Part shown: positions 1-64,000 of the stretch, piece by piece
Position numbering within the stretch: the stretch's first letter is position 1
How the letters are laid out: every line of letters starts with the position of its first letter
From: Streptosporangium saharense
Lineage (GTDB): Bacteria > Actinomycetota > Actinomycetes > Streptosporangiales > Streptosporangiaceae
NCBI RefSeq assembly: GCF_014203715.1
Contig: NZ_JACHJP010000013.1
Coordinates: 124,001-188,000 of the forward strand
Reading direction: 5' to 3'
Length of the DNA: 64,000 nucleotides
Position numbers and translations under genes: made by a program
The notes under the pieces: model-generated
Told to the model about the DNA's origin: nothing
What the model saw: the letters and a program-made list of their open reading frames with translations, nothing else
Database searches by the model: none

Positions 1-1245
1 GTCGCGGAGCGGTTCGCCAGGCCCCGCCCCGCACCGGCGTGGCCGGGGGTCCTCGACGCGACCGCGCCCGGCCCCGCCGCGCCCCAGACCCCCTCGCGGC
101 TCGAACGCGTGATGGGTCCCATGGCGCCGCTGGAGCAGGCGGAGGACTGCCTGTCCCTCAACGTCTGGGCACCCCGCGACGCACGGTCGCTGCCCGTCCT
201 GGTGTTCCTGCACGGCGGCGGCTACTCCAGCGGCTCTGGCGGCCTGCCCTGGTACGGCGGCGCCCACCTGGCCGGGCACGGTGACATCGTCGTCGTCACG
301 GTCAACTACCGGCTCGGCGCCCTGGGCTTCCTGTGCCTGCCGGGGGTCAGCGAGGGCAACCTGGGCCTGCGGGACAAGGTCGAGGCCCTGCGCTGGGTCC
401 GGGAGAACATCGCCGCGTTCGGCGGCGACCCCGGGGCGGTGACGGTGGCGGGGCAGTCGGGGGGCGCCTTCTCCACCCTCTGCCTGCTGTCGGGGAACGC
501 CGCGGACGGGCTGTTCACCAGGGCGATCCTGCAGAGCGCGCCGCTGGGGATGGCCCCGAGGACGCCGGAGCGGGCCGCCGAGATCGGCGCCCTCCTGCTG
601 GAGGAGCTGGGGTCGCGGGATCCCAGGGAGGCACCCGTGGCCGACCTGCTGGCAGCGCAGACGAGGGTGGCGCTGCGGGCGGGCCGTCCCCTCGATCCCG
701 AGCCGCCCTTCCACCTGGTGGCGGACGGTGAGCTGGTCGCCGCCGACCCCGTCACGACCGTGGCCGAGAACGGGACGAAGGGCGTCAGCCTGGTCATCGG
801 CACCACCCGCGATGAGACCGAGGCGTTCTACGCGCTCGACGACCGGGTAGCGGCACTCGGCCCCGAGCACCTCGCCGCGCTCGCGCAGGAGCGCTTCGGC
901 GACCCCTCACGGGCCGAGGGACGCACGGCCTCCGAGCTCGTGACGGAGCACATGTTCGACGAGCCGACCCGGCGCCTGACCGGCGCGCTCGCCGACCCCG
1001 TGTGGGTCTACCGGTTCGACTGGCACCCCGAGGGCAGCCCGTACGGCGCCTGCCACTGCCTGGAGCTGCCCTTCCTGCTCGGCGACCCCCAGGCGTGGCG
1101 GGACGCCCCGATGCTCGCCGGTCAGCCGCCGCCCGAGGCGCTGGCCACCAAGGTCAGGACGGCCTGGACGGATTTCGTACGGCACGGCGACCCCGGCTGG
1201 GCACCGTACCCCACGGTTCATCACTTTGTCGGGGAGGAGGTCTGA
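1..1245 (+). CDS. Type B carboxylesterase, 5' end outside the window
   Basis: The frame is open from the first base, and the residues before the first ATG (109) already match the family (GPAAPQ, then EDCLSLNVW), so the gene starts upstream of the window. It is an alpha/beta-hydrolase of the carboxylesterase/acetylcholinesterase family, expected to hydrolyse carboxylic esters. Visible family blocks are the oxyanion-hole region FLHGGGY, the [13 protein letters not shown] block and the nucleophile elbow GQSGG, with the serine codon at 457-459. Most family members have GESAG at the elbow, so this is a variant. The C-terminal block with [10 protein letters not shown] is intact and the stop is at 1243-1245. 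Substrate unknown. Confidence 0.9.
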
Positions 1246-1327
1246 GGGGCTTTGCGTGGCGTCGGATATATTCCGCGCAGGCGCGCACGCCGCCCGGCGG
1301 CGCGACCGAGCGAGAGGTGATCGACGC

Positions 1328-1750
1328 ATGCTCCGCACCATGCTCACGTCCAAGATCCACCGGGCCACCGTCACCCAGGCCGACCTGCACTACGTGGGAT
1401 CGGTGACCATCGACGAGGACCTGCTCGACGCGGCCGGCCTGCTCCCCGGCGAGCAGGTCCACATCGTGGACATCGACAACGGCGCGAGGCTGGTGACCTA
1501 CACGATCTCGGGCCCCAGGGGCTCGGGGATCATCGGCATCAACGGCGCCGCCGCCCGCCTCGTCCAGCCCGGCGACCTGGTGATCATCATCGGGTACGGC
1601 CAGCTCGAAGACGCCGAGGCCAGGACCTTCCTGCCCAGGATCGTGCACGTGGACCGGGACAACCGCGTCGTCGATCTCGGCAACGACCCCGCCGAAGCCC
1701 CCGAAGGACTGCTGCGCGGGGACGAACTGCACGGGGCGACCGTAGGGTAG
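1328..1750 (+). CDS. panD: Aspartate 1-decarboxylase
   Basis: This 140-residue protein decarboxylates L-aspartate to beta-alanine, the precursor of pantothenate and CoA. It carries the self-processing site Tyr22-Val-Gly24-Ser25, where cleavage between Gly24 and Ser25 creates the pyruvoyl cofactor, and the conserved N-terminus [18 protein letters not shown]. The ATG at 1328 was chosen because residue 1 then matches the family and GAGAGGTGA lies just upstream. A longer in-frame start at 1226 would add residues unlike PanD. The gene stands alone; the other CoA gene in the window is coaX at 10603. Confidence 0.96.
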
Positions 1751-1850
1751 GCCCTACCACCGGTTGGGTGGCTCGCTGGCTCGTTCCCGGAATGTCCGAA
1801 TTCATAGCGTTGCATGTGCAAAGCAGGAATTCGAAGACGGGGGACGACAG

Positions 1851-2588
1851 GTGGCGACGCACGCGGTGCGCCTCAACGCGGTGACCAAGACGTACGGCAG
1901 GAAGGTGCACGCGCTACGCGGCGTCACGGTCGATCTGCCCCAGGGTGGCTTCACCGCCGTCATGGGGCCGTCGGGCTCGGGCAAGAGCACCTTCCTGCAC
2001 TGTGCCGCGGGGCTGGACACCCCCACCTCGGGCACCGTCCACATCGGCGACGTCGAGCTGTCGCGGATGAACGAGACCCAGCTCACCGAGCTGCGCAGGG
2101 ACAAAGCGGGGTTCGTCTTCCAGGCGTTCAACCTGATCCCCTCGCTCACCGTGACCGACAACGTCCTGCTGCCGTTCAGGCTCGCGGGCACCAGGCCCGA
2201 CCACGCCTGGGTGGCCGAGGTGCTCGGACGCGTCGGGCTCGGCGACCGCGCCGGGCACCGCCCCTCCCAGCTCTCCGGCGGCCAGCAGCAGCGGGTGGCC
2301 ATCGCCCGCGCCCTGGTCACCAGGCCCGAGGTCGTCTTCGCCGACGAGCCGACGGGCGCGCTCGACACCCAGACCGCCGCCGAGGTGCTCACCCTGCTCC
2401 GCCAGGTGGTCAACAGCACCGGCCAGACCGTGGTCATGGTCACCCACGACCCGCTCGCCGCCTCCTACGCCGACCGGGTGCTGTTCCTCGCCCAGGGCAT
2501 GCTCGTCGACGAGGTGTACGGCGCGGGCCCGAACGCCATCGCCCAGCGCATGACCGCACTCGGCCGCCCGAGGGCCGTACCGTGCTGA
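1851..2588 (+). CDS. ABC transporter ATP-binding protein, MacB/LolD type
   Basis: The 245-residue nucleotide-binding subunit of an exporter works with the FtsX-type permease that follows. Walker A is GPSGSGKS (residues 39-46), the Q-loop is in VFQAFNLIPSLTV, the signature LSGGQQQR starts near residue 141, and Walker B ends in FADEPTGALD, the form typical of the MacB/LolD/FtsE subfamily. The GTG at 1851 is preferred over the ATG at 1764 because GGGGGACGACAG precedes it and the protein then starts where the family does. Its stop lies inside the start of the permease gene, so the two are translationally coupled. Confidence 0.92.
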   Translation: MATHAVRLNAVTKTYGRKVHALRGVTVDLPQGGFTAVMGPSGSGKSTFLHCAAGLDTPTSGTVHIGDVELSRMNETQLTELRRDKAGFVFQAFNLIPSLTVTDNVLLPFRLAGTRPDHAWVAEVLGRVGLGDRAGHRPSQLSGGQQQRVAIARALVTRPEVVFADEPTGALDTQTAAEVLTLLRQVVNSTGQTVVMVTHDPLAASYADRVLFLAQGMLVDEVYGAGPNAIAQRMTALGRPRAVPC

Positions 2589-5143
2589 GACTCGCCTTCG
2601 CCACCTCGCGTGGCCGCATGGTCTCCCTCGTCGGCTCGTTCCTCGCGCTGATGTTCGCGGTAGCCCTGGTCGCCTCGTGCGGCCTGCTCCTGGAGAGCGG
2701 AATCCGCGCCCGAATCCCGGCCGAACGGTACGGCGCCGCCCCGGTCGTGGTGGCCGGACAGCAGCGGGTCACCCTCGTCGGGGACGATACCGATCCAGGA
2801 CAGTCGCTCCCCGAGCCGGTCGCGATCCCCGCGACCCTCGCCGAGAAGATCACCAGGGTGCCCGGCGTCACGAAGGTCGTGCCCGAGACGGCCTTCCCGA
2901 TCGGCCTGACGGGCTCAGGCCTGACGGGCTCAGGGGGCCGGGTGGTCGGCCGTTCCTGGGAGTCCGCGGGGCTCACGCCGTACCGGCTGGTCAAGGGACG
3001 CGCGCCCGCGGCGGCGGGAGAGGTCGTCACCGACGCCACGCTCGGCGGGAAGGTCGGCGAGAAGATCCGCGTCACCGGCAGGGACGGCCTTCGCGAATAC
3101 GTCGTGACCGGCGTCGCGGGACCCGGTCTCGCCCGGCAGCCGTCGGTGTTCTTCACCGCGGAACGCGCCGGGGAACTGTTCGCCAGGCCGGGGAAGGTGT
3201 CGGCGTTCGGGGTCTTCGGCGACGGCGACGGCCTGGCGGAACGGGTCGAAAAGGCGCTTGGCGACTCCGTGACCGTCTACTCCGGCGACCAGCGCGGCCT
3301 TGCCGAGAGCCCTTCGGCGCACGAGGGCAGGGAGGCCCTCATCGCGATCGGCGCCAGCCTCATCTCCATCGTGGTCATGATCGCGGTGCTGGTGGTCTCG
3401 GGTGCCTTCGGCCTGGCCGTACGGCAGCGCGACCGGGAGATCGCCCTGCTCAGAGCGGTCGGCGCCACTCCCGGGCAGGTACGCGCCATGATCGGCAGGC
3501 AGGCGCTGGTCGTCGCGGCCCTGGCCGTGGTGCCCGCGCTGCCGCTGGGGGCCGTGCTTGGGACGTGGATGTTCGGCCAGTTCCGCGCCCGTGGCATGGT
3601 GCCCGAGGGTTTCGCCCCGGTCATCGGCCCCTTCCCGCTGCTCGGCGCCGCCGCCGTCGGCCTGCTCACCGCCTGGCTGGCCGCCCGCACTGCCGTACGG
3701 CGGGCCGCTCGCATCAAGCCGACCGAGGCCCTCGGGGAGGCCATGGTCGAACGCGAGGGGCTCGGCCGGGGTCGCATGATCACCGGACTGGTCTTCCTCG
3801 CCCTGGGCGTGGCCACCTCCGGCCTGTCCATGGTCGTGGCGGGGGAGACGGCAGCGATGAGCGCCAGCGCGATCGTGCTCCTGCTCGTCACCGCCGCCGC
3901 CCTCCTCGGCCCCTGGCTGGTACGGCTCGCCGCAGGTCTGGCGGGTGGACTGGTCGGGCGGACCTCACCGGTCGGCGGCTATCTGGCCGTCGCCAACACC
4001 AGGACGGCCGCCAAGCGGCTGGCCTCGGTCGCCACCCCGCTCATCCTGATGTTCGCCTTCACCTCGACCACCCTGTTCGCCCAGTCCACGCTGGGACACG
4101 CGACCACCACCCAGACGCTTGAGGGCAACCGCGCCGACTACGTGCTGGAGGCGAGCCCCGGCCTGCCTCCCGAGGTCGCCGGGGCCGCCCGCGACCTGCC
4201 CGGCGTCACGGGCGTCACCGAGACGATCAGGAGCAAGGTGCTCGGCGACACGGTCGAACTGGGCGACCCCATCCTGATGCCGATGGAGGCGATCGGCCTG
4301 ACCGTCCCGGCCCACGGCATCGACCTCGGCGTCACCTCCGGCTCCCTTGACCGGCTGCGCGACGATGGCGTAGCCCTGAGCAGGCTCGCCGCCGGCAGCT
4401 TCGGCGCCACGGTCGGCCAGAAGATCCGCCTGCGCCTCGGCGACGGCACCCGCGTCACCCGAACCGTCGTGGCGGTCTACGAACGGGGCCTGGGCTACGG
4501 AGATGTGGCCCTGCCGTACTCGGTGGTCCGCGACCACTCGGCGACCGGCTTGGCCGAACGCCTCTATGTCACGGTTGGCGCGGGTTCTGGTGGCCTTGCC
4601 ACTGGTGCTTCGGGCGTCGGAAGCTCGGCTACTGGCGGCTCGGGTTCTGGTGGCACGGGCCTGGATCTCAAGGAGCGGCTCGCCGCCCTGGCCCCCGGTC
4701 TTACCGTTCTCGACCGGGACGACGTGGGCGTCGCGGCCAACACCGCCCAGGAGTTCAGCGACTGGGCCAACCTCCTGCTGGTCGGGTTGATCATCGTGTT
4801 CATCGCGATCTCGGTGGTCAACACGCTGGTGACGGCCACCGGTGCCCGGGTACGGGAGTTCGCGCTGCTCCGCCTGGTCGGGGGGACCCGGCGCCAGGTG
4901 CGCGGCATGGTCCGCTGGGAGGCACTCCTGGTCGGCGGCCTCGCGATCGTCACGGGAACCCTGATCACGGCCCCGACCCTGATGGCACTGAGCTACGGCG
5001 TCACGGGATCGCCACTGCCGCACGTGCCATACCTGACATACGCCGCAATAGCCACAATCACCCTGACCCTGGCTTACGCCGCCACCCTCACCCCCACCCG
5101 AACCGCCCTACAAGGCCACCCAGCCACCCAAATCCGCACCTGA
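2582..5143 (+). CDS. FtsX-like ABC transporter permease
   Basis: An 853-residue membrane protein with two FtsX modules. An N-terminal membrane helix (about residues 13-36) is followed by a large extracytoplasmic domain and a first three-helix FtsX block (about 250-380). A second extracytoplasmic domain and a C-terminal FtsX block (about 725-845) follow, each block with the LLRAVGATPGQVR or LLRLVGGTRRQVR loop. GTG 2582 overlaps the ATPase stop by seven bases. The second periplasmic domain carries a Gly/Ser/Ala linker encoded near 4575-4665. Such pairs export antimicrobial peptides or lipoproteins or sense cell-wall stress. No cognate sensor kinase is adjacent, so the substrate is unknown. Confidence 0.9.
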   Translation: MLRLAFATSRGRMVSLVGSFLALMFAVALVASCGLLLESGIRARIPAERYGAAPVVVAGQQRVTLVGDDTDPGQSLPEPVAIPATLAEKITRVPGVTKVVPETAFPIGLTGSGLTGSGGRVVGRSWESAGLTPYRLVKGRAPAAAGEVVTDATLGGKVGEKIRVTGRDGLREYVVTGVAGPGLARQPSVFFTAERAGELFARPGKVSAFGVFGDGDGLAERVEKALGDSVTVYSGDQRGLAESPSAHEGREALIAIGASLISIVVMIAVLVVSGAFGLAVRQRDREIALLRAVGATPGQVRAMIGRQALVVAALAVVPALPLGAVLGTWMFGQFRARGMVPEGFAPVIGPFPLLGAAAVGLLTAWLAARTAVRRAARIKPTEALGEAMVEREGLGRGRMITGLVFLALGVATSGLSMVVAGETAAMSASAIVLLLVTAAALLGPWLVRLAAGLAGGLVGRTSPVGGYLAVANTRTAAKRLASVATPLILMFAFTSTTLFAQSTLGHATTTQTLEGNRADYVLEASPGLPPEVAGAARDLPGVTGVTETIRSKVLGDTVELGDPILMPMEAIGLTVPAHGIDLGVTSGSLDRLRDDGVALSRLAAGSFGATVGQKIRLRLGDGTRVTRTVVAVYERGLGYGDVALPYSVVRDHSATGLAERLYVTVGAGSGGLATGASGVGSSATGGSGSGGTGLDLKERLAALAPGLTVLDRDDVGVAANTAQEFSDWANLLLVGLIIVFIAISVVNTLVTATGARVREFALLRLVGGTRRQVRGMVRWEALLVGGLAIVTGTLITAPTLMALSYGVTGSPLPHVPYLTYAAIATITLTLAYAATLTPTRTALQGHPATQIRT

Positions 5144-5315
5144 CCTCACACTTTGAGAGACCCCAACAGGATGACCAGCGGCTGATGGCGGCAGTCAGGT
5201 CAACAAAATATAGTCTGTAACGGATCTATCTGCTACGGTCTCTTTCGGAGCAGGAGATGGCCATGTCGCACACCGCTCCGTGACATGGAACACAGCGCAG
5301 ACAAGGACTGGTTCA

Positions 5316-5816
5316 ATGACCGAGCTGACCGCCACGAACGAGAACGAGCAGGTCTCCGGCCCCGCGCCGCGCGTCCTCGCCGACCAGGAACTGGTGAGCC
5401 TGCTCGGCGAGCAGCAGTTCGGCGTGCTGGCGACGGTCAAGCGCAGTGGCCACCCCCATCTGTCCACCGTCCTCTACCACTGGGATCCCGACGAGCGAGT
5501 CGTACGGATCTCCACGACGAACGACCGCCTCAAGGCACGTCAGGTACGCGACAACCCCCGCCTCGCTCTGCACGTGAACGGGCCGGACGTCTGGTCGTTC
5601 GCCGTCGCCGAGGGCGAAGCGGAGGTGTCGGAGGTGACGACCACGCCCGGAGACGCGACCGGTAGGGAACTCCTGGCTCTCACCCCGGGCTTCGACGACC
5701 CGGCGCAGGAGGAGGCGTTCCTCAGGCAGGCGGTGAGGGAACAACGCGTGGTGATCAGACTGCGGGTCTCACGCCTGTACGGCACCGCCCTGGACATCCC
5801 CGCCGAGGACCGGTAG
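5316..5816 (+). CDS. Pyridoxamine 5'-phosphate oxidase-fold protein (PPOX, putative F420-dependent)
   Basis: A 166-residue split-barrel protein with the conserved stretch FGVLATVKRSGHPHLSTVLY, typical of actinobacterial PPOX-class enzymes related to Rv1155 that bind F420 or FMN. The ATG at 5316 is preceded by AAGGA at a workable distance. An in-frame ATG at 5280 would add twelve residues unlike the family. It stands alone between the exporter operon and a TetR gene. Cofactor choice (F420, FMN or haem) cannot be settled from sequence. Confidence 0.85.
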   Translation: MTELTATNENEQVSGPAPRVLADQELVSLLGEQQFGVLATVKRSGHPHLSTVLYHWDPDERVVRISTTNDRLKARQVRDNPRLALHVNGPDVWSFAVAEGEAEVSEVTTTPGDATGRELLALTPGFDDPAQEEAFLRQAVREQRVVIRLRVSRLYGTALDIPAEDR

Positions 5817-5867
5817 GGCCGATCCCGGTGCCGCCCATGGTCTGTTCGTGGGTGAGTGGACGCGACG

Positions 5868-6482
5868 CTAAGGCCTGACCTGGGCGTCAGGGTCAAATCG
5901 GCCGTCGATGAGGTGTTGGATGGCCGGGCCGTACCAGGAGATGAGGGTTGGGCGGGGGGCTTCGGTGAGGACCGGGTCTCTGACCACGTGCAGGGAGGTG
6001 AGGAGGCCGCCGATCTGGGCGGCGACCAGGTGGGCGCGGAGTTCGGCGTCGTCGCCGCGCAGGCGTCCTGTCAGGGGTACGGCGAAGGCCCGCTCGACGG
6101 TCTCGCGCAGGGTCCGCCTGACCGGTTCCCGATCTGAGGCGTGGAAAAGCGCCGAAAGCGAGGTCACCGCCAGGGCGCCTGAGGTGGACGAGGACAGGTC
6201 AAGCACGTGCTCGACCAGGGCGCGGCCGAGGTTCTCAAGCGGCCCCTCCATGACCGTGGCCACCGGGAGATCGACGGTCATGACGTCCAGGAACAGGCGC
6301 TCCTTGGACCCGAAGTAGCGGATGACCAGCGCCGCGTCCACCCCGGCGCGGGCGGCGATGGCCCGGATGCCGACCGCCTCGAAGCCGTCGGCGGTGAAGA
6401 GCGCCCGTGCCGCCTCGGCGATGGCCTCCCGGGTCGCCACGGCCGACCGGCGCCGCGCCGGACCACCACTCTGCGCACTCAC
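5868..6482 (-). CDS. TetR family transcriptional regulator
   Basis: A 204-residue repressor with an N-terminal TetR helix-turn-helix (TREAIAEAARALFTADGF through VIRYFGSKERLFLDV, about residues 17-65) and a C-terminal ligand domain of the actinobacterial type. The start is GTG 6482, preceded by AAAAGGTGG. Longer in-frame starts run into the SDR gene and are not credible. It is divergent from the SDR gene at 6559, and a perfect palindrome lies between them, the classic layout for a self-regulating TetR that also controls its neighbour. Confidence 0.9.
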   Translation of the reverse strand: MSAQSGGPARRRSAVATREAIAEAARALFTADGFEAVGIRAIAARAGVDAALVIRYFGSKERLFLDVMTVDLPVATVMEGPLENLGRALVEHVLDLSSSTSGALAVTSLSALFHASDREPVRRTLRETVERAFAVPLTGRLRGDDAELRAHLVAAQIGGLLTSLHVVRDPVLTEAPRPTLISWYGPAIQHLIDGRFDPDAQVRP

Positions 6483-6511
6483 CGCTAAACCACCTTTTAA
6501 GGGGATATAAG

Positions 6512-6528
6512 TGACATACAGTATGTCA
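6512..6528. promoter_or_regulatory. Palindromic TetR operator
   Basis: TGACATA-CAG-TATGTCA is a perfect 7-base inverted repeat in the short interval between the divergent TetR and SDR genes. It overlaps the region where the tetR promoter should lie. That it is the TetR binding site is inferred from symmetry and position. Confidence 0.7.
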
Positions 6529-6558
6529 TCACTGTTGACATAGCGATGGGGGAGGGCG

Positions 6559-7359
6559 ATGGACCGCCTGAAGGAGAAGGTCGCGCTGATCACCGGGGCG
6601 GGCAGCGGCATCGGCCGCGCCGCCGCGCTGCTGATGGCCGCGCAGGGTGCCCGGGTCGCCGTGGCCGACCGCGAGGGCCAGGCCGCCAGGGAGACGGCCG
6701 ACATGATCGAAGCGGCCGGAGGCGGCGCGCTCGCGGTGACGGTCGACGTCATGGACGAGGGCTCCGTGGCCGCCATGGTGGGCGCGACGGTCGAGGAGTT
6801 CGGCCGCCTGGACGTGCTCTGCAACCACGTCGGCGGCACCGACCCACGTGCTGACCTGGACCTGCTGCGGCTGGACATGGCCGAGTTCGACAGGGCCGTG
6901 GCCCTCAACGTGCGCAGCACCCTGCTCGGCTGCCGGTACGCCCTTCCCCACATGATCGAGGCCGGGGGCGGCTCGATCGTCAACACCGCCTCGGTGGCCG
7001 GACTGGTCGGCGACGTCCTGCAGATCTCCTACGGCGCGGTCAAGGCCGCCGTGATCAACCTCACCAAGTCGATCGCCGTGCAGTACGGCCCGCACCGCGT
7101 GCGCTGCAACGCCGTGGCGCCCGGCGCCGTGGCCACCCCGGCCCTGCTGGACAACCTTCCGCAGAACGTCGTGGACGACCTCAAGCGGATCAACGCCCTG
7201 CCCTACCTCGGCACCCCGGAGGACATCGGCCACGTCATGGTCTTCCTGGCCTCCGACGAGTCGCGCTACCTCACCGGCCAACTCCTCGTCGTGGACGGCG
7301 GCATGACCACCCAGTCCCCAGCCGCCCCAACCCGCCGCGCCATGCTCCCGCCCGACTGA
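6559..7359 (+). CDS. SDR family oxidoreductase
   Basis: A 266-residue classical short-chain dehydrogenase/reductase. It has the nucleotide-binding motif TGAGSGIG (residues 12-19), an acidic residue after strand 2 (ADRE) suggesting NAD preference, a CNHVGG block in place of the common NNAG, catalytic Tyr158 and Lys162 in YGAVK, and a C-terminal YLTGQLLVVDGG. The substrate is probably an alcohol or ketone but cannot be named. It is controlled, by inference, from the shared operator with the divergent TetR gene. Confidence 0.9.
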   Translation: MDRLKEKVALITGAGSGIGRAAALLMAAQGARVAVADREGQAARETADMIEAAGGGALAVTVDVMDEGSVAAMVGATVEEFGRLDVLCNHVGGTDPRADLDLLRLDMAEFDRAVALNVRSTLLGCRYALPHMIEAGGGSIVNTASVAGLVGDVLQISYGAVKAAVINLTKSIAVQYGPHRVRCNAVAPGAVATPALLDNLPQNVVDDLKRINALPYLGTPEDIGHVMVFLASDESRYLTGQLLVVDGGMTTQSPAAPTRRAMLPPD

Positions 7360-7367
7360 GTGGGCGA

Positions 7368-7883
7368 CTACGACGAGGATGGGCAGGCGTGCCGCGGGAT
7401 CTTCGTGTTGCCCGGCCCGAACGGTGATCCCGCGAGCCCGAGCCCCGCCCAGTAGACGCCGAAGGCCGCCTGGGGAGGCTCGCCCGCCGGTCGGACCACG
7501 AAGAACTCCGAGACGTACGGCTGGCCGTCCGCCGTCCGGCCGTGGAGTTCGAGCAGCCATCCTCCTTCCGACTTCCCTTTCTGGGGGATGCGCGCGGCGC
7601 GCTCCACCCGGGGTCTGCCACCGGGCAGCAGGCACCGCTTGAGAGCGTCGTCGAGGAGCATCGCGCAGCTTCCGGCGCTGCGCACATGTCTCGAACAGAA
7701 ACCGGTGACACCGCTCTCGGAGACCCCGTTCACGACCTTCCCGAGCGTCGCCTCCGCCATGTCCCGCGTCAGCTCGGGCATCGGTGCGCCGGTCTCGCGA
7801 GGTACGGCCGAGCAGCCCGTCACGCACGCGGCGATGACGGCGACGGTCGAACACCACGCGGCCAGGGTGCCAGGACGCCGCAT
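7368..7883 (-). CDS. Putative lipoprotein of unknown function
   Basis: A 171-residue protein with a basic start (MRRPG), a hydrophobic core and a lipobox VTGC at residues 21-24, so it is predicted to be anchored outside the membrane by Cys24. The mature part contains four more cysteines and a C-terminal region resembling a small binding or stress domain, with no family recognised. ATG 7883 was chosen because GGAGGT precedes it and the signal peptide then starts correctly. It converges on the SDR gene with an 8-base gap. Confidence 0.72.
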   Translation of the reverse strand: MRRPGTLAAWCSTVAVIAACVTGCSAVPRETGAPMPELTRDMAEATLGKVVNGVSESGVTGFCSRHVRSAGSCAMLLDDALKRCLLPGGRPRVERAARIPQKGKSEGGWLLELHGRTADGQPYVSEFFVVRPAGEPPQAAFGVYWAGLGLAGSPFGPGNTKIPRHACPSSS

Positions 7884-8062
7884 CAGGGTCGCCCACCTCC
7901 ATCCGTGAAGTGGTCGAAGGTCATAGATCCTATTTCGCCACGCTTCCGAGGAACTGGGGACGACCGAAAAAGGGGACCCGGGGAACAAGGGTTTACGGGA
8001 GGGCGTTATCGTCACATTGACGAAATAGAGATGCCTCTAGCGATCCCCACAAGGAGGCGGCA

Positions 8063-10603
8063 GTGACGATCCCGGCCATTCCCCTGAAGTTGACCGCGCC
8101 CCCACCGGGCTGGACGGTCGAGGCCGACGTCGTCGTGGTCGGCTCAGGCGTCGCGGGGCTCACCCTCGCGCTGCGCTACACCGTCCTCGACCCCGGCGCG
8201 AAGGTCCTGGTCGTCACCAAGGACGTGCTCTCCTCGGGTTCGACGCGCTGGGCCCAGGGCGGCATCGCCGCCGTGCTCGACCCGGCCGACACCCCCGAGG
8301 AACACCTGTCGGACACCCTCGTCGCCGGGGTCGGCCTGTGCGACGAGGAGGCGGTGCGCGTCCTGGTCACCGAGGGTCCCGGCGCGCTGCGCGAGCTGAT
8401 CGCGACCGGCGCCAGGTTCGACACCGACGCCGCGGGCGAGCTGCAGCTCACCAGGGAGGGCGGCCACCGGCGCGACCGCATCGTGCACGCGGGCGGCGAC
8501 GCCACCGGGGCCGAGGTGCAGCGGGCGCTGGTCAAGGCCGTCGGCGAGTCGTCGATCCAGGTGATCGAACACGCCCTGGTGCTCGACCTGCTCAAGGACG
8601 CCGAGGGCCGGGCGGCCGGGGTGACCCTGCACGTCATGGGCGAGGGCGAACGCGACGGCGTCGGCGCGGTCAGGGCCGGGGCCGTGGTGCTCGCCACCGG
8701 CGGCATGGGCCAGGTCTACGCCGCGACCACCAACCCCGTCGTCTCGACCGGGGACGGCGTCGCGCTCGCGCTGCGGGCCGGAGCCGTGGTCAGGGACCTG
8801 GAGTTCGTCCAGTTCCACCCGACCGTGCTCTGGCTCGGCGGAGACTCGACCGGCCAGCAGCCGTTGGTCTCCGAGGCGGTCAGGGGCGAGGGCGCCGTAC
8901 TGGTCGACGCCGAGGGCGACCGCTTCATGAAGGACGTCCACGAGCTGGCCGACCTGGCGCCCCGCGACGTCGTGGCCAAGGCCATCACGCGACGGATGCG
9001 CGAGACCGGCACAGAGCACATGTATCTCGACGCCAGGCACTTCGGCGAGGAGAAGTGGCGCACCCGCTTCCCGACGATCCACGCGGTCTGTCTTGAGCAC
9101 GGGATCGACCCGGTCACCCAGCTCATCCCCGTCGCCCCGGCCTCCCACTACGCCAGCGGCGGCGTCAGGACCGATCTGCGGGGCCGTACCAGCGTGCCGG
9201 GACTTTATGCGTGCGGCGAGGTGGCCTGCACCGGGGTGCACGGCGCCAACAGGCTGGCCTCCAACTCGCTGCTCGAAGGGCTGGTCTTCGCCCGCCGCAT
9301 CGCCGACGACATCCACGCCGAGCACGCCGTACGGCCCGCGCCCGGTGAGCCGGTCGAGGACGGACGCCAGGCCGGGCTGATCGACCCCAGGGCCAGGCCC
9401 AGGATCCAGGGGCACATGAGCAGGGGCGCCGGGGTGCTGCGCGGCGCCGCCTCGCTGGGCGAGGTCGCCAAGGCGCTGCTGAGCGTCCGGTGGACCCCGG
9501 TGGCGGTCGAGCCGTGCACGGAGTCGTGGGAGACCACGAACCTGCTGACGGTCGCCTCCGCGCTGGTCGCCGCGGCCCGCGACCGGGAGGAGACCCGCGG
9601 GTCGCACTGGCGTGAGGACTTCGCGGGACGGAACGATGAGTGGTGGCTCGGGCACCTCGACGTGACCCTGACAGCGGAGGGAACGACCATGACATACGTG
9701 CCGCACGGACGGGAAGCGGACGCGCTGCCGCCGAGGGTCGAGGCGGACCTGGTCGAGGCGGGCGTCGAACCGGCCGAGATCGCGGCGCTGATCGAGGTCG
9801 CCGTGGCCGAGGACGTCCAGGAGGCGGGGGACGTCACCAGCCTCGCCACGATCCCCGAGGGGCTGTCCGCGACCGCTGACGTGGTCGCCAGGGCCGATGG
9901 CGTCGTCGCCGGGCTGGCCGTGGCCGAGGGCGTCTTCTCCCGCGTCGGCGGGGGGCGGCTGACGGTCGAGCGCGTGGTCAAGGACGGCGAGCACGTGTCG
10001 CGGGGCGACGTGCTGATGACGGTCTCGGGTCCGGCCCGCGACCTGCTGACGGCCGAGCGTACGGCGCTCAACCTGCTCACCCACCTGTCCGGCGTGGCCA
10101 CCCTGACCAACCGGTGGGTGCGGGCCGTCGAGGGCACGGGCGCGCGGATCAGGGACAGCCGCAAGACGCTTCCCGGCCTGCGGGCGCTGGAGAAGTACGC
10201 GGTGCGCTGCGGCGGCGGCGTCAACCACCGCATGTCCCTCTCGGACGCCGCGTTGATCAAGGACAACCACGTGGTCGCCGCGGGCGGGGTCGCCGAGGCC
10301 TTCCGCGCGGTCAGGGACGCCTTCCCCGGGCTGCCGATCGAGGTCGAGGTGGACAGGATCGACCAGATCGAGCCGGTCCTCGCGGAGGGGGCCCAGGAGA
10401 TCCTGCTGGACAACTTCACCGTCGAGGAGCTCTCGCGGGCCGTACGGCTGGTCGCGGGCAGGGCGAGGCTTGAGTCCAGTGGCGGGTTGACCTTGGAATC
10501 GGCTCGTGACGTGGCCGAAACAGGGGTTGACTATCTTGCGGTTGGCGCGCTGACCCACTCGGCGCCGGCCCTTGACATCGCCTTGGACCTTCGGGGGAAC
10601 TGA
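8063..10603 (+). CDS. nadB-nadC: Fused L-aspartate oxidase / nicotinate-nucleotide pyrophosphorylase (NadB-NadC)
   Basis: One uninterrupted 846-codon frame. Residues 1 to about 542 are L-aspartate oxidase: FAD-binding VVVGSGVAG near residue 25, SSGSTRWAQGGIAA, the HPT block and ASHYASGGV, ending with the NadB-type HWREDF. Residues 543-846 are quinolinate phosphoribosyltransferase, with SRKTLPGLRALEKYAV, CGGGVNHR and EVEVD. The first half oxidises aspartate to iminoaspartate; the second turns quinolinate and PRPP into nicotinate mononucleotide. NadA, which acts between them, is not in this window. The two genes are usually separate, with nadC overlapping or abutting nadB. An internal GGAGGG followed by ATG 9689 sits exactly at the domain junction. 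A sequencing error that removed a stop is a possible alternative. Confidence 0.93.
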   Translation: MTIPAIPLKLTAPPPGWTVEADVVVVGSGVAGLTLALRYTVLDPGAKVLVVTKDVLSSGSTRWAQGGIAAVLDPADTPEEHLSDTLVAGVGLCDEEAVRVLVTEGPGALRELIATGARFDTDAAGELQLTREGGHRRDRIVHAGGDATGAEVQRALVKAVGESSIQVIEHALVLDLLKDAEGRAAGVTLHVMGEGERDGVGAVRAGAVVLATGGMGQVYAATTNPVVSTGDGVALALRAGAVVRDLEFVQFHPTVLWLGGDSTGQQPLVSEAVRGEGAVLVDAEGDRFMKDVHELADLAPRDVVAKAITRRMRETGTEHMYLDARHFGEEKWRTRFPTIHAVCLEHGIDPVTQLIPVAPASHYASGGVRTDLRGRTSVPGLYACGEVACTGVHGANRLASNSLLEGLVFARRIADDIHAEHAVRPAPGEPVEDGRQAGLIDPRARPRIQGHMSRGAGVLRGAASLGEVAKALLSVRWTPVAVEPCTESWETTNLLTVASALVAAARDREETRGSHWREDFAGRNDEWWLGHLDVTLTAEGTTMTYVPHGREADALPPRVEADLVEAGVEPAEIAALIEVAVAEDVQEAGDVTSLATIPEGLSATADVVARADGVVAGLAVAEGVFSRVGGGRLTVERVVKDGEHVSRGDVLMTVSGPARDLLTAERTALNLLTHLSGVATLTNRWVRAVEGTGARIRDSRKTLPGLRALEKYAVRCGGGVNHRMSLSDAALIKDNHVVAAGGVAEAFRAVRDAFPGLPIEVEVDRIDQIEPVLAEGAQEILLDNFTVEELSRAVRLVAGRARLESSGGLTLESARDVAETGVDYLAVGALTHSAPALDIALDLRGN
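9674..9691 (+). promoter_or_regulatory. Internal ribosome-binding site and ATG at the NadB/NadC junction
   Basis: GCGGAGGGAACGACCATG lies in frame inside the fused gene, with the ATG at 9689-9691 (codon 543). The purine-rich block is spaced 7 bases from the ATG, like a normal start. It could still start a separate 304-residue NadC, or be a relic from before the fusion. Confidence 0.55.
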
Positions 10604-11385
10604 TGCTGCTCGCCATAGATGTCGGGAACACCCACACCGTCCTCGGCCTGTTCGAGGGCGAGGAGGTCATCGAGCACTGGCGCATCGCCACCGACGCCCG
10701 GCGCACCGCCGACGAGATCGCGGTCGTGCTGCAGGGGCTGCTGGGGCAGTCGCCGTTGCTCAAGGGGACCGACGTCGACGGCATCGTGCTCTGCTCGACC
10801 GTGCCGTCCGTGCTCAACGAGATGCGGGAGATGTGCCGCCGCTACTACGGCGACGTCACCGCCGTGATCGTCGAGCCGGGCATCCGCACCGGGGTCCCGG
10901 TCAGGATGGACAACCCGAAGGAGGTCGGCAGCGACCGGATCGTCAACGCCCTGGCCGCCATCCAGCTGTACGGCGGGCCGTGCGTCATCGTCGACTTCGG
11001 CACGGCCACCTCCTTCGACGCGGTCTCGGCCAAGGGCGAGTACGTCGGCGCGGTCACCGCTCCCGGGATCGAGATCTCGGTGGACGCGCTGGCCGCGGCC
11101 GGGGCACAACTGCACAAGGTCGAGCTGATCCGGCCCCGCTCGGTGATCGCCAAGAACACGGTCGAGGCGCTGCAGGCGGGCATCATCTACGGCTTCGCCG
11201 GGCAGGTGGACGGCATCGTCGAGCGGATGGCGGCCGAGCTCGCCGAGGACCCCGACGAGGTCACCGTGGTCGCCACCGGCAGCGCGGCGCCCCTGGTGGT
11301 GAGCGAGGCGCGCTCGGTCGACGTGCACGAGCCGTGGCTCACGCTCATCGGCCTGCGGCTCATCTACCACCGCAACACCCCGTAG
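10603..11385 (+). CDS. coaX: Type III pantothenate kinase
   Basis: A 260-residue ASKHA-fold kinase for the first step of CoA synthesis from pantothenate. Family blocks visible are the N-terminal phosphate loop DVGNTHT (residues 6-12), GSDRIVNALAA, the catalytic DFGTATSFD and the VTAPGIEIS loop. Type III kinases are not inhibited by CoA and need a monovalent cation. The ATG overlaps the nadB-nadC stop (TGATG), so the NAD and CoA cofactor genes are translationally coupled. Confidence 0.96.
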   Translation: MLLAIDVGNTHTVLGLFEGEEVIEHWRIATDARRTADEIAVVLQGLLGQSPLLKGTDVDGIVLCSTVPSVLNEMREMCRRYYGDVTAVIVEPGIRTGVPVRMDNPKEVGSDRIVNALAAIQLYGGPCVIVDFGTATSFDAVSAKGEYVGAVTAPGIEISVDALAAAGAQLHKVELIRPRSVIAKNTVEALQAGIIYGFAGQVDGIVERMAAELAEDPDEVTVVATGSAAPLVVSEARSVDVHEPWLTLIGLRLIYHRNTP

Positions 11386-11423
11386 GCCCCCGTCACGGCG
11401 AAGAACGCCCTGCCGGACATCGG

Positions 11424-11429
11424 TAACCT
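11424..11429 (+). promoter_or_regulatory. -10 element of a probable leaderless lysS promoter
   Basis: TAACCT ends six bases before the GTG of lysS. With no purine-rich ribosome site in between, transcription would start at or next to the start codon. No clear -35 hexamer was seen. Confidence 0.45.
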
Positions 11430-11435
11430 TGTCCT

Positions 11436-12938
11436 GTGACCGATGAAGTGACCACCCCAGCCGACGATCTGCCGGAGCAGATGCGCGTGCGCCGGGAGAA
11501 GCTCGACCGTCTCCGCTCGGAGGGCGTCGAGCCGTACCCGGTGAACTTCCCGCGCACCGCGACCAACGGTGAGATCCGCGAGAAATACGCCGGTCTTGAG
11601 GCCGACACCGCGACCGGCGACAGGGTTGGCGTCACCGGGCGGGTCATGCTGTCGCGCACGGGCGGCAAGCTCTGCTTCGCCACGATCCGTGACGGCTCCG
11701 CCGACCTCCAGGTCATGATCTCCCTGGACCGGGTCGGCGAGGAGTCCCTGGCGGCGTGGAAGCGCGACGTCGACCTCGGCGACCAGATCGGCGTCGAGGG
11801 CGAGGTCATCACCTCCCGCAGGGGCGAGCTGTCGATCCTTGCCGAAAGCTGGGCGATCACCTCCAAGTGCCTGCGTCCGCTGCCGGACAAGCACGCCGGG
11901 CTCACCGACCCCGAGGCGCGGGTCCGTCAGCGCTACGTGGACCTCATCGTCAACGACGAGGCGCGCACGATGGCCTACACCCGCAGCGCGGTCGTGCGGT
12001 CCATCCGTGACTTCTGGCACGAGGAGGGGTTCCTGGAGGTCGAGACGCCGATGCTCCAGCCGATCCACGGCGGGGCGGCGGCCAGGCCGTTCAAGACCCA
12101 CATCAACGCCTACGACATGGAGCTCTACCTCCGCATCGCGATCGAGCTCTACCTCAAGCGGCTCGTGGTGGGCGGCATCGAGAAGGTCTTCGAGATCAAC
12201 CGCAACTTCCGCAACGAGGGCGCGGACGCCACCCACAACCCCGAGTTCACGATGATGGAGGCCTACGGCACCTATCTCGACTACAACGGGATCGCGGACC
12301 TGACCCAGCGGATGATCCAGAAGGCGGTCGTGGCAGCCCTGGGGCACTCCGTGGTGGTCCACGAGGGCCAGGAGATCGACCTGGGGCTGCCGGTGTGGCC
12401 GAGGGTGACGGTCTACGGCTCGGTCTCGACGGCGCTCGGCGAGGAGATCACGACCGAGACCCCGCTCGACCAGGTCCGCAAGCTCGCCGACGCGCACGAC
12501 GTCCACTGGGACGCCAAGTGGGGTCAGGGCAAGCTCGTGCAGGAGCTGTTCGAGGAGCTCGTCGAGCACACCCTCGTCCAGCCCACGTTCGTCATGGACT
12601 ACCCGCTGGAGACCTCCCCGCTGGCCAGGACGCACCGTGACAACCCGCTGCTGACCGAGAAGTGGGACCTGATCGGGTTCGGCACCGAGCTGGGCACCGG
12701 TTACTCGGAGCTGAGCGACCCGATCGAGCAGCGCCGCCGCCTCACCGAGCAGTCCCTGCTCGCGGCGGGTGGCGACCCCGAGGCCATGCAGCTCGACGAG
12801 GACTTCCTCACCGCCCTTGAGTACGCCATGCCGCCGACCGGTGGCGTCGGGGTCGGCGTGGACCGTCTGATCATGGCCTTCACCGGTAAGAACATCCGCG
12901 AGACCATCCTGTTCCCGCTGGTCAAGCCCACGGGCTGA
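11436..12938 (+). CDS. lysS: Lysine--tRNA ligase, class II
   Basis: The 500-residue enzyme charges tRNA-Lys. An N-terminal OB-fold anticodon-binding domain (about residues 50-150) precedes the class II catalytic core, with motif 1 around VETPMLQPIHGGAAARPF, motif 2 with FRNEGADATHNPEF and motif 3 with GVGVDRLIMAFT. The GTG at 11436 follows a TAACCT hexamer by six bases and has no Shine-Dalgarno, suggesting a leaderless message. A strong hairpin follows the stop. Confidence 0.97.
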   Translation: MTDEVTTPADDLPEQMRVRREKLDRLRSEGVEPYPVNFPRTATNGEIREKYAGLEADTATGDRVGVTGRVMLSRTGGKLCFATIRDGSADLQVMISLDRVGEESLAAWKRDVDLGDQIGVEGEVITSRRGELSILAESWAITSKCLRPLPDKHAGLTDPEARVRQRYVDLIVNDEARTMAYTRSAVVRSIRDFWHEEGFLEVETPMLQPIHGGAAARPFKTHINAYDMELYLRIAIELYLKRLVVGGIEKVFEINRNFRNEGADATHNPEFTMMEAYGTYLDYNGIADLTQRMIQKAVVAALGHSVVVHEGQEIDLGLPVWPRVTVYGSVSTALGEEITTETPLDQVRKLADAHDVHWDAKWGQGKLVQELFEELVEHTLVQPTFVMDYPLETSPLARTHRDNPLLTEKWDLIGFGTELGTGYSELSDPIEQRRRLTEQSLLAAGGDPEAMQLDEDFLTALEYAMPPTGGVGVGVDRLIMAFTGKNIRETILFPLVKPTG

Positions 12939-12958
12939 CCTTACGAGCACCGCGTCCG

Positions 12959-13001
12959 GGCCCGTCGCCCGGCCTCCTCACGGTAGGCCGGGCGGCGGGC
13001 C
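12959..13001 (+). terminator. Hairpin terminator after lysS
   Basis: A 17-base stem (12959-12975 with 12985-13001, one G-T wobble) and a 9-base loop follow the lysS stop by about 20 bases. There is no T-tract, which is usual for actinobacterial terminators. Confidence 0.65.
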
Positions 13002-13550
13002 CGGTCTCGTGCGGCCTGTGTTCTGATTGGGGCCAAACGAAAGCCGGAAACTCTATTTCCAGCGTGTTCGATACGGCCAGATGAACGGAGGGTTACGCCA
13101 GATTTGTGCCGAATGACGCAAATCTGGGGTAGGCCATCCTCCCATTGCGGGGGGTTTCCCTCCGTCACGTCAAGGGGTAGGGCGCCGTCCCGCGCGACAT
13201 ACGGAAGAAGTCGGCTTTTTCCGACTAAATTCACATATAGGGCGCAGCCGTACGGCTGGCGCACGACGCTCCCGGCCCCGGCGGGGCCCTGGCGAAACCT
13301 TGTTCTACGAGGACCTGGTCGGCGGCGGGTGCCCTCGGTAGCGGGCCCTGGCTTGTCCGTGACTTAACCATAAAGGCGCCGACATATCATGAGTACTTCA
13401 CGTAGCGCCCACTATGTCAACAGCGCGTGCTACCTCTATGAAGAGTGGAACTTGACGACCTTTGAACAAGCCGTTTACCGTTCCTGACGGGCGACACTGA
13501 TTCCAGACAACTCACGCCTCGATTAGCAGGTGCGGGGGGAGCGACTCCAG
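13002..13550. other. Intergenic region with a promoter for the small HTH gene
   Basis: No credible gene is seen. The second half is less GC-rich and holds a promoter candidate for the gene at 13551: -35 TTGACG at 13452-13457 and -10 TACCGT at 13476-13481 with an 18-base spacer. A GACATA/TATGTC pair (13381-13386 and 13413-13418) lies further upstream. Confidence 0.4.
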
Positions 13551-13799
13551 ATGGCATATCCCGAAGTGGATTCCCGTCGCGGCGACAGCCTCCTGGGCAT
13601 GGGCGAGATCGGCCTCAAAGACGAGGACCTCGTGCTGCTGGCGGAGCTGGCCAAGGGCGTCACGGTCGACCGGGTCGGACGCCGCCTCGACATCAGCGGC
13701 AGGACGGTCCGCCGCAGGCTGCGCGGGATCTGCGACCGCATCGGCGTCGCGACGGCCATCGAGGCCGTCGCCTGGGCAGCCCGCAGACGCCTCATCTGA
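13551..13799 (+). CDS. Small LuxR-like helix-turn-helix protein
   Basis: An 82-residue protein. After a short N-terminus, residues 25-80 (LKDEDLVLLAELAKGVTVDRVGRRL and SGRTVRRRLRGICDRIG) resemble the LuxR/GerE DNA-binding helices, with no receiver or sensor domain. It may be a stand-alone DNA-binding regulator or a partner of another protein. ATG 13551 is preceded by GGGGGAG; GTG 13530 is an alternative start. No operon partner: the next gene is on the other strand. Confidence 0.75.
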   Translation: MAYPEVDSRRGDSLLGMGEIGLKDEDLVLLAELAKGVTVDRVGRRLDISGRTVRRRLRGICDRIGVATAIEAVAWAARRRLI

Positions 13800-13930
13800 G
13801 GCGAGCCTTACCCGATGCCGTCCCCGGTCTCCGCGGACGGCAGGAGCCCGCTGAGGGGCCGCTGTGGCCGTACACGAAGCGGGTCCGCCCTTTCCCCAGT
13901 CATCGACTGGGGATTCGGGCGGTCGGCGGC

Positions 13931-14977
13931 TCAGTCGGCGATGCGCACCCCGCCCGCGAAGGGGCGGTTGTCGATCGGCGCGATGTGGATGACGTCACCG
14001 GTCTGCGGCGCGTGGACCATGAGGCCCGCGCCGATGTAGATCCCGACGTGGTGCAGGTCCCCGTAGAAGAAGACGAGGTCCCCGGGGCGCAGCTCGCTCC
14101 TGGAGACGTGGGTGCCCGCCGTCCACTGGTCGCCGGTGTAGTGCGGCAGGCTGATGCCGACCTTCTGGTAGGCCCACATCACCAGCCCGGAGCAGTCGAA
14201 GGAGTTGGGGCCCTCGGCTCCCCACACGTACGGCTTGAGCTGCTGGGTGAGGGCCCAGCGGGCGGCCTCCGCGGCCTTGCCGCTGCCCATGATCGGCACG
14301 TTGACCCTGACCCGGCTGCCCCGGTTGCGTCCGGCCTGCGAGCGCACCTCGGTGAACAGGTCGCTCTCGACCCGCTTCACCAGACGCTCGATCTTGGTAC
14401 GGCGGTCGCCGAGGTCGGCCAGCAGGTCCTTGACCTCGTCGGTGCGGGCCTTGGCGCTGGCCTGCGCGCGCTGCGCGGTCTCGATCGCCTTGCTGACCTG
14501 CGCCACCTCCTCGCTCTGCTGCTGCTGGAGCGCGTAGTTCGTGGTGGCCTGGTCGAGGAAGGTGTCGGGGTTGGACGACTGGGTGAAGGCGAGCGCCGAG
14601 GCGAGCCCACCGGCCATGTAGGTGCTCTGGGCGAGCAGGGTGGCCTTCGTGCGCCGCTCGGCGAGCTGTGACTCGCTGACGGCGAGGGTCTTCTTCGCGC
14701 TCTCCGCGGCGCGCTGCGCCTGCTTGAGCTTGACCCGCCCGCCGTTGTACTGCTCGCTGAGCGTCTCGATCTCGGTGTGCAGCTTCTCGGCCTGCTTGGC
14801 GAGCTCCTGCAGGCTCGGCTTCGGCTCGGCGGTCGCGGTGAAGGGGGTGCCGAGGAGCAGGGCGGCGAAGGCGAGCCCGGCGATCACCACCTTGTGTGGC
14901 GGCCTGCGCACCCGGTGTTCTCGATGGCGGGCGTTCCTGCCCGCACTCTCTCTCCCACGGTTGCGCGTGCGCTTCAC
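13931..14977 (-). CDS. Secreted NlpC/P60 peptidoglycan endopeptidase
   Basis: A 348-residue cell-wall hydrolase expected to cut stem peptides. It has a long basic leader, a signal helix (VVIAGLAFAALLLGTPFTATA), an extended coiled coil (about residues 55-215, typical of RipA/Cwl hydrolases) and a C-terminal NlpC/P60 domain. Catalytic Cys lies in FDCSGLV, His in LHHVGIYIG and the third polar residue (His) in MVHAPQ. The start is GTG 14977 with GAGGAG at good spacing; TTG 14980 is the alternative. A c-di-AMP riboswitch precedes it on the same strand, so expression should follow c-di-AMP made by DisA. Confidence 0.93.
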   Translation of the reverse strand: MKRTRNRGRESAGRNARHREHRVRRPPHKVVIAGLAFAALLLGTPFTATAEPKPSLQELAKQAEKLHTEIETLSEQYNGGRVKLKQAQRAAESAKKTLAVSESQLAERRTKATLLAQSTYMAGGLASALAFTQSSNPDTFLDQATTNYALQQQQSEEVAQVSKAIETAQRAQASAKARTDEVKDLLADLGDRRTKIERLVKRVESDLFTEVRSQAGRNRGSRVRVNVPIMGSGKAAEAARWALTQQLKPYVWGAEGPNSFDCSGLVMWAYQKVGISLPHYTGDQWTAGTHVSRSELRPGDLVFFYGDLHHVGIYIGAGLMVHAPQTGDVIHIAPIDNRPFAGGVRIAD

Positions 14978-14999
14978 CAACAGGCTCCTCTCTCGGCCG

Positions 15000-15122
15000 C
15001 CTACCGGGTTAGCTGACGGGTTCGGGCCGAGGCAGCCCTACCGGAGCGCCGGTGGCACTTCGGATTCACCCCGGGGGACGGCTGGAGGGTGGGTCCCCGG
15101 TTCCCCGAGTCGGGGATTCGGC
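15000..15122 (-). ncRNA. ydaO/yuaA c-di-AMP riboswitch upstream of the NlpC/P60 gene
   Basis: Read on the minus strand, this region shows the ydaO-class hallmarks in order: GGGGAACC, ACCC, GGGGTGAATCC, AGGGCTGCC, CGAACCCGTCAGCTAACC and a closing GGTAGGC. It ends about 25 bases before the hydrolase start. This class binds c-di-AMP and in actinobacteria usually precedes resuscitation-promoting factors and NlpC/P60 or other wall hydrolases, normally lowering expression when c-di-AMP is high. No expression platform was modelled. Confidence 0.9.
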
Positions 15123-15468
15123 GGCGCAGCACTTTACGGGTGCTGACATCGAGGACGGACATTAGTGCAATTGGCGGTTCATGCTCAACCAGAACTGCGA
15201 AGTCGGTAGAGCTTTCGCAACTGAAATGTCACGGGCAGGTCACGCCATTTCATGATCGACATATGTGTCACGCTGGTCATCCTTCTTTCCCGACCGCCGA
15301 AGGGGAGGTCTTCGCAGGTCCGCGCTCCTGTGAAAGATCGACTACGCCGGGGTTCCCGGGGTGCCGTTCCCGCCGTGGTAGAGGTGCCGACGGTCATCTG
15401 GTGAACCCCGTGGTCGAGTTAAGGGCGGGCCGTAAACGAGCGGTGACGAGGACGTACTCTGATCAGTC
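15123..15468. other. Intergenic region between the riboswitch and the acetyltransferase gene
   Basis: About 345 bases without a credible gene. It should hold the divergent promoters of the hydrolase (minus strand, upstream of the riboswitch) and of the acetyltransferase. A -10-like TACTCT at 15455-15460 is eight bases before the ATG at 15469. Nothing else was recognised. Confidence 0.4.
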
Positions 15469-16053
15469 ATGGAGCAGGTTGCGCAGCAGTCCCCTGACCT
15501 CGCCGAGGTTCCCGAGGACGCCCCCGTCGATGTCACGGCCGAGGTCACCGTGCGCCGCGCCAGGACGCCGGACGTCCGCGCCATCCGCCGCCTGGTCGAC
15601 ACCTACGCCGGGGCGGGGCCGCGCCTGCTGGAGAAGGCGACCGTCACCCTCTACGAGGACATCCAGGAGTTCTGGGTGGCCGACCTGGGAGGGGAGATCG
15701 TCGGCTGCGGCGCGCTGCACGTCCTGTGGGAGGACCTGGCCGAGATCCGCACGGTCGCCGTCGATCCCGCCTGCCGGGGCCTGGGCATCGGCCACCGGAT
15801 TGTCTCCAGCCTCATCCGCACCGCGGGGGATCTCGGGCTGCGCAGGGTCTTCTGTCTCACCTTCGAGATCAATTTCTTCGCGAGACACGGATTCAGGGAG
15901 ATCCAGGGCACGCCCGTCTCTCCCGAGGTCTACGCGGAACTTCTCGCCTCCTATGACGAAGGTGTGGCAGAGTTCCTTGATCTGGAGCACGTCAAGCCGA
16001 ACACCTTGGGAAACACCCGCATGCTGCTCCATCTGACACCGCGGGGCGACTGA
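15469..16053 (+). CDS. argA: Amino-acid N-acetyltransferase, short actinobacterial ArgA type
   Basis: A 194-residue GNAT protein whose core matches the single-domain N-acetylglutamate synthases of actinobacteria (Rv2747 type). It has the acetyl-CoA loop RGLGIG, IRTVAVDP before it and the characteristic CLTFEINFFARHGF. It would make N-acetylglutamate for arginine synthesis. The other arg genes are not here, so the specific role rests on sequence resemblance. No Shine-Dalgarno is visible; a TACTCT hexamer eight bases upstream of the ATG suggests a leaderless message. Confidence 0.85.
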   Translation: MEQVAQQSPDLAEVPEDAPVDVTAEVTVRRARTPDVRAIRRLVDTYAGAGPRLLEKATVTLYEDIQEFWVADLGGEIVGCGALHVLWEDLAEIRTVAVDPACRGLGIGHRIVSSLIRTAGDLGLRRVFCLTFEINFFARHGFREIQGTPVSPEVYAELLASYDEGVAEFLDLEHVKPNTLGNTRMLLHLTPRGD

Positions 16054-16173
16054 GCTGACTGCGGTGCTGACTGATCGGAAAGGTGACTGTTGTTACCTAT
16101 GTCGATACGTTGTGCACCAGCAAGCATGTGAGTCTGACATGTGCCACATGCGCAGTCGAAGTGAGGTGACGCG

Positions 16174-17481
16174 GTGAGCACCGGACAGCCACCGTATCCG
16201 CAGGATGATCCCGAGCGCGACCGCACACCGTCGGGGCATCCGCAATACGGACAGAACGCGGGTCGAGCCCCTGGAGAACTCGATCCCGATGTGACAGTCG
16301 TGGGATATCGATCGGAGGCCTCACAGCCGAACACCGGACCTGGGCAGACCCAGCCCGGCTACGGCCAGGGCGGCACAGGCGCCTACGGCCAGCAGCCCTC
16401 CTACGGGCAGTCTGACTACGGTCAGCAGCAGCAGTACGGCCAGCAGCAGGGCTACGGCCAGCAGGCCTCCCAGCCCGGCTACGGCCAGCAGGGGGGCACC
16501 GGCTCCTACGGCCAGCCCGACTACGGCCAGCCCGACTACGGCCAGCAGCAGGGCTACGGCCAGCAGGCCGCGCAGCCGGGCTACGGCCAGTCTGACTACG
16601 GCCAGCAGCAGGGCTACGGTCAGCAGGCTTCCCAGCAGGGTTACGGCCAGCAGGGCGGGACGGGCTCCTACGGGCAGCCCGACTACGGCCAGCAGGCCTC
16701 CCAGCAGGGCTACGGCCAGTCTGACTACGGTCAGCAGCAGGGCTACGGTCAGCAGCAGTACGGCCAGCAGCAGGGCTACGGCCAGCAGGCCGCCCAGCCG
16801 AGCTACGGTCAGAACGACTACGGCCAGCAGGCGGGGTACGGCCAGCAGGCCGCACAGCCGTCCTACGGCCAGCCCGACTACGGTCAGCAGGGCTACGGCC
16901 AGCAGCCCGGTTACGGCGCCCAGGTGCCCGCCTACGGCCAGGGCTACGGGCCGCAGGGGGCCACACCCCCCGGCGCCCCCGCCCCGCTGGCCGAGTGGTG
17001 GCAGCGTCTGGTGGCGAGGTTGATCGACGGCATCATCATGGCGATCCCCACGGTGATCATCAGCCTCGTGCTGACGGCGATCCTGGTCACCAGCGGCGGT
17101 TTCGACCTCAACTCCGGGGTCGTCACCCAGCCCTCGGGTTACGTTCTGGCGAGCTTCCTGACCACCATCGTCGCCGGCCTGATCTACGTCGCGTATGAGT
17201 TCCTGATGCTGCGGCAGAACGGTCAGACCGTCGGCAAGATGGTCATGGGCATCAAGGTCGTTCCCGTGGGGGGCACCCTGCAGGGCGGTCTTTCCCCCGA
17301 CGTCGCCATCAAGCGGGCGGGTGTCTCCTACGGCCCCTACGCGCTGAGCGGCATTCCGATCCTTGGAATCGTGCTGAACATCTTCACCCTGGTGAACGTG
17401 CTCTGGCAGCTGTGGGACAAGCCCCTCAAGCAGTGCCTGCACGACAAGGCAGCCGCGACGGTGGTCGTCAAGACCAAGTAG
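16174..17481 (+). CDS. RDD family membrane protein with a Tyr-Gly-Gln repeat N-terminus
   Basis: A 435-residue protein. Residues 1-60 are acidic and polar. Residues of about 60-265 are a low-complexity run of units such as [12 protein letters not shown] and GYGQQA, almost only Tyr, Gly, Gln, Ser, Ala, Asp and Pro. Residues of about 270-430 are an RDD domain with membrane helices, RLIDG in the first, and the closing [20 protein letters not shown] 16174 follows GAGGTGA. The function of RDD proteins is unsettled (transport or ion homeostasis has been proposed). The tail resembles prion-like disordered segments. A terminator follows directly. Confidence 0.88.
16345..16965 (+). repeat. Coding tandem repeats (Tyr-Gly-Gln units)
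   Basis: Imperfect tandem DNA repeats built on TACGGCCAGCAG lie within the RDD gene. Unit lengths vary in multiples of three and the frame is kept, as expected of a selected low-complexity protein segment that expands and contracts by slippage or recombination. Confidence 0.85.
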
Positions 17482-17493
17482 TCGCGGGAAAAA

Positions 17494-17525
17494 GGGGCCG
17501 GCGGTTCAACCCGCCGGTCCCTTTT
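17494..17525 (+). terminator. Rho-independent terminator after the RDD gene
   Basis: An 11-base GC-rich stem (17494-17504 with 17511-17521, one wobble), loop TTCAAC, then TTTT. It starts 12 bases past the stop codon. Confidence 0.85.
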
Positions 17526-17534
17526 CGTGTCCGC

Positions 17535-17574
17535 CTTCGCGCGTGCCGGGAAACCTTCGCCCGTGCCGGGAAAC
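17535..17574. repeat. 20-bp tandem duplication
   Basis: Two 20-base copies (17535-17554 and 17555-17574) differ at one base and share CGTGCCGGGAAAC. They lie just beyond the terminator in non-coding sequence. Function unknown. Confidence 0.7.
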
Positions 17575-18586
17575 ACGTTGGACGGCGTACCCGGTAACGA
17601 GGACCCGTCCGGACGCGATGGAAGCGCAAACCCATTCGCGGCGGCACGAGGAGCGTTATGGCCGTCCACCCGCCTCCGGCGACGACAAACGCCGGGCACC
17701 ACGGACGTCACGGCGGACCAGCCCCCAAGGGGAGCGGGCCGTACCGCCCTAAGAACAACTACGCCACGCTGTCTTTGGACAGCCGTCCACGCGGCCTTAT
17801 GGGACCCCAAAGGGAGAACGCCCGCCGAGGGCAGTTCGCGCCCGGCCCGCCGAATGAACCACGATCGGGGGAGGACGTCCTCCCGGACGGTGCCGACTTC
17901 GTGTCCCCGTTCGTGTCGCCGCAGGGATTGTCTCGCCCTTCCCCCGGCTTCTTAGCGATGGCGTCGGGGACGTCCCGGTGTCACGTGGTTGTTACGGAGT
18001 CCGCTCCTGTTTGGTGGTTATAAGGTCTACGACTATGTCCTAGATGCCAGACAAGGACGTACTCTTGGTAAGAAAACAAGGAAGATCCGTCTTCTTCTGT
18101 CAGCGGAGTCGCACCACGGCCTCCCGCAACATGAAGAGGGCAACTATCCATATGGGTGTTCTTCGCGCTGGGGGCATTGTCGGCGGTGAACCCGCCAGAC
18201 ATGATCTCCGGCTTCGCCGACAGTCTGTCCGATCTTCTCTTCCAGACCCCTCACCAGGGGCTTCGCGGGCAGGAGGCCGTACAGCTCCGTAGCCGCCGAG
18301 CAGGGACCACATTGGTTTTCCGGTGGAGTGATCATCACAAGATCGCCCTGCCGGTTTTTCCCTCCGGCTTTACGGAGCGCAACCGGTAAGACGGCTGGAG
18401 AGAAGCATTAAGGTAGTGAGCGGCAGGTCTGTCTGCCCCAGTGACACCCCCCGACCGCAGGTGACGCTATGGTCATCTGTGGACGGATCCGGACCGATCG
18501 AGCGCGTCCTCCCAGCGTGGCCCGGGTTGTCGCAGGCAAAATTTCCATGGTCCCCGAAAGTTACCCACGGTGCGGAGCGAGGACGA
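17575..18586. other. 1-kb region without a convincing gene
   Basis: Base composition drops around 18000-18200. A 121-codon plus-strand frame (17658-18023) has GAGGAG four bases before its ATG, but it is Pro/His-rich, has weaker third-position GC than its neighbours and contains a TTA codon. Short frames on both strands at 18144-18389 have some coding character and could be remnants. Neither resembles a family I know, so no gene is called. Confidence 0.35.
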
Positions 18587-18730
18587 ATGAACGAGGTATT
18601 GTCCGCGTTGATACCCCCGGTGGTCGTCGGCGGGGCCTTCATCTACGGAGTTGTCAAGGTTCTTCGGAGTGAAGCCGTCGGCCGTCGCCCGGCAAAACGA
18701 CGCGATCAGGCCGAGTCGCAGAACGGTTGA
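18587..18730 (+). CDS. Small single-span membrane protein
   Basis: A 47-residue protein with one hydrophobic helix (ALIPPVVVGGAFIYGVVKVL) followed by a basic, polar C-terminus (RSEAVGRRPAKRRDQ). ATG 18587 follows GAGGACGA, a fair ribosome site. Small proteins of this shape are common in actinobacterial genomes. Its position just upstream of lsr2 is the only context. Function unknown. Confidence 0.62.
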   Translation: MNEVLSALIPPVVVGGAFIYGVVKVLRSEAVGRRPAKRRDQAESQNG

Positions 18731-18848
18731 TCACTCCCCGGGGCCGCGGGGCGACGAGAATCGCCGGGCTCCTGGAATTGCCGCTCTCCGATTGCGGGTA
18801 TATGTTTAGCTAGCGAATGAAACAATACTCCGCGAAAGGATTGCGTAG

Positions 18849-19181
18849 ATGGCCAAGCAGATCCAGGAGATACTCATCGACGACCTCGATGGGGGCGAGG
18901 CCAATGAGACCGTCGCCTTCGCGATTGACGGCACCAGCTATGAGATTGACCTCAGCGACGTAAACGCGAAGAAGCTCCGCGACTCCCTGTCGCCTTTCGT
19001 GCAGAGCGCGCGTCGCTCCGGTGCTCTGGCTCCTCGCCGTCGTCGTGCCGGTGGCACCCGGGCACTCACCAGAGAGAAGAGCGCGGACATCCGGGCGTGG
19101 GCCAAGTCCCACGGCCTCAACGTCAGCGAGCGCGGCCGAATCGCCTCGAAGATCGTCGAGCAGTACGAAGCGGCTCACTAG
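18849..19181 (+). CDS. lsr2: Nucleoid-associated protein Lsr2
   Basis: A 110-residue xenogeneic silencer that bridges AT-rich DNA. The N-terminal half is the dimerisation and oligomerisation domain (MAKQIQEILIDDLDGGEA, then VAFAIDGTSYEIDLS). A basic linker follows, and the C-terminal helices carry the AT-hook-like Arg95-Gly96-Arg97 that enters the minor groove. The ATG follows AAAGGA. A long hairpin behind the gene separates it from clpC. Confidence 0.97.
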   Translation: MAKQIQEILIDDLDGGEANETVAFAIDGTSYEIDLSDVNAKKLRDSLSPFVQSARRSGALAPRRRRAGGTRALTREKSADIRAWAKSHGLNVSERGRIASKIVEQYEAAH

Positions 19182-19190
19182 ATCGTTGAA

Positions 19191-19243
19191 TCATGCGGTT
19201 ATGGCGGCCACGGTGGGGTCCGGTGGCGGCCATGACCGCATGA
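19191..19243 (+). terminator. Long hairpin between lsr2 and clpC
   Basis: A 21-base stem (19191-19211 with 19223-19243, one wobble and one mismatch) around an 11-base loop begins ten bases after the lsr2 stop. It has no T-tract. Confidence 0.65.
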
Positions 19244-19268
19244 CGCGTTTGAGCGGCCGATAAACGTC

Positions 19269-19282
19269 GTTCGCTTGCGGCG
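19269..19282 (+). promoter_or_regulatory. Probable ClgR box upstream of clpC
   Basis: GTTCGC-TTGCG-GCG fits the CGC-N5-GCG core of the ClgR operators known in Streptomyces and Corynebacterium, where ClgR activates clp protease genes. It lies about 165 bases before the clpC start. The match is incomplete at the outer positions. Confidence 0.45.
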
Positions 19283-19446
19283 TATCGGGAACATCGCACC
19301 CCCCGCAAGTAGTTGGATGGAGGGTGAACGCCCTGCTCTCGGGGAACGTCTTCTGCGTAGAGCGGTCGCCGGGTCGGGGCTACCATGCGGGATGACAGGG
19401 CCCGGATATCCCGGACCTGCCTGACCGCTCTGTGAGGAGCGACGAG

Positions 19447-21954
19447 ATGTTCGAGAGGTTCACCGACCGCGCACGGCGGGTTGTCGTCCTGGCCCAAGAA
19501 GAGGCCCGGATGCTCAACCACAACTACATCGGTACGGAGCACATTCTTCTTGGCTTGATCCATGAAGGTGAAGGCGTTGCCGCCAAGGCTCTGGAGAGCC
19601 TCGGCATCAGTCTTGAAGGTGTGCGTCAGCAGGTCGAGGAGATCATCGGCCAGGGGCAGTCTGCGCCGTCGGGGCACATTCCCTTCACCCCGCGGGCGAA
19701 GAAGGTCCTTGAGCTGTCGCTCCGTGAGGCCTTGCAACTGGGGCACAACTACATCGGCACCGAGCACATCCTGCTCGGCCTCATCCGTGAGGGCGAGGGC
19801 GTCGCGGCCCAGGTGCTGGTGAAGCTGGGCGCGGATCTCAACCGCGTCAGGCAGCAGGTCATCCAGTTGCTCCACGGTTACCAGGGCAAGGAGCCGGCCG
19901 CCTCTGGCGGTCCGCAGGAGACGGCGCCGTCGACCTCCCTTGTGCTGGACCAGTTCGGCCGCAACCTGACCCAGGCCGCCCGCGAGGGCAAGCTCGACCC
20001 GGTCATCGGCCGGGACAAGGAGATCGAGCGGGTCATGCAGGTCCTGTCCCGCAGGACCAAGAACAACCCCGTCCTGGTCGGCGAGCCCGGCGTCGGCAAG
20101 ACCGCCGTCGTCGAGGGCCTGTCGCAGAAGATCGTCAAGGGCGAGGTTCCCGAGACGCTCAAGGACAAGCAGCTCTACACCCTCGACCTGGGCGCCCTGG
20201 TCGCGGGCTCGCGCTACCGCGGTGACTTCGAGGAGCGCCTGAAGAAGGTGCTCAAGGAGATCCGCACCCGCGGCGACATCATCCTGTTCATCGACGAGCT
20301 GCACACGCTCGTCGGCGCGGGCGCCGCCGAGGGCGCGATCGACGCCGCCAGCATCCTCAAGCCGATGCTGGCCCGTGGTGAGCTGCAGACCATCGGCGCG
20401 ACCACGCTCGACGAGTACCGCAAGCACCTGGAGAAGGACGCCGCGCTTGAGCGCCGCTTCCAGCCGATCCAGGTGGCCGAGCCCAGCCTCAGCCACACGA
20501 TCGAGATCCTCAAGGGCCTGCGCGACCGTTACGAGGCCCACCACCGGGTCTCCATCACCGACGGCGCCCTGGTCGCCGCCGCGCAGCTCGCCGACCGCTA
20601 CATCAGCGACCGGTTCCTGCCGGACAAGGCGATCGACCTCATCGACGAGGCCGGCTCGCGCATGCGCATCCGCCGCATGACCGCGCCGCCGGACCTGCGT
20701 GAGTACGACGAGAAGATCGCCAACGTGCGGCGCGACAAGGAGTCCGCGATCGACGCGCAGGACTTCGAGAAGGCCGCGGCGCTGCGCGACCAGGAGAAGC
20801 AGCTCCAGCTCAAGCGGGAACGCCGTGAGAAGGAGTGGAAGGCCGGCGACATGGACGTCGTGGCCGAGGTCACCGAGGAGCTCATCGCCGAGGTCCTGGC
20901 CACCGCCACCGGCATCCCGGTCTTCAAGCTCACCGAGGAGGAGTCCCAGCGACTGCTCCGCATGGAGGACGAGCTGCACAAGCGGATCATCGGTCAGGAC
21001 GACGCCATCAAGGGTCTGTCCCGCTCGATCCGCCGTACCCGCGCCGGTCTGAAGGACCCGCGCCGTCCGGGCGGTTCGTTCATCTTCGCCGGTCCCTCCG
21101 GTGTCGGTAAGACCGAGCTGTCCAAGTCGCTCGCCGAGTTCCTCTTCGGGGACGAGGACGCGCTGATCATGCTGGACATGTCCGAGTTCATGGAGAAGCA
21201 CACCGTCTCCAGGCTGTTCGGCTCGCCTCCCGGCTACGTCGGATACGAGGAGGGCGGCCAGCTCACCGAGAAGGTGCGGCGCAAGCCGTTCTCCGTGGTC
21301 CTCTTCGACGAGATCGAGAAGGCGCACCCGGACATCTTCAACTCGCTGCTGCAGATCCTGGAGGACGGTCGCCTGACCGACGCCCAGGGCCGCGTTGTCG
21401 ACTTCAAGAACACCGTCATCATCATGACGACCAACCTCGGTACCCGTGACATCTCCAAGGGCATCGGGGTCGGGTTCGCCAAGGCCAACGACAACGAGTC
21501 CAACTACGACCGGATGAAGGCCAAGGTGCAGGAGGAGCTCAAGCAGCACTTCCGCCCCGAGTTCCTCAACCGTGTCGACGACATCGTGGTCTTCCACCAG
21601 CTCACGCCGAAGGAGATCATCAAGATCGTCGATCTGATGCTCGCCCAGGTGGCGCTGCGCCTGAAGGACCGCGACATGGGCCTTGAGGTCTCCGACGAGG
21701 CCAAGCAGCTGCTGGCCGACCGCGGTTACGACCCGGTGATGGGTGCCCGTCCGCTGCGCCGTACGATCCAGCGCGAGCTGGAGGACACGCTGTCGGAGAA
21801 GATCCTGTACGGCGAGATCCGGCCCGGCCAGATCGTCAAGATCGGCATCGAGGGCGAGGGCGACAACGCCACCTTCACCTTCGTCGGTGAGGCCGCGCCC
21901 GCGGATCGCGTCCCGGACTCGGCCGCCGCCATCGCGGAGCCGATCCAGCACTAG
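19447..21954 (+). CDS. clpC: ATP-dependent Clp protease ATPase subunit ClpC
   Basis: An 835-residue HSP100 unfoldase that feeds ClpP. Two N-terminal Clp repeats (about residues 3-145, each with [14 protein letters not shown]) precede AAA+ domain 1 with Walker A GEPGVGKT (212-219). A UVR/coiled-coil middle domain follows (about 415-460, [20 protein letters not shown]), then AAA+ domain 2 with Walker A GPSGVGKT (about 549). ATG 19447 follows GAGGAG; the in-frame GTG at 19432 is less likely. An upstream ClgR-type box suggests heat or protein-stress control. No clpP is in the window. Confidence 0.97.
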
Positions 21955-22011
21955 GCCGGACGGTCCCCGGGGCTCGTTCCCCGAAGGACCGGCAGGTCAG
22001 AGAACAGAAGC

Positions 22012-22043
22012 AGGCCCCGTCGTGAGACATCACGGCGGGGTCT
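22012..22043 (+). terminator. Terminator after clpC
   Basis: A 14-base stem (two wobbles) with loop GACA, followed by a T-rich stretch (GCTCATTTGTT). A weaker hairpin lies just after the stop at about 21960-21992. Confidence 0.7.
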
Positions 22044-22082
22044 GCTCATTTGTTACGCAAGGAGGTGTCCCACCACCAAAGG

Positions 22083-22120
22083 TAGTACTACACTCTGTAG
22101 AGTGAGCCTGACAGGCTCAC
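22083..22120. promoter_or_regulatory. Cluster of three palindromes upstream of eboE
   Basis: Three back-to-back palindromes occur in 38 bases: TAGTACTA (22083-22090), CACTCT-GT-AGAGTG (22091-22104) and GTGAGCC-TGACA-GGCTCAC (22102-22120). They lie between the clpC terminator and eboE, about 185 bases before its start. They look like operator sites; the binding protein is unknown. Confidence 0.5.
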
Positions 22121-22303
22121 GACGTGAGCCCACAACATCGTGCTTTCCGCGGCGAGGCCACCTCCCGGGGTCAGCCGCACGGCGTACCGGCGAATCACCT
22201 GTGCAGGTGACGCGGCAACCGGTGCCCGCGCGGGATGCTCGGCGCACCAGGCCGGGTTCCGAGACCACCTGACCGAAAGCACCACACGCCTTGGAGGCAC
22301 CGG

Positions 22304-23254
22304 ATGCGTTTGCGACACCAGGACGGGACTCTCGTTCACCTGTCCTACAACGCGGGCGTCCATCCCGCTGAGGACCTGGAGAACCTGATCGCCCACCTGA
22401 CCAGATACGCGGTCCCGGTGCGCAAGCGTCTCGGCGTCAGGCGGATGGGTGTCGGTCTCTGGCTCTCTCCCAGCGTCGCCGACCACCTCATCGCCGACCG
22501 GATCGAACTGGTCCGCCTGCGCCGCTCCCTTGAGGAGCGCGGCCTGGAGGTCGTCAGCCTCAACGGCACCGGTGGCCGCAACCAGGAGAGCCCCGGCCCC
22601 GACTGGGCCAAGCCGGAGCGCTACCGCTACACGATGGCGCTGTCCAGGATCCTGGCCTTCCTGCTGCCCGACGACGTCCAGTTCGGCAGCATCTCCACCA
22701 TTCCCATCGGCTGGCGCCGCGACTGGCCCGCCGACCTGCACGCTATTGCGGCCCGTCGCCTCGAAAGGCTCTCCCGCGAACTGCGCGGCCTCTACAGCGT
22801 CACCGGCAAAACCATCAGGGTCGGCTTCGAGCCCTGGCCCGGCTGCGTGCTGGAGACCACCAAGCAGGCCCTCGAACGCGTCAGCGACATCGACTCCGAG
22901 CACCTCGGCGTCTGCCTCGACGCCTGCCATCTCGCGGGCGGCGCGGAGGAGCCCGAGGACGCCCTGCGCGGTCTGGCCGCCGCCGGTGCCCCCGTCGTCA
23001 AGCTCGGCCACGTCCACAACCACTTCGGCGACGCCTGCCAGGAACTCCCCAGCACCCGCCCGGTGCTTGAGGACACCCTCACGGCCATGCTCTCCGGCGC
23101 GGTGAACGGCACGGCCCACATCGAGGTCGAGACCCACGGCCTGGCCGTACCGCTGCGGGCGAAGGGACCGGGAGCCCTGGTCAACATGCTCGCCGCGGAA
23201 CTCGACTGGGCCAGGAGCAACTTGACGGCTTTGGGACTGACGCTGGCTGCGTAG
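22304..23254 (+). CDS. EboE-like TIM-barrel protein
   Basis: A 316-residue protein of the xylose-isomerase-like TIM-barrel superfamily. The N-terminal LSYNAGVHPAEDL, the long barrel with GRNQESPGPDWAKPERYRYT and the metal-site-like blocks GFEPWPGCVLET, CLDACHLAGG and KLGHVHNH match EboE of the ebo cluster. In cyanobacteria and pseudomonads, ebo genes help move precursors such as those of scytonemin to the periplasm. The other ebo genes are not adjacent, so the role here is open. ATG 22304 follows TTGGAGG. The protein is somewhat shorter than typical EboE. Confidence 0.7.
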   Translation: MRLRHQDGTLVHLSYNAGVHPAEDLENLIAHLTRYAVPVRKRLGVRRMGVGLWLSPSVADHLIADRIELVRLRRSLEERGLEVVSLNGTGGRNQESPGPDWAKPERYRYTMALSRILAFLLPDDVQFGSISTIPIGWRRDWPADLHAIAARRLERLSRELRGLYSVTGKTIRVGFEPWPGCVLETTKQALERVSDIDSEHLGVCLDACHLAGGAEEPEDALRGLAAAGAPVVKLGHVHNHFGDACQELPSTRPVLEDTLTAMLSGAVNGTAHIEVETHGLAVPLRAKGPGALVNMLAAELDWARSNLTALGLTLAA

Positions 23255-23264
23255 CGCTTGCTTT

Positions 23265-23284
23265 GCGCCGCCTGGCGGCGGCGC
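23265..23284 (+). terminator. Hairpin after eboE
   Basis: GCGCCGCC-TGGC-GGCGGCGC is a perfect 8-base stem with a 4-base loop, ten bases past the eboE stop. Confidence 0.5.
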
Positions 23285-23612
23285 GGGCTTGTGCGCCTGC
23301 GGGTCGGTGCTTCCCCTCGTCGTTCGTCCGCTTCGCTCCCTCTCTCCTCAGTCCAAGCACCGACGGCGCCCAAGCCGAAACTCTTCACTCCCGGCACCGG
23401 TACCCCAAAACCAAACTCTTCACTTCGGACATCAGCGAGTGGGCCGGGGTCTTTCGTGCTCCCAGCTCAGGGCCGGGGTTCTTTTCTGGGGCAGGGCAAA
23501 GGCGGGGAAATCGGGGGATGGGGGGCGGGAATCCATGATGTGTATCTGCGGGAAATCGGTACACAGAAAGCCTGGAAAAGCGTGGAGGGGGCGCGGGGGG
23601 AGGCCGGGTGGG
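23285..23612. other. Intergenic stretch with a short direct repeat
   Basis: No gene is seen between the convergent eboE and secreted-protein genes. AAACTCTTCACT occurs twice (23378-23389 and 23413-23424), 35 bases apart. Purpose unknown. Confidence 0.4.
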
Positions 23613-24305
23613 TCAGCGGAGGTGGAAGACGGCTTTGTGGCTCTTGAGGTCGGGGGTGCGGACCACGGCCACGTAGGTTCCGGCCTTGGCGGTGGCGCGC
23701 TGGGCTGAGCAGTCACCGCCGGAGCGGTGGCGGTCCCACTCGATCTGCCGGACGTACGGAATGCCCCGGTCGAGGCGGTAGATCTCCTGGATCTCCCCGC
23801 TGACGCAGTCGGCGGACGACCAGATGCGGTCGTCGCCGGAGGTGATGCGGACCTCAAGCGCCCGCGCTCCGACGTCGGCGGTGCACATCACCTCGCTGGT
23901 GTTCACCAGCGTGACGATGAACTGGGGCCGGTTGCCCCCGGCGTAGACCTCGCTCCGTCCCCGCATGTCCAGGACCAGGTCGGACGGGTCGCAGGTCTGG
24001 CCGGGGCGCCTGACGACGACCTTGGGCCGTTCCTTCGCGGCTGCCTTCGGCGCCGGGGAAGGCTCGGGGGACCCGGGGGCGGACGGTGTCGGAGTGATCG
24101 TCACCGCGGGGAGAAGCGCCAGGATCGGATCCGGCGACGGGGAGCCGGTGGCCGTGCCGTTCGCGCGGTGGTCGTCGTCCTGTCCGCTCGCGGAGCAGGC
24201 CCACGCCACCGCGGCGACCACCATGAGCACACCGACGAGCGCGGCCATCCGCCGCCGCCAGTAGACGTCCACTCCTATGTCGCTACGGAAAGTGTCCGGA
24301 TCCAT
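23613..24305 (-). CDS. Membrane-anchored or secreted protein with Pro/Ser linker
   Basis: A 230-residue protein with a short cytoplasmic start (YWRRRM), one hydrophobic helix (AALVGVLMVVAAVAWACSA, about residues 19-38), a Pro/Ser/Thr-rich linker (about 50-90) and a beta-rich extracytoplasmic domain with four cysteines (CDPSDLVLDM, VMCTADVG, SSADCVSG, GGDCSAQ). The domain recalls actinobacterial DUF4232-type surface domains, but I cannot assign it. It is divergent from mutY, a neighbourhood shared by several actinobacteria. ATG 24305 has only a weak ribosome site. Confidence 0.72.
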   Translation of the reverse strand: MDPDTFRSDIGVDVYWRRRMAALVGVLMVVAAVAWACSASGQDDDHRANGTATGSPSPDPILALLPAVTITPTPSAPGSPEPSPAPKAAAKERPKVVVRRPGQTCDPSDLVLDMRGRSEVYAGGNRPQFIVTLVNTSEVMCTADVGARALEVRITSGDDRIWSSADCVSGEIQEIYRLDRGIPYVRQIEWDRHRSGGDCSAQRATAKAGTYVAVVRTPDLKSHKAVFHLR

Positions 24306-24427
24306 ACGCACAGTATGGTGACTCTCCGCGGACCGTGAGGGGCGACCCGCCGCTCCGGTCGTCGTTTCGGTGGACGGAGCCGGGCGAAGGCGGTGAAGCA
24401 CGTCCGGAACGGCACTATCGTCGGAGA

Positions 24428-25303
24428 GTGCCCGAGTCGAACCTCCTGTTGGAGCCTGTCCTCTCCTGGTATGCCGACAACGCGCGTGACCTGCCGTGGC
24501 GGACCGAGGACGCCTCTCCCTGGTCGATCCTGGTCAGCGAGATCATGTTGCAGCAGACCCCGGTGGTCCGGGTGCTCCCCATCTGGACGGAGTGGATGGA
24601 GCGCTGGCCGACGCCCGCGGCCCTGGCCAAGGAGCCGCCCGGCGAGGCCGTACGGCACTGGGGGCGGCTTGGTTATCCGCGTCGTGCGCTCAACCTGCAC
24701 GCGTGCGCCAGGGCGATCACCGACGAGCACGACGGTGAGGTGCCCTCCGACCACGCGACCCTGCTGACGCTGCCCGGCATCGGGGAGTACACCGCCGCCG
24801 CGGTGGCCAGTTTCGCCTTCCGGGGGCGGCACGCCGTACTGGACACCAATGTGCGCAGGGTCCTCGCGCGGGCCGTGACGGGGGAGGAGTATCCCCCGAA
24901 GGCCACCACGCCCGCCGAGCGCAAACTCGCCGCCTCGCTGCTGCCCGGGGAAGCGGACGCCCCGGTCTGGGCGGTGGCCGTGATGGAACTCGGAGCCCTG
25001 GTCTGTACGGCTCGCGCCCCCCGCTGCGCCGACTGCCCGATCGTCGGCCTGTGCGCCTGGCGGCTGGCGGGCAAACCGCCCTACGAGGGACCGGCGCGCA
25101 AGGGACAGACCTACGCGGGTACGGACCGGCAGTGCCGGGGAAGGCTGCTGGCCGTGCTCCGGCAGGCCCACGGCCCCGTCCCCAAGGACGCCCTCGACGT
25201 GGTCTGGGACGACGCCCTCCAGCGGGAACGCGCGTTGGACGGTCTGGTCGCCGACGGGCTGGCGGAGGTTCTCGACGACGGGACCTATCAGCTGCCCGCC
25301 TGA
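24428..25303 (+). CDS. mutY: A/G-specific adenine glycosylase
   Basis: A 291-residue base-excision repair enzyme that removes adenine paired with 8-oxoguanine. It has the helix-hairpin-helix core with LPGIGEYTAAAVASF, the catalytic Asp in LDTNVRRVLAR, Glu in SEIMLQQTPV, and the 4Fe-4S ligands with spacing C-x6-C-x2-C-x5-C (CTARAPRCADCPIVGLC). The NUDIX-like C-terminal domain of E. coli MutY is shortened, as in many actinobacteria. GTG 24428 follows TATCGT by six bases, suggesting a leaderless message. It converges on disA with three bases between stops. Confidence 0.94.
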   Translation: MPESNLLLEPVLSWYADNARDLPWRTEDASPWSILVSEIMLQQTPVVRVLPIWTEWMERWPTPAALAKEPPGEAVRHWGRLGYPRRALNLHACARAITDEHDGEVPSDHATLLTLPGIGEYTAAAVASFAFRGRHAVLDTNVRRVLARAVTGEEYPPKATTPAERKLAASLLPGEADAPVWAVAVMELGALVCTARAPRCADCPIVGLCAWRLAGKPPYEGPARKGQTYAGTDRQCRGRLLAVLRQAHGPVPKDALDVVWDDALQRERALDGLVADGLAEVLDDGTYQLPA

Positions 25304-25306
25304 GGG

Positions 25307-26407
25307 TCAGACGTAGCGTTCGAGGATGGAGGACTCGGCGAGGCGGGACAGGCCCTCGCGGATGTGGCGGGCTCTGGCCTCGCCGACGCCGCCGACCTCC
25401 TGCAGATCGCCGATGCTGGCGGCCAGGAGCTTCTGCAGGCTGCCGAACTGGTCGACCAGGCGGTCGACGACCGTGGCGGGCAGGCGGGGCACCTTGGCCA
25501 GCAGGCGGTAGCCACGAGGGCTGACCGGGCTCTCCAGGGCGTCGGTGCCCGACTGGCCGAGCACGTGCGCGACGGCCGTCAGGTCGAGCAGGGCGTCAGA
25601 GGAGAGCTGGTCGAGCTCGTGCAGGGCGTCGGCGAAGCGGCGCGGACGGCGGGTCGAGGTGGGCAGGTAGTCGCGGACGATCAGCTCGCGGTCGCTCTCG
25701 GTCCCGGCGACCAGCTCGTTGAACTGCAGGGAGAGCAGGCGTCCGTCGGTGCCGAGCTCGACGACGTAGCCGGCGATCTCGTCGGAGATGCGTCTGACCA
25801 TCTCCAGGCGCTGGGCGACCACGGCCACGTCGCGGACGGTCACCAGGTCCTCGATCTCCAGGGCGGACAGCGTGCCGGAGACCTCGTCGAGGCGGAGTTT
25901 GTAGCGCTCCAGCGTGGCCAGCGCCTGGTTGGCCTTCGACAGGATCACCGCGGACTCCTCAAGCACGTGACGGATGCCGCCGAGGTAGAGGGCGATGATC
26001 CGCATTGACTTGCTGAGGGAGATCACGGGAAGGGACGTCTGCACGGCGACGCGCTGGGCCGTACGGTGCCGGGTGCCTGACTCGTCGGTGGGGATGGACG
26101 GATCGGGCATCAGGTGCACCGCAGCTCGGACGATCTTGTGATCGCCGGAGTTCAGCACGATGGCGCCGTCCATCTTGGCCAGCTCGCGCAGCCGGGTCGC
26201 GGAGAACTCGACGTCCAGTTCGAACCCGCCGCTGCAGATCGACTCGACAGTGGTGTCGTAGCCCAGCACGATGAGGCCGCCGGTGTGGCCGCGAAGGATG
26301 CGCTCCAGGCCGTCACGCAACGCGGTGCCCGGCGCCACCGCGGCCAGGACACTTCTACGGCGTTCGTCGAGTCCTTGTTCGTCGAGTCCTCTGTAGGTGG
26401 CTGCCAC
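25307..26407 (-). CDS. disA: DNA integrity scanning protein / diadenylate cyclase
   Basis: A 366-residue protein that makes c-di-AMP from two ATP and slows on branched DNA. The N-terminal DAC domain carries the DGA (residues 80-82) and RHR (113-115) motifs needed for catalysis. A helical linker follows, and the C-terminal helix-hairpin-helix domain contains [22 protein letters not shown] 26407 is the start. It is downstream of radA on the same strand with an 80-base gap, the usual radA-disA pairing. Its product is the ligand of the riboswitch at 15000-15122. Confidence 0.96.
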
Positions 26408-26486
26408 ATGACCCCCGTGGTCCGCGTATAACGCCTAGCTTACCGGCGAAGGTCCGGCCAAGTCCGGAATCACCGGATCGCCTCCG

Positions 26487-27887
26487 TCAAGTGACATGGG
26501 TAAGGGCGTCCCAGACGTTTTCCGCTTCTACGACGTCGAAACCTGGCATGAAGGATGTGCCGCGGCCACCGACCGGGACGAGGGTGTGGTCGCTGTCGCG
26601 CCTTTTGCCCGCGTCGAGGGAACCGGCGGGGACCAGGGCGCGGGTGAAGCCGAGCCTGGCAGCCTCGGACAGGCGGCGCCGTACGTCACGGACCGGGCGG
26701 AGCTCACCGGCGAGACCGACCTCACCCAGCACGACCAGGCCGCGGGGCAGGGGCTTGTCACCCGCGGCGCTGGCGACGGCGAGCATCACCGACAGGTCGA
26801 TCGCGGGGTCGCTGAGCTTGATGCCGCCGACGGTCGCGGTGAACACGTCGCAGCCGCCGAGTTTGGCGTTGAGCCGTCGTTCGAGCACGGCGAGGACCAT
26901 CGTCACGCGGTAGGTGTCGAGGCCGGAGGAGGAGCGGCGCGGCTGCTGGGCCTCGGTGCGCGCGACCAGGGCCTGGACCTCGGCGGGAAGTGGGCGGGTG
27001 CCCTCAAGGGTGACGGTCACGCAGGTGCCGGGGACCGGGTCGTTGCGGTGGGAGACGAACAGGCCGCTGGCGTCGGCGATGCCCTCGATGCCGTTCTCGT
27101 GCAGGTCGAAGCAGCCGACCTCGTCGACGGGGCCGTAGCGGTTCTTGATCGCGCGGACCATGCGGAGCCGGGAGTGGCGGTCGCCCTCGAAGTGGAGCAC
27201 GACGTCGACGAGGTGCTCAAGGGTCCTGGGGCCCGCGATGGAGCCCTCCTTGGTGACGTGGCCGACCAGGACCGTGGACATGCCGCGCTCCTTGGCCAGT
27301 CTGATCACGTTTCCCGCGACCTCTCTGACCTGGGTGACGCCGCCGGGGACGCCGGTGGCCATGGTCGAGCCGATCGTCTGGACCGAGTCGACGATGAGCA
27401 TGTCGGGCTGGACCTTCTCCACGTGGGCGACCAGCGCGGCCAGGTCGGTCTCGGCCGCGAGGTAGAGGCGGTCCTGGATGGCGCCGATGCGGTCGGCCCT
27501 GAGCCGCACCTGGGAGGCCGACTCCTCACCCGTGATGTAGAGGACGGTCTGCTGGCGTGCGATCTTGGAGGCCGCCTCAAGGAGCAGGGTGGACTTGCCG
27601 ATGCCGGGCTCTCCGGCCAGCAGCACGACCGCGCCGGGGACCAGGCCGCCGCCGAGCACCCGGTCGAGCTCGCCGACCCCGGTAGTGCGGGCCTGGGCGA
27701 CCTCGGCCTTGACCTGGCCGATCGGGACGGCGGGGGAGGTGACGGCACCCGCGGTGGCCACGTTGACGCCGCCGCGCGCGCTCTCCTCCTCGACCGTGCC
27801 CCAGGCCTGGCACTCGCCACAGCGACCGACCCACTTGGCGGTCTGCCAACCGCACTCACCACAGCGATAGCCGACCCTCTTTGCCAT
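26487..27887 (-). CDS. radA: DNA repair protein RadA
   Basis: A 466-residue RecA-like ATPase that helps process recombination intermediates. The N-terminal C4 zinc finger has Cys9, Cys12, Cys23 and Cys26. Walker A is GEPGIGKST, the RadA-specific KNRYG follows in the ATPase core, and the C-terminus is a Lon-protease-like domain. ATG 27887 is chosen because the zinc finger then starts correctly and TAACGT lies seven bases upstream, as in a leaderless gene. Upstream frames that extend it have no support. It precedes disA. Confidence 0.95.
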   Translation of the reverse strand: MAKRVGYRCGECGWQTAKWVGRCGECQAWGTVEEESARGGVNVATAGAVTSPAVPIGQVKAEVAQARTTGVGELDRVLGGGLVPGAVVLLAGEPGIGKSTLLLEAASKIARQQTVLYITGEESASQVRLRADRIGAIQDRLYLAAETDLAALVAHVEKVQPDMLIVDSVQTIGSTMATGVPGGVTQVREVAGNVIRLAKERGMSTVLVGHVTKEGSIAGPRTLEHLVDVVLHFEGDRHSRLRMVRAIKNRYGPVDEVGCFDLHENGIEGIADASGLFVSHRNDPVPGTCVTVTLEGTRPLPAEVQALVARTEAQQPRRSSSGLDTYRVTMVLAVLERRLNAKLGGCDVFTATVGGIKLSDPAIDLSVMLAVASAAGDKPLPRGLVVLGEVGLAGELRPVRDVRRRLSEAARLGFTRALVPAGSLDAGKRRDSDHTLVPVGGRGTSFMPGFDVVEAENVWDALTHVT

Positions 27888-27897
27888 GGCCGCGACG

Positions 27898-28740
27898 TTA
27901 CCGGTCCCGACCGACAACTTCACCCGTCGCGGGCAGGGTGCGGGTGACGAGACCGGCCATGAGCAGGCGGTCTGCCTCCTCGCGCGGGGTCTGCAGCAGG
28001 ATCAGCGCGTCGGGCTCCTCGGCGGGCCGGAAGAGGGAGAAGATCAACGTGATCGGTCCCTCGACCACGACGTCCCTGGTGGTCAGCGCGGCGACCGAGG
28101 GGCACTGCCACCAGTGGGTCAGGTCGGGGCGGTCCTGTTCGAGCAGGGCGTAGATCTCCCCGGTGCGGACGTCGTCGAGGTACGGCCCGGCCTGGCGGCG
28201 GAACTGCTGGAAGACGGTCATCGCCAGCGGTTCCCAGTCGAGCACCAGCCTCCTGGCGTGGGGGTCGTTGGCCATGACCCACATGAGGTTGCGGCGTTCC
28301 GCGGGGACCAGCCCGGGGTCGCCCCACAGGGCGGCGTAGGCGTCGTTCCAGGCCAGCATGTCGAAGTGCCGGTCGAGCAGCAGGGCGGGCGAGAACGGCC
28401 AACTGTCCAGGACGGGACGGATGCGCGCGGCGAGACCGGGGTCGGCGGGGAGTTTGGGCGCGGCGAGCCCGGAGAGCGACAGCACGTGGCGCAGGCCCTC
28501 GCCGTCGAGCCGCAGGGTCCTGGCGATGGACTCGATGACCTGGCGGGAGGCGGAGACGCGGCCCTGTTCGAGCCAGGTGTACCAGGCGATGCCGACCCCG
28601 GACAGGGTGGCGACCTCCTCCCTGCGCAGGCCGGGCGTACGGCGCCTGCCCCCGGGGTTCAGGCCGATCTCCTGGGGGTTCAGCCGTTCCCGATGGGCCC
28701 GTAGGAAGATGCCCAGCTCGCGACGGGCGTCAGCGCTCAC
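27898..28740 (-). CDS. XRE-type HTH regulator with MmyB-like ligand domain
   Basis: A 280-residue regulator with an N-terminal helix-turn-helix (LGIFLRAHRERLNP, then TPGLRREEVATLSGVGIAWYTWLEQGR, about residues 7-65) and a C-terminal MmyB domain, a PAS-like fold that binds small fatty-acid-like ligands in the methylenomycin regulator. GTG 28740 follows GGAGG. It is divergent from the ABC transporter operon at 28933, so it is the obvious candidate to control it. It sits just upstream of radA on the same strand. Confidence 0.88.
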   Translation of the reverse strand: MSADARRELGIFLRAHRERLNPQEIGLNPGGRRRTPGLRREEVATLSGVGIAWYTWLEQGRVSASRQVIESIARTLRLDGEGLRHVLSLSGLAAPKLPADPGLAARIRPVLDSWPFSPALLLDRHFDMLAWNDAYAALWGDPGLVPAERRNLMWVMANDPHARRLVLDWEPLAMTVFQQFRRQAGPYLDDVRTGEIYALLEQDRPDLTHWWQCPSVAALTTRDVVVEGPITLIFSLFRPAEEPDALILLQTPREEADRLLMAGLVTRTLPATGEVVGRDR

Positions 28741-28932
28741 CCTGTGACCTCCGGTATCAGCATAAATCGCTATCTGCCTGATTTTACGGATTTCCCCCAA
28801 TATCGGGATGAAAAGGGTCTTTGGGACGTGGCAGGACGGGGTCGTATCGTGATCACTTTCCGGTCGCCCGCCGTACCCGCGCGTGGGCCGAGGCCGTCGG
28901 CGGGTCCGCAGTGGAAACGCGGGAGCGGCTCC

Positions 28933-29877
28933 ATGGGGCGCTTCCTCATGGGCAGGGTGCTGCTGGCCGTGCCGACGCTGCTCGGGGTGAGCCTGGTGGT
29001 CTTCGTCACGGTCAAGCTGATCCCCGGCGACCCGGTCACGGCCCTCCTGGGACCGTCGGCTTCCGCCGCGAGCAGGGCCGAGCTGACCGCGCGGCTCGGG
29101 CTCGACGCCCCGCTGCCCGAGCAGTACGTCCGCTGGCTGGGCCACGCGCTCACCGGCGACCTCGGCGTCTCGATCGCCAGGCAGGTCCCCGTCGTCGATG
29201 TGCTGGGAGCGGCGCTCGGCAACACGGTGATCCTCGCCCTGGCGGCGTTCGTGCCGGTGGTCGTCGGCGGCGCGCTGCTCGGGGCGGCGGGGGCGGCCTT
29301 CCCCGGACGGTGGCCGGGCAGGCTGTGCGACGGCCTGGCGACCCTGGCGATCTCGGCGCCGCAGTACGCGGTAGCGCTGCTGCTTGTCGCCTTCGTCGCC
29401 GTGGGGACCGGGGCGTTGCCCCCGGGAGGCATGTATGACGCGGCGGACCCCGGTGGGCCGGGTGACCTGGCGCTCCACCTGGTGCTGCCCGCCACGGCTG
29501 CGGCCCTGGTGCCGATGGGCCTGACGGCGCGGATGTTCCGTACGGCGATGGCCGGGCTGCTCGACGGGGAGATGGTCGAGCACCTCAGGGCGCGGGGGCT
29601 GCCCGAACGGGTCGTCCTGCGGCACGCCGCGCACAACGCCGCTCCCGCACTGTTGACGATCGGCGGACTCCAGCTCGCCTACCTGGTCGAGGGCGTGGTC
29701 TTCGTCGAGACGATCTTCTCCTGGCCGGGGCTCGGGCAACTGCTGTTCACCGCGCTGTCCCAGCGTGACCTGCCGGTCATCCAGGGCGGGGTACTGGTCG
29801 TCGCGGTTGCGTTCGTCGGGATCAACCTGCTGGTGGACGCCGCCCACGGGCTGATCGACCCCAGGGTCCGCCGATGA
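28933..29877 (+). CDS. ABC transporter permease, DppB type
   Basis: A 314-residue inner-membrane subunit of a peptide/nickel-type importer. It has six predicted helices, the N-terminal VSLVVFVTVKLIPGDPV typical of DppB/OppB, and the coupling loop EHLRARGLPERVVLRHAAHN near the C-terminal third. ATG 28933 follows GGGAG. First gene of a six-gene run in which every following gene overlaps its predecessor by four bases. Confidence 0.92.
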   Translation: MGRFLMGRVLLAVPTLLGVSLVVFVTVKLIPGDPVTALLGPSASAASRAELTARLGLDAPLPEQYVRWLGHALTGDLGVSIARQVPVVDVLGAALGNTVILALAAFVPVVVGGALLGAAGAAFPGRWPGRLCDGLATLAISAPQYAVALLLVAFVAVGTGALPPGGMYDAADPGGPGDLALHLVLPATAAALVPMGLTARMFRTAMAGLLDGEMVEHLRARGLPERVVLRHAAHNAAPALLTIGGLQLAYLVEGVVFVETIFSWPGLGQLLFTALSQRDLPVIQGGVLVVAVAFVGINLLVDAAHGLIDPRVRR

Positions 29878-30659
29878 GGCGCCCGGCGCTCGCCGTCGTC
29901 ACCCTGGTCGCCCTCGCCGCGCTCACCGCCCCCTGGCTGGCACCGTACGGCCAGGCGGAAGGGGTTTTGCGGGACAGGTTGCTGCCGCCGGGCAGCGCCG
30001 GGCACCTGCTGGGCACCGACGGGCAGGGGCGTGACCTGCTGAGCAGGCTGATCTGGGGCGCGCGGCCCTCGCTGCTCGGCGGGGTGCTGCCGGTCGGGTT
30101 CGCGCTCCTCGCGGGGACCGTCCTGGGAATCGCCGCCGGGCTCGGCCCGCGCCTTCTGGAGAACCTGATCATGCGGCTGCTCGACGTGCTCTACGCCTTC
30201 CCCGCGGTGCTGCTGGCCATCGCCATCGCCTCGGCGCTCGGCGCCGGGCCCGCGGGCACCGTCGTCTCGCTGTCGATCGTGCTCACCCCGGCCGTGGCCA
30301 GGGTGGTGCTGACCGAGGTCGCCGCGATCAGGAGCGCCGACTTCATGGAGGCCGCGCGGGCCTCCGGCGCGCGGGGTCACGTCATCGCGCTGCGCCAGGT
30401 CGTGCCGAACGTGCTTCCCGCCGCGCTCACCTACTGCACGGCGCTGGTCGGGCTTGCCGTCGTCTACGCGGCAGGGATGTCCTTCCTCGGGCTCGGGGTC
30501 GCGCCTCCCGCCGCCGAGTGGGGCTCGATGCTCAACGAACTCAGGCAGTACGCCTTCAGCGCGCCGTGGGTCGCCGCGGTCCCCGCGGTGGTCGTCCTCG
30601 TGGTCTCGGCCGCCTTCACCGCGCTGGGTCACACGGGTGGCGAAAGGAGTGTGCGATGA
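29874..30659 (+). CDS. ABC transporter permease, DppC type
   Basis: The 261-residue second permease of the importer. It has the DppC signature LLGTDGQGRDLLSRLIWGAR near residue 45 and the coupling loop FMEAARASGARG. Its ATG overlaps the previous stop (ATGA). It forms the heterodimeric channel with the DppB-type subunit. Confidence 0.92.
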   Translation: MRRPALAVVTLVALAALTAPWLAPYGQAEGVLRDRLLPPGSAGHLLGTDGQGRDLLSRLIWGARPSLLGGVLPVGFALLAGTVLGIAAGLGPRLLENLIMRLLDVLYAFPAVLLAIAIASALGAGPAGTVVSLSIVLTPAVARVVLTEVAAIRSADFMEAARASGARGHVIALRQVVPNVLPAALTYCTALVGLAVVYAAGMSFLGLGVAPPAAEWGSMLNELRQYAFSAPWVAAVPAVVVLVVSAAFTALGHTGGERSVR

Positions 30660-31423
30660 ACGGGGGACTTCTCGTCGAGGACCTCACCGTCACGGTCGGA
30701 GGACGGCGGATCGTCGACCACGTCGGCCTGGAGATCGCCCAGGGGAAGGCGATGGTCGTGCTCGGGGAGTCGGGCAGCGGCAAGTCCGTGACCGCCCGCG
30801 CGATCCTCGGGCTGCTCGGGCGGCGTTTCTCGGTGAGCGGCCACGTCACCTTCAACGGCGGCCCGCTCACCCTGGGCAGGGACGTCGGGCTCGTGCCGCA
30901 GGACCACACGGCCGCCCTCGACCCGCTCAGGAGGATCGGCGCCCAGATCGGCGAGGTGCTGCGCCACCACGGGATCGTCGGCTCACGGAGCCAGGCGAAG
31001 GGCAGGGCGCTCGGCCTGCTCGGCCTCGCCGGGGTGCGCGACGCGGAACGGGTGGCCCGCGCCTACCCGCACGAACTGTCCGGCGGGCTGCGCCAGCGCG
31101 CGCTGATCGCCGTCGCGGTCGCCTGCGGGCCACGGCTGCTGGTCGCCGACGAGCCGACCAGCGCGCTCGACGTCACCGTCCAGGCGAAGGTGCTCGACCT
31201 GCTCCGCGGCCTCGGCACCACGCTGCTGATGATCACCCACGACATCGGGGTGGCCCGGCTCGTCGGGGACACGGTCGCGGTGATGAGCGAGGGCAGGATC
31301 GTCGAGTACGGCGAGGCGCGGGACGTGCTCGGGCTCCCCGGACATCCGTACACCAGGAGGCTGCTCGACGCCGAGCCCCGCCCCGGCGTGCCCAGGGGCG
31401 CCCTGGCCGGGGGACTGGCGTGA
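30656..31423 (+). CDS. ABC transporter ATP-binding protein, DppD type
   Basis: The 255-residue first ATPase of the importer. Walker A GESGSGKS, Q-loop LVPQDHTAALDPL, signature HELSGGLRQRA, Walker B LLVADEPTSALD and the C-terminal GHPYTRRLLDA of the oligopeptide family are all present. ATGA overlap with the previous gene. Somewhat shorter than DppD, which often carries an Fe-S-ligating C-terminus; that tail is absent. Confidence 0.92.
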   Translation: MNGGLLVEDLTVTVGGRRIVDHVGLEIAQGKAMVVLGESGSGKSVTARAILGLLGRRFSVSGHVTFNGGPLTLGRDVGLVPQDHTAALDPLRRIGAQIGEVLRHHGIVGSRSQAKGRALGLLGLAGVRDAERVARAYPHELSGGLRQRALIAVAVACGPRLLVADEPTSALDVTVQAKVLDLLRGLGTTLLMITHDIGVARLVGDTVAVMSEGRIVEYGEARDVLGLPGHPYTRRLLDAEPRPGVPRGALAGGLA

Positions 31424-32178
31424 GCGGGCCGCTGCTCGAAGCCGAGGGGCTGGTCAAGCGCTTCCCCTCGGGGACGCTCGCCGTCGACGGGGTCGATCTC
31501 ACCGTGAACGCGGGTGAGACCGTCGGCCTCGTCGGCGAGTCCGGCTCGGGCAAGTCCACGACCGCCAGGCTGGTGCTGCGCCTGCTGCGGCCCGACGCGG
31601 GGACCGTGAGGTTCGCCGGGCACGACCTGCTGCGGCTGCCGGAACGCCGGATGCGCCAGCTCAGGGCACGCATCCAGTTCGTCCCGCAGAGCCCGCGCAC
31701 CTCGCTCAACCCGAGGCTGCGGGCCGGGGAGTCGGTCGCCTTCAACCTCCGGGCCCACGGTCTGCCCGTCAGCCGGGTCCCCGAGCTGCTCGAACGGGTC
31801 GGCCTCGGCGCCGAGCACGCGGCGAGGTATCCCGCCCAGCTCTCCGGAGGGCAGGCGCAGCGGGTGGCCATCGCCCGCGCCCTGGCCACCGAACCCGACC
31901 TCGTCGTGTGCGACGAGCCGGTCTCCGCGCTCGACAGGAGCGTGCAGGCCCGGGTGCTCAACCTGCTGGCCCGCCTCCAGCAGGAGACCGGGGTGGCCTA
32001 CCTGTTCGTCTCCCACGACCTCGCCGTCGTCGAGCACCTGTGTGACAGGGCGCTCGTCATGCGGGAGGGCCGGGTCGTCGAGCGGGGGCCGACCCGGGAG
32101 CTGTGGCGTTCCCCACGCCATCCCTACACCAGGTCGCTGCTGGCGGCCGTACGTCCCCTGACAGGAGAACTCCCTTGA
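31420..32178 (+). CDS. ABC transporter ATP-binding protein, DppF type
   Basis: The 252-residue second ATPase. Walker A GESGSGKST, PQSPRTSLNPRL at the Q-loop, signature AQLSGGQAQRVA, Walker B VVCDEPVSALD and terminal HPYTRSLLAAVRPL are present. GTG start overlapping the previous stop (GTGA). Confidence 0.92.
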   Translation: MSGPLLEAEGLVKRFPSGTLAVDGVDLTVNAGETVGLVGESGSGKSTTARLVLRLLRPDAGTVRFAGHDLLRLPERRMRQLRARIQFVPQSPRTSLNPRLRAGESVAFNLRAHGLPVSRVPELLERVGLGAEHAARYPAQLSGGQAQRVAIARALATEPDLVVCDEPVSALDRSVQARVLNLLARLQQETGVAYLFVSHDLAVVEHLCDRALVMREGRVVERGPTRELWRSPRHPYTRSLLAAVRPLTGELP

Positions 32179-33761
32179 GACTGCGTGTCACCGCCCTGGC
32201 CGGGCTGCTCACGCTGACGCTCGCCACCGTCGCGGCCTGCTCGGCCGCCAAGGGTGGCGCGTCCCCCGCAAGCTCACAGACGCCAGGGACCGGAGGGACC
32301 CTGGTGGTCGGCATGACCTCGACCGACCTGCCCAACGCCGACACCGTCCTCAACGGGCAGGGGTTCGAGGGCAAGCGCTTCGTCGGCTTCCAGCTCTACG
32401 AGGGGCTGACCCGCTACGACCTGAGCAAACCCGAAGGGGTCGCGCCGCTCACCGGGGCGCTGGCGACGTCGTGGACGCACAGTGACGACGCCAGGACGTG
32501 GACCTTCGAGCTACGACAGGGCGTGAAATTTCATGATGGGACGCCGTTTGATGCGGATGCGGTGATCGCGAACTACGACCGTTACACCAAGAAGGGCGAC
32601 CCGCACGCCACCGCCGCCCTGCAGGCCGCCGCCGGGGAGTACGCGGGCTCGTTCGCCTCCTACCGCAAGATCGACGACCACCACGTGGAGATCGTCACCA
32701 AGACCCCCAACGGCCACCTGCCCGACGACGTGGCCCACCTCTACATCGCCAGCCCCACGGCGTTCGGCAAGGAGACCCCGGTGGGGACCGGGCCGTTCAG
32801 GTTCGGCTCCCTGGTGCCGGGACAGCGCCTTGAGCTGCTGCCGTACAAGGAACACTGGCGGGGCGCGCCGAAGCTGGACAAGCTCGTGCTGCGGCCGATC
32901 CCCGACCCGGCGGCCAGGCTCGCCGCGCTGCGCTCGGGGGAGGTCAACTGGATCGAGTACCCCACGCCCGACGACGTGACGGCGCTGAAGGACGGCGGCT
33001 TCCAGGTGCCGACCAACGGCTACGACCACCTCTGGTACTGGATCCTCGACACCACCAAGAAACCCTGGAGCGACGTGCGGGTACGGCGCGCCGCCAACTA
33101 CGCCATCGACCGTGAGTCCCTGGCCAGGGACCTGCTCAGGGGGACCGCGGACCCGGCCTACCAGGCGGCGCCGAGGGCGACCGCGGCCTACGACCCGGCC
33201 GGGGACGTCTACTCCCACGACCCGGCGAAGGCGAAGGCGCTGCTGGCCGAGGCGGGCGTGCCCGACGGCTTCGAGACCACGGTCGTCGTGCCGACCGCGG
33301 GCTCGGGCAACCTGCTGCCGGTGCCGATCGCCGAGAGCCTCCAGCGGGACCTGGCCCAGGTCGGCATCAAGGTCACGATCAAGACCATCGAGTGGGGTAC
33401 GCTGCTCGGGCAGGAGGCGTCCGGCAAGGTGCCGTTCGGCGCCGACGCCATCGCCCAGTCCACGACGCTGTTCCAGTCGGAGGCGCTGCTGCCGCTCTTC
33501 CTCGGCACGGACAGCCCGTTCTGGACCGGCCACTACTCCAACAGGAAGGTCGACGAGCTGCTCGCCAAGGCAGCCGCCTCACCGGAGCAGGCGACGCGGA
33601 GCGCGAGCTACCGGGAGGCGCTCGGCCTGGTCACCCAGGACGCGCCCTGGCTGTTCGTGGTCAACGACCGCAACCCGCGTGCCCTGTCCCCGCAGGTCAA
33701 GGGGCTCGTCCAGCCGCAGTCGTGGTTCCTGGACCTCACCACCGTGACGGTGACCAAGTGA
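32175..33761 (+). CDS. Peptide-type ABC transporter substrate-binding lipoprotein
   Basis: A 528-residue cluster C solute-binding protein (DppA/OppA/NikA family). The signal peptide ends in lipobox VAAC with lipidated Cys22. The family block GVKFHDGTPFDADAVIANYDR is near residue 115, and the C-terminal lobe contains LAEAGVPDGFETTVVVP. The TTG start overlaps the previous stop (TTGA) and has AGGAGAA upstream. The position of this gene after the ATPases, not first, is less usual. Ligand unknown: peptide, opine, nickel chelate or another small solute. Confidence 0.92.
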   Translation: MRLRVTALAGLLTLTLATVAACSAAKGGASPASSQTPGTGGTLVVGMTSTDLPNADTVLNGQGFEGKRFVGFQLYEGLTRYDLSKPEGVAPLTGALATSWTHSDDARTWTFELRQGVKFHDGTPFDADAVIANYDRYTKKGDPHATAALQAAAGEYAGSFASYRKIDDHHVEIVTKTPNGHLPDDVAHLYIASPTAFGKETPVGTGPFRFGSLVPGQRLELLPYKEHWRGAPKLDKLVLRPIPDPAARLAALRSGEVNWIEYPTPDDVTALKDGGFQVPTNGYDHLWYWILDTTKKPWSDVRVRRAANYAIDRESLARDLLRGTADPAYQAAPRATAAYDPAGDVYSHDPAKAKALLAEAGVPDGFETTVVVPTAGSGNLLPVPIAESLQRDLAQVGIKVTIKTIEWGTLLGQEASGKVPFGADAIAQSTTLFQSEALLPLFLGTDSPFWTGHYSNRKVDELLAKAAASPEQATRSASYREALGLVTQDAPWLFVVNDRNPRALSPQVKGLVQPQSWFLDLTTVTVTK

Positions 33762-34744
33762 ACCGGGCACCCTCGTGGGGCGTGACGCTGCCGCTGCCGG
33801 GCATCCCGCTGGCCGCCCACAGGCACATCGTCGAGCGCATGCCGGACCTGGGCTTCTCCGACGTGTGGACCGCCGAGGGCGGTGGCCACGACGCCTTCAC
33901 CCCGCTCGCGCTGGCCGCCGCCTGGTCTTCGCGGGTACGGCTCGCGACCGGGATCGTCCCGGCGCAGACCAGGGGCCCCGCCGTACTCGCGCAGCACGCG
34001 GCCACGCTCGCCGAGGTGGCTCCGGGGCGGGTGCTGCTCGGGGTCGGCTCCTCGGTGCCCGCCCACGTCAGCGACATCAACGGCATCCCGTTCACCGAGC
34101 CGTTCAAGCGGACCCGCGACGTGGTGCGCTTCCTCAAACGGGCGCTCAACGGCGAGTACGTCACCGGCCCCTTCGACACCTTCGAGATCACCGGCTACCG
34201 GCTGCCGTGGGTCCCGGTCGAGCCGCCGAAGGTGATCGTGGGCGCGCTGCGCCCCGGGATGCTCAGGATGGGCTTCGAGGAGGGCGACGGCGCGATCTCC
34301 AACCTGCTGGCCGCCTCGGACGTGCCCAAGATCGTCGAGGCGGTAGGGCCGCAGCCGCCGGGCAAGGAACTGGTGGTCAAGGTGTTCGTCTGCCCCTCCG
34401 ACGACCCCCATTTCGTACGGCGCGCCACCCGGCCGTTCCTGGCCTGGATCCTCAACCGCGAGCCGTACCGGCGCTTCCAGGAGTGGCTCGGCAGGGGGGA
34501 GGCGCTGGCCGAGGTCCACCGGCTGTGGGACGCCGGGGACACCGAGGGGGCGGCGCGGGCCCTGCCGGGGGAGGTCGTGGACGAGCTGTTCGTCAACGGC
34601 ACCCCCGAGGAGTGCCGGGAGCGGATCGCGAGGTTCCACCGGCCAGGGGTCACGTCCCTGCAGCTGTACGTCTCCCTGCCTCCCGGTGTGGCGGGCGATC
34701 CCGAGGCGGTGCTGCGGGTCCTGGGGCAGCTCGGCCCCCGCTGA
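33758..34744 (+). CDS. LLM class flavin/F420-dependent oxidoreductase
   Basis: A 328-residue luciferase-like TIM-barrel enzyme, similar to actinobacterial F420-dependent oxidoreductases: the start WGVTLPLPGI, GFSDVWTAEGGGHDAFTPLALAAAW, VRLATGIVPAQTRGPAVLAQ and VLLGVGSS. The GTG overlaps the stop of the binding-protein gene. Its place as last gene of the transporter operon suggests it acts on the imported compound, for example by reduction or mono-oxygenation. FMN versus F420 use cannot be decided here. Confidence 0.88.
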   Translation: MNRAPSWGVTLPLPGIPLAAHRHIVERMPDLGFSDVWTAEGGGHDAFTPLALAAAWSSRVRLATGIVPAQTRGPAVLAQHAATLAEVAPGRVLLGVGSSVPAHVSDINGIPFTEPFKRTRDVVRFLKRALNGEYVTGPFDTFEITGYRLPWVPVEPPKVIVGALRPGMLRMGFEEGDGAISNLLAASDVPKIVEAVGPQPPGKELVVKVFVCPSDDPHFVRRATRPFLAWILNREPYRRFQEWLGRGEALAEVHRLWDAGDTEGAARALPGEVVDELFVNGTPEECRERIARFHRPGVTSLQLYVSLPPGVAGDPEAVLRVLGQLGPR

Positions 34745-34749
34745 GCGTT

Positions 34750-34784
34750 CACGGGTCCTCCCGGCTGAGCGGGGAGGACCCGTG
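34750..34784. terminator. Bidirectional terminator between the LLM gene and trxA
   Basis: A perfect 13-base stem (34750-34762 with 34772-34784) and 9-base loop lie between the convergent LLM and thioredoxin genes. Confidence 0.8.
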
Positions 34785-34788
34785 GGGC

Positions 34789-35103
34789 TCAGATGTGGCC
34801 TTCGATCTCGGCCAGGAGCAGGCGCTTGGGCTTGGCGCCCACGATCTGCCTGACGACCTCGCCGTCCTTGTAGAGGTTGAGCGTGGGCAGGCCGAGCACG
34901 CCGTACCTGGCGCTGATCTCGGGGTAGTCATCGGAGTTGATCTTGGCGATTGTGACGCGGTCGCCGTACTCGGTCTCGATCTCGTCGAGGACCGGTGCGA
35001 TCATGCGGCACGGCGGGCACCACTCGGCCCAGAAGTCCACCAGGACCGGCTTGTCGCTCTCCAGCACCTGTTCGGCGAAGTTCTCCGCGGTCAGGGTGAT
35101 CAT
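34789..35103 (-). CDS. Thioredoxin with WCPPC active site
   Basis: A 104-residue thioredoxin fold. The active site is Trp28-Cys29-Pro30-Pro31-Cys32, where most bacterial thioredoxins have WCGPC; the cis-Pro loop GLPTLNLY is normal. The Pro for Gly change alters redox potential in studied thioredoxins. ATG 35103 follows AGGAG and overlaps the merR stop, so the two are one operon. Probably reduces a specific partner or works in an oxidative or thiol-stress response set by the MerR regulator. Confidence 0.92.
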   Translation of the reverse strand: MITLTAENFAEQVLESDKPVLVDFWAEWCPPCRMIAPVLDEIETEYGDRVTIAKINSDDYPEISARYGVLGLPTLNLYKDGEVVRQIVGAKPKRLLLAEIEGHI

Positions 35104-35480
35104 GTTTTCTCCTGCTTCGTCAGCACGCATCCGGGGCAGGCCGTGGACAGCTGTCCGGCGACCTCCGCCCTGCGGACCAGCAACGCGCGGATCTCGTCGT
35201 CGATCTCGGCCAGCTTGCGCCGGTAGACCTCGACCGACTCCGGGCAGTCCGCCCCCGACTCGTGCCCGGCCCGCAGGCAGGCGACGAACGGCTTGGCGTC
35301 CTCCAGGGTGAACCCGACCGTGAGCAGTGACCTGATCTCGGTGACGAGCTTGAGATCCGCCTCGCTGTACTCCCGGTAGCCGTTGGCCGTCCGCCGTGCC
35401 CTGATCAGCCCCTGCTGCTCGTAGTAGCGCAGCGCCCTCGGGCTGACCCCGGCCCGCCTGGCGAGCTCCCCGATCCGCAT
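35100..35480 (-). CDS. MerR family regulator with four cysteines
   Basis: A 126-residue regulator. The N-terminal MerR winged helix is clear (MRIGELARRAGVSPRALRYY, then GLIRARRTANGYREY), followed by the dimerisation helix and a C-terminus with Cys68, Cys79, Cys115 and Cys118, the last two as CPGC. Cysteines there suggest it senses thiol oxidants, electrophiles or a metal. It overlaps trxA by four bases, and a MerR-type operator lies just upstream, so autoregulation with the thioredoxin is likely. Confidence 0.93.
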   Translation of the reverse strand: MRIGELARRAGVSPRALRYYEQQGLIRARRTANGYREYSEADLKLVTEIRSLLTVGFTLEDAKPFVACLRAGHESGADCPESVEVYRRKLAEIDDEIRALLVRRAEVAGQLSTACPGCVLTKQEKT

Positions 35481-35510
35481 CCGGTCCTCCTTACGGCGCC
35501 ACGGTAAACG

Positions 35511-35532
35511 TTGACGTCAGTGTCAGGGTCAA
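35511..35532 (-). promoter_or_regulatory. MerR-type operator/promoter of merR-trxA
   Basis: On the minus strand TTGAC begins the -35 hexamer (TTGACC) and pairs with GTCAA 12 bases on, giving a 22-base imperfect palindrome. A TTACCG hexamer lies 19 bases beyond the -35. The overlong spacer with the dyad inside it is the mark of promoters activated by MerR proteins through DNA untwisting. Confidence 0.75.
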
Positions 35533-35563
35533 GCCCCGGGACGGACCGGACATTCCCGACAGG

Positions 35564-36262
35564 CTAGAACCGCTTCCAGCGCAGGAGGTTGGGATAGCCG
35601 ATCTCCAGCCCCGGCGTCTCCGCGATGGCCCGCGCCGCGACCTCCGGGGTGAACTCGATGCGGAGCACGGCCTCCAGGTCGGCGCGGCGCTCGAAGGCCA
35701 TGCGCAGGTCGAGGGGCTGGGTCTGCCAGCCGTTGCGCCTCCAGAACTCCTCGACGGCGGCGGACGAGTAGGACGGGAGGGAGGCGCTGAACCAGCGGCC
35801 GAACGCGCCGCGCGTGGCGTCCAGGTCGATCACGAAGGCCGTGCCGCCACGCCGTACGACCCGGGAGAGCTCCTTGAGACCGGGCTCGCAGCCGGGACCG
35901 AAGAAGTAGGCCCAGCGGGCGACGGCCACGTCGGCCGAGGCGTCGGGCAGCGGCAGGCTCTGGGCGGTTCCCCGGCGCACGTCCACGTTCGGCAGGGCGC
36001 GGCAGCGGCGTTGGGCCAGCTCGACCAGGTCGTCGTGCGGCTCGACGCCGACCACCCTCGCGGCCCGCGCGGACAGGGAGGGCAGGTGGTAGCCGGTGCC
36101 GCAGCCGATGTCCACGACCGTCGCGCCGGTCAGCGGCCTGATGGCGTCCATCGCGGCGTCGGCGAGCCCCTCGGGGTCGACGGCCCGGTTCTCCAGCTCG
36201 TAGACCTGCGGGGTGTTCCAGATGTTCGGGCTGGGGATGGCGCCCTTGGCAAACCGCGGCAT
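35564..36262 (-). CDS. Class I SAM-dependent methyltransferase
   Basis: A 232-residue Rossmann-fold methyltransferase with motif I VVDIGCGTGYH (about residues 48-58), an acidic residue after strand 2 (VVGVEPH), and a motif II block DASADVAVARW. The C-terminal part (LRMAFERRADLEAVLRIEF) recalls UbiE-like enzymes, but the substrate cannot be named. ATG 36262 follows TACCTT by seven bases with no clear ribosome site, so the message may be leaderless. Confidence 0.88.
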   Translation of the reverse strand: MPRFAKGAIPSPNIWNTPQVYELENRAVDPEGLADAAMDAIRPLTGATVVDIGCGTGYHLPSLSARAARVVGVEPHDDLVELAQRRCRALPNVDVRRGTAQSLPLPDASADVAVARWAYFFGPGCEPGLKELSRVVRRGGTAFVIDLDATRGAFGRWFSASLPSYSSAAVEEFWRRNGWQTQPLDLRMAFERRADLEAVLRIEFTPEVAARAIAETPGLEIGYPNLLRWKRF

Positions 36263-36430
36263 GCCCCCAAAGGTAGTGAACTCGGTCCTGCGGCGGTGAT
36301 CCGCGCCACGTCACCCGGGTAGTACGCCACCGTTCGTCAAGCGCGCTTAGGCTGGCAACGTGAGTGTGAGAACCGACGGCGGTGGGGGAACCCGCTCACG
36401 TGAGCTCTGGCCGGGAGGCGAGGAATCCGA

Positions 36431-37264
36431 ATGAGCGTTACCCGAGCATCCACCCCGAAGATCGCCCTGTCCACGGCGTCGGTCTACCCGGAGCGCACCC
36501 CCGACGCCTTCGAGCTGGCGGCCCGGCTGGGATACGACGGGGTCGAGATCATGGTCGGCGCCGACCCGGTGAGTCAGGACGTCGACGTGCTCGAACGGCT
36601 GCGCGACCACTACCAGCTGCCGATCCTGGCGATCCACGCCCCGTGCCTGCTGGTGACCCAGCGCGTGTGGGGCAAGGACCCGTGGGTCAAGCTCCAGCGG
36701 GCGCAGCGGGCGGCGGAGCGGGTCGGGGCCAGGACGGTCGTGGTGCACCCGCCCTTCCGCTGGCAGCGTGACTACGCCCGCGAGTTCGAGGTCGGCCTGG
36801 CCAGGATGCGCGACGAGACCGACGTGGTCTTCGCGGTCGAGAACATGTTCCCGCTGAAGGCCAGGGGCAACGAGATGGTCCCCTACTCCCCGGGCTGGAA
36901 CCCGATCGACTACGACTTCCCCCAGGTCACCCTGGACCTGTCGCACACCGCGGTCTCCGGTTCCGACGCCAAGGAGATGTCCGCCAAGCTCGGCGACAGG
37001 CTCGCCCACCTGCACCTGGCCGACGGCCTCGGCATCCCCAACAAGGACGAGCACCTGGTCCCCGGGCGGGGCAACCAGCCGTGCGCGGAGATCCTGGAGC
37101 GCCTGGCGGGCAACGGCTACGACGGCCTGGTCGTGCTGGAGATCAACACCCGCAAGGCCGGTGGCCGTACCGAACGGATCGAGGACCTCACCGAGGCGCT
37201 GGCCTTCGCGCGGCGGCACCTGGCCCCCTCACGCGCGGCGAAGGCCAAGGGCGCGCGGGGGTGA
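36431..37264 (+). CDS. Sugar phosphate isomerase/epimerase family TIM-barrel protein
   Basis: A 277-residue AP endonuclease 2/xylose-isomerase-like barrel. Likely metal-site blocks are [35 protein letters not shown] and HLHLADG, typical of actinobacterial IolE/hydroxypyruvate-isomerase-like proteins. Its GTGA overlap with the following tetR gene indicates co-transcription. Substrate unknown; the family is mostly isomerases and epimerases of sugars. Confidence 0.85.
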
Positions 37265-37881
37265 CCGAGCACGTCGAGGGCGGTGCGGGCCGTACGGCGG
37301 GCGGGCGGCGGCTCGGGCGCAGGCCCGGCTCCGCCGACACGCGGGGGCAGATCCTCGCGGCGGCCCGTGAGACCTTCGCGGAGAAGGGGTTCGACAAGGC
37401 GACCGTGCGGGGCATCGCCAGGCGGGCCGAGGTCGATCCGGCGCTGGTCCACCACTACTTCGCCAGCAAGGAGGGCATGTTCGTCGCGGCCATGGAGCTG
37501 CCGATCAACCCCGACGAGGTGATCCCGGCGCTGCTGGCCGGGCCGCGCGAGGAGGTGGGTGAGCGGCTGGCCAGGTTCGTGCTGACGATGACCTCGCACG
37601 CCCAGGCGCGTCAGCCGTTGCTCGCGCTGGTCCGCACCGCGATGACCAACGAGCGGATGGCGACCATGATCCGCGAGTTCCTGACGCACGCCCTGATCAG
37701 CAGGGTGGCCCAGGCGCTGGACATCCCGCCCATCCGGGTTGAGCTGGCCTTCTCGCAGCTTTTCGGCGCGGTGCTGGCCCGTTATGTGCTCAGGCTGGAA
37801 CCGATCGCCTCGGTCGAGGTCGAGGAGCTGGCCGGGCATCTGGCGCCCACGGTCCAGGGATATCTCGACCCCGCGTCCTGA
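37261..37881 (+). CDS. TetR family transcriptional regulator
   Basis: A 206-residue regulator with a basic N-terminal tail, the TetR helix-turn-helix ([18 protein letters not shown] through [17 protein letters not shown], about residues 26-75) and a helical C-terminal domain of the actinobacterial type. GTG 37261 overlaps the stop of the TIM-barrel gene. Targets unknown; etfD downstream is a possible one. Confidence 0.9.
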
Positions 37882-38053
37882 AGTGGTCCGGCGGACAGAT
37901 TATTGTTCTACAGGACCGGTTGACCGTATGGTGGCCATGGTCGTCGTGTGTCGCCGTCCGCCGTACGGCACCGCGGGGCACGGGACGATCCGTCGCAACC
38001 GTGGACGGCCGCGGTCGTACGACTGACAGCCACCGCCGTCTGTGGGAGGACCC

Positions 38054-40204
<2,151 letters not shown>

Positions 40205-40210
40205 ATCCTC

Positions 40211-40243
40211 CAGGTACGGCCCGCTTCTTGCGGGCCGTACCTG
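40211..40243 (+). terminator. Terminator after etfD
   Basis: A perfect 14-base stem (40211-40224 with 40230-40243) with loop TTCTT, starting 6 bases past the stop codon. Confidence 0.85.
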
Positions 40244-40360
40244 ACATGCGGTCAAGATTCCGCGAAAAGGACAGATGGTCTGAAACTTGTCCTGTCTATA
40301 ACAGAAAAATCACGGTAATCTCAACGTCGCGGCAGCCGTTCGACGGGGAGGGGGCCAACG

Positions 40361-41164
40361 GTGCGTGTCGTCGTAACCGATGCCGAGGTCACCCTGGCTG
40401 ACGTCCTGTCCCTCCGCCTTGCCATCGACGAACCCCTCAGCGCGGGCAGCGAGCTCGTCCTGCGCCAGCGGGGCACGTCCGTCGAGCACAGGCTGGCGCT
40501 GGGGGCCACGGCGGCCAGGGCGCGTGACGCGACGCTCGCCTTCTCACTCGCCCCGCTGCCGCTCAGCCCCGGCCGCTGGGACACCTACGTCACCCAGGAC
40601 GGGTCGCGCACCAGGCTGCACAGCGTCGATCCCGGCTTCTCCCTGGACCACATCGACGCCTACGCGCTGAGCAGGCGCACGATGTCCTACCGGGCGTACC
40701 GGACCCGCAACGGCTTCCTGGCCCTGAAGGTGGACGAGGCCGAGCCGGTCGCCGAGGTCCGCGCGGTGTGGTTCCGCGAGGGAAGGTTCGAGGTCACCGG
40801 CCTGCTTGCCTACACCGGTCTCGACGACGACGAGTCCCGGCACGAGGCGCGCCTGTCGCTGCGCCACGACGCCTCGGGCACCGCGCTGTCCTCGGTCGCG
40901 ACGGTCCAGGGGGTGCGCTTCCACGCCGCCCTCTCCCTGTGCGACCTGTGCGACGTGGCGGCCGACGACCCCGGCCAGCCCACGGCCTGGGCGCCCTCGC
41001 TGGAGATCGACGACCTTCCCGCCCCGCTGCGCCTGGCCTCCAGGCTCGACGACGTGAACGGCAAGCGCCGCCGCCTGCACTATCCGGCGACCAAGGTTGA
41101 CGGGGTGCCGATCCGCCCCCGCTACACCGCCGACGACGAGCTCACGATCGAGGTCGGTGGATGA
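40361..41164 (+). CDS. Conserved protein of unknown function, linked to a glycosyltransferase
   Basis: A 267-residue, beta-rich protein with no signal peptide or membrane helix and no motif I recognise. The alternating hydrophobic pattern and repeated short strands (SRTRLHSVDPGFSLDHIDAY, YRAYRTRNGFLALKV) recall accessory domains of wall-polymer glycosyltransferases; this is only a resemblance in style. GTG 40361 follows GGGAGGGGG. Its stop overlaps the start of the GT4 gene (ATGA), so it probably works with that enzyme. Confidence 0.75.
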   Translation: MRVVVTDAEVTLADVLSLRLAIDEPLSAGSELVLRQRGTSVEHRLALGATAARARDATLAFSLAPLPLSPGRWDTYVTQDGSRTRLHSVDPGFSLDHIDAYALSRRTMSYRAYRTRNGFLALKVDEAEPVAEVRAVWFREGRFEVTGLLAYTGLDDDESRHEARLSLRHDASGTALSSVATVQGVRFHAALSLCDLCDVAADDPGQPTAWAPSLEIDDLPAPLRLASRLDDVNGKRRRLHYPATKVDGVPIRPRYTADDELTIEVGG

Positions 41165-42252
41165 GGATCTGCCTGCTGGTCCCCTCGGTCTGTGGCATGC
41201 GTGGCGACGTCAGGTCCGTGGTCAACCTCGCCAACGAGCTGGCCGAGCGCCACGAGGTGGAGATCCTCAGCGTACGGCGCCACCGCGACAGGCCGTTCTT
41301 CCCGATCTCCCCGAAGGTGACCCTCTCGTGGGTCATCGACGAGCGGCCCGGCGTACGGCACCTGCTGCCCAGGGGACAGGTGCACACCGAGGTCGCCCTG
41401 TGGCGGCGGCTGCGCGTCCTGCGGGCCGACGCGGTCATCGCCACCAGGCCCGGCCTGAGCGTCCTGGTCGCCAGGCACGTCCCCCGTGAGACCGTACGCG
41501 TCGCCCGCGAGTGGGGCCGTCCCTCCCCGCCGGGGCCGATCACGAAGTTCTACCCCCGTCTCGACGCCGTGGTCGCCGCCACCGAGCGGGGCAGACAGGA
41601 CTGGGACCACCTCCTGCACGGCGGCGCCGAGGTCAGGCTGATCCCCGACGCGCTGCCCGCCGGGCCGTGGCCGCGCTCCCGCATGGACAACCGCATCGTC
41701 GCCGCGGGCGGGCGCTGGGTGCCGGTCAAGGCCTACGACCGGCTGATCCGCGCTTTCGCCGTCGTGGCGGACAAGCGCCCCGACTGGCGCCTGCGCCTGT
41801 ACGGCGGCGGCCCCGAGGAGAGGCGGCTGAGGGGGCTGGTCCAGGACCTGAACCTGCACAACCACGTCTACTTCATGGGCACCACCTCCGACCTGAGCGG
41901 TGAGTTCGCCAAGGCGTCGATCGTCGCGGTGACCTCGCGGGCCGAGACGCCGCAGACGCCCGGGATGACGGTGATCGAGGCGATGGCCAGCGGGGTGCCG
42001 GTGATCGGCTTCGACAGCCCGAGCGGGCCCGGGGAGTTCGTGGTCGAGGGGCGCAGCGGGGTCCTGGTCGCCGAGGGGGGCGCCGAGATCGAGGCCTACG
42101 CGGGGGCGCTGTTGGCGCTCATCGACGACGAGCGGCGGCGCAGGGAACTGGCCGCGGGCGCGCTCGGGGCGGCGGCCGTACACACAGCTCCGGTGGTCGC
42201 CGGACAGTGGGAGAGGCTGCTGACCTCCTCCTCTTCCCGAGGGGCCGCGTGA
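41161..42252 (+). CDS. Glycosyltransferase family 4
   Basis: A 363-residue GT-B enzyme. The N-terminal acceptor half starts MRICLLVPSVCGMRGDV. The C-terminal donor half has the hinge AAGGRWVPVKAYDRLIRAF, LRLYGGGPEE and the E-x7-E type motif in SRAETPQTPGMTVIEAMASG. A retaining transfer from an NDP-sugar is expected, the acceptor perhaps a wall polymer or lipid. It is coupled to the unknown gene upstream. Confidence 0.9.
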   Translation: MRICLLVPSVCGMRGDVRSVVNLANELAERHEVEILSVRRHRDRPFFPISPKVTLSWVIDERPGVRHLLPRGQVHTEVALWRRLRVLRADAVIATRPGLSVLVARHVPRETVRVAREWGRPSPPGPITKFYPRLDAVVAATERGRQDWDHLLHGGAEVRLIPDALPAGPWPRSRMDNRIVAAGGRWVPVKAYDRLIRAFAVVADKRPDWRLRLYGGGPEERRLRGLVQDLNLHNHVYFMGTTSDLSGEFAKASIVAVTSRAETPQTPGMTVIEAMASGVPVIGFDSPSGPGEFVVEGRSGVLVAEGGAEIEAYAGALLALIDDERRRRELAAGALGAAAVHTAPVVAGQWERLLTSSSSRGAA

Positions 42253-42303
42253 GGGGGGAAAGTGCCCCCTTCCCGTCGGCCGTGACACGGGTACCGTTGG
42301 GAC

Positions 42304-42585
42304 ATGCATGGCTACAGCGGAGACAAGCAGGCCTATCTGACCAGGCTGCGGCGGGTCGAGGGACAGATCAGAGGCCTGCAGCGGATGGTCGATGAGGACG
42401 CCTACTGCATCGACGTGCTGACCCAGGTGTCGGCCGCGACGCGGGCGCTCCAGGCGGTGGCGCTCGGCCTCCTGGAGGACCACATCTCGCACTGCGTCGC
42501 GGACGCGGTCAGCTCCGGCGGACCCGAGGCCCAGGAGAAGATCAAGGAGGCCTCGGCGGCGATCGCGCGCCTCGTCCGTTCGTAA
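42304..42585 (+). CDS. CsoR-family metal-sensing repressor
   Basis: A 93-residue all-helical repressor of the CsoR/RcnR/FrmR family. Cys35, His60 and Cys64 form the C-H-C set that binds Cu(I) in CsoR, so copper is the likely signal. The family core RLRRVEGQIRGLQRMVDEDAYC is intact. No copper ATPase or chaperone gene is adjacent, so its target is elsewhere or itself. TACCGT lies six bases before the ATG, suggesting a leaderless message. Confidence 0.92.
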   Translation: MHGYSGDKQAYLTRLRRVEGQIRGLQRMVDEDAYCIDVLTQVSAATRALQAVALGLLEDHISHCVADAVSSGGPEAQEKIKEASAAIARLVRS

Positions 42586-42612
42586 CTAGTCACAGGACCC
42601 TTCACGAACTAC

Positions 42613-42642
42613 GTCCCGGACTCCGAAGGGGGAGTCCGGGAC
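42613..42642. terminator. Bidirectional terminator after csoR
   Basis: A perfect 12-base stem (GTCCCGGACTCC with its complement) and loop GAAGGG lie between the convergent csoR-like gene and the small minus-strand gene. Confidence 0.85.
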
Positions 42643-42672
42643 TAGGTCGTTCAGATGGTTCTCTCACCGGCC

Positions 42673-42834
42673 TCAGCAGATCGCCGAGGCGCTCAATCCG
42701 AGCGCGTTGTCGAGCTCCGCCAAGGTGAGTGGCCGTTCGCTGGTGGCAACGGCGCTCAACACCTCCGCGTAGAGCGCGATCTCGTCCAACGCGACACGGT
42801 CGTGGACCCTTGAGTCCAGGTCGTCGTGCCCCAC
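42673..42834 (-). CDS. Small acidic protein of unknown function
   Basis: A 53-residue protein, mostly helical, with two blocks (RVALDEIALYAEVLSAVATS and PLTLAELDNALGL) of a pattern seen in small actinobacterial proteins near regulators. It ends in Cys. GTG 42834 follows GGAAGGA at suitable spacing. The upstream 230 bases are AT-rich for this genome and carry repeats. Confidence 0.6.
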   Translation of the reverse strand: MGHDDLDSRVHDRVALDEIALYAEVLSAVATSERPLTLAELDNALGLSASAIC

Positions 42835-42970
42835 CGCGTCGTCCTTCCTTCCGCAGCCCACACCCTCTCTGAGGTTACGGTGGGAGGAGTTTCGTGCCCA
42901 TGGCCCATCGGGACCATTCCTCATGACACCACCACAGCCCCATCGGGATCGTTTCCCGATTTTGAGATCA

Positions 42971-43027
42971 CAATTCGGCAAATTGCGAGATATATAAGGG
43001 TTACAGGAGATACAGCGGTTACAGGAG
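42971..43027. promoter_or_regulatory. AT-rich upstream region with repeated elements
   Basis: Within an AT-rich stretch there are an inverted repeat CAATT-CGGCA-AATTG (42971-42985) and two copies of GGTTACAGGAG (42999-43009 and 43017-43027) 18 bases apart. Spacing near two helical turns suggests a bound regulator. It lies 140-190 bases upstream of the small gene at 42834 and beyond the 3' end of the gene at 43068. Confidence 0.5.
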
Positions 43028-43067
43028 TGAAATAACTAAATCTGTGAGTTAATCGGGCAGAAGGTTG

Positions 43068-44411
43068 TCAGAAGTGACGCGGGAAGGTTCCCGAGGTTCC
43101 CGGGACGGGATCGTCACGTTCGTGCGTCAGCCGGTGCACCACCGCGGCGGCCGTGGTGAACCCCCGCTCGGGCACTGGCGTGCCCGTCAGCCCGCACCAC
43201 GCGAGCCCCAGCGCGTAGGCGGCCCCCAGCAGCGCCGCGGCCCCCGCCCGGTCGGGCGGGTTGAGCGCGGAGGGCAACCTTCCCGAGCGCGGCCAGCACC
43301 CCCGCAACGGATGCGAGGGGTCGGAGAGCACCACGTGGAGGATGTGCCGCAGCTCGGGATCGAGCCACGGATAGAGCGGGTCCGCGGCCCTCGGCCCGAA
43401 GGCCGACAGGTCGGCAGCCAGCAGCGAGGCCGCGACCGCCCTGGGCTCCGCGCCCTTGGGCACCAGGAACCCCAGCGTCCCCACCAGGTCGTAGACCGCG
43501 TGCTGGAAGTGCTCCCCGGGCGAGGAGTCCGGCAGCGTCACGTTCGGCGGGCACCGCGACAACCACGCCTGCCGTACCGCGTCGTCGCCGTAGTGCGCGA
43601 CCGACGGATCGGGTCCGGTACGGCGCAGCAGCGGATCGACCATGGCGAGCAGGGCGTTCGCCCTCGGCCTGAAGCGCGCGTCGTACCTGATGGTCGCGGC
43701 CGTGTCCGCCATCAGCCCGACCAGCCGCAGCCCCGCCTCGGGGTGCCCCGCCCTGACCCGCTCGCCGTACAGGGCGACCAGGTCGGCCAGCGAGGCGGGG
43801 GGCAGCCAGCGCACCCACTCGTCGCCGGGCAGCGGGCGGGCGAGGAACTCGCCGAACATCGACAGCAGCACCTCGTTGCCGTCGAAGGCCGGGGCGTGGG
43901 CGCACCACATGAGCGTGCCCCAGATCGCGGCGACGGGGCTGGGGACCTCCCCGGCGAAGAACTCGGTGAAGGGACCCGTGAGCGGGAAGTCCGCCACCCG
44001 CCTGCCCCGCTGGGAGACGACCAGGTCACGCAACCGCTCGGTGATCTCGTACGGCACGTCGGGCCCGACGAACCCCTGCACCGAGCCGCGGTCGGTGTTG
44101 AGGTCGTGGATGGCGGGGACCAGTTGCGGCGGGACCAGCGACGGCGCCCGCACCACCCTGGCCCCCGCGCGCAGGTTCGGATCCGCGGGCGGGGGCGTCA
44201 GGTGCCAGCGGCCGTCGGCCGGGTCCTCGCGGTACCACCGGCCGCGCGCGCCGAACAGCCAGCGACCGCCGTCCGGGGTGACCAGAACACGCGAGGTCAC
44301 GGCCTCGGCCCGTGCGATCGGCGGCAGCGTCGCCCAGCGGGGATCGGCGACCAGGGCGCGCACGTCCCTCTCGATGGCGTCGAACCCGTCCCAGTGCCGC
44401 ACGGCGGTCAT
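43068..44411 (-). CDS. Large protein of unknown function
   Basis: A 447-residue soluble protein with no signal peptide, membrane helix or motif that I can place. The first 80 residues include a small domain (VTPDGGRWLFGARGRWYRED). The middle is helical with Trp- and Pro-rich segments (MWCAHAPAFDGNEVLLSMFGEF). The C-terminal third is Ala/Leu-rich. Codon use matches the neighbours, so it is probably old in the genome. ATG 44411 is chosen for the AGGGGGTG nine bases before it; GTG 44423 and ATG 44420 are alternatives. Confidence 0.8.
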   Translation of the reverse strand: MTAVRHWDGFDAIERDVRALVADPRWATLPPIARAEAVTSRVLVTPDGGRWLFGARGRWYREDPADGRWHLTPPPADPNLRAGARVVRAPSLVPPQLVPAIHDLNTDRGSVQGFVGPDVPYEITERLRDLVVSQRGRRVADFPLTGPFTEFFAGEVPSPVAAIWGTLMWCAHAPAFDGNEVLLSMFGEFLARPLPGDEWVRWLPPASLADLVALYGERVRAGHPEAGLRLVGLMADTAATIRYDARFRPRANALLAMVDPLLRRTGPDPSVAHYGDDAVRQAWLSRCPPNVTLPDSSPGEHFQHAVYDLVGTLGFLVPKGAEPRAVAASLLAADLSAFGPRAADPLYPWLDPELRHILHVVLSDPSHPLRGCWPRSGRLPSALNPPDRAGAAALLGAAYALGLAWCGLTGTPVPERGFTTAAAVVHRLTHERDDPVPGTSGTFPRHF

Positions 44412-44459
44412 GTTACCCATCACCCCCTCGGCGGGAGACCCAAGGCGGCCACAGAGGAC

Positions 44460-45002
44460 TCAGAAGGGCGGTACGGCGGTCGCGGCGCGGTGTCTGGCGG
44501 CCTTGGCGATGTATCCGTCCGGGGTGCGGGCGAAGGAGGCGCGGTCCTCGTCGGTCAGCTCGCGGACGATCCTGCCGGGGACCCCGGCGACGAGCACCCC
44601 GGCGGGAATCCGCTTGCCGGGGCCGACCAGCGCGCCCGCGGCCACCAGCGAGCCCGCGCCGATCCTGGCCCCGCCGAGCACGATCGCCCCGATGCCGACG
44701 AGCGCGCCCGTCTCCACGTGCGCCCCGTGCACCATCGCCTTGTGCCCCAGGCTGACCCGGTCCTCAAGCACGGCGGGCTCGCGCGGATCGGCGTGCAGGC
44801 AGCACAGGTCCTGGATGTTGCACTCCTCACCGACCTCGATGAGTTCGTCGTCGCCGCGAAGGACCGATCCGTACCAGACGTTGGAGGCGCGGCCGAGCCG
44901 TACACGGCCGACGATCACGGCTCCGGGGGCGACGTAGGCGTCGGGATGGATCAGGGGCGTCGCGTCGCCGTCGAGGGCCGCGACGTACGGGGTGGCGTTC
45001 AT
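44460..45002 (-). CDS. Gamma-carbonic anhydrase family protein
   Basis: A 180-residue left-handed beta-helix hexapeptide-repeat protein. The three metal-binding histidines are at positions 70, 87 and 92 (CCLHADP, LGHKAMVHGAHV). The repeats (IGAIVLGGARIGAGSLVAAGALV) follow, with a short C-terminal helix. Carbonic anhydrase activity is proven for only some members, so it could also be a CoA-dependent or unknown enzyme. ATG 45002 is the start; longer in-frame starts are not like the family. Confidence 0.92.
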   Translation of the reverse strand: MNATPYVAALDGDATPLIHPDAYVAPGAVIVGRVRLGRASNVWYGSVLRGDDELIEVGEECNIQDLCCLHADPREPAVLEDRVSLGHKAMVHGAHVETGALVGIGAIVLGGARIGAGSLVAAGALVGPGKRIPAGVLVAGVPGRIVRELTDEDRASFARTPDGYIAKAARHRAATAVPPF

Positions 45003-45141
45003 GGATCGATGGTACGAGGGGGGCTGATGCCCGATATTTCGGCAAGCCGGTGGCGCGTTCCGGTTGCGGTCTTGGGCAGTAAGCAGGAAAGTCGTCTCCT
45101 GACGTCTCCTTTTCCGTAACACAACCTCCACGGGTAGCGCG

Positions 45142-46254
45142 ATGACAAACCAGCACGAGAGCTTTCCCGATCTGATGCATGAGGACTCGTTCGAGGTCGT
45201 CATGCGCGGTTACAGCCGCCGCCAGGTCCACGACTACATGAGCCGGACCCGCAACCAGATCCGCGATCTGGAGGAACGACTCACGCGGGCGATCGACCAG
45301 GTCGAACAGAGTCGTGCGGAGCTGGCTGACGCTCGTCGGCGGCTTTCCGACGCCCCGCAGGACTACGACGAGCTCGGCGAACGGCTCAGCCAGATCCTGA
45401 AACTCGGCGAGGAGGAGGCCGCGGCCAAGCGGCAGGTCGCCGACGCCGAGGCCACCAAGCTCCGCGACGACGCCGCGACCGAGGCCGAGCGGATGGTCAC
45501 CTCCGCGATGGAGCGCGCCGAGGGCATTCTGAACGCCGCGCAGCAGGAGGCGGAGCGACGCGTCTCCGAGGCCACGCACGCGGCCGAGCAGATGCTCTCC
45601 CAGGCGGGCAACGAGGCGGAGGAGACCGTCACCGCGGCCCGCGCCGAGTCCGAGGAGACCCTGCGCGCGGCCCGCGCGGAGGCCGACCGCCTCCTCACCT
45701 CGGCCAGGCACGAGGCGGAGCGCATGATCGAGAGCGCCCGCATCGAGGCCGAGTCCACCGTCTCCTCCGCCAACGCCGAGGCCCACGCCACCCTGACGTC
45801 GGCCCAGCAGCGCGCCACGGTCCTGGACGAGACGACCGGACGCAGGGTGACATATCTCACCGACACCCACCACGAGGTCATGCGCCGCCTCAACGAGATG
45901 GGCGCCGTCCTCGGCGACCTGCTCCACCGCGAGAGCACGGCGGGCCCGCTGATCGACGAGGCCTCCGTGCTGCCCCCGGCCCCCGCGCAGCAGGCCCTGC
46001 CCGCCCCCGACGCCCCGCAGTCGGTCTCCGTGGTCCAGGAGGGCGCCCCCGAGGGTGACTTCTCCGGGCAGGACTTCTTCAGCCCCAGGGCCGACTTCAC
46101 GCCGGGCGACCAGGCGCGGGACGGCCAGGAGGAGGAGACCCTGCTCGTCGTCGAGTCCGACGTCGAGGCCGTCCGCGTGATCGTCGAGGACGACGGTGAC
46201 GAGAAGGAACGGCGCGGCCGGACGGGCAGCGACGAGTACGTCTCCCGCGCGTAG
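45142..46254 (+). CDS. DivIVA-like coiled-coil protein
   Basis: A 370-residue protein. The N-terminal DivIVA-type block FEVVMRGYSRRQVHDYM (residues 18-34) precedes a very long coiled coil (about 35-270) of Ala/Glu/Arg heptads (AEATKLRDDAATEAERM and similar). A disordered Pro/Gln linker and an acidic C-terminus (VVESDVEAVRVIVEDDGDEKE) follow. Such actinobacterial proteins (SepIVA, FilP and Scy relatives) organise polar growth or septation. Alone with a terminator behind it. Confidence 0.85.
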   Translation: MTNQHESFPDLMHEDSFEVVMRGYSRRQVHDYMSRTRNQIRDLEERLTRAIDQVEQSRAELADARRRLSDAPQDYDELGERLSQILKLGEEEAAAKRQVADAEATKLRDDAATEAERMVTSAMERAEGILNAAQQEAERRVSEATHAAEQMLSQAGNEAEETVTAARAESEETLRAARAEADRLLTSARHEAERMIESARIEAESTVSSANAEAHATLTSAQQRATVLDETTGRRVTYLTDTHHEVMRRLNEMGAVLGDLLHRESTAGPLIDEASVLPPAPAQQALPAPDAPQSVSVVQEGAPEGDFSGQDFFSPRADFTPGDQARDGQEEETLLVVESDVEAVRVIVEDDGDEKERRGRTGSDEYVSRA

Positions 46255-46344
46255 CCTCCCACGACGGGCGAGGAGGAGACGTCCGGCGTGTCACATCCCA
46301 CGCGTGTCCGGGCCGCGAGTTCAAGCGGCCCGCACGAGCACAGG

Positions 46345-46383
46345 CGAAAGGCCCTCGCCCCCGATAGGGTCGCGGGCCTTTCG
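46345..46383. terminator. Bidirectional terminator after the DivIVA-like gene
   Basis: A 13-base stem (46345-46357 with 46371-46383, one wobble) flanked by A and T runs lies between convergent genes. Confidence 0.8.
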
Positions 46384-46443
46384 TGATTGGGAGCCCGGTG
46401 CCGGGGCCGCGTGATCCGCTGAACCAGGCACCGGGCGGCTTTC

Positions 46444-46680
46444 TCAGGCGCTCCCGTCCATCGGGCTTTCTGGCCCGTCGGAGAGCTCCTGCTGCTTGTT
46501 GAGCTGCTCGCGCAGCTTCTCGGGATCGTCCGCGTCGATGGTCATCGCGCACCCGAGGTCACGTTGGGCGGAGCTCAGCGGGTGGTGGCGGGTTGCCCAC
46601 CACCGCCCCGCGTCGCTCCGCCAGATCGTCCACTTGGGGAACTCCCGGGCGATTTCCGCCAGATGCCGATCGAATGACAT
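46444..46680 (-). CDS. Small conserved protein, actinobacterial type
   Basis: A 78-residue protein. Residues 10-45 (AREFPKWTIWRSDAGRWWATRHH) resemble short actinobacterial proteins often found beside GntR or XRE regulators. The C-terminus is Gln/Glu-rich. A perfect palindrome (46739-46750) lies 59 bases upstream of its ATG, and a GntR regulator gene precedes it on the same strand, so control by that regulator is likely. Confidence 0.68.
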   Translation of the reverse strand: MSFDRHLAEIAREFPKWTIWRSDAGRWWATRHHPLSSAQRDLGCAMTIDADDPEKLREQLNKQQELSDGPESPMDGSA

Positions 46681-46738
46681 CTATGCACCTTCCCCGCGCC
46701 CAGGCCCTCGCGACGTCCACCTCTCGACGGTGAAGCAC

Positions 46739-46750
46739 TTCTCTAGAGAA
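46739..46750. promoter_or_regulatory. GntR-type palindrome
   Basis: TTCTCTAGAGAA is a perfect 12-base palindrome, close in form to the CTAG-centred operators of HutC-type GntR regulators such as KorSA (TTGTCTAGACAA). It lies between the gntR gene and the small gene at 46680. That this GntR binds it is inferred. Confidence 0.55.
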
Positions 46751-46802
46751 ATCAATGATCGTGGGAGACAGGTCAACCTATCGCTTGACGAGTCGCCTTG
46801 AT

Positions 46803-47555
46803 CTATGCGTCGAAGTCGTACTGGAGTACATAGGACGCGGCGTCCAGCACCATCTCGTTGACCTCGACGGCCACCCCCTCCGCCGTGTAGGCGACGCGGC
46901 CGATCGCGATGACCGGGGTCCCCGCGGGCAGGTCGAGCTGGACGGTCTCGTGGGGGTGGGGCATGCGGGCCCGTACCTCCTCGGTGAAGTGGGCGGGGGC
47001 GTGGCCGAGATCGCCCAGGCGCGCGTAGACGCCGCCGGGGCCGGTGTCCTGCCGGGTGATCGGGGTGCCCTCGACCAGGGCGGCGGGGAAACAGGAGACC
47101 GAAAGCTGCACGGGTCTGCCGTCGACCGAGTAGCGTCTGCGCCGGACCCACACCTCGGCGCCGCCCAGGACACGTGCGATCTCCTCCTCGGCGACCTCCC
47201 TGTCTATCTCGACCTCGTCCACGGCGTAGGGGCGCCCCGCGGTGTCCGAGTCCCAGATCGCCTGGCCCTGTCCCCACTGCCGCTGCGCGAGCCTGCGTGA
47301 GCCGTGCCGCCTGATCGGCCGGAACAGCCGCACGTAGACCCCGGAGCCGCGTTTGGGAACGGCGAGGCCCTCGTTGATCAACACGGACAGAGCCTGTCTG
47401 GCCGTCGCGCGCGCTACGCGGTGCTCGGCCATCAGGGCGTTCTCGCCCGGAAGCCGGTCCCCGTCTCTGAGCGCGCCGGACAGGATCGCTTCGCGAAGCC
47501 CATCGGCAATGCGCCGGTAGATCGGGGGCTCGGGAGGAACCGGGGATTGCTGCAC
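46803..47555 (-). CDS. GntR family regulator (HutC/UTRA type)
   Basis: A 250-residue regulator with an N-terminal GntR winged helix (YRRIADGLREAILSGALRDGDRLPGENALM through RGSGVYV, about residues 13-77) and a C-terminal UTRA ligand-binding domain (SVSCFPAALVEGTPIT, VARVAYTAEGV). UTRA domains bind small molecules such as sugar phosphates or histidine derivatives. Followed on the same strand by the small gene, with a CTAG palindrome between. Confidence 0.92.
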   Translation of the reverse strand: MQQSPVPPEPPIYRRIADGLREAILSGALRDGDRLPGENALMAEHRVARATARQALSVLINEGLAVPKRGSGVYVRLFRPIRRHGSRRLAQRQWGQGQAIWDSDTAGRPYAVDEVEIDREVAEEEIARVLGGAEVWVRRRRYSVDGRPVQLSVSCFPAALVEGTPITRQDTGPGGVYARLGDLGHAPAHFTEEVRARMPHPHETVQLDLPAGTPVIAIGRVAYTAEGVAVEVNEMVLDAASYVLQYDFDA

Positions 47556-47705
47556 GTTATATCACCCTCTGTCACCAACCGGGTTTGGCGTCTCCAGAGA
47601 ACTTGCCCCGTCTTGTCCACGATCGCACAGATGCAGACGATGGTCCCGTGCTTCTTTTGAGCGGATCGTGCCTGTGTGACGAATGACGGGAGTTTTTCCG
47701 GTCCG

Positions 47706-48248
47706 TTACCGGTTACCGACCCCGGCCGCTATCCGCGGCGCCCACCACCTCCGCGTGACCATCGCGGCCAGTACGGCTCCCGCCGTGTTGACCAGCACGT
47801 CGTCAACGGAACTCACCCGGCCGAGGCGCAGGCCGTACTGGAGGAGTTCGACCGCGCACGACGCCCCGGCGGCCACCATGGCGACCCCCGCCAGGGAGGC
47901 CAGGCGCGGGACGCGCGTCGGCAGCAGGGCGCCCAGCGCGGCGAAGACCAGAAGGTTGCCCCCGACCTGCACGAACACCGTGACGGCCGGGCCGTGGAAC
48001 AGCTCCGCGAGGTCGCGGAACGGAACCGGGTTGACGGTGCTCGGGGCCTGGCGCGGAGTGAGGATCATCCAGATCCAGGGGGCGGTCCCGACGACCATGG
48101 CGACGTCGGCGGCAGCCGTACGGACAGGGGAGGGGTGGCCGTCACGGGCACGGCGGCGGGCCAGGAGGCGGACGGCGAGCAGGGCGAGCGGGACCGCCAG
48201 GACACTCGCGATGATGACATTTCCCCATAGGTCCCAGACCTGTCGCAT
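47706..48248 (-). CDS. VanZ family membrane protein
   Basis: A 180-residue protein with about four membrane helices. The family signature is near the end: AVELLQYGLRLGRVSSVDDVLVNTAGAV (residues of about 135-165), with the Glu, Gln and paired Asp characteristic of VanZ. VanZ of enterococci raises teicoplanin resistance by an unknown route; most actinobacterial homologues are not resistance genes. ATG 48248 starts it directly before the first helix. Confidence 0.85.
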   Translation of the reverse strand: MRQVWDLWGNVIIASVLAVPLALLAVRLLARRRARDGHPSPVRTAAADVAMVVGTAPWIWMILTPRQAPSTVNPVPFRDLAELFHGPAVTVFVQVGGNLLVFAALGALLPTRVPRLASLAGVAMVAAGASCAVELLQYGLRLGRVSSVDDVLVNTAGAVLAAMVTRRWWAPRIAAGVGNR

Positions 48249-48311
48249 GGGGCAATGATGCCGGGACAACCCCGGGGTACAGGAAGGTGACCTCGAAGCA
48301 AGGTCCCGGGC

Positions 48312-49010
48312 TCAGCGCAGGTGGCGGTTGAGGAAGTCCAGGCCGAGGGCCCAGACGGCGGGGGCGGCCTCCGGGTTGTGGAACTGCGGCGCCTCGTAGT
48401 TGAGGAAGGCGTGCCCGGCCTGTTCCGCGACGTGGACCTCCACGTTCGGCCGCCCAGCGGCGGCCTCCTCGACCAGGGCGACCCGGTCGCGGGGGATGTA
48501 GGGGTCGGAACCGCCGAAGACCATCAGCAGCGGGCAGGCGATCCGCTCCATCAACCCCGTCGCGTCCGGTACGGCGGAGCCGTAGAACGACAGCACCGCG
48601 TCCGCCTCGACGGTCGCCGCGAGCAGGTAGGCCACGGACCCGCCCAGGCAGAACCCGACGACCCCGGCGCGGCCATCCGCCTCGGGCAGCGCGCGCAGCA
48701 GGGACAGCGCCGCCGCCGCGTCCGAGACCCCCTGCGGAACGTCGAACCGCGCCCCGATCTTCAGCGACTCCGCGGTCCCGGCCTCGTCGTGCCCGGCTAC
48801 CCACCCCGGCTGGATCCGCCAGAACAGGTCAGGCGCGCCGACCACATAGCCCAGCCCCGCGAGCTCCTCCGCGACCCCCCTGATGTACGGCCCGACCCCG
48901 TAGATCTCCTGGACCAGTAGAACGACCGGCCCGTGACCACCGTCGGGCACCCACAGATGCAGGTCGAACGCCCCGTCCGCCACAGCCACCTTCTCGACGC
49001 GGTTCTCCAC
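48312..49010 (-). CDS. Dienelactone hydrolase family protein
   Basis: A 232-residue alpha/beta-hydrolase. The triad is Cys in GVVGFCLGGSV, Asp in GGSDPYIP and His in QAGHAFLN, the arrangement of dienelactone hydrolase (ClcD/TfdE). GTG 49010 has AGGAGG six bases upstream and is preferred; ATG 49037 would add nine residues. Orphan here: no chlorocatechol genes nearby, so the substrate is uncertain. Confidence 0.88.
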   Translation of the reverse strand: MENRVEKVAVADGAFDLHLWVPDGGHGPVVLLVQEIYGVGPYIRGVAEELAGLGYVVGAPDLFWRIQPGWVAGHDEAGTAESLKIGARFDVPQGVSDAAAALSLLRALPEADGRAGVVGFCLGGSVAYLLAATVEADAVLSFYGSAVPDATGLMERIACPLLMVFGGSDPYIPRDRVALVEEAAAGRPNVEVHVAEQAGHAFLNYEAPQFHNPEAAPAVWALGLDFLNRHLR

Positions 49011-49074
49011 ACGATCCTCCTGAGCCGACACCTTCAATCAGCCCAGTGAACCGCATCCCACCCCGAAGAGCGCG

Positions 49075-49518
49075 TCACGGGGCCTCGTCGGCCGTCGGAT
49101 AGCGGATGCGTGTCCTGCGCAGCCCGTTGTGGCTGACGGCGAAGACGAACGGCTCGGCCACTCGTCTCGCCGCCTCGATGATCCGCTCCTCGTTGGCCAG
49201 GAGCAGCTCGGCCATCTCCCTGCCGACCACGTTGGCCTTGGCGAGGGCGAAGACGCGGGCGCCGCTCATGTAGATCACGCGGGCCTCGACGGCGTTGTGG
49301 GTGATGGCGAGGTCCTTGCAGATCAGGAGATCCCCGCGGAGCGTCGCCTCCTCGATCCACTGGGTGTCGGCGATCCGCTGGGAGTCGTCCTTGCCGTAGC
49401 GCTCGTCCATGGTCTCCACGACCCATCCGGCCTCGCGGAGCGCGTTGGGCACGATGCGCGAGCCCAGTCCCCGGTCGAGGAAGAAGGTCAGTCCCGACGT
49501 CCGAGCCTCGTCAGCCAC
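49075..49518 (-). CDS. PIN-like toxin (DUF5615 type)
   Basis: A 147-residue PIN-like protein with the early acidic block FFLDRGLGSRIV, a helix then VVETMDERYG, and the DLLICKDLAITHN strand, as in DUF5615 proteins predicted to be RNases of type II toxin-antitoxin systems. GTG 49518 lies nine bases after the preceding gene's stop, as expected for a co-translated pair. Toxic activity is predicted, not shown. Confidence 0.8.
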   Translation of the reverse strand: MADEARTSGLTFFLDRGLGSRIVPNALREAGWVVETMDERYGKDDSQRIADTQWIEEATLRGDLLICKDLAITHNAVEARVIYMSGARVFALAKANVVGREMAELLLANEERIIEAARRVAEPFVFAVSHNGLRRTRIRYPTADEAP

Positions 49519-49527
49519 CGACCGGCC

Positions 49528-50253
49528 TCACGCGGCCTGCGGAACGAGCGCCTCGACTTCTTCCAACCGCAGGTCGTAGTCCTCGGCGACGTCGTGTCTG
49601 TCCTCTCCGGCCCGCAGGCGGCTGAGGACGTCGTTCAGCCGGACTCCTCTGCGTGCCAGGGTCGGCTGCCCTCCGTTGATCCAGGGATCGACAGTCACGT
49701 CGACCTCCTCGTATCCGGGAAGGCGGATCACCTTCATCCAGCCGTCCTGATAGGAGACGCGCCGCAGGTAGTCGCGCACGACCGGACGGAAGACCTGCTG
49801 GCCGCTGCGGATGACGACCAGCCCGTCCACGGCCTCTCTCTCCGCCGGGTCGCTGGTGCGTTCCTTGAAGTCCCAGAGGACCTCGGCGCCGTCGGTCATC
49901 AGCCGCTCGCTCGCCAGGGCCTGCTCCAGACCGATGTTGTCCTCCAGCCATCGGATCGCGGGCCTGATGCGCTGCATCGGGACCTTGGCGCTGCGGAAGG
50001 CGGCCAGCATGTAGGCCTCGGCCAGGCCGACGAACGGCACGGTCGAGCCATGTGTGCCCGCCGTGGTCACCATCGGCTCGGCCACCACGAACGGCGCGTC
50101 GATGCGCTTGTAGGCGTATCCGACGGCCCAGTTGCGGAAGGTCTGGCGGGGGACACCGATCAGGTCGGCCGCCTGACTTTTGGAATAAATGGGGGTGACA
50201 TAACGAAAGTCGTTGATCAGTCCGGCTTTCTCGCCGGTGTTCGGCATCGTCAC
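49528..50253 (-). CDS. Antitoxin with MerR-like HTH and DUF433 domain
   Basis: A 241-residue protein. The N-terminal segment YSKSQAADLIGVPRQTFRNWA (about residues 23-43) is a DNA-binding helix-turn-helix. A middle domain (RIRPAIRWLEDNIG, then VIRSGQQVF) follows, and the C-terminal DUF433 domain contains PTLARRGVRLNDVLSRLRAGED and VAEDYDLRLEEVEALV. This domain order marks antitoxins paired with PIN-like toxins. GTG 50253 follows GGAGGT. Likely self-repressing. Confidence 0.82.
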   Translation of the reverse strand: MTMPNTGEKAGLINDFRYVTPIYSKSQAADLIGVPRQTFRNWAVGYAYKRIDAPFVVAEPMVTTAGTHGSTVPFVGLAEAYMLAAFRSAKVPMQRIRPAIRWLEDNIGLEQALASERLMTDGAEVLWDFKERTSDPAEREAVDGLVVIRSGQQVFRPVVRDYLRRVSYQDGWMKVIRLPGYEEVDVTVDPWINGGQPTLARRGVRLNDVLSRLRAGEDRHDVAEDYDLRLEEVEALVPQAA

Positions 50254-50354
50254 GGTGCCACCTCCTTCAAGGGCAGGGTAGAGAAAACGATCCGTACGCG
50301 CACATGATCTCCATCTCGAGTCGTTTCGATGCGCGGGACTTTCCGGACGAAGAC

Positions 50355-51113
50355 TCAGATACCGCGGGTGAGGGCTCGGGAGATTCCGAGGGCGGCGGCT
50401 TTTACTGCTGGGGCCAGGCGGGTTGGTTGGAAGCGGGCCAGGGGGACGGAGACCGAGAGGGCCGCGATCGCCATGCCGTCGCCGAAGACCGGGGCCGCGA
50501 TGCAGGCGCCGCCGAGTTGTGACTCCTCACGTTCGTAGGCCAGGCCCGCCGCCTGGATCTGGCCGAGCGTCTCCTCAAGGCGTTTGGGGTCCACGATGGA
50601 GTGCGGGGTCAGGCGGCGCAGCGGGCGGCCGAGGACCTCCTCGATGAGCGTGGGCCCCGAGTAGGCGAGCAGTGCCTTGCCGATGCCGGTGCAGGTCAGC
50701 GGGAGCCGGCCGCCGACGCGGGAGGGCAGGGCGAAGGCCTCCTGGCCACGGATCTTCTCCACGTAGACCACGTCGAGGCCGTCGCGCACCCCCAGGTGCA
50801 CGGTCTCGTGGGTGGCCTCGTACAGGTCGTGCATGAACGGCAGGGCGGCGTGTCTCAGGTCGCGTTCGAGGGGCACGATGCAACCGAGTTCGAACAGGCG
50901 TCGGCCGAGGTAGTAGCCGTCGTCGCGGCGGGCGACAGCCCCGATCTCGGTCAGCTCGGTGAGCAGCCGGAAGGCGGTGGTCTTGGGAAGGTGGCAGCGC
51001 GCCGCGACCTCGGTGAGCCGCAGCGGGCCTCCCGTGGGGCGGAACGCGTCGAGCACGAGCCAGGACTTCTCCAGCACCGAGAGGCGGTCGGGGTTCCGTT
51101 TCACGGAACTCAT
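50355..51113 (-). CDS. IclR family regulator of the 3-hydroxyanthranilate operon
   Basis: A 252-residue IclR protein: winged helix (SVLEKSWLVLDAF through GAVARRDDGYYLG, about residues 8-68) and the IclR effector domain (THETVHLGVRDGLDVVYVEKI, LPLTCTGIGKALLA, GGACIAAPVFG). Divergent from the degradation operon with 73 bases between, so it should control it; the effector may be 3-hydroxyanthranilate or a pathway intermediate. ATG 51113 chosen; GTG 51104 possible. Confidence 0.9.
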   Translation of the reverse strand: MSSVKRNPDRLSVLEKSWLVLDAFRPTGGPLRLTEVAARCHLPKTTAFRLLTELTEIGAVARRDDGYYLGRRLFELGCIVPLERDLRHAALPFMHDLYEATHETVHLGVRDGLDVVYVEKIRGQEAFALPSRVGGRLPLTCTGIGKALLAYSGPTLIEEVLGRPLRRLTPHSIVDPKRLEETLGQIQAAGLAYEREESQLGGACIAAPVFGDGMAIAALSVSVPLARFQPTRLAPAVKAAALGISRALTRGI

Positions 51114-51155
51114 TGTTGCCCAAGTGGGACGGCCAGGCCTATACCCATACGTAGT

Positions 51156-51168
51156 GACCAGCATGGTC
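51156..51168. promoter_or_regulatory. Inverted repeat in the IclR/degradation-operon intergenic region
   Basis: GACCA-GCA-TGGTC is a 5-base inverted repeat that ends 18 bases before the first gene of the operon. It is a candidate IclR site. TATACC at 51140-51145 may belong to a promoter. Confidence 0.4.
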
Positions 51169-51186
51169 CTTTCGTGAGGAGAAGAC

Positions 51187-52641
51187 TTGTCTGACCAGGT
51201 GACCCACTTCATCGGTGGGGTACAGGTCGCCGAGGGGGCGACGTTCGCGACACACGACCCCGTGACCGGCGGGGTGGTCCGCCTGGTCCACGAGGCGGAC
51301 CGGGCCGTCGTTGACAAGGCGGTCGCCGCCGCCCGCGCGGCCCAGCCGGGTTGGGCGGCGCTGCCGGTCGCCGAGCGGGCCGGGTGGATGCGCCGCCTCG
51401 CCGACGCGATCGAGGCCAGGTTCGAGGAACTGGTCGCCGCGGAGATCGCGGACACCGGTAAGTCGATCACGCAGACCCGCACGCTGGACATCCCGCGTGG
51501 CGCGGCCAACTTCCGGTCCTTCGCCGAGATCGCCGCCCAGCGGCCCGACGAGGCGTTCCACCTGAAGGACGTGCTGAGCTACACCGTGCGCAGGCCGCTC
51601 GGGGTGGTCGCGGTGATCGTGCCGTGGAACCTGCCGTTCCTGCTGGCGACCTGGAAGATCGGCCCCGCGCTCGTCGCAGGCAACGCCATCGTGGTCAAGC
51701 CGTCGGAGCACACGCCGGGTTCGATGGCCGTGCTCGCCGACATCGCCGCGGAGATCGGGCTGCCGCCCGGCGTCCTGAACGTGGTGCACGGCCTCGGCGG
51801 CGGCTCGACCGGCCAGTTCCTGGTGGAGCACCCCGGGGTGGACGCGGTCACCTTCACCGGCGAGAGCCGTACCGGATCGACGATCATGAAAGGTGTGGCG
51901 GACCGGGTGAAGCCGGTCTCGTTCGAGCTCGGGGGCAAGAACGCCGGGCTGGTCTTCGCGGACGCCGATCTGGACGTGGCCGTCGAGGGCAGTGTGCGTT
52001 CGGTGTTCACCAACGGCGGGCAGGTCTGCCTGTGCACCGAGCGGCTCTACGTCGAGCGGCCCGTTTTCGAGGAGTTCGTCACGCGCCTGGCCAAGCGGGC
52101 CGGGGAACTGCGGTTCGGGCGTCCCGAGGACGAGGACACCACGATGATGCCGATGATCTCCGCCGAGCACCGGGACAAGGTGCTGTCGTACTACCGGCTC
52201 GCCGAGCAGGAGGGCGCCGAGTTCAGGGCGGGAGGCGGCGTGCCGAGCTTCGGCGACGAGCGGGACGGGGGATACTACGTCGAACCGACCGTGCTGACCG
52301 GTCTGCCGCCGGACTCCAGGGTGAACCGGGAGGAGATCTTCGGTCCGGTCTGTCACGTCGCGCCGTTCGACACCGAGGCCGAGGCGGTCGCGCTGGCCAA
52401 CGACAGCGAGTACGGCCTGGCCGCGACGGTGTGGACCTCACGGCTCAGCCGGGCGCACCGGGTCGCCCAGTCTCTTGAGGCGGGCCTGGTGTGGGTCAAC
52501 ACGTGGTACCTCCGCGACCTGCGCACCCCGTTCGGCGGGGTGAAGCTGTCGGGCATCGGCAGGGAGGGCGGCACCGACTCCCTGGACTTCTACTCGGAAC
52601 CCACCACGATCACGATCAAGCTGGAGCCGGAACATGAGTGA
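51187..52641 (+). CDS. nbaE: 2-aminomuconic 6-semialdehyde dehydrogenase
   Basis: A 484-residue NAD-dependent aldehyde dehydrogenase. It has [33 protein letters not shown], the general base Glu in FELGGKN and the catalytic Cys in NGGQVCLC. It is of the 2-hydroxymuconic/2-aminomuconic semialdehyde dehydrogenase type. Because the operon also holds a 3-hydroxyanthranilate dioxygenase, ACMSD and a 2-aminomuconate deaminase, the aminomuconic substrate is the likely one. TTG start with GAGGAGAAG upstream. First gene of the operon; its end overlaps the next gene by 8 bases. Confidence 0.9.
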
Positions 52642-53431
52642 GTGGAGCGAGGCGACCGACGCGCTCGCCGAGGCGGCCGACCAACTGCTCAGCGCGGCGC
52701 GCGACGGCAAGCCCTGTCCCCCGGTACGGCAGACGCTGCCGGGCGGGACGGCGGAGGTCGGCTACGCCGTACAGGAGATCAACACCAGGAGAGCGCTGCA
52801 CGAGGGGCGGCGGCTGGTTGGGCGGAAGATCGGCCTGACCTCGACCGTGGTGCAGCGGCAGCTCGGCGTTGACCAGCCCGACTTCGGGATGCTCTTCGCC
52901 GACATGGCCTGCCTGGACGGGCTGCCGGTGCCCGCCTCCCGGTTCCTGCAGCCGAAGGCCGAGGCGGAGATCGCGCTCGTCCTCAGGAGCGACCTGGTCG
53001 GCGGGCCCTTCACGGTCGCGGACGTCATCAGGGCCGTCGACTTCGTGCTCCCGGCCATCGAGATCGTGGACAGCCGTATCGCCGGGTGGGACATCTCGCT
53101 CGTGGACACCATCGCCGACAACGCCTCAAGCGGGGCGTTCGTGCTCGGCAATACCCCGGTTGACCTGCGCGGTCTCGATCTGCGGCTGGCCGGGATGACC
53201 ATGACCAGGAACGGCCAGGAGGCCTCGACCGGCGCGGGCGCCGCCTGCCTGGGGCACCCGCTCAACGCCGCCGTCTGGCTGGCCAACGCGCTGGGCGGCA
53301 AGGACTTCCCGCTGCTGGCCGGAGACGTGGTGCTGACCGGCGCGCTCGGGCCGATGGTGCCCGTGGAGGCCGGGGACGTGTTCGAGGCGCACATCGACGG
53401 CGTCGGCTCGGTCAGGGCGGTGTTCTCATGA
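52634..53431 (+). CDS. nbaH: 2-keto-4-pentenoate hydratase
   Basis: A 265-residue FAH-superfamily enzyme that hydrates 2-hydroxypenta-2,4-dienoate to 4-hydroxy-2-oxovalerate. Metal-site blocks are [25 protein letters not shown] and [12 protein letters not shown]. It is a paralogue of the decarboxylase later in the operon. The assignment between the two rests on order and on its closer likeness to the DmpE group. Overlaps both neighbours by a few bases. Confidence 0.86.
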
Positions 53432-54360
53432 CGGCGACGAAGACGGGCAGGACCGTGAAGATCGCGATCATCGGGTCGGGCAACATCGGCACCGACCTGA
53501 TGTTCAAGGCGCTGCTGTCCAAGAGGGTCGAGGTCGTCGCCATGGCGGGCATCGACCCCGACTCCGACGGCCTGGCCCGTGCCCGGCGGCGCGGGGTGGC
53601 CACCACCCACGAGGGCGTCGAGGGCCTGGTCAAGCTGCCCGGCTTCGACGAGGTGGACATCGTCCTGGACGCGACCTCGGCGGGGGCGCACCTGCACAAC
53701 GACCGGGTGCTGCGCGAGCACGGCAAGCGGGTCATCGACCTGACCCCGGCCGCGGTCGGGCCGTACGTGGTGCCCCCGGTGAACCTGGAGGCCCATCTCG
53801 GCGAGCGCAACCTCAACATGGTCACCTGCGGCGGCCAGGCGACGATCCCGATCGTGGCGGCGGTGGCCTCGCGGGTCCCCGTGAGATACGCCGAGATCGT
53901 CGCCTCGATCGCCTCCAGGTCGGCGGGTCCCGGCACCCGGGCCAACATCGACGAGTTCACCGAGACGACCTCACGGGCGATCGAGGAGGTCGGCGGGGCC
54001 GAGCGGGGCAAGGCGATCATCATCCTCAACCCGGCGGAGCCGCCGTTGATCATGCGGGACACGGTCTACTGCCTCGTCGACGACTGTGACGAGGCCGAGG
54101 TGGCGGCAGCCGTACAGGAAATGGTGGAGCGGGTTGCCGGGTATGTGCCGGGATATCGGCTCAAGCAGGACGTGCAGTTCGACCGTCTTCCGGCCGGGGA
54201 GCCGCTGCCGACCGGGGAGCGTACCGGTGGCGTCAAGGTGAGTGTCTTCCTCGAAGTCGAGGGGGCCGCCCACTACCTGCCCGCCTACGCGGGCAATCTG
54301 GACATCATGACCTCGGCCGCGTTGCGCACCGCCGAGCGGCTGGCGGAGGTGGGCGCGTGA
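53428..54360 (+). CDS. nbaJ: Acetaldehyde dehydrogenase (acetylating)
   Basis: A 310-residue DmpF/BphJ-type enzyme converting acetaldehyde, NAD and CoA to acetyl-CoA. N-terminal [19 protein letters not shown] binds NAD; the catalytic Cys134 is in [10 protein letters not shown]. It forms a channelled complex with the aldolase that follows, and the genes overlap (GTGA). Confidence 0.94.
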
Positions 54361-55370
54361 GGCTCTACGTCCAGGACGTGACGCTGCGGGACGGCATGCA
54401 CGCCATCAGGCACCGCTACAGCACGGCGCAGGCGGCCCAGATCGCCGCCGCGCTGGACGCCGCGGGCGTGGCGGCCATCGAGATCGCCCACGGCGACGGT
54501 CTCGCCGGGGGTAGTTTCAACTACGGCGCGGGCGCGCACACCGACGACGAGTGGATCGAGGCTGTCGCGGGTGCCGTACGGCAGGCGAAGCTGACGACGC
54601 TGCTGCTGCCCGGCATCGGCACCATCCACGACCTCAGGCGGGCGCACGCGCTCGGCGTGACCTCGGTCAGGATCGCCACGCACTGCACCGAGGCCGACAT
54701 CTCCGCCCAGCACATCGCCACCGCCCGCGAACTGGGCATGGACGTGGCCGGGTTCCTGATGATGTCCCACATGGCCCCGCCGGACGAACTGGCCAGACAG
54801 GCCAAACTCATGGAGTCGTACGGCGCGCACTGCGTCTACGTGACCGACTCCGGTGGGCGGCTGACCATGGACGGGGTGCGCGAGCGGGTCAGGGCCTACC
54901 GGGAGGTGCTCGACGAGGCGACGGAGATCGGCGTCCACGCCCACCACAACCTGGGCCTGGGCGTGGCCAACTCGGTAGTCGCCGTGGAGAACGGCACGGT
55001 CAGGGTCGACGCCTCGCTGGCCGGGATGGGCGCGGGGGCGGGCAACTGCCCGATCGAGGTGTTCGTCGCGGTGGCCGACCTGATGGGCTGGAAGCACGGC
55101 TGTGACATCAACGCCCTGATGGACGCGGCCGACGACCTGATCAGGCCGTTGCAGGACCGTCCGGTGCGGGTGGACAGGGAGACGCTGACGCTCGGCTACG
55201 CCGGGGTCTACTCCAGCTTCCTGCGCCACGCGGAGGCGGCCTCGGCGCGCTACGGGGTCGACACCCGGGCCATCCTGACCGAGGCGGGCAGGCGGCGGAT
55301 GGTCGGCGGCCAGGAGGACATGATCGTGGACATCGCGCTGGACCTGGCGCGGGCGAGGGGGGACGCGTGA
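54357..55370 (+). CDS. nbaI: 4-hydroxy-2-oxovalerate aldolase
   Basis: A 337-residue class II aldolase (DmpG/BphI) splitting 4-hydroxy-2-oxovalerate into pyruvate and acetaldehyde. The N-terminal [11 protein letters not shown] holds a metal-site Asp and the catalytic His; [15 protein letters not shown] provides the two metal-binding histidines; the C-terminal communication domain that contacts the dehydrogenase is present. GTG start overlapping the previous gene. Confidence 0.95.
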
Positions 55371-56131
55371 CCGACATCCACAAGCTCGCCGCGGTGCTCG
55401 ACGAGGCCGCCCGTACGGCTCGCGCCGTGCCGCAGCCCGAGCAGGACTACGACGTGGCGACCGCCTACCGGGTGCAGGAGGAGCTGCTGCGGCTGCGCCT
55501 GGACCGGGGGGACCGGCTGGCCGGGGTGAAGCTGGGCTTCACCAGCGAGGGCAAGCGCCGCCAGATGGGGGTGCACGACGTGATCTTCGGCAGGGTGCCG
55601 GAGTCGTCGGCGGTCCCGGACGGCTCTTATGCCGATATTTCGGCTTATATCCACCCGCGTATCGAGCCGGAGGTCGTCTACCTGGTCGGCAGGCGCATCG
55701 AGACCGTCGCCGACGCCCTCGCCCCCGGCGCCGTGGTCGCCGCCGCGCCCGGCATCGAGATCATCGACTCCCGCTACGAGAACTTCCGCTTCTCGCTGCC
55801 CGACGTGATCGCCGACAACACCTCGGCGGCGGGCTACGTCGTGGGCCCGTGGCGGCCCTACGACCCGGCGCTGTGGAACCTCGGGGTGCTGCTGGAGATC
55901 GACGGCAGGGTCGTCCAGGCCGGATCGACCGGCGCCATCCTGGGGGACCCGCGCAGGGCCGTGGTCGAGGCCGCGCGGCTGGCCGTACAGGCTGGGGTGG
56001 TCATCGAACCGGGCTGGATCCTGCTCGCGGGCGCCGCCACCCCGGCGGAGCCGCTGCCCGCGGGGGCACACGTCAGGGTCGAGGCCCAGCACCTGGGCTC
56101 GGTCTCCTTCACCGCGGGACGGGCCTCATGA
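55367..56131 (+). CDS. nbaG: 2-oxo-3-hexenedioate decarboxylase
   Basis: A 254-residue FAH-superfamily enzyme (DmpH group) that decarboxylates 4-oxalocrotonate to 2-hydroxypenta-2,4-dienoate. Blocks: [37 protein letters not shown] and [28 protein letters not shown] overlap with the aldolase gene and ATGA-type overlap with the next. Confidence 0.87.
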
Positions 56132-56535
56132 TTGTTGACGGAAAGGCCACGCCGCGCGGCAGGTTCCCGCACGTCAGGCGGGCCGGGAACCTCATCTACG
56201 TGTCCGGGACCAGCTCCCGCAGGCCGGACAACACGATCGCCGGGGCGCGGGCCGACGCGTTCGGCACGGTCAGCCTCGACATCGCCGAGCAGACCAGGGC
56301 GGTGATCGAGAACATCCGCGACATCCTTCACGCCGTCGGGGCGGACCTATCCGACCTGGTGCAGATCACCACCTACCTGGTGAACATGAACGACTTCGGC
56401 GGCTACAACGCGGTCTACGCGGAGTACTTCGACGAGACCGGCCCGACCAGGACGACGGTCGCGGTCCACCAGCTACCCCATCCGCATCTGTTGATCGAGA
56501 TCCAGGCAGTCGCCTACAAGGAGGAGAGCCAGTGA
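56128..56535 (+). CDS. nbaF: 2-aminomuconate deaminase, RidA family
   Basis: A 135-residue YjgF/RidA protein. Family residues include [13 protein letters not shown], the Arg in [13 protein letters not shown] and the C-terminal [14 protein letters not shown]. In the nba and amn pathways this family converts 2-aminomuconate to 4-oxalocrotonate, and the place in the operon supports the same role. ATG 56128 overlaps the previous stop. Confidence 0.9.
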
Positions 56536-57047
56536 TTCCCCCCATCGACTTCACCAAGTGGATCGACGAGCACGCCCATCTGCTCAAGCCGCCGGTGGGC
56601 AACAAGGTGATCTTCGAGGGGGCCAACGACCTCATCGTCATGGTCGTCGGCGGCCCGAACGCGCGGACCGACTTCCACGTCGATCCGTACGAGGAACTGT
56701 TCTACCAAATCCGCGGCAACATGCACATCAACGTCATGACCGAGGACGGCCCGGAGACCGTGCACGTCAAGGAGGGCCAGATGTGGCTGCTCCCGCCGAA
56801 CCTGCCGCACTCGCCGCAGCGCCCCGAGGAGGGTTCGGTCGGCTTCCTGGTCGAGCGGATCAGGCCGGAGGGCGTGCTGGAGAAGTTCCGGTGGTACTGC
56901 CAGGACTGCGACGCCGTCGTGCACGAGGTCGAGCTCCAGGTCCGTGACATCGTGGCCGACCTGCCGCCGATCTTCCAGGCGTTCTACGACGACGAGAAGG
57001 CCAGGACCTGCGACGACTGCGGCGCTCTCCACCCGGGCAAGGGATAG
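56532..57047 (+). CDS. nbaC: 3-hydroxyanthranilate 3,4-dioxygenase
   Basis: A 171-residue cupin opening 3-hydroxyanthranilate to 2-amino-3-carboxymuconate 6-semialdehyde (ACMS). All key residues known from the Ralstonia enzyme are present at a constant shift: iron ligands His49, Glu55 and His93; substrate-binding Arg45, Arg97 and Glu108; and a rubredoxin-like second iron site Cys123, Cys126, Cys160, Cys163. GTG 56532 overlaps the previous stop. It is the first enzyme of the pathway though seventh in the operon. Confidence 0.97.
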
Positions 57048-57050
57048 TCG

Positions 57051-58022
57051 TTGATCATCGACGTCCACACCCACCACGTCCCCCGGGGCTGGCCGGACCT
57101 GGGGTGGCCCGAGGCGCCGAGGCTGCGGGTCGAGTCCGAGCGGGAGGCCATGATCCTGCTCGGCGACCGGGAGTTCCGCAGGATCCAGGACGACTGCTGG
57201 AACCCGGACGTCCGTCTCGACCGGATGGACGCGGACGGGATCGACGTCCAGGTCGTCTCGCCGACCCCGGTCTTCTTCTCCTACGAGAGGCCTGCGGCGC
57301 AGGCGGCCGGGGTGGCGAGGGTCTTCAACGACCTGGCCCTGGAGATCTGCGCCTCGGAGCGGCTCGTGCCGTTCTGCCAGGTGCCGCTGCAGGACCCCGA
57401 CCTGGCCTGCGCGGAGCTCGACCGGTGCCTGGCGGCCGGACACGCGGGCGTCGAGATCGGCAACCACGTCGGTGACCTCGACCTCGACGACGCGGGGATC
57501 GTGCAGTTCCTCCAGCACTGCGCGGCAGTCGGCGCGCCCGTCTTCGTCCATCCGTGGGACATGGCGGACAGCCCCCGGCTGCGGCGCTGGATGGCCCAGT
57601 GGCTGGTCGGCATGCCCGCGGAGACCCACCTGTCGGTGCTCGCCCTGATCCTGGGCGGCGTCTTCGACAAGGTTCCCGAGAGCCTGCGGATCTGCTTCGC
57701 GCACGGCGGCGGCTCGTTCGCCTTCTGGCTCGGCCGGTTCGAGAACGCCTGGCACCGCCGCAACGACGTGGTCGGCACCTCGCTGCTGCCGCCCTCGGCC
57801 TATCTCGGGCGCTTCAGCGTGGACTCGGTGGTCTTCGACGAGCGGGCGCTGCGGCTGCTGGTGGACACCATGGGGGAGGAGCGGGTCATGCTCGGCTCCG
57901 ACTTCCCCTACCCGCTCGGCGAGACGCCGGTCGGCTCGCTGATCAGGGGCGCCGGGTTCCTGTCCGAGGAGTCTCGCGCCAAGCTGCTCGGCGGCAACGC
58001 CGCCCGTTTCCTCGGCATCTGA
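57051..58022 (+). CDS. nbaD: 2-amino-3-carboxymuconate-6-semialdehyde decarboxylase (ACMSD)
   Basis: A 323-residue amidohydrolase-fold, zinc-dependent, non-oxidative decarboxylase. The N-terminal metal pair is His6 and His8 (DVHTHH), a further His is in FVHPWDM, and the metal-binding Asp284 lies in GSDFPYP; AHGGGSFAFWLGR is typical of ACMSD. It removes CO2 from ACMS, diverting it from spontaneous closure to quinolinate. TTG start, three bases after the previous stop. Last gene of the operon. Confidence 0.95.
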   Translation: MIIDVHTHHVPRGWPDLGWPEAPRLRVESEREAMILLGDREFRRIQDDCWNPDVRLDRMDADGIDVQVVSPTPVFFSYERPAAQAAGVARVFNDLALEICASERLVPFCQVPLQDPDLACAELDRCLAAGHAGVEIGNHVGDLDLDDAGIVQFLQHCAAVGAPVFVHPWDMADSPRLRRWMAQWLVGMPAETHLSVLALILGGVFDKVPESLRICFAHGGGSFAFWLGRFENAWHRRNDVVGTSLLPPSAYLGRFSVDSVVFDERALRLLVDTMGEERVMLGSDFPYPLGETPVGSLIRGAGFLSEESRAKLLGGNAARFLGI

Positions 58023-58049
58023 GTGCTATCTGAGTCGCTGTACGGCGAC

Positions 58050-58082
58050 GCCCGGGTGACATGGCACGGTTGTCACCCGGGC
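58050..58082 (+). terminator. Terminator of the degradation operon
   Basis: A perfect 12-base stem (58050-58061 with 58071-58082) and 9-base loop lie 27 bases past the last stop. It lies also beyond the 3' end of the convergent gene at 58115. Confidence 0.8.
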
Positions 58083-58100
58083 GCCGTTCGGCGTTTCCCG

Positions 58101-58132
58101 CTTGTCCGACAGGATTACTTGTCCGACAGGAT
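58101..58132. repeat. 15-bp direct duplication across a stop codon
   Basis: CTTGTCCGACAGGAT occurs at 58101-58115 and 58118-58132. The second copy encodes the last residues (ILSDK) of the minus-strand gene; the first lies just past its stop, as if the gene end had been duplicated. Confidence 0.7.
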
Positions 58133-58828
58133 GCGGCCGCGGTACATCGGGTGGTCGGTCTCCCAGTAGCGCCAGCCCTCGACCCTGGCCGGGACGTTGG
58201 CGATGCCGGTGGCGATGTGGTTGACGCTGCAGTCGGAAAGCTGCTTCCAGGTGGACCAGCCGACGCGGTAGCCGAAGACGCGGTACCACAGGTTGCCGTA
58301 CTTGCCGGGGGTGACCTCCCTGGCGTACAGGTGGCCCGCCTCGACGATGTGCTCCTCGGCGAGCAGCGGGTTGACGTTGTTGCGCAGCCTGCGCAGGATC
58401 GAGCGCTGCAGGGAGTCGCGGTCGATGCCGGTGTTGATCTCGCTCTGCTTCTCCCGCTCGATCTCCACCTCGAAGTAGACGCGGTACTGGCGCCTGACGC
58501 TCGCCGTGATCGTGCCGCCGGGACCGTCGATGAAGCGGGTCCTGGGGATGAAGAAGTTGATCGGCTTGAAGTGGTGGAACCTGAAGAAGCTGTGGGGCTC
58601 GCACTTGCGGCGGGCCTCTTCCGCGAGCGTGGGGATGGTCGGCGTCGGACGCGGGACGGCGAACGCGGCGGTCTGGCTGCCCAGGGCGGCGGGCGCGGCC
58701 ACGGCCGAGCACACGGAGGCACCGAGCGCGAGGGAGGCGGACCCAGCCAGGATCGCCGTCGTCAGCCCCTTGGACTTCGTCCTGGCGCGGGCGACGACGG
58801 CATCCGTGCGGGGAATGGGCGTGAACAT
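58115..58828 (-). CDS. Secreted protein of unknown function
   Basis: A 237-residue protein with a basic N-terminus (ARARTKSKG) and a signal helix (AILAGSASLALGASVCSAVAAPAA, about residues 25-48). The mature part is rich in aromatics and Arg: FFRFHHFKPINFFIPRTRFIDGPGG, then RVYFEVEIEREKQSEINTG, then YGNLWYRVFGYRVGW. It is probably a beta-rich exported or surface protein. No family recognised. A 9-base inverted repeat lies about 75 bases upstream. Confidence 0.78.
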   Translation of the reverse strand: MFTPIPRTDAVVARARTKSKGLTTAILAGSASLALGASVCSAVAAPAALGSQTAAFAVPRPTPTIPTLAEEARRKCEPHSFFRFHHFKPINFFIPRTRFIDGPGGTITASVRRQYRVYFEVEIEREKQSEINTGIDRDSLQRSILRRLRNNVNPLLAEEHIVEAGHLYAREVTPGKYGNLWYRVFGYRVGWSTWKQLSDCSVNHIATGIANVPARVEGWRYWETDHPMYRGRILSDK

Positions 58829-59382
58829 AGAAAGATACCGTTCCTTCCGGAACGCGGCCCGTGGCCGCGACCAACCATCTGGCCGAAATACGGCCTGTGC
58901 CCGTTACGTTGGTTGACTTAACGTAACGAGAAGAATGCTTACAGTCGTCGATGGTTGCCGCATGGCGCCACGCCGTCGCGAAGTCTCTTTAAAAGGGAAA
59001 GCGTGGGTGAAAGGCGTCTACGCAGGTCGTGGCATCGCTCTTCCCCCAGTGGCGCCGTTCTTCCCCCAACGCCAAACATTGCGCGCGAAGTGGCTGAGAT
59101 GCCTGTCGACGCATTGCGGTTTGCGGATGTTCGCCGGGTTGGTGAAGGCGGGGAGTGGGCGTCAATCTGTCACTGATTGTGTTTGTCTAATCGCTTTCAG
59201 TGGTCGAATGGTAATCGGGTGGGTCTGAGACCTTGGGGTTCTCTGGGGTGCTCTCGGGCGCATCGTCGTTTTACGGTGGAAATCTCCGGTTCAATGCCGT
59301 GCCGTCACCCTCGGTGGCGGCACGGCGTCCCGTCAGCCCGGGCACCGCCCAGGGCGCAACTGAGATTCACGTGGAGTCATCC
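58829..59382. other. Intergenic region
   Basis: No credible gene is seen between two secreted-protein genes. It contains a strong inverted repeat (58902-58928) and, at 59150-59240, a less GC-rich stretch likely to hold the promoter of the gene at 59383. Confidence 0.4.
58902..58928. promoter_or_regulatory. 9-bp inverted repeat upstream of the secreted-protein gene
   Basis: CGTTACGTT (58902-58910) and AACGTAACG (58920-58928) are perfectly complementary around a 9-base spacer. A site for a dimeric regulator is likely; a hairpin in the leader is an alternative. Confidence 0.55.
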
Positions 59383-59625
59383 ATGAACAGGATCAGTAAC
59401 GCTCTCGCGGCCGGCGCGATCGGGGCCTTCGCCCTCGCCGCGCCCGTCATGACCCCGGCCCAGGCGAGCGCGTCGGACGTCACGGAGCTGAAGCCCTGCA
59501 AGCACGGCAAGTGTCACCACGGGCACCACAACGAGAGCCCCTCGCACATCCCCGGCGGCATCCTCAACGACGACCTCACCGACGACCGGATGCCGGGCGG
59601 CGGAGCCGGGGGCATCGACCACTGA
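59383..59625 (+). CDS. Small secreted His-rich protein
   Basis: An 80-residue protein with a signal peptide (ALAAGAIGAFALAAPVMTPAQASA, about residues 7-30). The 50-residue mature part begins with a Cys/His cluster (CKHGKCHHGHHNESPSH) and ends acidic and Gly-rich. The cluster could bind zinc, copper or nickel. ATG 59383 follows GTGGAG. No family recognised. Confidence 0.72.
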   Translation: MNRISNALAAGAIGAFALAAPVMTPAQASASDVTELKPCKHGKCHHGHHNESPSHIPGGILNDDLTDDRMPGGGAGGIDH

Positions 59626-59629
59626 GCCC

Positions 59630-60028
59630 TCAGCCCGTTGTGTCGCCGGGAGGCGCGGCGTCCAGCACGGCGACGAGCCGTTTGGGCGCCACGGCCCGGT
59701 AGCTCTCCTCGACCCAGTCGAGCAGCACCTCGGTCTCGGGCAGCGGACCCGTCAGCGGGATCGTCACCCACCCCGCCCTGCCCAGGCCGTATCCCGAGGG
59801 CTTGGCGCCGTCGAGCGCCAGGGCGTGGCCGTTCGACTCGGGGAGTTTGACGCCCACGTGGGGGCTCCACCTGTCGGTCGGCTCCTCGACGCCGAGGAAG
59901 ACGAAGATCTTCTTGTTGACCTTGACGACGCTCTCACCCCAGGGGTGGTCCTCGTACGCCTCGGGGAGGCTCAGCGCGAACCCGCGCATCGTCTCCCGCA
60001 CCTCACGCCAGCTCTGCATGGCGTCCAT
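59630..60028 (-). CDS. MmcQ/YjbR family protein
   Basis: A 132-residue protein with the family pattern: SLPEAYEDHPWGESVVKVNKKIFVFLG, then SPHVGVKLPES and the C-terminal LLDWVEESYRAVAPKRL. The YjbR fold is a CyaY-like DNA-binding domain of unclear role. ATG 60028 or 60019; either overlaps the 3' end of the DUF2293 gene, so the two are probably co-transcribed. Confidence 0.85.
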   Translation of the reverse strand: MDAMQSWREVRETMRGFALSLPEAYEDHPWGESVVKVNKKIFVFLGVEEPTDRWSPHVGVKLPESNGHALALDGAKPSGYGLGRAGWVTIPLTGPLPETEVLLDWVEESYRAVAPKRLVAVLDAAPPGDTTG

Positions 60029-61082
60029 TGTGACCAGCGGCACCGACAATCCCGGCTCGCCAACTCGTGAGCACCCGGTCGATGTCGGCCCTGATGTGCT
60101 CCCTGGCCCGCGCCCTGGGGACGCCGGTCATCAGCAGCCGGTCGTAGTCGGTGTCCAGGTGCCGCACCGAGGCGATCACGGCCAGCGTGACGGCGTTCTC
60201 GTCGAGGACCCTGGCCGCCGCCGTACGGCCGACCCTGCCGCTGCCCCGCTGGCCGGCGTGCCCGGCGATCTCCTCGGCCCGCTCCTGCGGGCAGCCGGGG
60301 AACAGCCTGAGGATCTCGGCGGCCATCCTCGCCTGGAAGTCCACGTCCTCGCCCGCGCGCCGTTCCCGGTCGCGCTCGCGGCGGCGTAGCCGTACCTCCT
60401 CGTCGGCCAGGCACTTCTCCTCGGCCAGCGCGAGGGCAGCCTCCTCGACCAGGATGCCGAGGCGTTCGTACCGTTTGCGCCGGGCGTTGAACCTGACCAC
60501 CAGGGCGGCGAGCCCGCTCTCCTTCTTGGCCCTGCGGCTCAGCGCCGCGTCCCCCGCGGGCAGGAAGACCAGGTGGTCCAGGTCGGCGCAGGTCAGGCAG
60601 TACGGCTCGGCGCCCTCCATGATGAGGTACGGTCCCGTCCCGCCGCAGCCCGCGCACTCCCACTCCCGCTGCGGTTCGACGGCGACCAGGTCGGGGGCCT
60701 TGGTCTGGCGCTCGGCGAGCCGCTTCCTCCTGGCCTCGCTCATGTCGGGAGAGATCCAGTGGACGCGGAAGACGGCCTCGTCGCCCCGGGCGAGGAAGCG
60801 CAGCTCACCCCGGTCCCTGGCGCCGGACAGGTAGGCGCTCTCGCCCTCGGTCAGTCCCCGCTCAAGCGCCCAGCGCCTGAGCAGGGCGGCCGCCTCGGTC
60901 ATCCTGGCGCCCTCGACCGCGGCCAGCTCCTCAAGCGTGCCCGCCCTGCCCTGCCGCCAGGTGTCCACGTGGCTCGCGCGCAGCCAGCCGAGTCCCGTCA
61001 GCACGTCGATCACGGTGACGAACCCCCGCTGGGCGAGCGCGGCCTCGGCCGCCTCGGTGATCCGCCGCTGCAGTCTGCTCAC
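60003..61082 (-). CDS. DUF2293 domain protein
   Basis: A 359-residue soluble protein. The middle has a zinc-ribbon-like CAGCGG (about residue 170) and YCLTCADLDHLV. A charged helical stretch (VRLRRRERDRERRAGED) leads to the C-terminal DUF2293 domain with VRHLDTDYDRLLMTGVPRARAREHIRADIDRVL. DUF2293 proteins occur in fungi and actinobacteria with unknown function; the basic stretch and zinc site suggest nucleic-acid contact. GTG 61082 is chosen; longer in-frame sequence overlaps the pyruvate oxidase gene. Confidence 0.78.
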   Translation of the reverse strand: MSRLQRRITEAAEAALAQRGFVTVIDVLTGLGWLRASHVDTWRQGRAGTLEELAAVEGARMTEAAALLRRWALERGLTEGESAYLSGARDRGELRFLARGDEAVFRVHWISPDMSEARRKRLAERQTKAPDLVAVEPQREWECAGCGGTGPYLIMEGAEPYCLTCADLDHLVFLPAGDAALSRRAKKESGLAALVVRFNARRKRYERLGILVEEAALALAEEKCLADEEVRLRRRERDRERRAGEDVDFQARMAAEILRLFPGCPQERAEEIAGHAGQRGSGRVGRTAAARVLDENAVTLAVIASVRHLDTDYDRLLMTGVPRARAREHIRADIDRVLTSWRAGIVGAAGHNGRHAELA

Positions 61083-61105
61083 CCCGACAGCCTGCCGTAC
61101 AGGAA

Positions 61106-62839
61106 TCAGGGGCGCGGAATGTTGCGCAGGTTCGCCCTCGCCATGTCGATCATGCGGCCGACGCCGCCGCTCAGCACCACCTTGCCCGCGGCCTTGGCGA
61201 ACCCCTTGACCTGCTCGCCGGTGATGTGCGGCGGGATGGAGAGCACGTTCGGGTCGGTGACGACGTCGATCAGGCACGGGCCGGGGACCGTCAGGGCCGT
61301 GCTCAGCGTCTTGCGGACCTCCGAGGGGCTGCGCACGGTCATGGCCTCGATGCCCATCGCCGTGGCGATCGCCGCGTAGTCGGTGAAGGGGTAGTCGGTG
61401 CCGAAGTCGGGAAGCCCGTCCACCAGCATCTCCAGCTTCACCATGCCGAGCGAGGAGTTGTTGAACACCACGATCTTCACCGGAAGATTGTGGGTTCGCA
61501 CGGTGAGCAGCTCGCCGAGCAGCATGCTGAGCCCGCCGTCGCCGGACAGCGAGACCACCTGCCTGTCCGGGGCGCCGAGCTGCGCGCCGATGGCGTGCGG
61601 CAGGGCGTTGGCCATGCTCCCGTGCTTGAAGGAGCCGATGACGCGTCTGCGCCCGTTCGGCGTCAGGTAGCGGGCGGCCCAGACGTTGCACATCCCGGTG
61701 TCCACGGTGAAGATCGCGTCGTCGTCGGCCAGCTCGTCCAGCACGTCGGCCACGTACTCGGGATGGATCGGGACGTGGTGCTCGATGTCGCGGGTGTAGG
61801 CGTCCACCACGGTGTCCAGCGACTTGAGGTGGCGTTCGAGCATCTTGTCCAGATAGCGACGGTCCTCCTTCTGCCGCACCTCGGGCAGTACGGCCCGCAG
61901 CGTCGCCCCGACGTCCCCGTGCACGGCCAGGTCGAGCGGCGTCCTGCGGCCCAGGCTTCCCGCCTCGTGGTCCACCTGGATCGTCCGCGCGCCGGGCAGG
62001 AACTCGTCGTAGGGGAAGTCGGTGCCCAGCAGCACCACGAGACCGGCCTCCTGCATGGCCTCGTAGCAGGCGCCGTACCCCAGCAGGCCGCTCATCCCCA
62101 CGTCGTAGGGGTTGTCGTACTGGATCCACTCCTTGCCCCGCAGCGCGTGCCCGACCGGCGCGAGCGTGCGGGCGGCCAGCTCCATGACCTCCGCGTGCGC
62201 GCCGCGCGTCCCGGCGCCGCAGAACAGCATCACCTTCTCGGCGTCGTTCAGCGCGGCGGCGAGCTGGGCGACCTGGTCGGCAGGGGGGTGCAGTGTGCCG
62301 TGCTCGGTCAGGAAGTCGTGCGGCCCGGCCTCCTCGGTCGCCCGGAGCTGCGCCACGTCGCCGGGCAGGACGACGACGGAGACCCCGGGGTCACCGATCG
62401 CGCGCTGTACGGCGATGCGCAGCACCCTGGGCATCTGCTCCGCCGTGCCGATCACCTCGCAGAAGCCGCTGCACTCGACGAACAGCCGCTCGGGGTGGGT
62501 CTCCTGGAAGAAGTCCGTCCCGATCTGCGGGCTGGGGATCTGCGAGGCCAGCGCCAGGACGGGGGCGCCGCTGCGGTGGGCGTCGAACAGCCCCTGGATC
62601 AGGTGGGTGTTGCCCGGCCCGCAGCTTCCCGCGCACACCGCGAGCCGCCCGGTGATCTGCGCCTCCGCGGCGGCGGCGAAGGCCCCCGCCTCCTCGTTGC
62701 GGACCTGGACCCATTCGATGCCGTCGGTCCTGCGAACCGCGTCCACGATCGGGTTGAGGCTGTCACCGACGACCCCGTAGATCCGTCCTACCCCGGCCTG
62801 GCGCAACACCTCGACGAACTGCTCGGCGACGGTCCCCAT
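61106..62839 (-). CDS. poxB: Pyruvate dehydrogenase/oxidase, thiamine-diphosphate dependent
   Basis: A 577-residue enzyme that decarboxylates pyruvate to acetate and CO2 and passes electrons to quinone via FAD. The N-terminal PYR domain has the catalytic Glu in VRNEEAGAFAAAAEAQITG; the FAD/DHS middle domain contains PVGHALRGKEWIQYDNPYDVGMSGLLG; the C-terminal PP domain has the ThDP motif LSGDGGLSMLLGELLT. The C-terminal helix (MIDMARANLRN) resembles the membrane-binding helix of E. coli PoxB. Divergent from the sirtuin gene. Confidence 0.92.
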   Translation of the reverse strand: MGTVAEQFVEVLRQAGVGRIYGVVGDSLNPIVDAVRRTDGIEWVQVRNEEAGAFAAAAEAQITGRLAVCAGSCGPGNTHLIQGLFDAHRSGAPVLALASQIPSPQIGTDFFQETHPERLFVECSGFCEVIGTAEQMPRVLRIAVQRAIGDPGVSVVVLPGDVAQLRATEEAGPHDFLTEHGTLHPPADQVAQLAAALNDAEKVMLFCGAGTRGAHAEVMELAARTLAPVGHALRGKEWIQYDNPYDVGMSGLLGYGACYEAMQEAGLVVLLGTDFPYDEFLPGARTIQVDHEAGSLGRRTPLDLAVHGDVGATLRAVLPEVRQKEDRRYLDKMLERHLKSLDTVVDAYTRDIEHHVPIHPEYVADVLDELADDDAIFTVDTGMCNVWAARYLTPNGRRRVIGSFKHGSMANALPHAIGAQLGAPDRQVVSLSGDGGLSMLLGELLTVRTHNLPVKIVVFNNSSLGMVKLEMLVDGLPDFGTDYPFTDYAAIATAMGIEAMTVRSPSEVRKTLSTALTVPGPCLIDVVTDPNVLSIPPHITGEQVKGFAKAAGKVVLSGGVGRMIDMARANLRNIPRP

Positions 62840-62930
62840 GGCGTTCTCCCTTGTTTCTCACGTCATGGGGTTACCTCACCGGTTTTCCCTGGATCACTCC
62901 GCTCGGGGTTGGTCTGGTTACGATTGGGCG

Positions 62931-63635
62931 ATGATGGTGACCGTACTGACGGGGGCGGGCATCTCCACCGAATCTGGCATCCCTGACTATCGCGGCCCAA
63001 GCGGTCTGTGGCGTGCGGATCCGGACCAGGAGAAGCTCGTCACCTATCACTGGTACATGGGGGATCCCGAGATCAGGCGGCGCTCGTGGCTGTTCCGCCG
63101 CGACAGCCCCGCCTGGAAGGCCGAGCCGAACCCCGCCCACCACGCCCTGGCCGCACTGCCCGACGCCTGGATCGTCACGCAGAACGTGGACGGCCTGCAC
63201 CAGCGGGCCGGTTCACCGCGGGAACGGGTGCTCGAACTGCACGGCAACATGTTCGGCGCGGTGTGCACCTCGTGCGGGGCGGCCTCGATGACGTCGGAGG
63301 CGATCGAGCGCATCCTGGCGGGGGAGGACGACCCGGCCTGCCACGCCTGCGGCGGCATCCTGAAGACCACGACCGTGATGTTCGGCCAGTCCCTCGACCA
63401 GGCCGTCCTCGCCAGGGCGGTCGAGGCGGCCAGGGGGTGCGAGGTGTTCGTCGTCGTGGGGACCTCTCTTCAGGTACGGCCCGCGGCCACCCTGGTCTCG
63501 ATCGCGGCGGAGGCGGGCGCCAGGGTGGTCATCGTCAACGGTGAGCCGACGGCCTACGACCACATGGCGGACGAGGTCATCCACGATCCGATCGGCGTGG
63601 CCGTACCCCGGCTGTGTGCCTCGCTCGCCGACTGA
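62931..63635 (+). CDS. NAD-dependent protein deacylase (sirtuin)
   Basis: A 234-residue Sir2 enzyme removing acetyl or longer acyl groups from lysines using NAD. GAGISTESGIPDYRG (residues 8-22) and the catalytic His in ELHGNMF are present, with TQNVDGLHQRAG between, and the zinc ribbon Cys pairs CTSC and CHAC. The GTSLQV and VIVNGEP strands end the fold. ATG 62931 has TACGAT six bases upstream, suggesting a leaderless message. CobB-like; acyl preference not decided. Confidence 0.94.
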   Translation: MMVTVLTGAGISTESGIPDYRGPSGLWRADPDQEKLVTYHWYMGDPEIRRRSWLFRRDSPAWKAEPNPAHHALAALPDAWIVTQNVDGLHQRAGSPRERVLELHGNMFGAVCTSCGAASMTSEAIERILAGEDDPACHACGGILKTTTVMFGQSLDQAVLARAVEAARGCEVFVVVGTSLQVRPAATLVSIAAEAGARVVIVNGEPTAYDHMADEVIHDPIGVAVPRLCASLAD

Positions 63636-63723
63636 CGGCGGTCTGGGGGCGAGGGTTTGAGGTGAGGGCAACCTGTCGGGACGGTAAGTGCCCAGATGAT
63701 TACAGTGCGTACAGGATGGGACA

Positions 63724-63744
63724 CGTCCCGTAACGGACGGGACG
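63724..63744. promoter_or_regulatory. 8-bp inverted repeat upstream of the last gene
   Basis: CGTCCCGT-AACGG-ACGGGACG is a perfect 8-base inverted repeat 55 bases before the GTG at 63800. An operator is likely. Confidence 0.5.
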
Positions 63745-63799
63745 GAAACAGGTCATCTGGGGGCCGAGATTCCCCAGCGAACGTGTCCCAAGGAGCACT

Positions 63800-64000
63800 G
63801 TGAAGAGAGTTCTTTTCGTGTCCGCGCTCACCGCGGGAATCGTCGCGATCACCACGGGCGCGGCCTACGCCTCGCAGTACATCGCCTACGAGGGCCGGGG
63901 CTTCACCGGCAGGTCCGTCGTCATCGACGCGTGCGGGCCGTCCAACATCCCCTACCACGGCTCCTACAAGTGGTACGGCGACGGCCAGTCGGGGCGGATG
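63800..64000 (+). CDS. Secreted beta/gamma-crystallin-like protein, 3' end outside the window
   Basis: The first 67 codons of a secreted protein. A signal peptide (KRVLFVSALTAGIVAITTGAAYA) precedes YEGRGFTGRSVVIDACGPSNIP and YKWYGDGQSGRM, which resembles the Greek-key start of microbial beta/gamma-crystallin or metalloproteinase-inhibitor-like domains. GTG 63800 follows AAGGAG. The rest lies beyond the window. Confidence 0.68.
   Translation, partial: MKRVLFVSALTAGIVAITTGAAYASQYIAYEGRGFTGRSVVIDACGPSNIPYHGSYKWYGDGQSGRM

Follow-up and report, generated by a model that had tools for sequence, protein, structure and literature searches.

An eight-gene operon in Streptosporangium saharense very probably encodes the lower half of tryptophan catabolism, the meta-cleavage route from 3-hydroxyanthranilate through 2-aminomuconate, with an unlinked upper half encoded in the same cell and control predicted to lie with a divergent IclR-type regulator. 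The genes all lie on the + strand, packed tightly at 51187-58022 of the window (the whole 64,000-nucleotide stretch of DNA that was analysed). Coordinates come from an open reading frame listing, with the start of the deaminase gene taken from the sequence itself:

51187..52641, + strand: 2-aminomuconate 6-semialdehyde dehydrogenase (AMSDH), from PDB relatives and TIGR03216
52634..53431, + strand: 2-oxopent-4-enoate hydratase, from 8ih6 chain A and an NCBIfam hydratase model
53428..54360, + strand: acetaldehyde dehydrogenase (acetylating; AcDH), from TIGR03215
54357..55370, + strand: 4-hydroxy-2-oxovalerate aldolase with a DmpG communication domain, from TIGR03217 and PF07836
55367..56131, + strand: 4-oxalocrotonate (2-oxo-3-hexenedioate) decarboxylase, from 8ih6 chain F, NahK and TIGR03218
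56128..56535, + strand: 2-aminomuconate deaminase (RidA family), from 6izh
56532..57047, + strand: 3-hydroxyanthranilate 3,4-dioxygenase (3HAO), bacterial type, from NF009763, TIGR03037 and 1yfu
57051..58022, + strand: ACMSD, from 2hbv and 4ign

The seven junctions comprise overlaps of 8, 4, 4, 4, 4 and 4 bp and one 3-bp gap, such that an earlier note's description of eight overlapping genes holds at six junctions and fails at the remaining one. The same note had remarked that gene order is not pathway order; by coordinates the first enzyme, 3HAO, is indeed the product of the seventh gene. The AMSDH gene has a TTG start, with AGGAGAAG immediately 5'.

For each of the eight enzymes, the assignment made in that note has support from a profile or from a relative of solved structure. 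The closest PDB structures to AMSDH are 2-aminomuconate 6-semialdehyde dehydrogenases (4u3w, 643 bits; 7bzv, 630; 4i1w, 619), with the next class at 391 bits, and the protein lies above the cut-off of NCBIfam TIGR03216, a model whose name refers to 2-hydroxymuconic semialdehyde dehydrogenase, a closely related enzyme. Both AcDH (TIGR03215, 465 bits) and the aldolase (TIGR03217, 561 bits) exceed their cut-offs, the latter also matching PF07836, while the deaminase scores 188 bits against 6izh and 87 against the next RidA protein. The hydratase and decarboxylase fall short of their NCBIfam cut-offs (338 bits against 350 and, for TIGR03218, 181 against 351), yet their nearest solved enzymes are the expected ones: 8ih6 chain A for the hydratase (307 bits) and 8ih6 chain F for the decarboxylase (236 bits), which also matches NahK at 134 bits. 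The dioxygenase lies above the cut-offs of NF009763 and TIGR03037 and matches 1yfu at 220 bits. Its residues H49, E55, H93, R45, R97 and E108, together with C123, C126, C160 and C163, are unchanged across 12 sequences; we take the former to be metal and substrate residues, and the four cysteines to form a second metal site. ACMSD is closest to 2hbv (343 bits) and 4ign (259 bits; human ACMSD, according to a literature passage), with the next amidohydrolase at 86.

From these predicted activities a complete route can be proposed. TDO (contig C2), a candidate formamidase, and KMO and kynureninase (contig C1) would supply 3-hydroxyanthranilate, whose ring the dioxygenase would open before decarboxylation by ACMSD. 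Oxidation would then yield 2-aminomuconate and deamination 4-oxalocrotonate, which would be decarboxylated and hydrated to 4-hydroxy-2-oxovalerate; cleavage to pyruvate and acetaldehyde, and conversion of the latter to acetyl-CoA, would complete the pathway. The same eight reactions make up the nba pathway for 2-nitrobenzoate and tryptophan, on which review passages also touch. This pathway reportedly operates in Pseudomonas fluorescens KU-7 and Burkholderia, in work said to be by Muraki in 2003 and by Colabroy and Begley in 2005. All the genes of an nba-type pathway are present here: 3HAO, ACMSD, AMSDH, deaminase, decarboxylase, hydratase, aldolase and acylating acetaldehyde dehydrogenase. 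Not only are the reactions alike, but the best solved relatives of 3HAO, ACMSD and AMSDH are named for the nba-pathway activities; what differs are the actinobacterial sequences and the divergent IclR-type regulator.

Six of the eight enzymes are also common to the 2-aminophenol pathway. Passages of one study describe an ARO microcompartment system that occurs in Actinobacteria and carries an IclR-type regulator, with satellite loci defined by such genes beside a regulator of this type; these loci share AMSDH, deaminase, decarboxylase, hydratase, aldolase, AcDH and IclR with the operon here (PMC10470539). A meta-cleavage locus for 2-aminophenol or catechol is nevertheless a highly improbable reading of the operon, since its ring-cleaving enzyme is 3HAO rather than 2-aminophenol 1,6-dioxygenase and ACMSD is an additional component. 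The ARO satellite version in particular is largely refuted by the different dioxygenase and by a whole-genome search for the BMC shell domain PF00936, which gave no match.

Returning to tryptophan catabolism, the upper half of the pathway lies elsewhere. The earlier note held that upstream kynurenine genes were missing and that 3-hydroxyanthranilate must come from elsewhere in the genome or from outside. Whole-genome searches bear out the absence, placing within the window no match to TDO, kynureninase, KynB-type formamidase or FAD_binding_3, and no KMO protein match at E <= 1e-40. A source elsewhere in the genome was found in silico: kynureninase (379 bits, cut-off 246) and KMO (6fox, 351 bits; best non-KMO, 73 bits) form a three-gene unit on C1 with a hydrolase, with a 4-bp overlap at each of both junctions. 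This third gene encodes an alpha/beta hydrolase related, among solved structures, only to esterases or lipases, and it is a candidate N-formylkynurenine formamidase, assigned mainly from gene position. Two TDO genes reside on C2 (C2:766k and C2:1544k), scoring 293 and 312 bits against TIGR03036, both below the cut-off of 391. The genome check that the note had proposed for kynA, kynB, kynU and KMO thus recovered TDO, kynU and KMO, the components of the kynurenine route, while the best KynB-type match remained sub-threshold (45 bits, cut-off 223). With the upper-half genes present in the genome, the operon most likely represents the lower half of a tryptophan catabolic pathway whose two parts are unlinked.

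Unlinked genes leave some room for another supply. The operon might serve mainly exogenous or otherwise derived 3-hydroxyanthranilate—from 3-hydroxylation of anthranilate, from 2-nitrobenzoate or from 3-hydroxyanthranilate-derived antibiotics—with the tryptophan route secondary. Review passages report degradation of anthranilate to 3-hydroxyanthranilate in Geobacillus, and describe 2-nitrobenzoate degradation as converging on these enzymes. We consider such a role unlikely: among 80 named actinobacterial loci (the top 80 from at least 587, as for every count out of 80 below), 54 have both kynU and KMO near the operon genes and 49 have TDO. All eight operon genes occur together in 51 of the 80, so their grouping is not chance; the operon is not rare, but common in soil actinobacteria. 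In 33 of the 80 loci the order TDO-kynU-KMO-AMSDH-hydratase-AcDH-aldolase-decarboxylase-deaminase-3HAO-ACMSD is exact, and five more add a terminal hydrolase to it. The eight lower genes thus stand in identical order in TDO-kynU-KMO-linked operons, for example those of Micromonospora, Herbidospora and Acrocarpospora; there the upper half is contiguous, whereas here C1 and C2 carry it, and the operon has the IclR-type gene as its linked neighbour.

Co-occurrence across 120 family genomes likewise bears on the source of 3-hydroxyanthranilate. A strong 3HAO (over 150 bits, a threshold chosen after the scores were seen) is encoded in 30 of them, and a KMO at least 60% identical in 22, all within those 30 (Fisher p 9e-18 by genome and 9e-11 by genus, shared ancestry uncorrected). 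This restriction of the close KMO class to strong-3HAO genomes argues against a mainly exogenous supply, although the KMO survey was limited to each genome's 14 best first-look candidates and may have missed G058. On the other side, eight of the 30 genomes, including G005 and G071 of the same genus, have no such KMO among their best 14 candidates, and hence the pathway may have another supply in some relatives. KMO-like proteins of lower identity (36-48%) are also encoded in genomes without a strong 3HAO (G015, G066, G067, G075, G076, G079, G088 and G100), so that KMO, broadly defined, extends beyond the 3HAO genomes. The 30 genomes with a strong 3HAO are also precisely those that encode an ACMSD at least 50% identical. 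This pairing weighs against the dioxygenase feeding quinolinate and NAD synthesis rather than catabolism, even though 3HAO, according to a literature passage, also starts a tryptophan-to-quinolinate route in some bacteria. With ACMSD and six further drain enzymes in the same operon, which would divert the intermediate from quinolinate, we regard that role as most improbable.

The entry into this tryptophan pathway appears to involve an unusual TDO. C2:766k is canonical (251 bits to 2nw7), but was rejected as the pathway's likeliest TDO, being about 30-35% identical to most cassette TDOs of other loci as against mostly 52-59% for C2:1544k, which reaches 66-71% with the KMO-paired TDOs of G004 and G044. 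C2:766k may contribute all the same; for G116 and G092 it, rather than C2:1544k, is the nearer match to the cassette TDO. Among 56 distinct cassette-class sequences (hits of 200 residues or less excluded, one of them a partial from L128), the distal haem histidine is absent from every one, with Ser in 50, Thr in five and Gly in one. In this genome the cassette-type TDO has Thr at that position and retains the substrate Arg and axial His; its predicted model has the bacterial TDO fold, with 2nox as top match (TM 0.71/0.81). Fold, Arg and axial His are features in common with Xanthomonas campestris TDO and its H55S mutant (PDB 2nw7 and 3e08), as far as source passages describe them, whereas the natural residue in place of the distal His is Thr here and, in most relatives, Ser. 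Judged by these residues, the His-less cassette TDOs are the natural counterpart of the laboratory H55S mutant.

Three features of the region 5' of the operon bear on its regulation:

50355..51104, - strand: IclR-type regulator, divergent from the operon (Pfam IclR_C 143 bits, HTH_IclR 51 bits)
51093..51109, no strand: candidate operator for the IclR-type protein, a perfect 17-bp palindrome (GTTCCGT-TTC-ACGGAAC) that overlaps the regulator start codon
51116..51145, + strand: candidate promoter TTGCCC-N18-TATACC, from alignment of the divergent region

The IclR-type gene probably starts with the GTG at 51104, where all 11 distinct aligned loci carry GTG or ATG (ATG in L135 and L073); the ATG at 51113 is a possible alternative, an in-frame ATG three codons 5' being found in eight of the 11 and absent in L069, L047 and L073. 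The palindrome is kept in all 11 of the distinct aligned loci with a divergent IclR gene (nine exact, two with one mismatch). In the 8.5-Mb genome it has one exact copy and one further site at one mismatch, which falls within a predicted reading frame (C2:934852); a reversed-pattern control gave 0. As it lies partly in coding sequence, its conservation could in part be the protein's. The palindrome is a candidate operator of the IclR-type protein, which would most likely use it to control both its own gene and the operon. The candidate promoter, whose CTATACC is identical in all 15 aligned rows, is a suggestion only, as a plain sigma-70 promoter and terminator scan gave no match. Within 20 kb of this genome's kynU, KMO and TDO genes the palindrome occurs only with 3-4 mismatches, a level at which several copies appear per stretch, including a four-mismatch copy 84 bp before the C2:1544k TDO gene; a regulon shared by the operon and this genome's kyn genes is thus unsupported.

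More broadly, we see even chances that pathway-bearing actinobacteria mostly start with the distinct Ser/Thr-for-distal-His TDO as the working (in some genomes only) entry enzyme, and that in one branch an IclR-type protein switches the lower operon via the rare 17-bp palindrome, likewise present 5' of detached kynureninase genes. Among the literature matches listed, no paper treats this operon in actinobacteria or a TDO class without the distal histidine, an absence that is unproven because most subscription papers lay outside the search.

The palindrome offers a ready test of regulation, and the TDO variants a natural enzyme set for asking whether a TDO requires the distal histidine. A complete gene set for tryptophan and 3-hydroxyanthranilate degradation, best known from pseudomonads and Burkholderia, emerges as a common, modular capacity of soil actinobacteria. 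Its spread among them matters because 3-hydroxyanthranilate, according to literature passages, is also a precursor of actinobacterial antibiotics.

The operon occupies 51187–58022, where eight packed genes run in the same direction: 2-aminomuconate semialdehyde dehydrogenase (AMSDH), hydratase, acetylating acetaldehyde dehydrogenase, aldolase, decarboxylase, deaminase, 3-hydroxyanthranilate dioxygenase (3HAO) and ACMSD. The earlier note described eight overlapping genes; six junctions do overlap (by 8, 4, 4, 4, 4 and 4 bp), but the seventh is a 3-bp gap. Its enzyme assignments held up, each gene receiving a specific identity from profile and solved-structure searches. Against solved structures, the four diagnostic enzymes are set off from the next class by a large score gap: AMSDH (643 versus 391 bits), 2-aminomuconate deaminase (188 versus 87), 3HAO (220 versus 32 for other cupins) and ACMSD (343 versus 86). 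The dehydrogenase also exceeds the cut-off of NCBIfam TIGR03216, a model named for the closely related 2-hydroxymuconic semialdehyde; because the deaminase, ACMSD and 3HAO adjoin, the amino form is favoured as its predicted substrate. The two genes of FAA-hydrolase fold are read as decarboxylase and hydratase since the first matches chain F of PDB entry 8ih6 (236 bits) and the second its chain A (307 bits); both score under their NCBIfam cut-offs. The aldolase contains a DmpG communication domain, which normally partners an acylating dehydrogenase, and a gene for such an enzyme adjoins it. All enzyme functions of the operon and pathway are predictions from sequence.

The operon belongs to an already known pathway type, as reviews describe the same enzymes and their convergence. 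For instance, passages of one review (PMC4539516) describe a 2-aminophenol route that shares these lower enzymes, and have anthranilate degraded via 3-hydroxyanthranilate in Geobacillus, while a passage of another, citing the original bacterial work, has tryptophan and 2-nitrobenzoate degradation meet at 3HAO, ACMSD and AMSDH (PMC10143591). According to a passage of a further review (PMC4217691), the genomes that cover four or more of five kynurenine-pathway steps include 11 from actinobacteria.

Nor is the operon unusual. In a sample of 120 genomes from its family, 37 match PF06052; 32 of them pass the cut-off and 30 exceed 150 bits, a threshold chosen, like the 60% used below for kynurenine monooxygenase (KMO), after scores were seen. 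ACMSD at 50% identity or more is found in exactly the 30 family genomes whose 3HAO exceeds 150 bits. Dioxygenase relatives are encoded at 587 or more loci in the public species collection, of which the best 80, a named set thus skewed to near relatives and representing one species twice, are actinobacterial (Nonomuraea, Planobispora, Micromonospora, Streptomyces and others); all eight genes fall within the examined stretch in 51 of these 80. The two sets share some strains (e.g. G070, G044, G058 and G095).

Variants were also seen. A second operon clade (loci L061, L063, L064, L065, L067, L068 and L071) has ACMSD 50–55% and AMSDH 59–63% identical; in L064 and L067 acetaldehyde dehydrogenase and aldolase follow ACMSD, and the close KMO class is absent among the best 14 candidates scored per genome in three of its seven genomes (G061, G005, G034). 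Three operons (L041, L049, L072) have no decarboxylase, aldolase or acetaldehyde dehydrogenase beside them, so that the lower steps must be located elsewhere or the pathway ends early. Second 3HAO copies at L037, L045 and L066 (G099, G068, G031) have few or no other lower-pathway genes and an adjoining kynureninase, accompanied at L066 by KMO and tryptophan dioxygenase (TDO); these loci could be biosynthetic or quinolinate-type.

A divergent IclR-family gene shares the intergenic region with the operon. Adjoining this regulator is a small minus-strand gene (49528–50253) with HTH_66 and DUF433 domains, an antitoxin-like combination. The intergenic region holds a candidate operator.

Inverted repeat and its near copies
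51093–51109: 17-bp inverted repeat GTTCCGT-TTC-ACGGAAC, conserved among aligned loci
L048:8494, 9815, 9839; L069:13613; L070:6622: near copies before detached kynureninase

The repeat is kept in all 15 aligned rows, representing 11 distinct loci picked for having the divergent IclR gene (nine exact, two with one change), alongside an invariant CTATACC block. The 8.5-Mb genome has one exact copy and one further place at one mismatch; a reversed control pattern finds 0 places there. Near copies (1–2 mismatches) lie just upstream of a detached kynureninase in three distinct relatives, L048 (G071), L069 (G044) and L070 (G058). L038, L050 and L074, where kynureninase closely follows ACMSD, lack a copy. 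So do L118 and L135, with kynureninase detached from the operon, and the kynureninase genes at loci that have no IclR gene (five or more mismatches). Part of the conservation could reflect protein: the repeat probably overlaps the regulator's start codon, because the codon there is GTG or ATG in 11/11 loci and 3/11 lack the in-frame ATG that lies three codons upstream. In both one-mismatch loci the altered base is precisely the one that turns the regulator's GTG into ATG. As an operator, the repeat would be compatible with activation, lying upstream of a putative −35 element; repression is possible, and a passage of PMC10470539 describes IclR proteins as repressors.

Two TDO-family genes are present in S. 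saharense, at C2:766k and C2:1544k.

Cassette-type TDO
C2:1544k (L057:6406–7323), minus strand: TDO family

The latter is mostly 52–59% identical to cassette TDOs, which stand with kynurenine or operon genes in actinobacteria, its nearest relatives (66 and 71%) adjoining KMO in G004 and G044; the former is about 30–35% identical to most of them. Of 56 distinct sequences of the cassette class, 50 have Ser at the distal haem histidine position, five Thr (C2:1544k among them) and one Gly; the substrate Arg and axial His are retained in all 60 rows, and the GTGGS threonine position is Ser in 47/56. The distal His is kept in five rows nearer C2:766k (that gene twice, L188, L060 and L062); the His-less class is thus not universal, since L060 and L062 (G116 and G092) are cassette TDOs. 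A predicted model (mean pLDDT 75.7, pTM 0.72) has the bacterial TDO fold (2nox, TM 0.71/0.81), and its structure matches include laboratory H55S and H55A mutants. This class resembles a naturally occurring H55S-type TDO whose pocket is IDO-like, a comparison based on the role of IDO Ser167. In G033 and G083 the cassette gene is the one PF03301 match, and so would have to do the TDO job. Part of PMC11904535 terms His72 of CmTDO a known catalytic facilitator, giving His55 and His72 numbering, and has the 2-oxindole-forming relative MarE retain the distal His.

The earlier note placed the source of 3-hydroxyanthranilate elsewhere in the genome or outside, and genes that could supply it do lie elsewhere: kynureninase, KMO and hydrolase on contig C1, together with the TDO genes on C2. 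Of two kynureninases, both above the cut-off of 246 bits, the stronger (379 bits, against 270 for the other) lies at C1:883634–884917, overlapped by 4 bp by a KMO whose best solved relative is kynurenine 3-monooxygenase 6fox (351 bits). Overlapping this KMO by 4 bp is the gene of an HGGFW-containing alpha/beta hydrolase, by position a candidate formamidase; a KynB-type formamidase is at best a sub-threshold match in the genome. A second KMO-like gene, 44% identical, lies at C6:142484. Among the 80 top-ranked loci, out of 587 or more, relatives of the C1 kynureninase and KMO stand with the operon in 54, and a single exact order headed by TDO recurs in 33. KMO at 60% identity or more occurs in 22 of the 120 family genomes, all among the 30 with strong 3HAO, in co-occurrence tests that ignore shared ancestry; those 30 span 19 genera, 14 of them with close KMO. 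Any of the eight exceptions (G061, G005, G034, G058, G025, G009, G071, G103) may be a miss, as scoring covered the 14 top first-look candidates of each genome. Weaker KMO-like proteins (36–48%) in eight genomes without strong 3HAO, found also in G071, speak against a strict KMO–3HAO link. For S. saharense, a tryptophan pathway in two parts, unlinked in the genome, is the likeliest interpretation.
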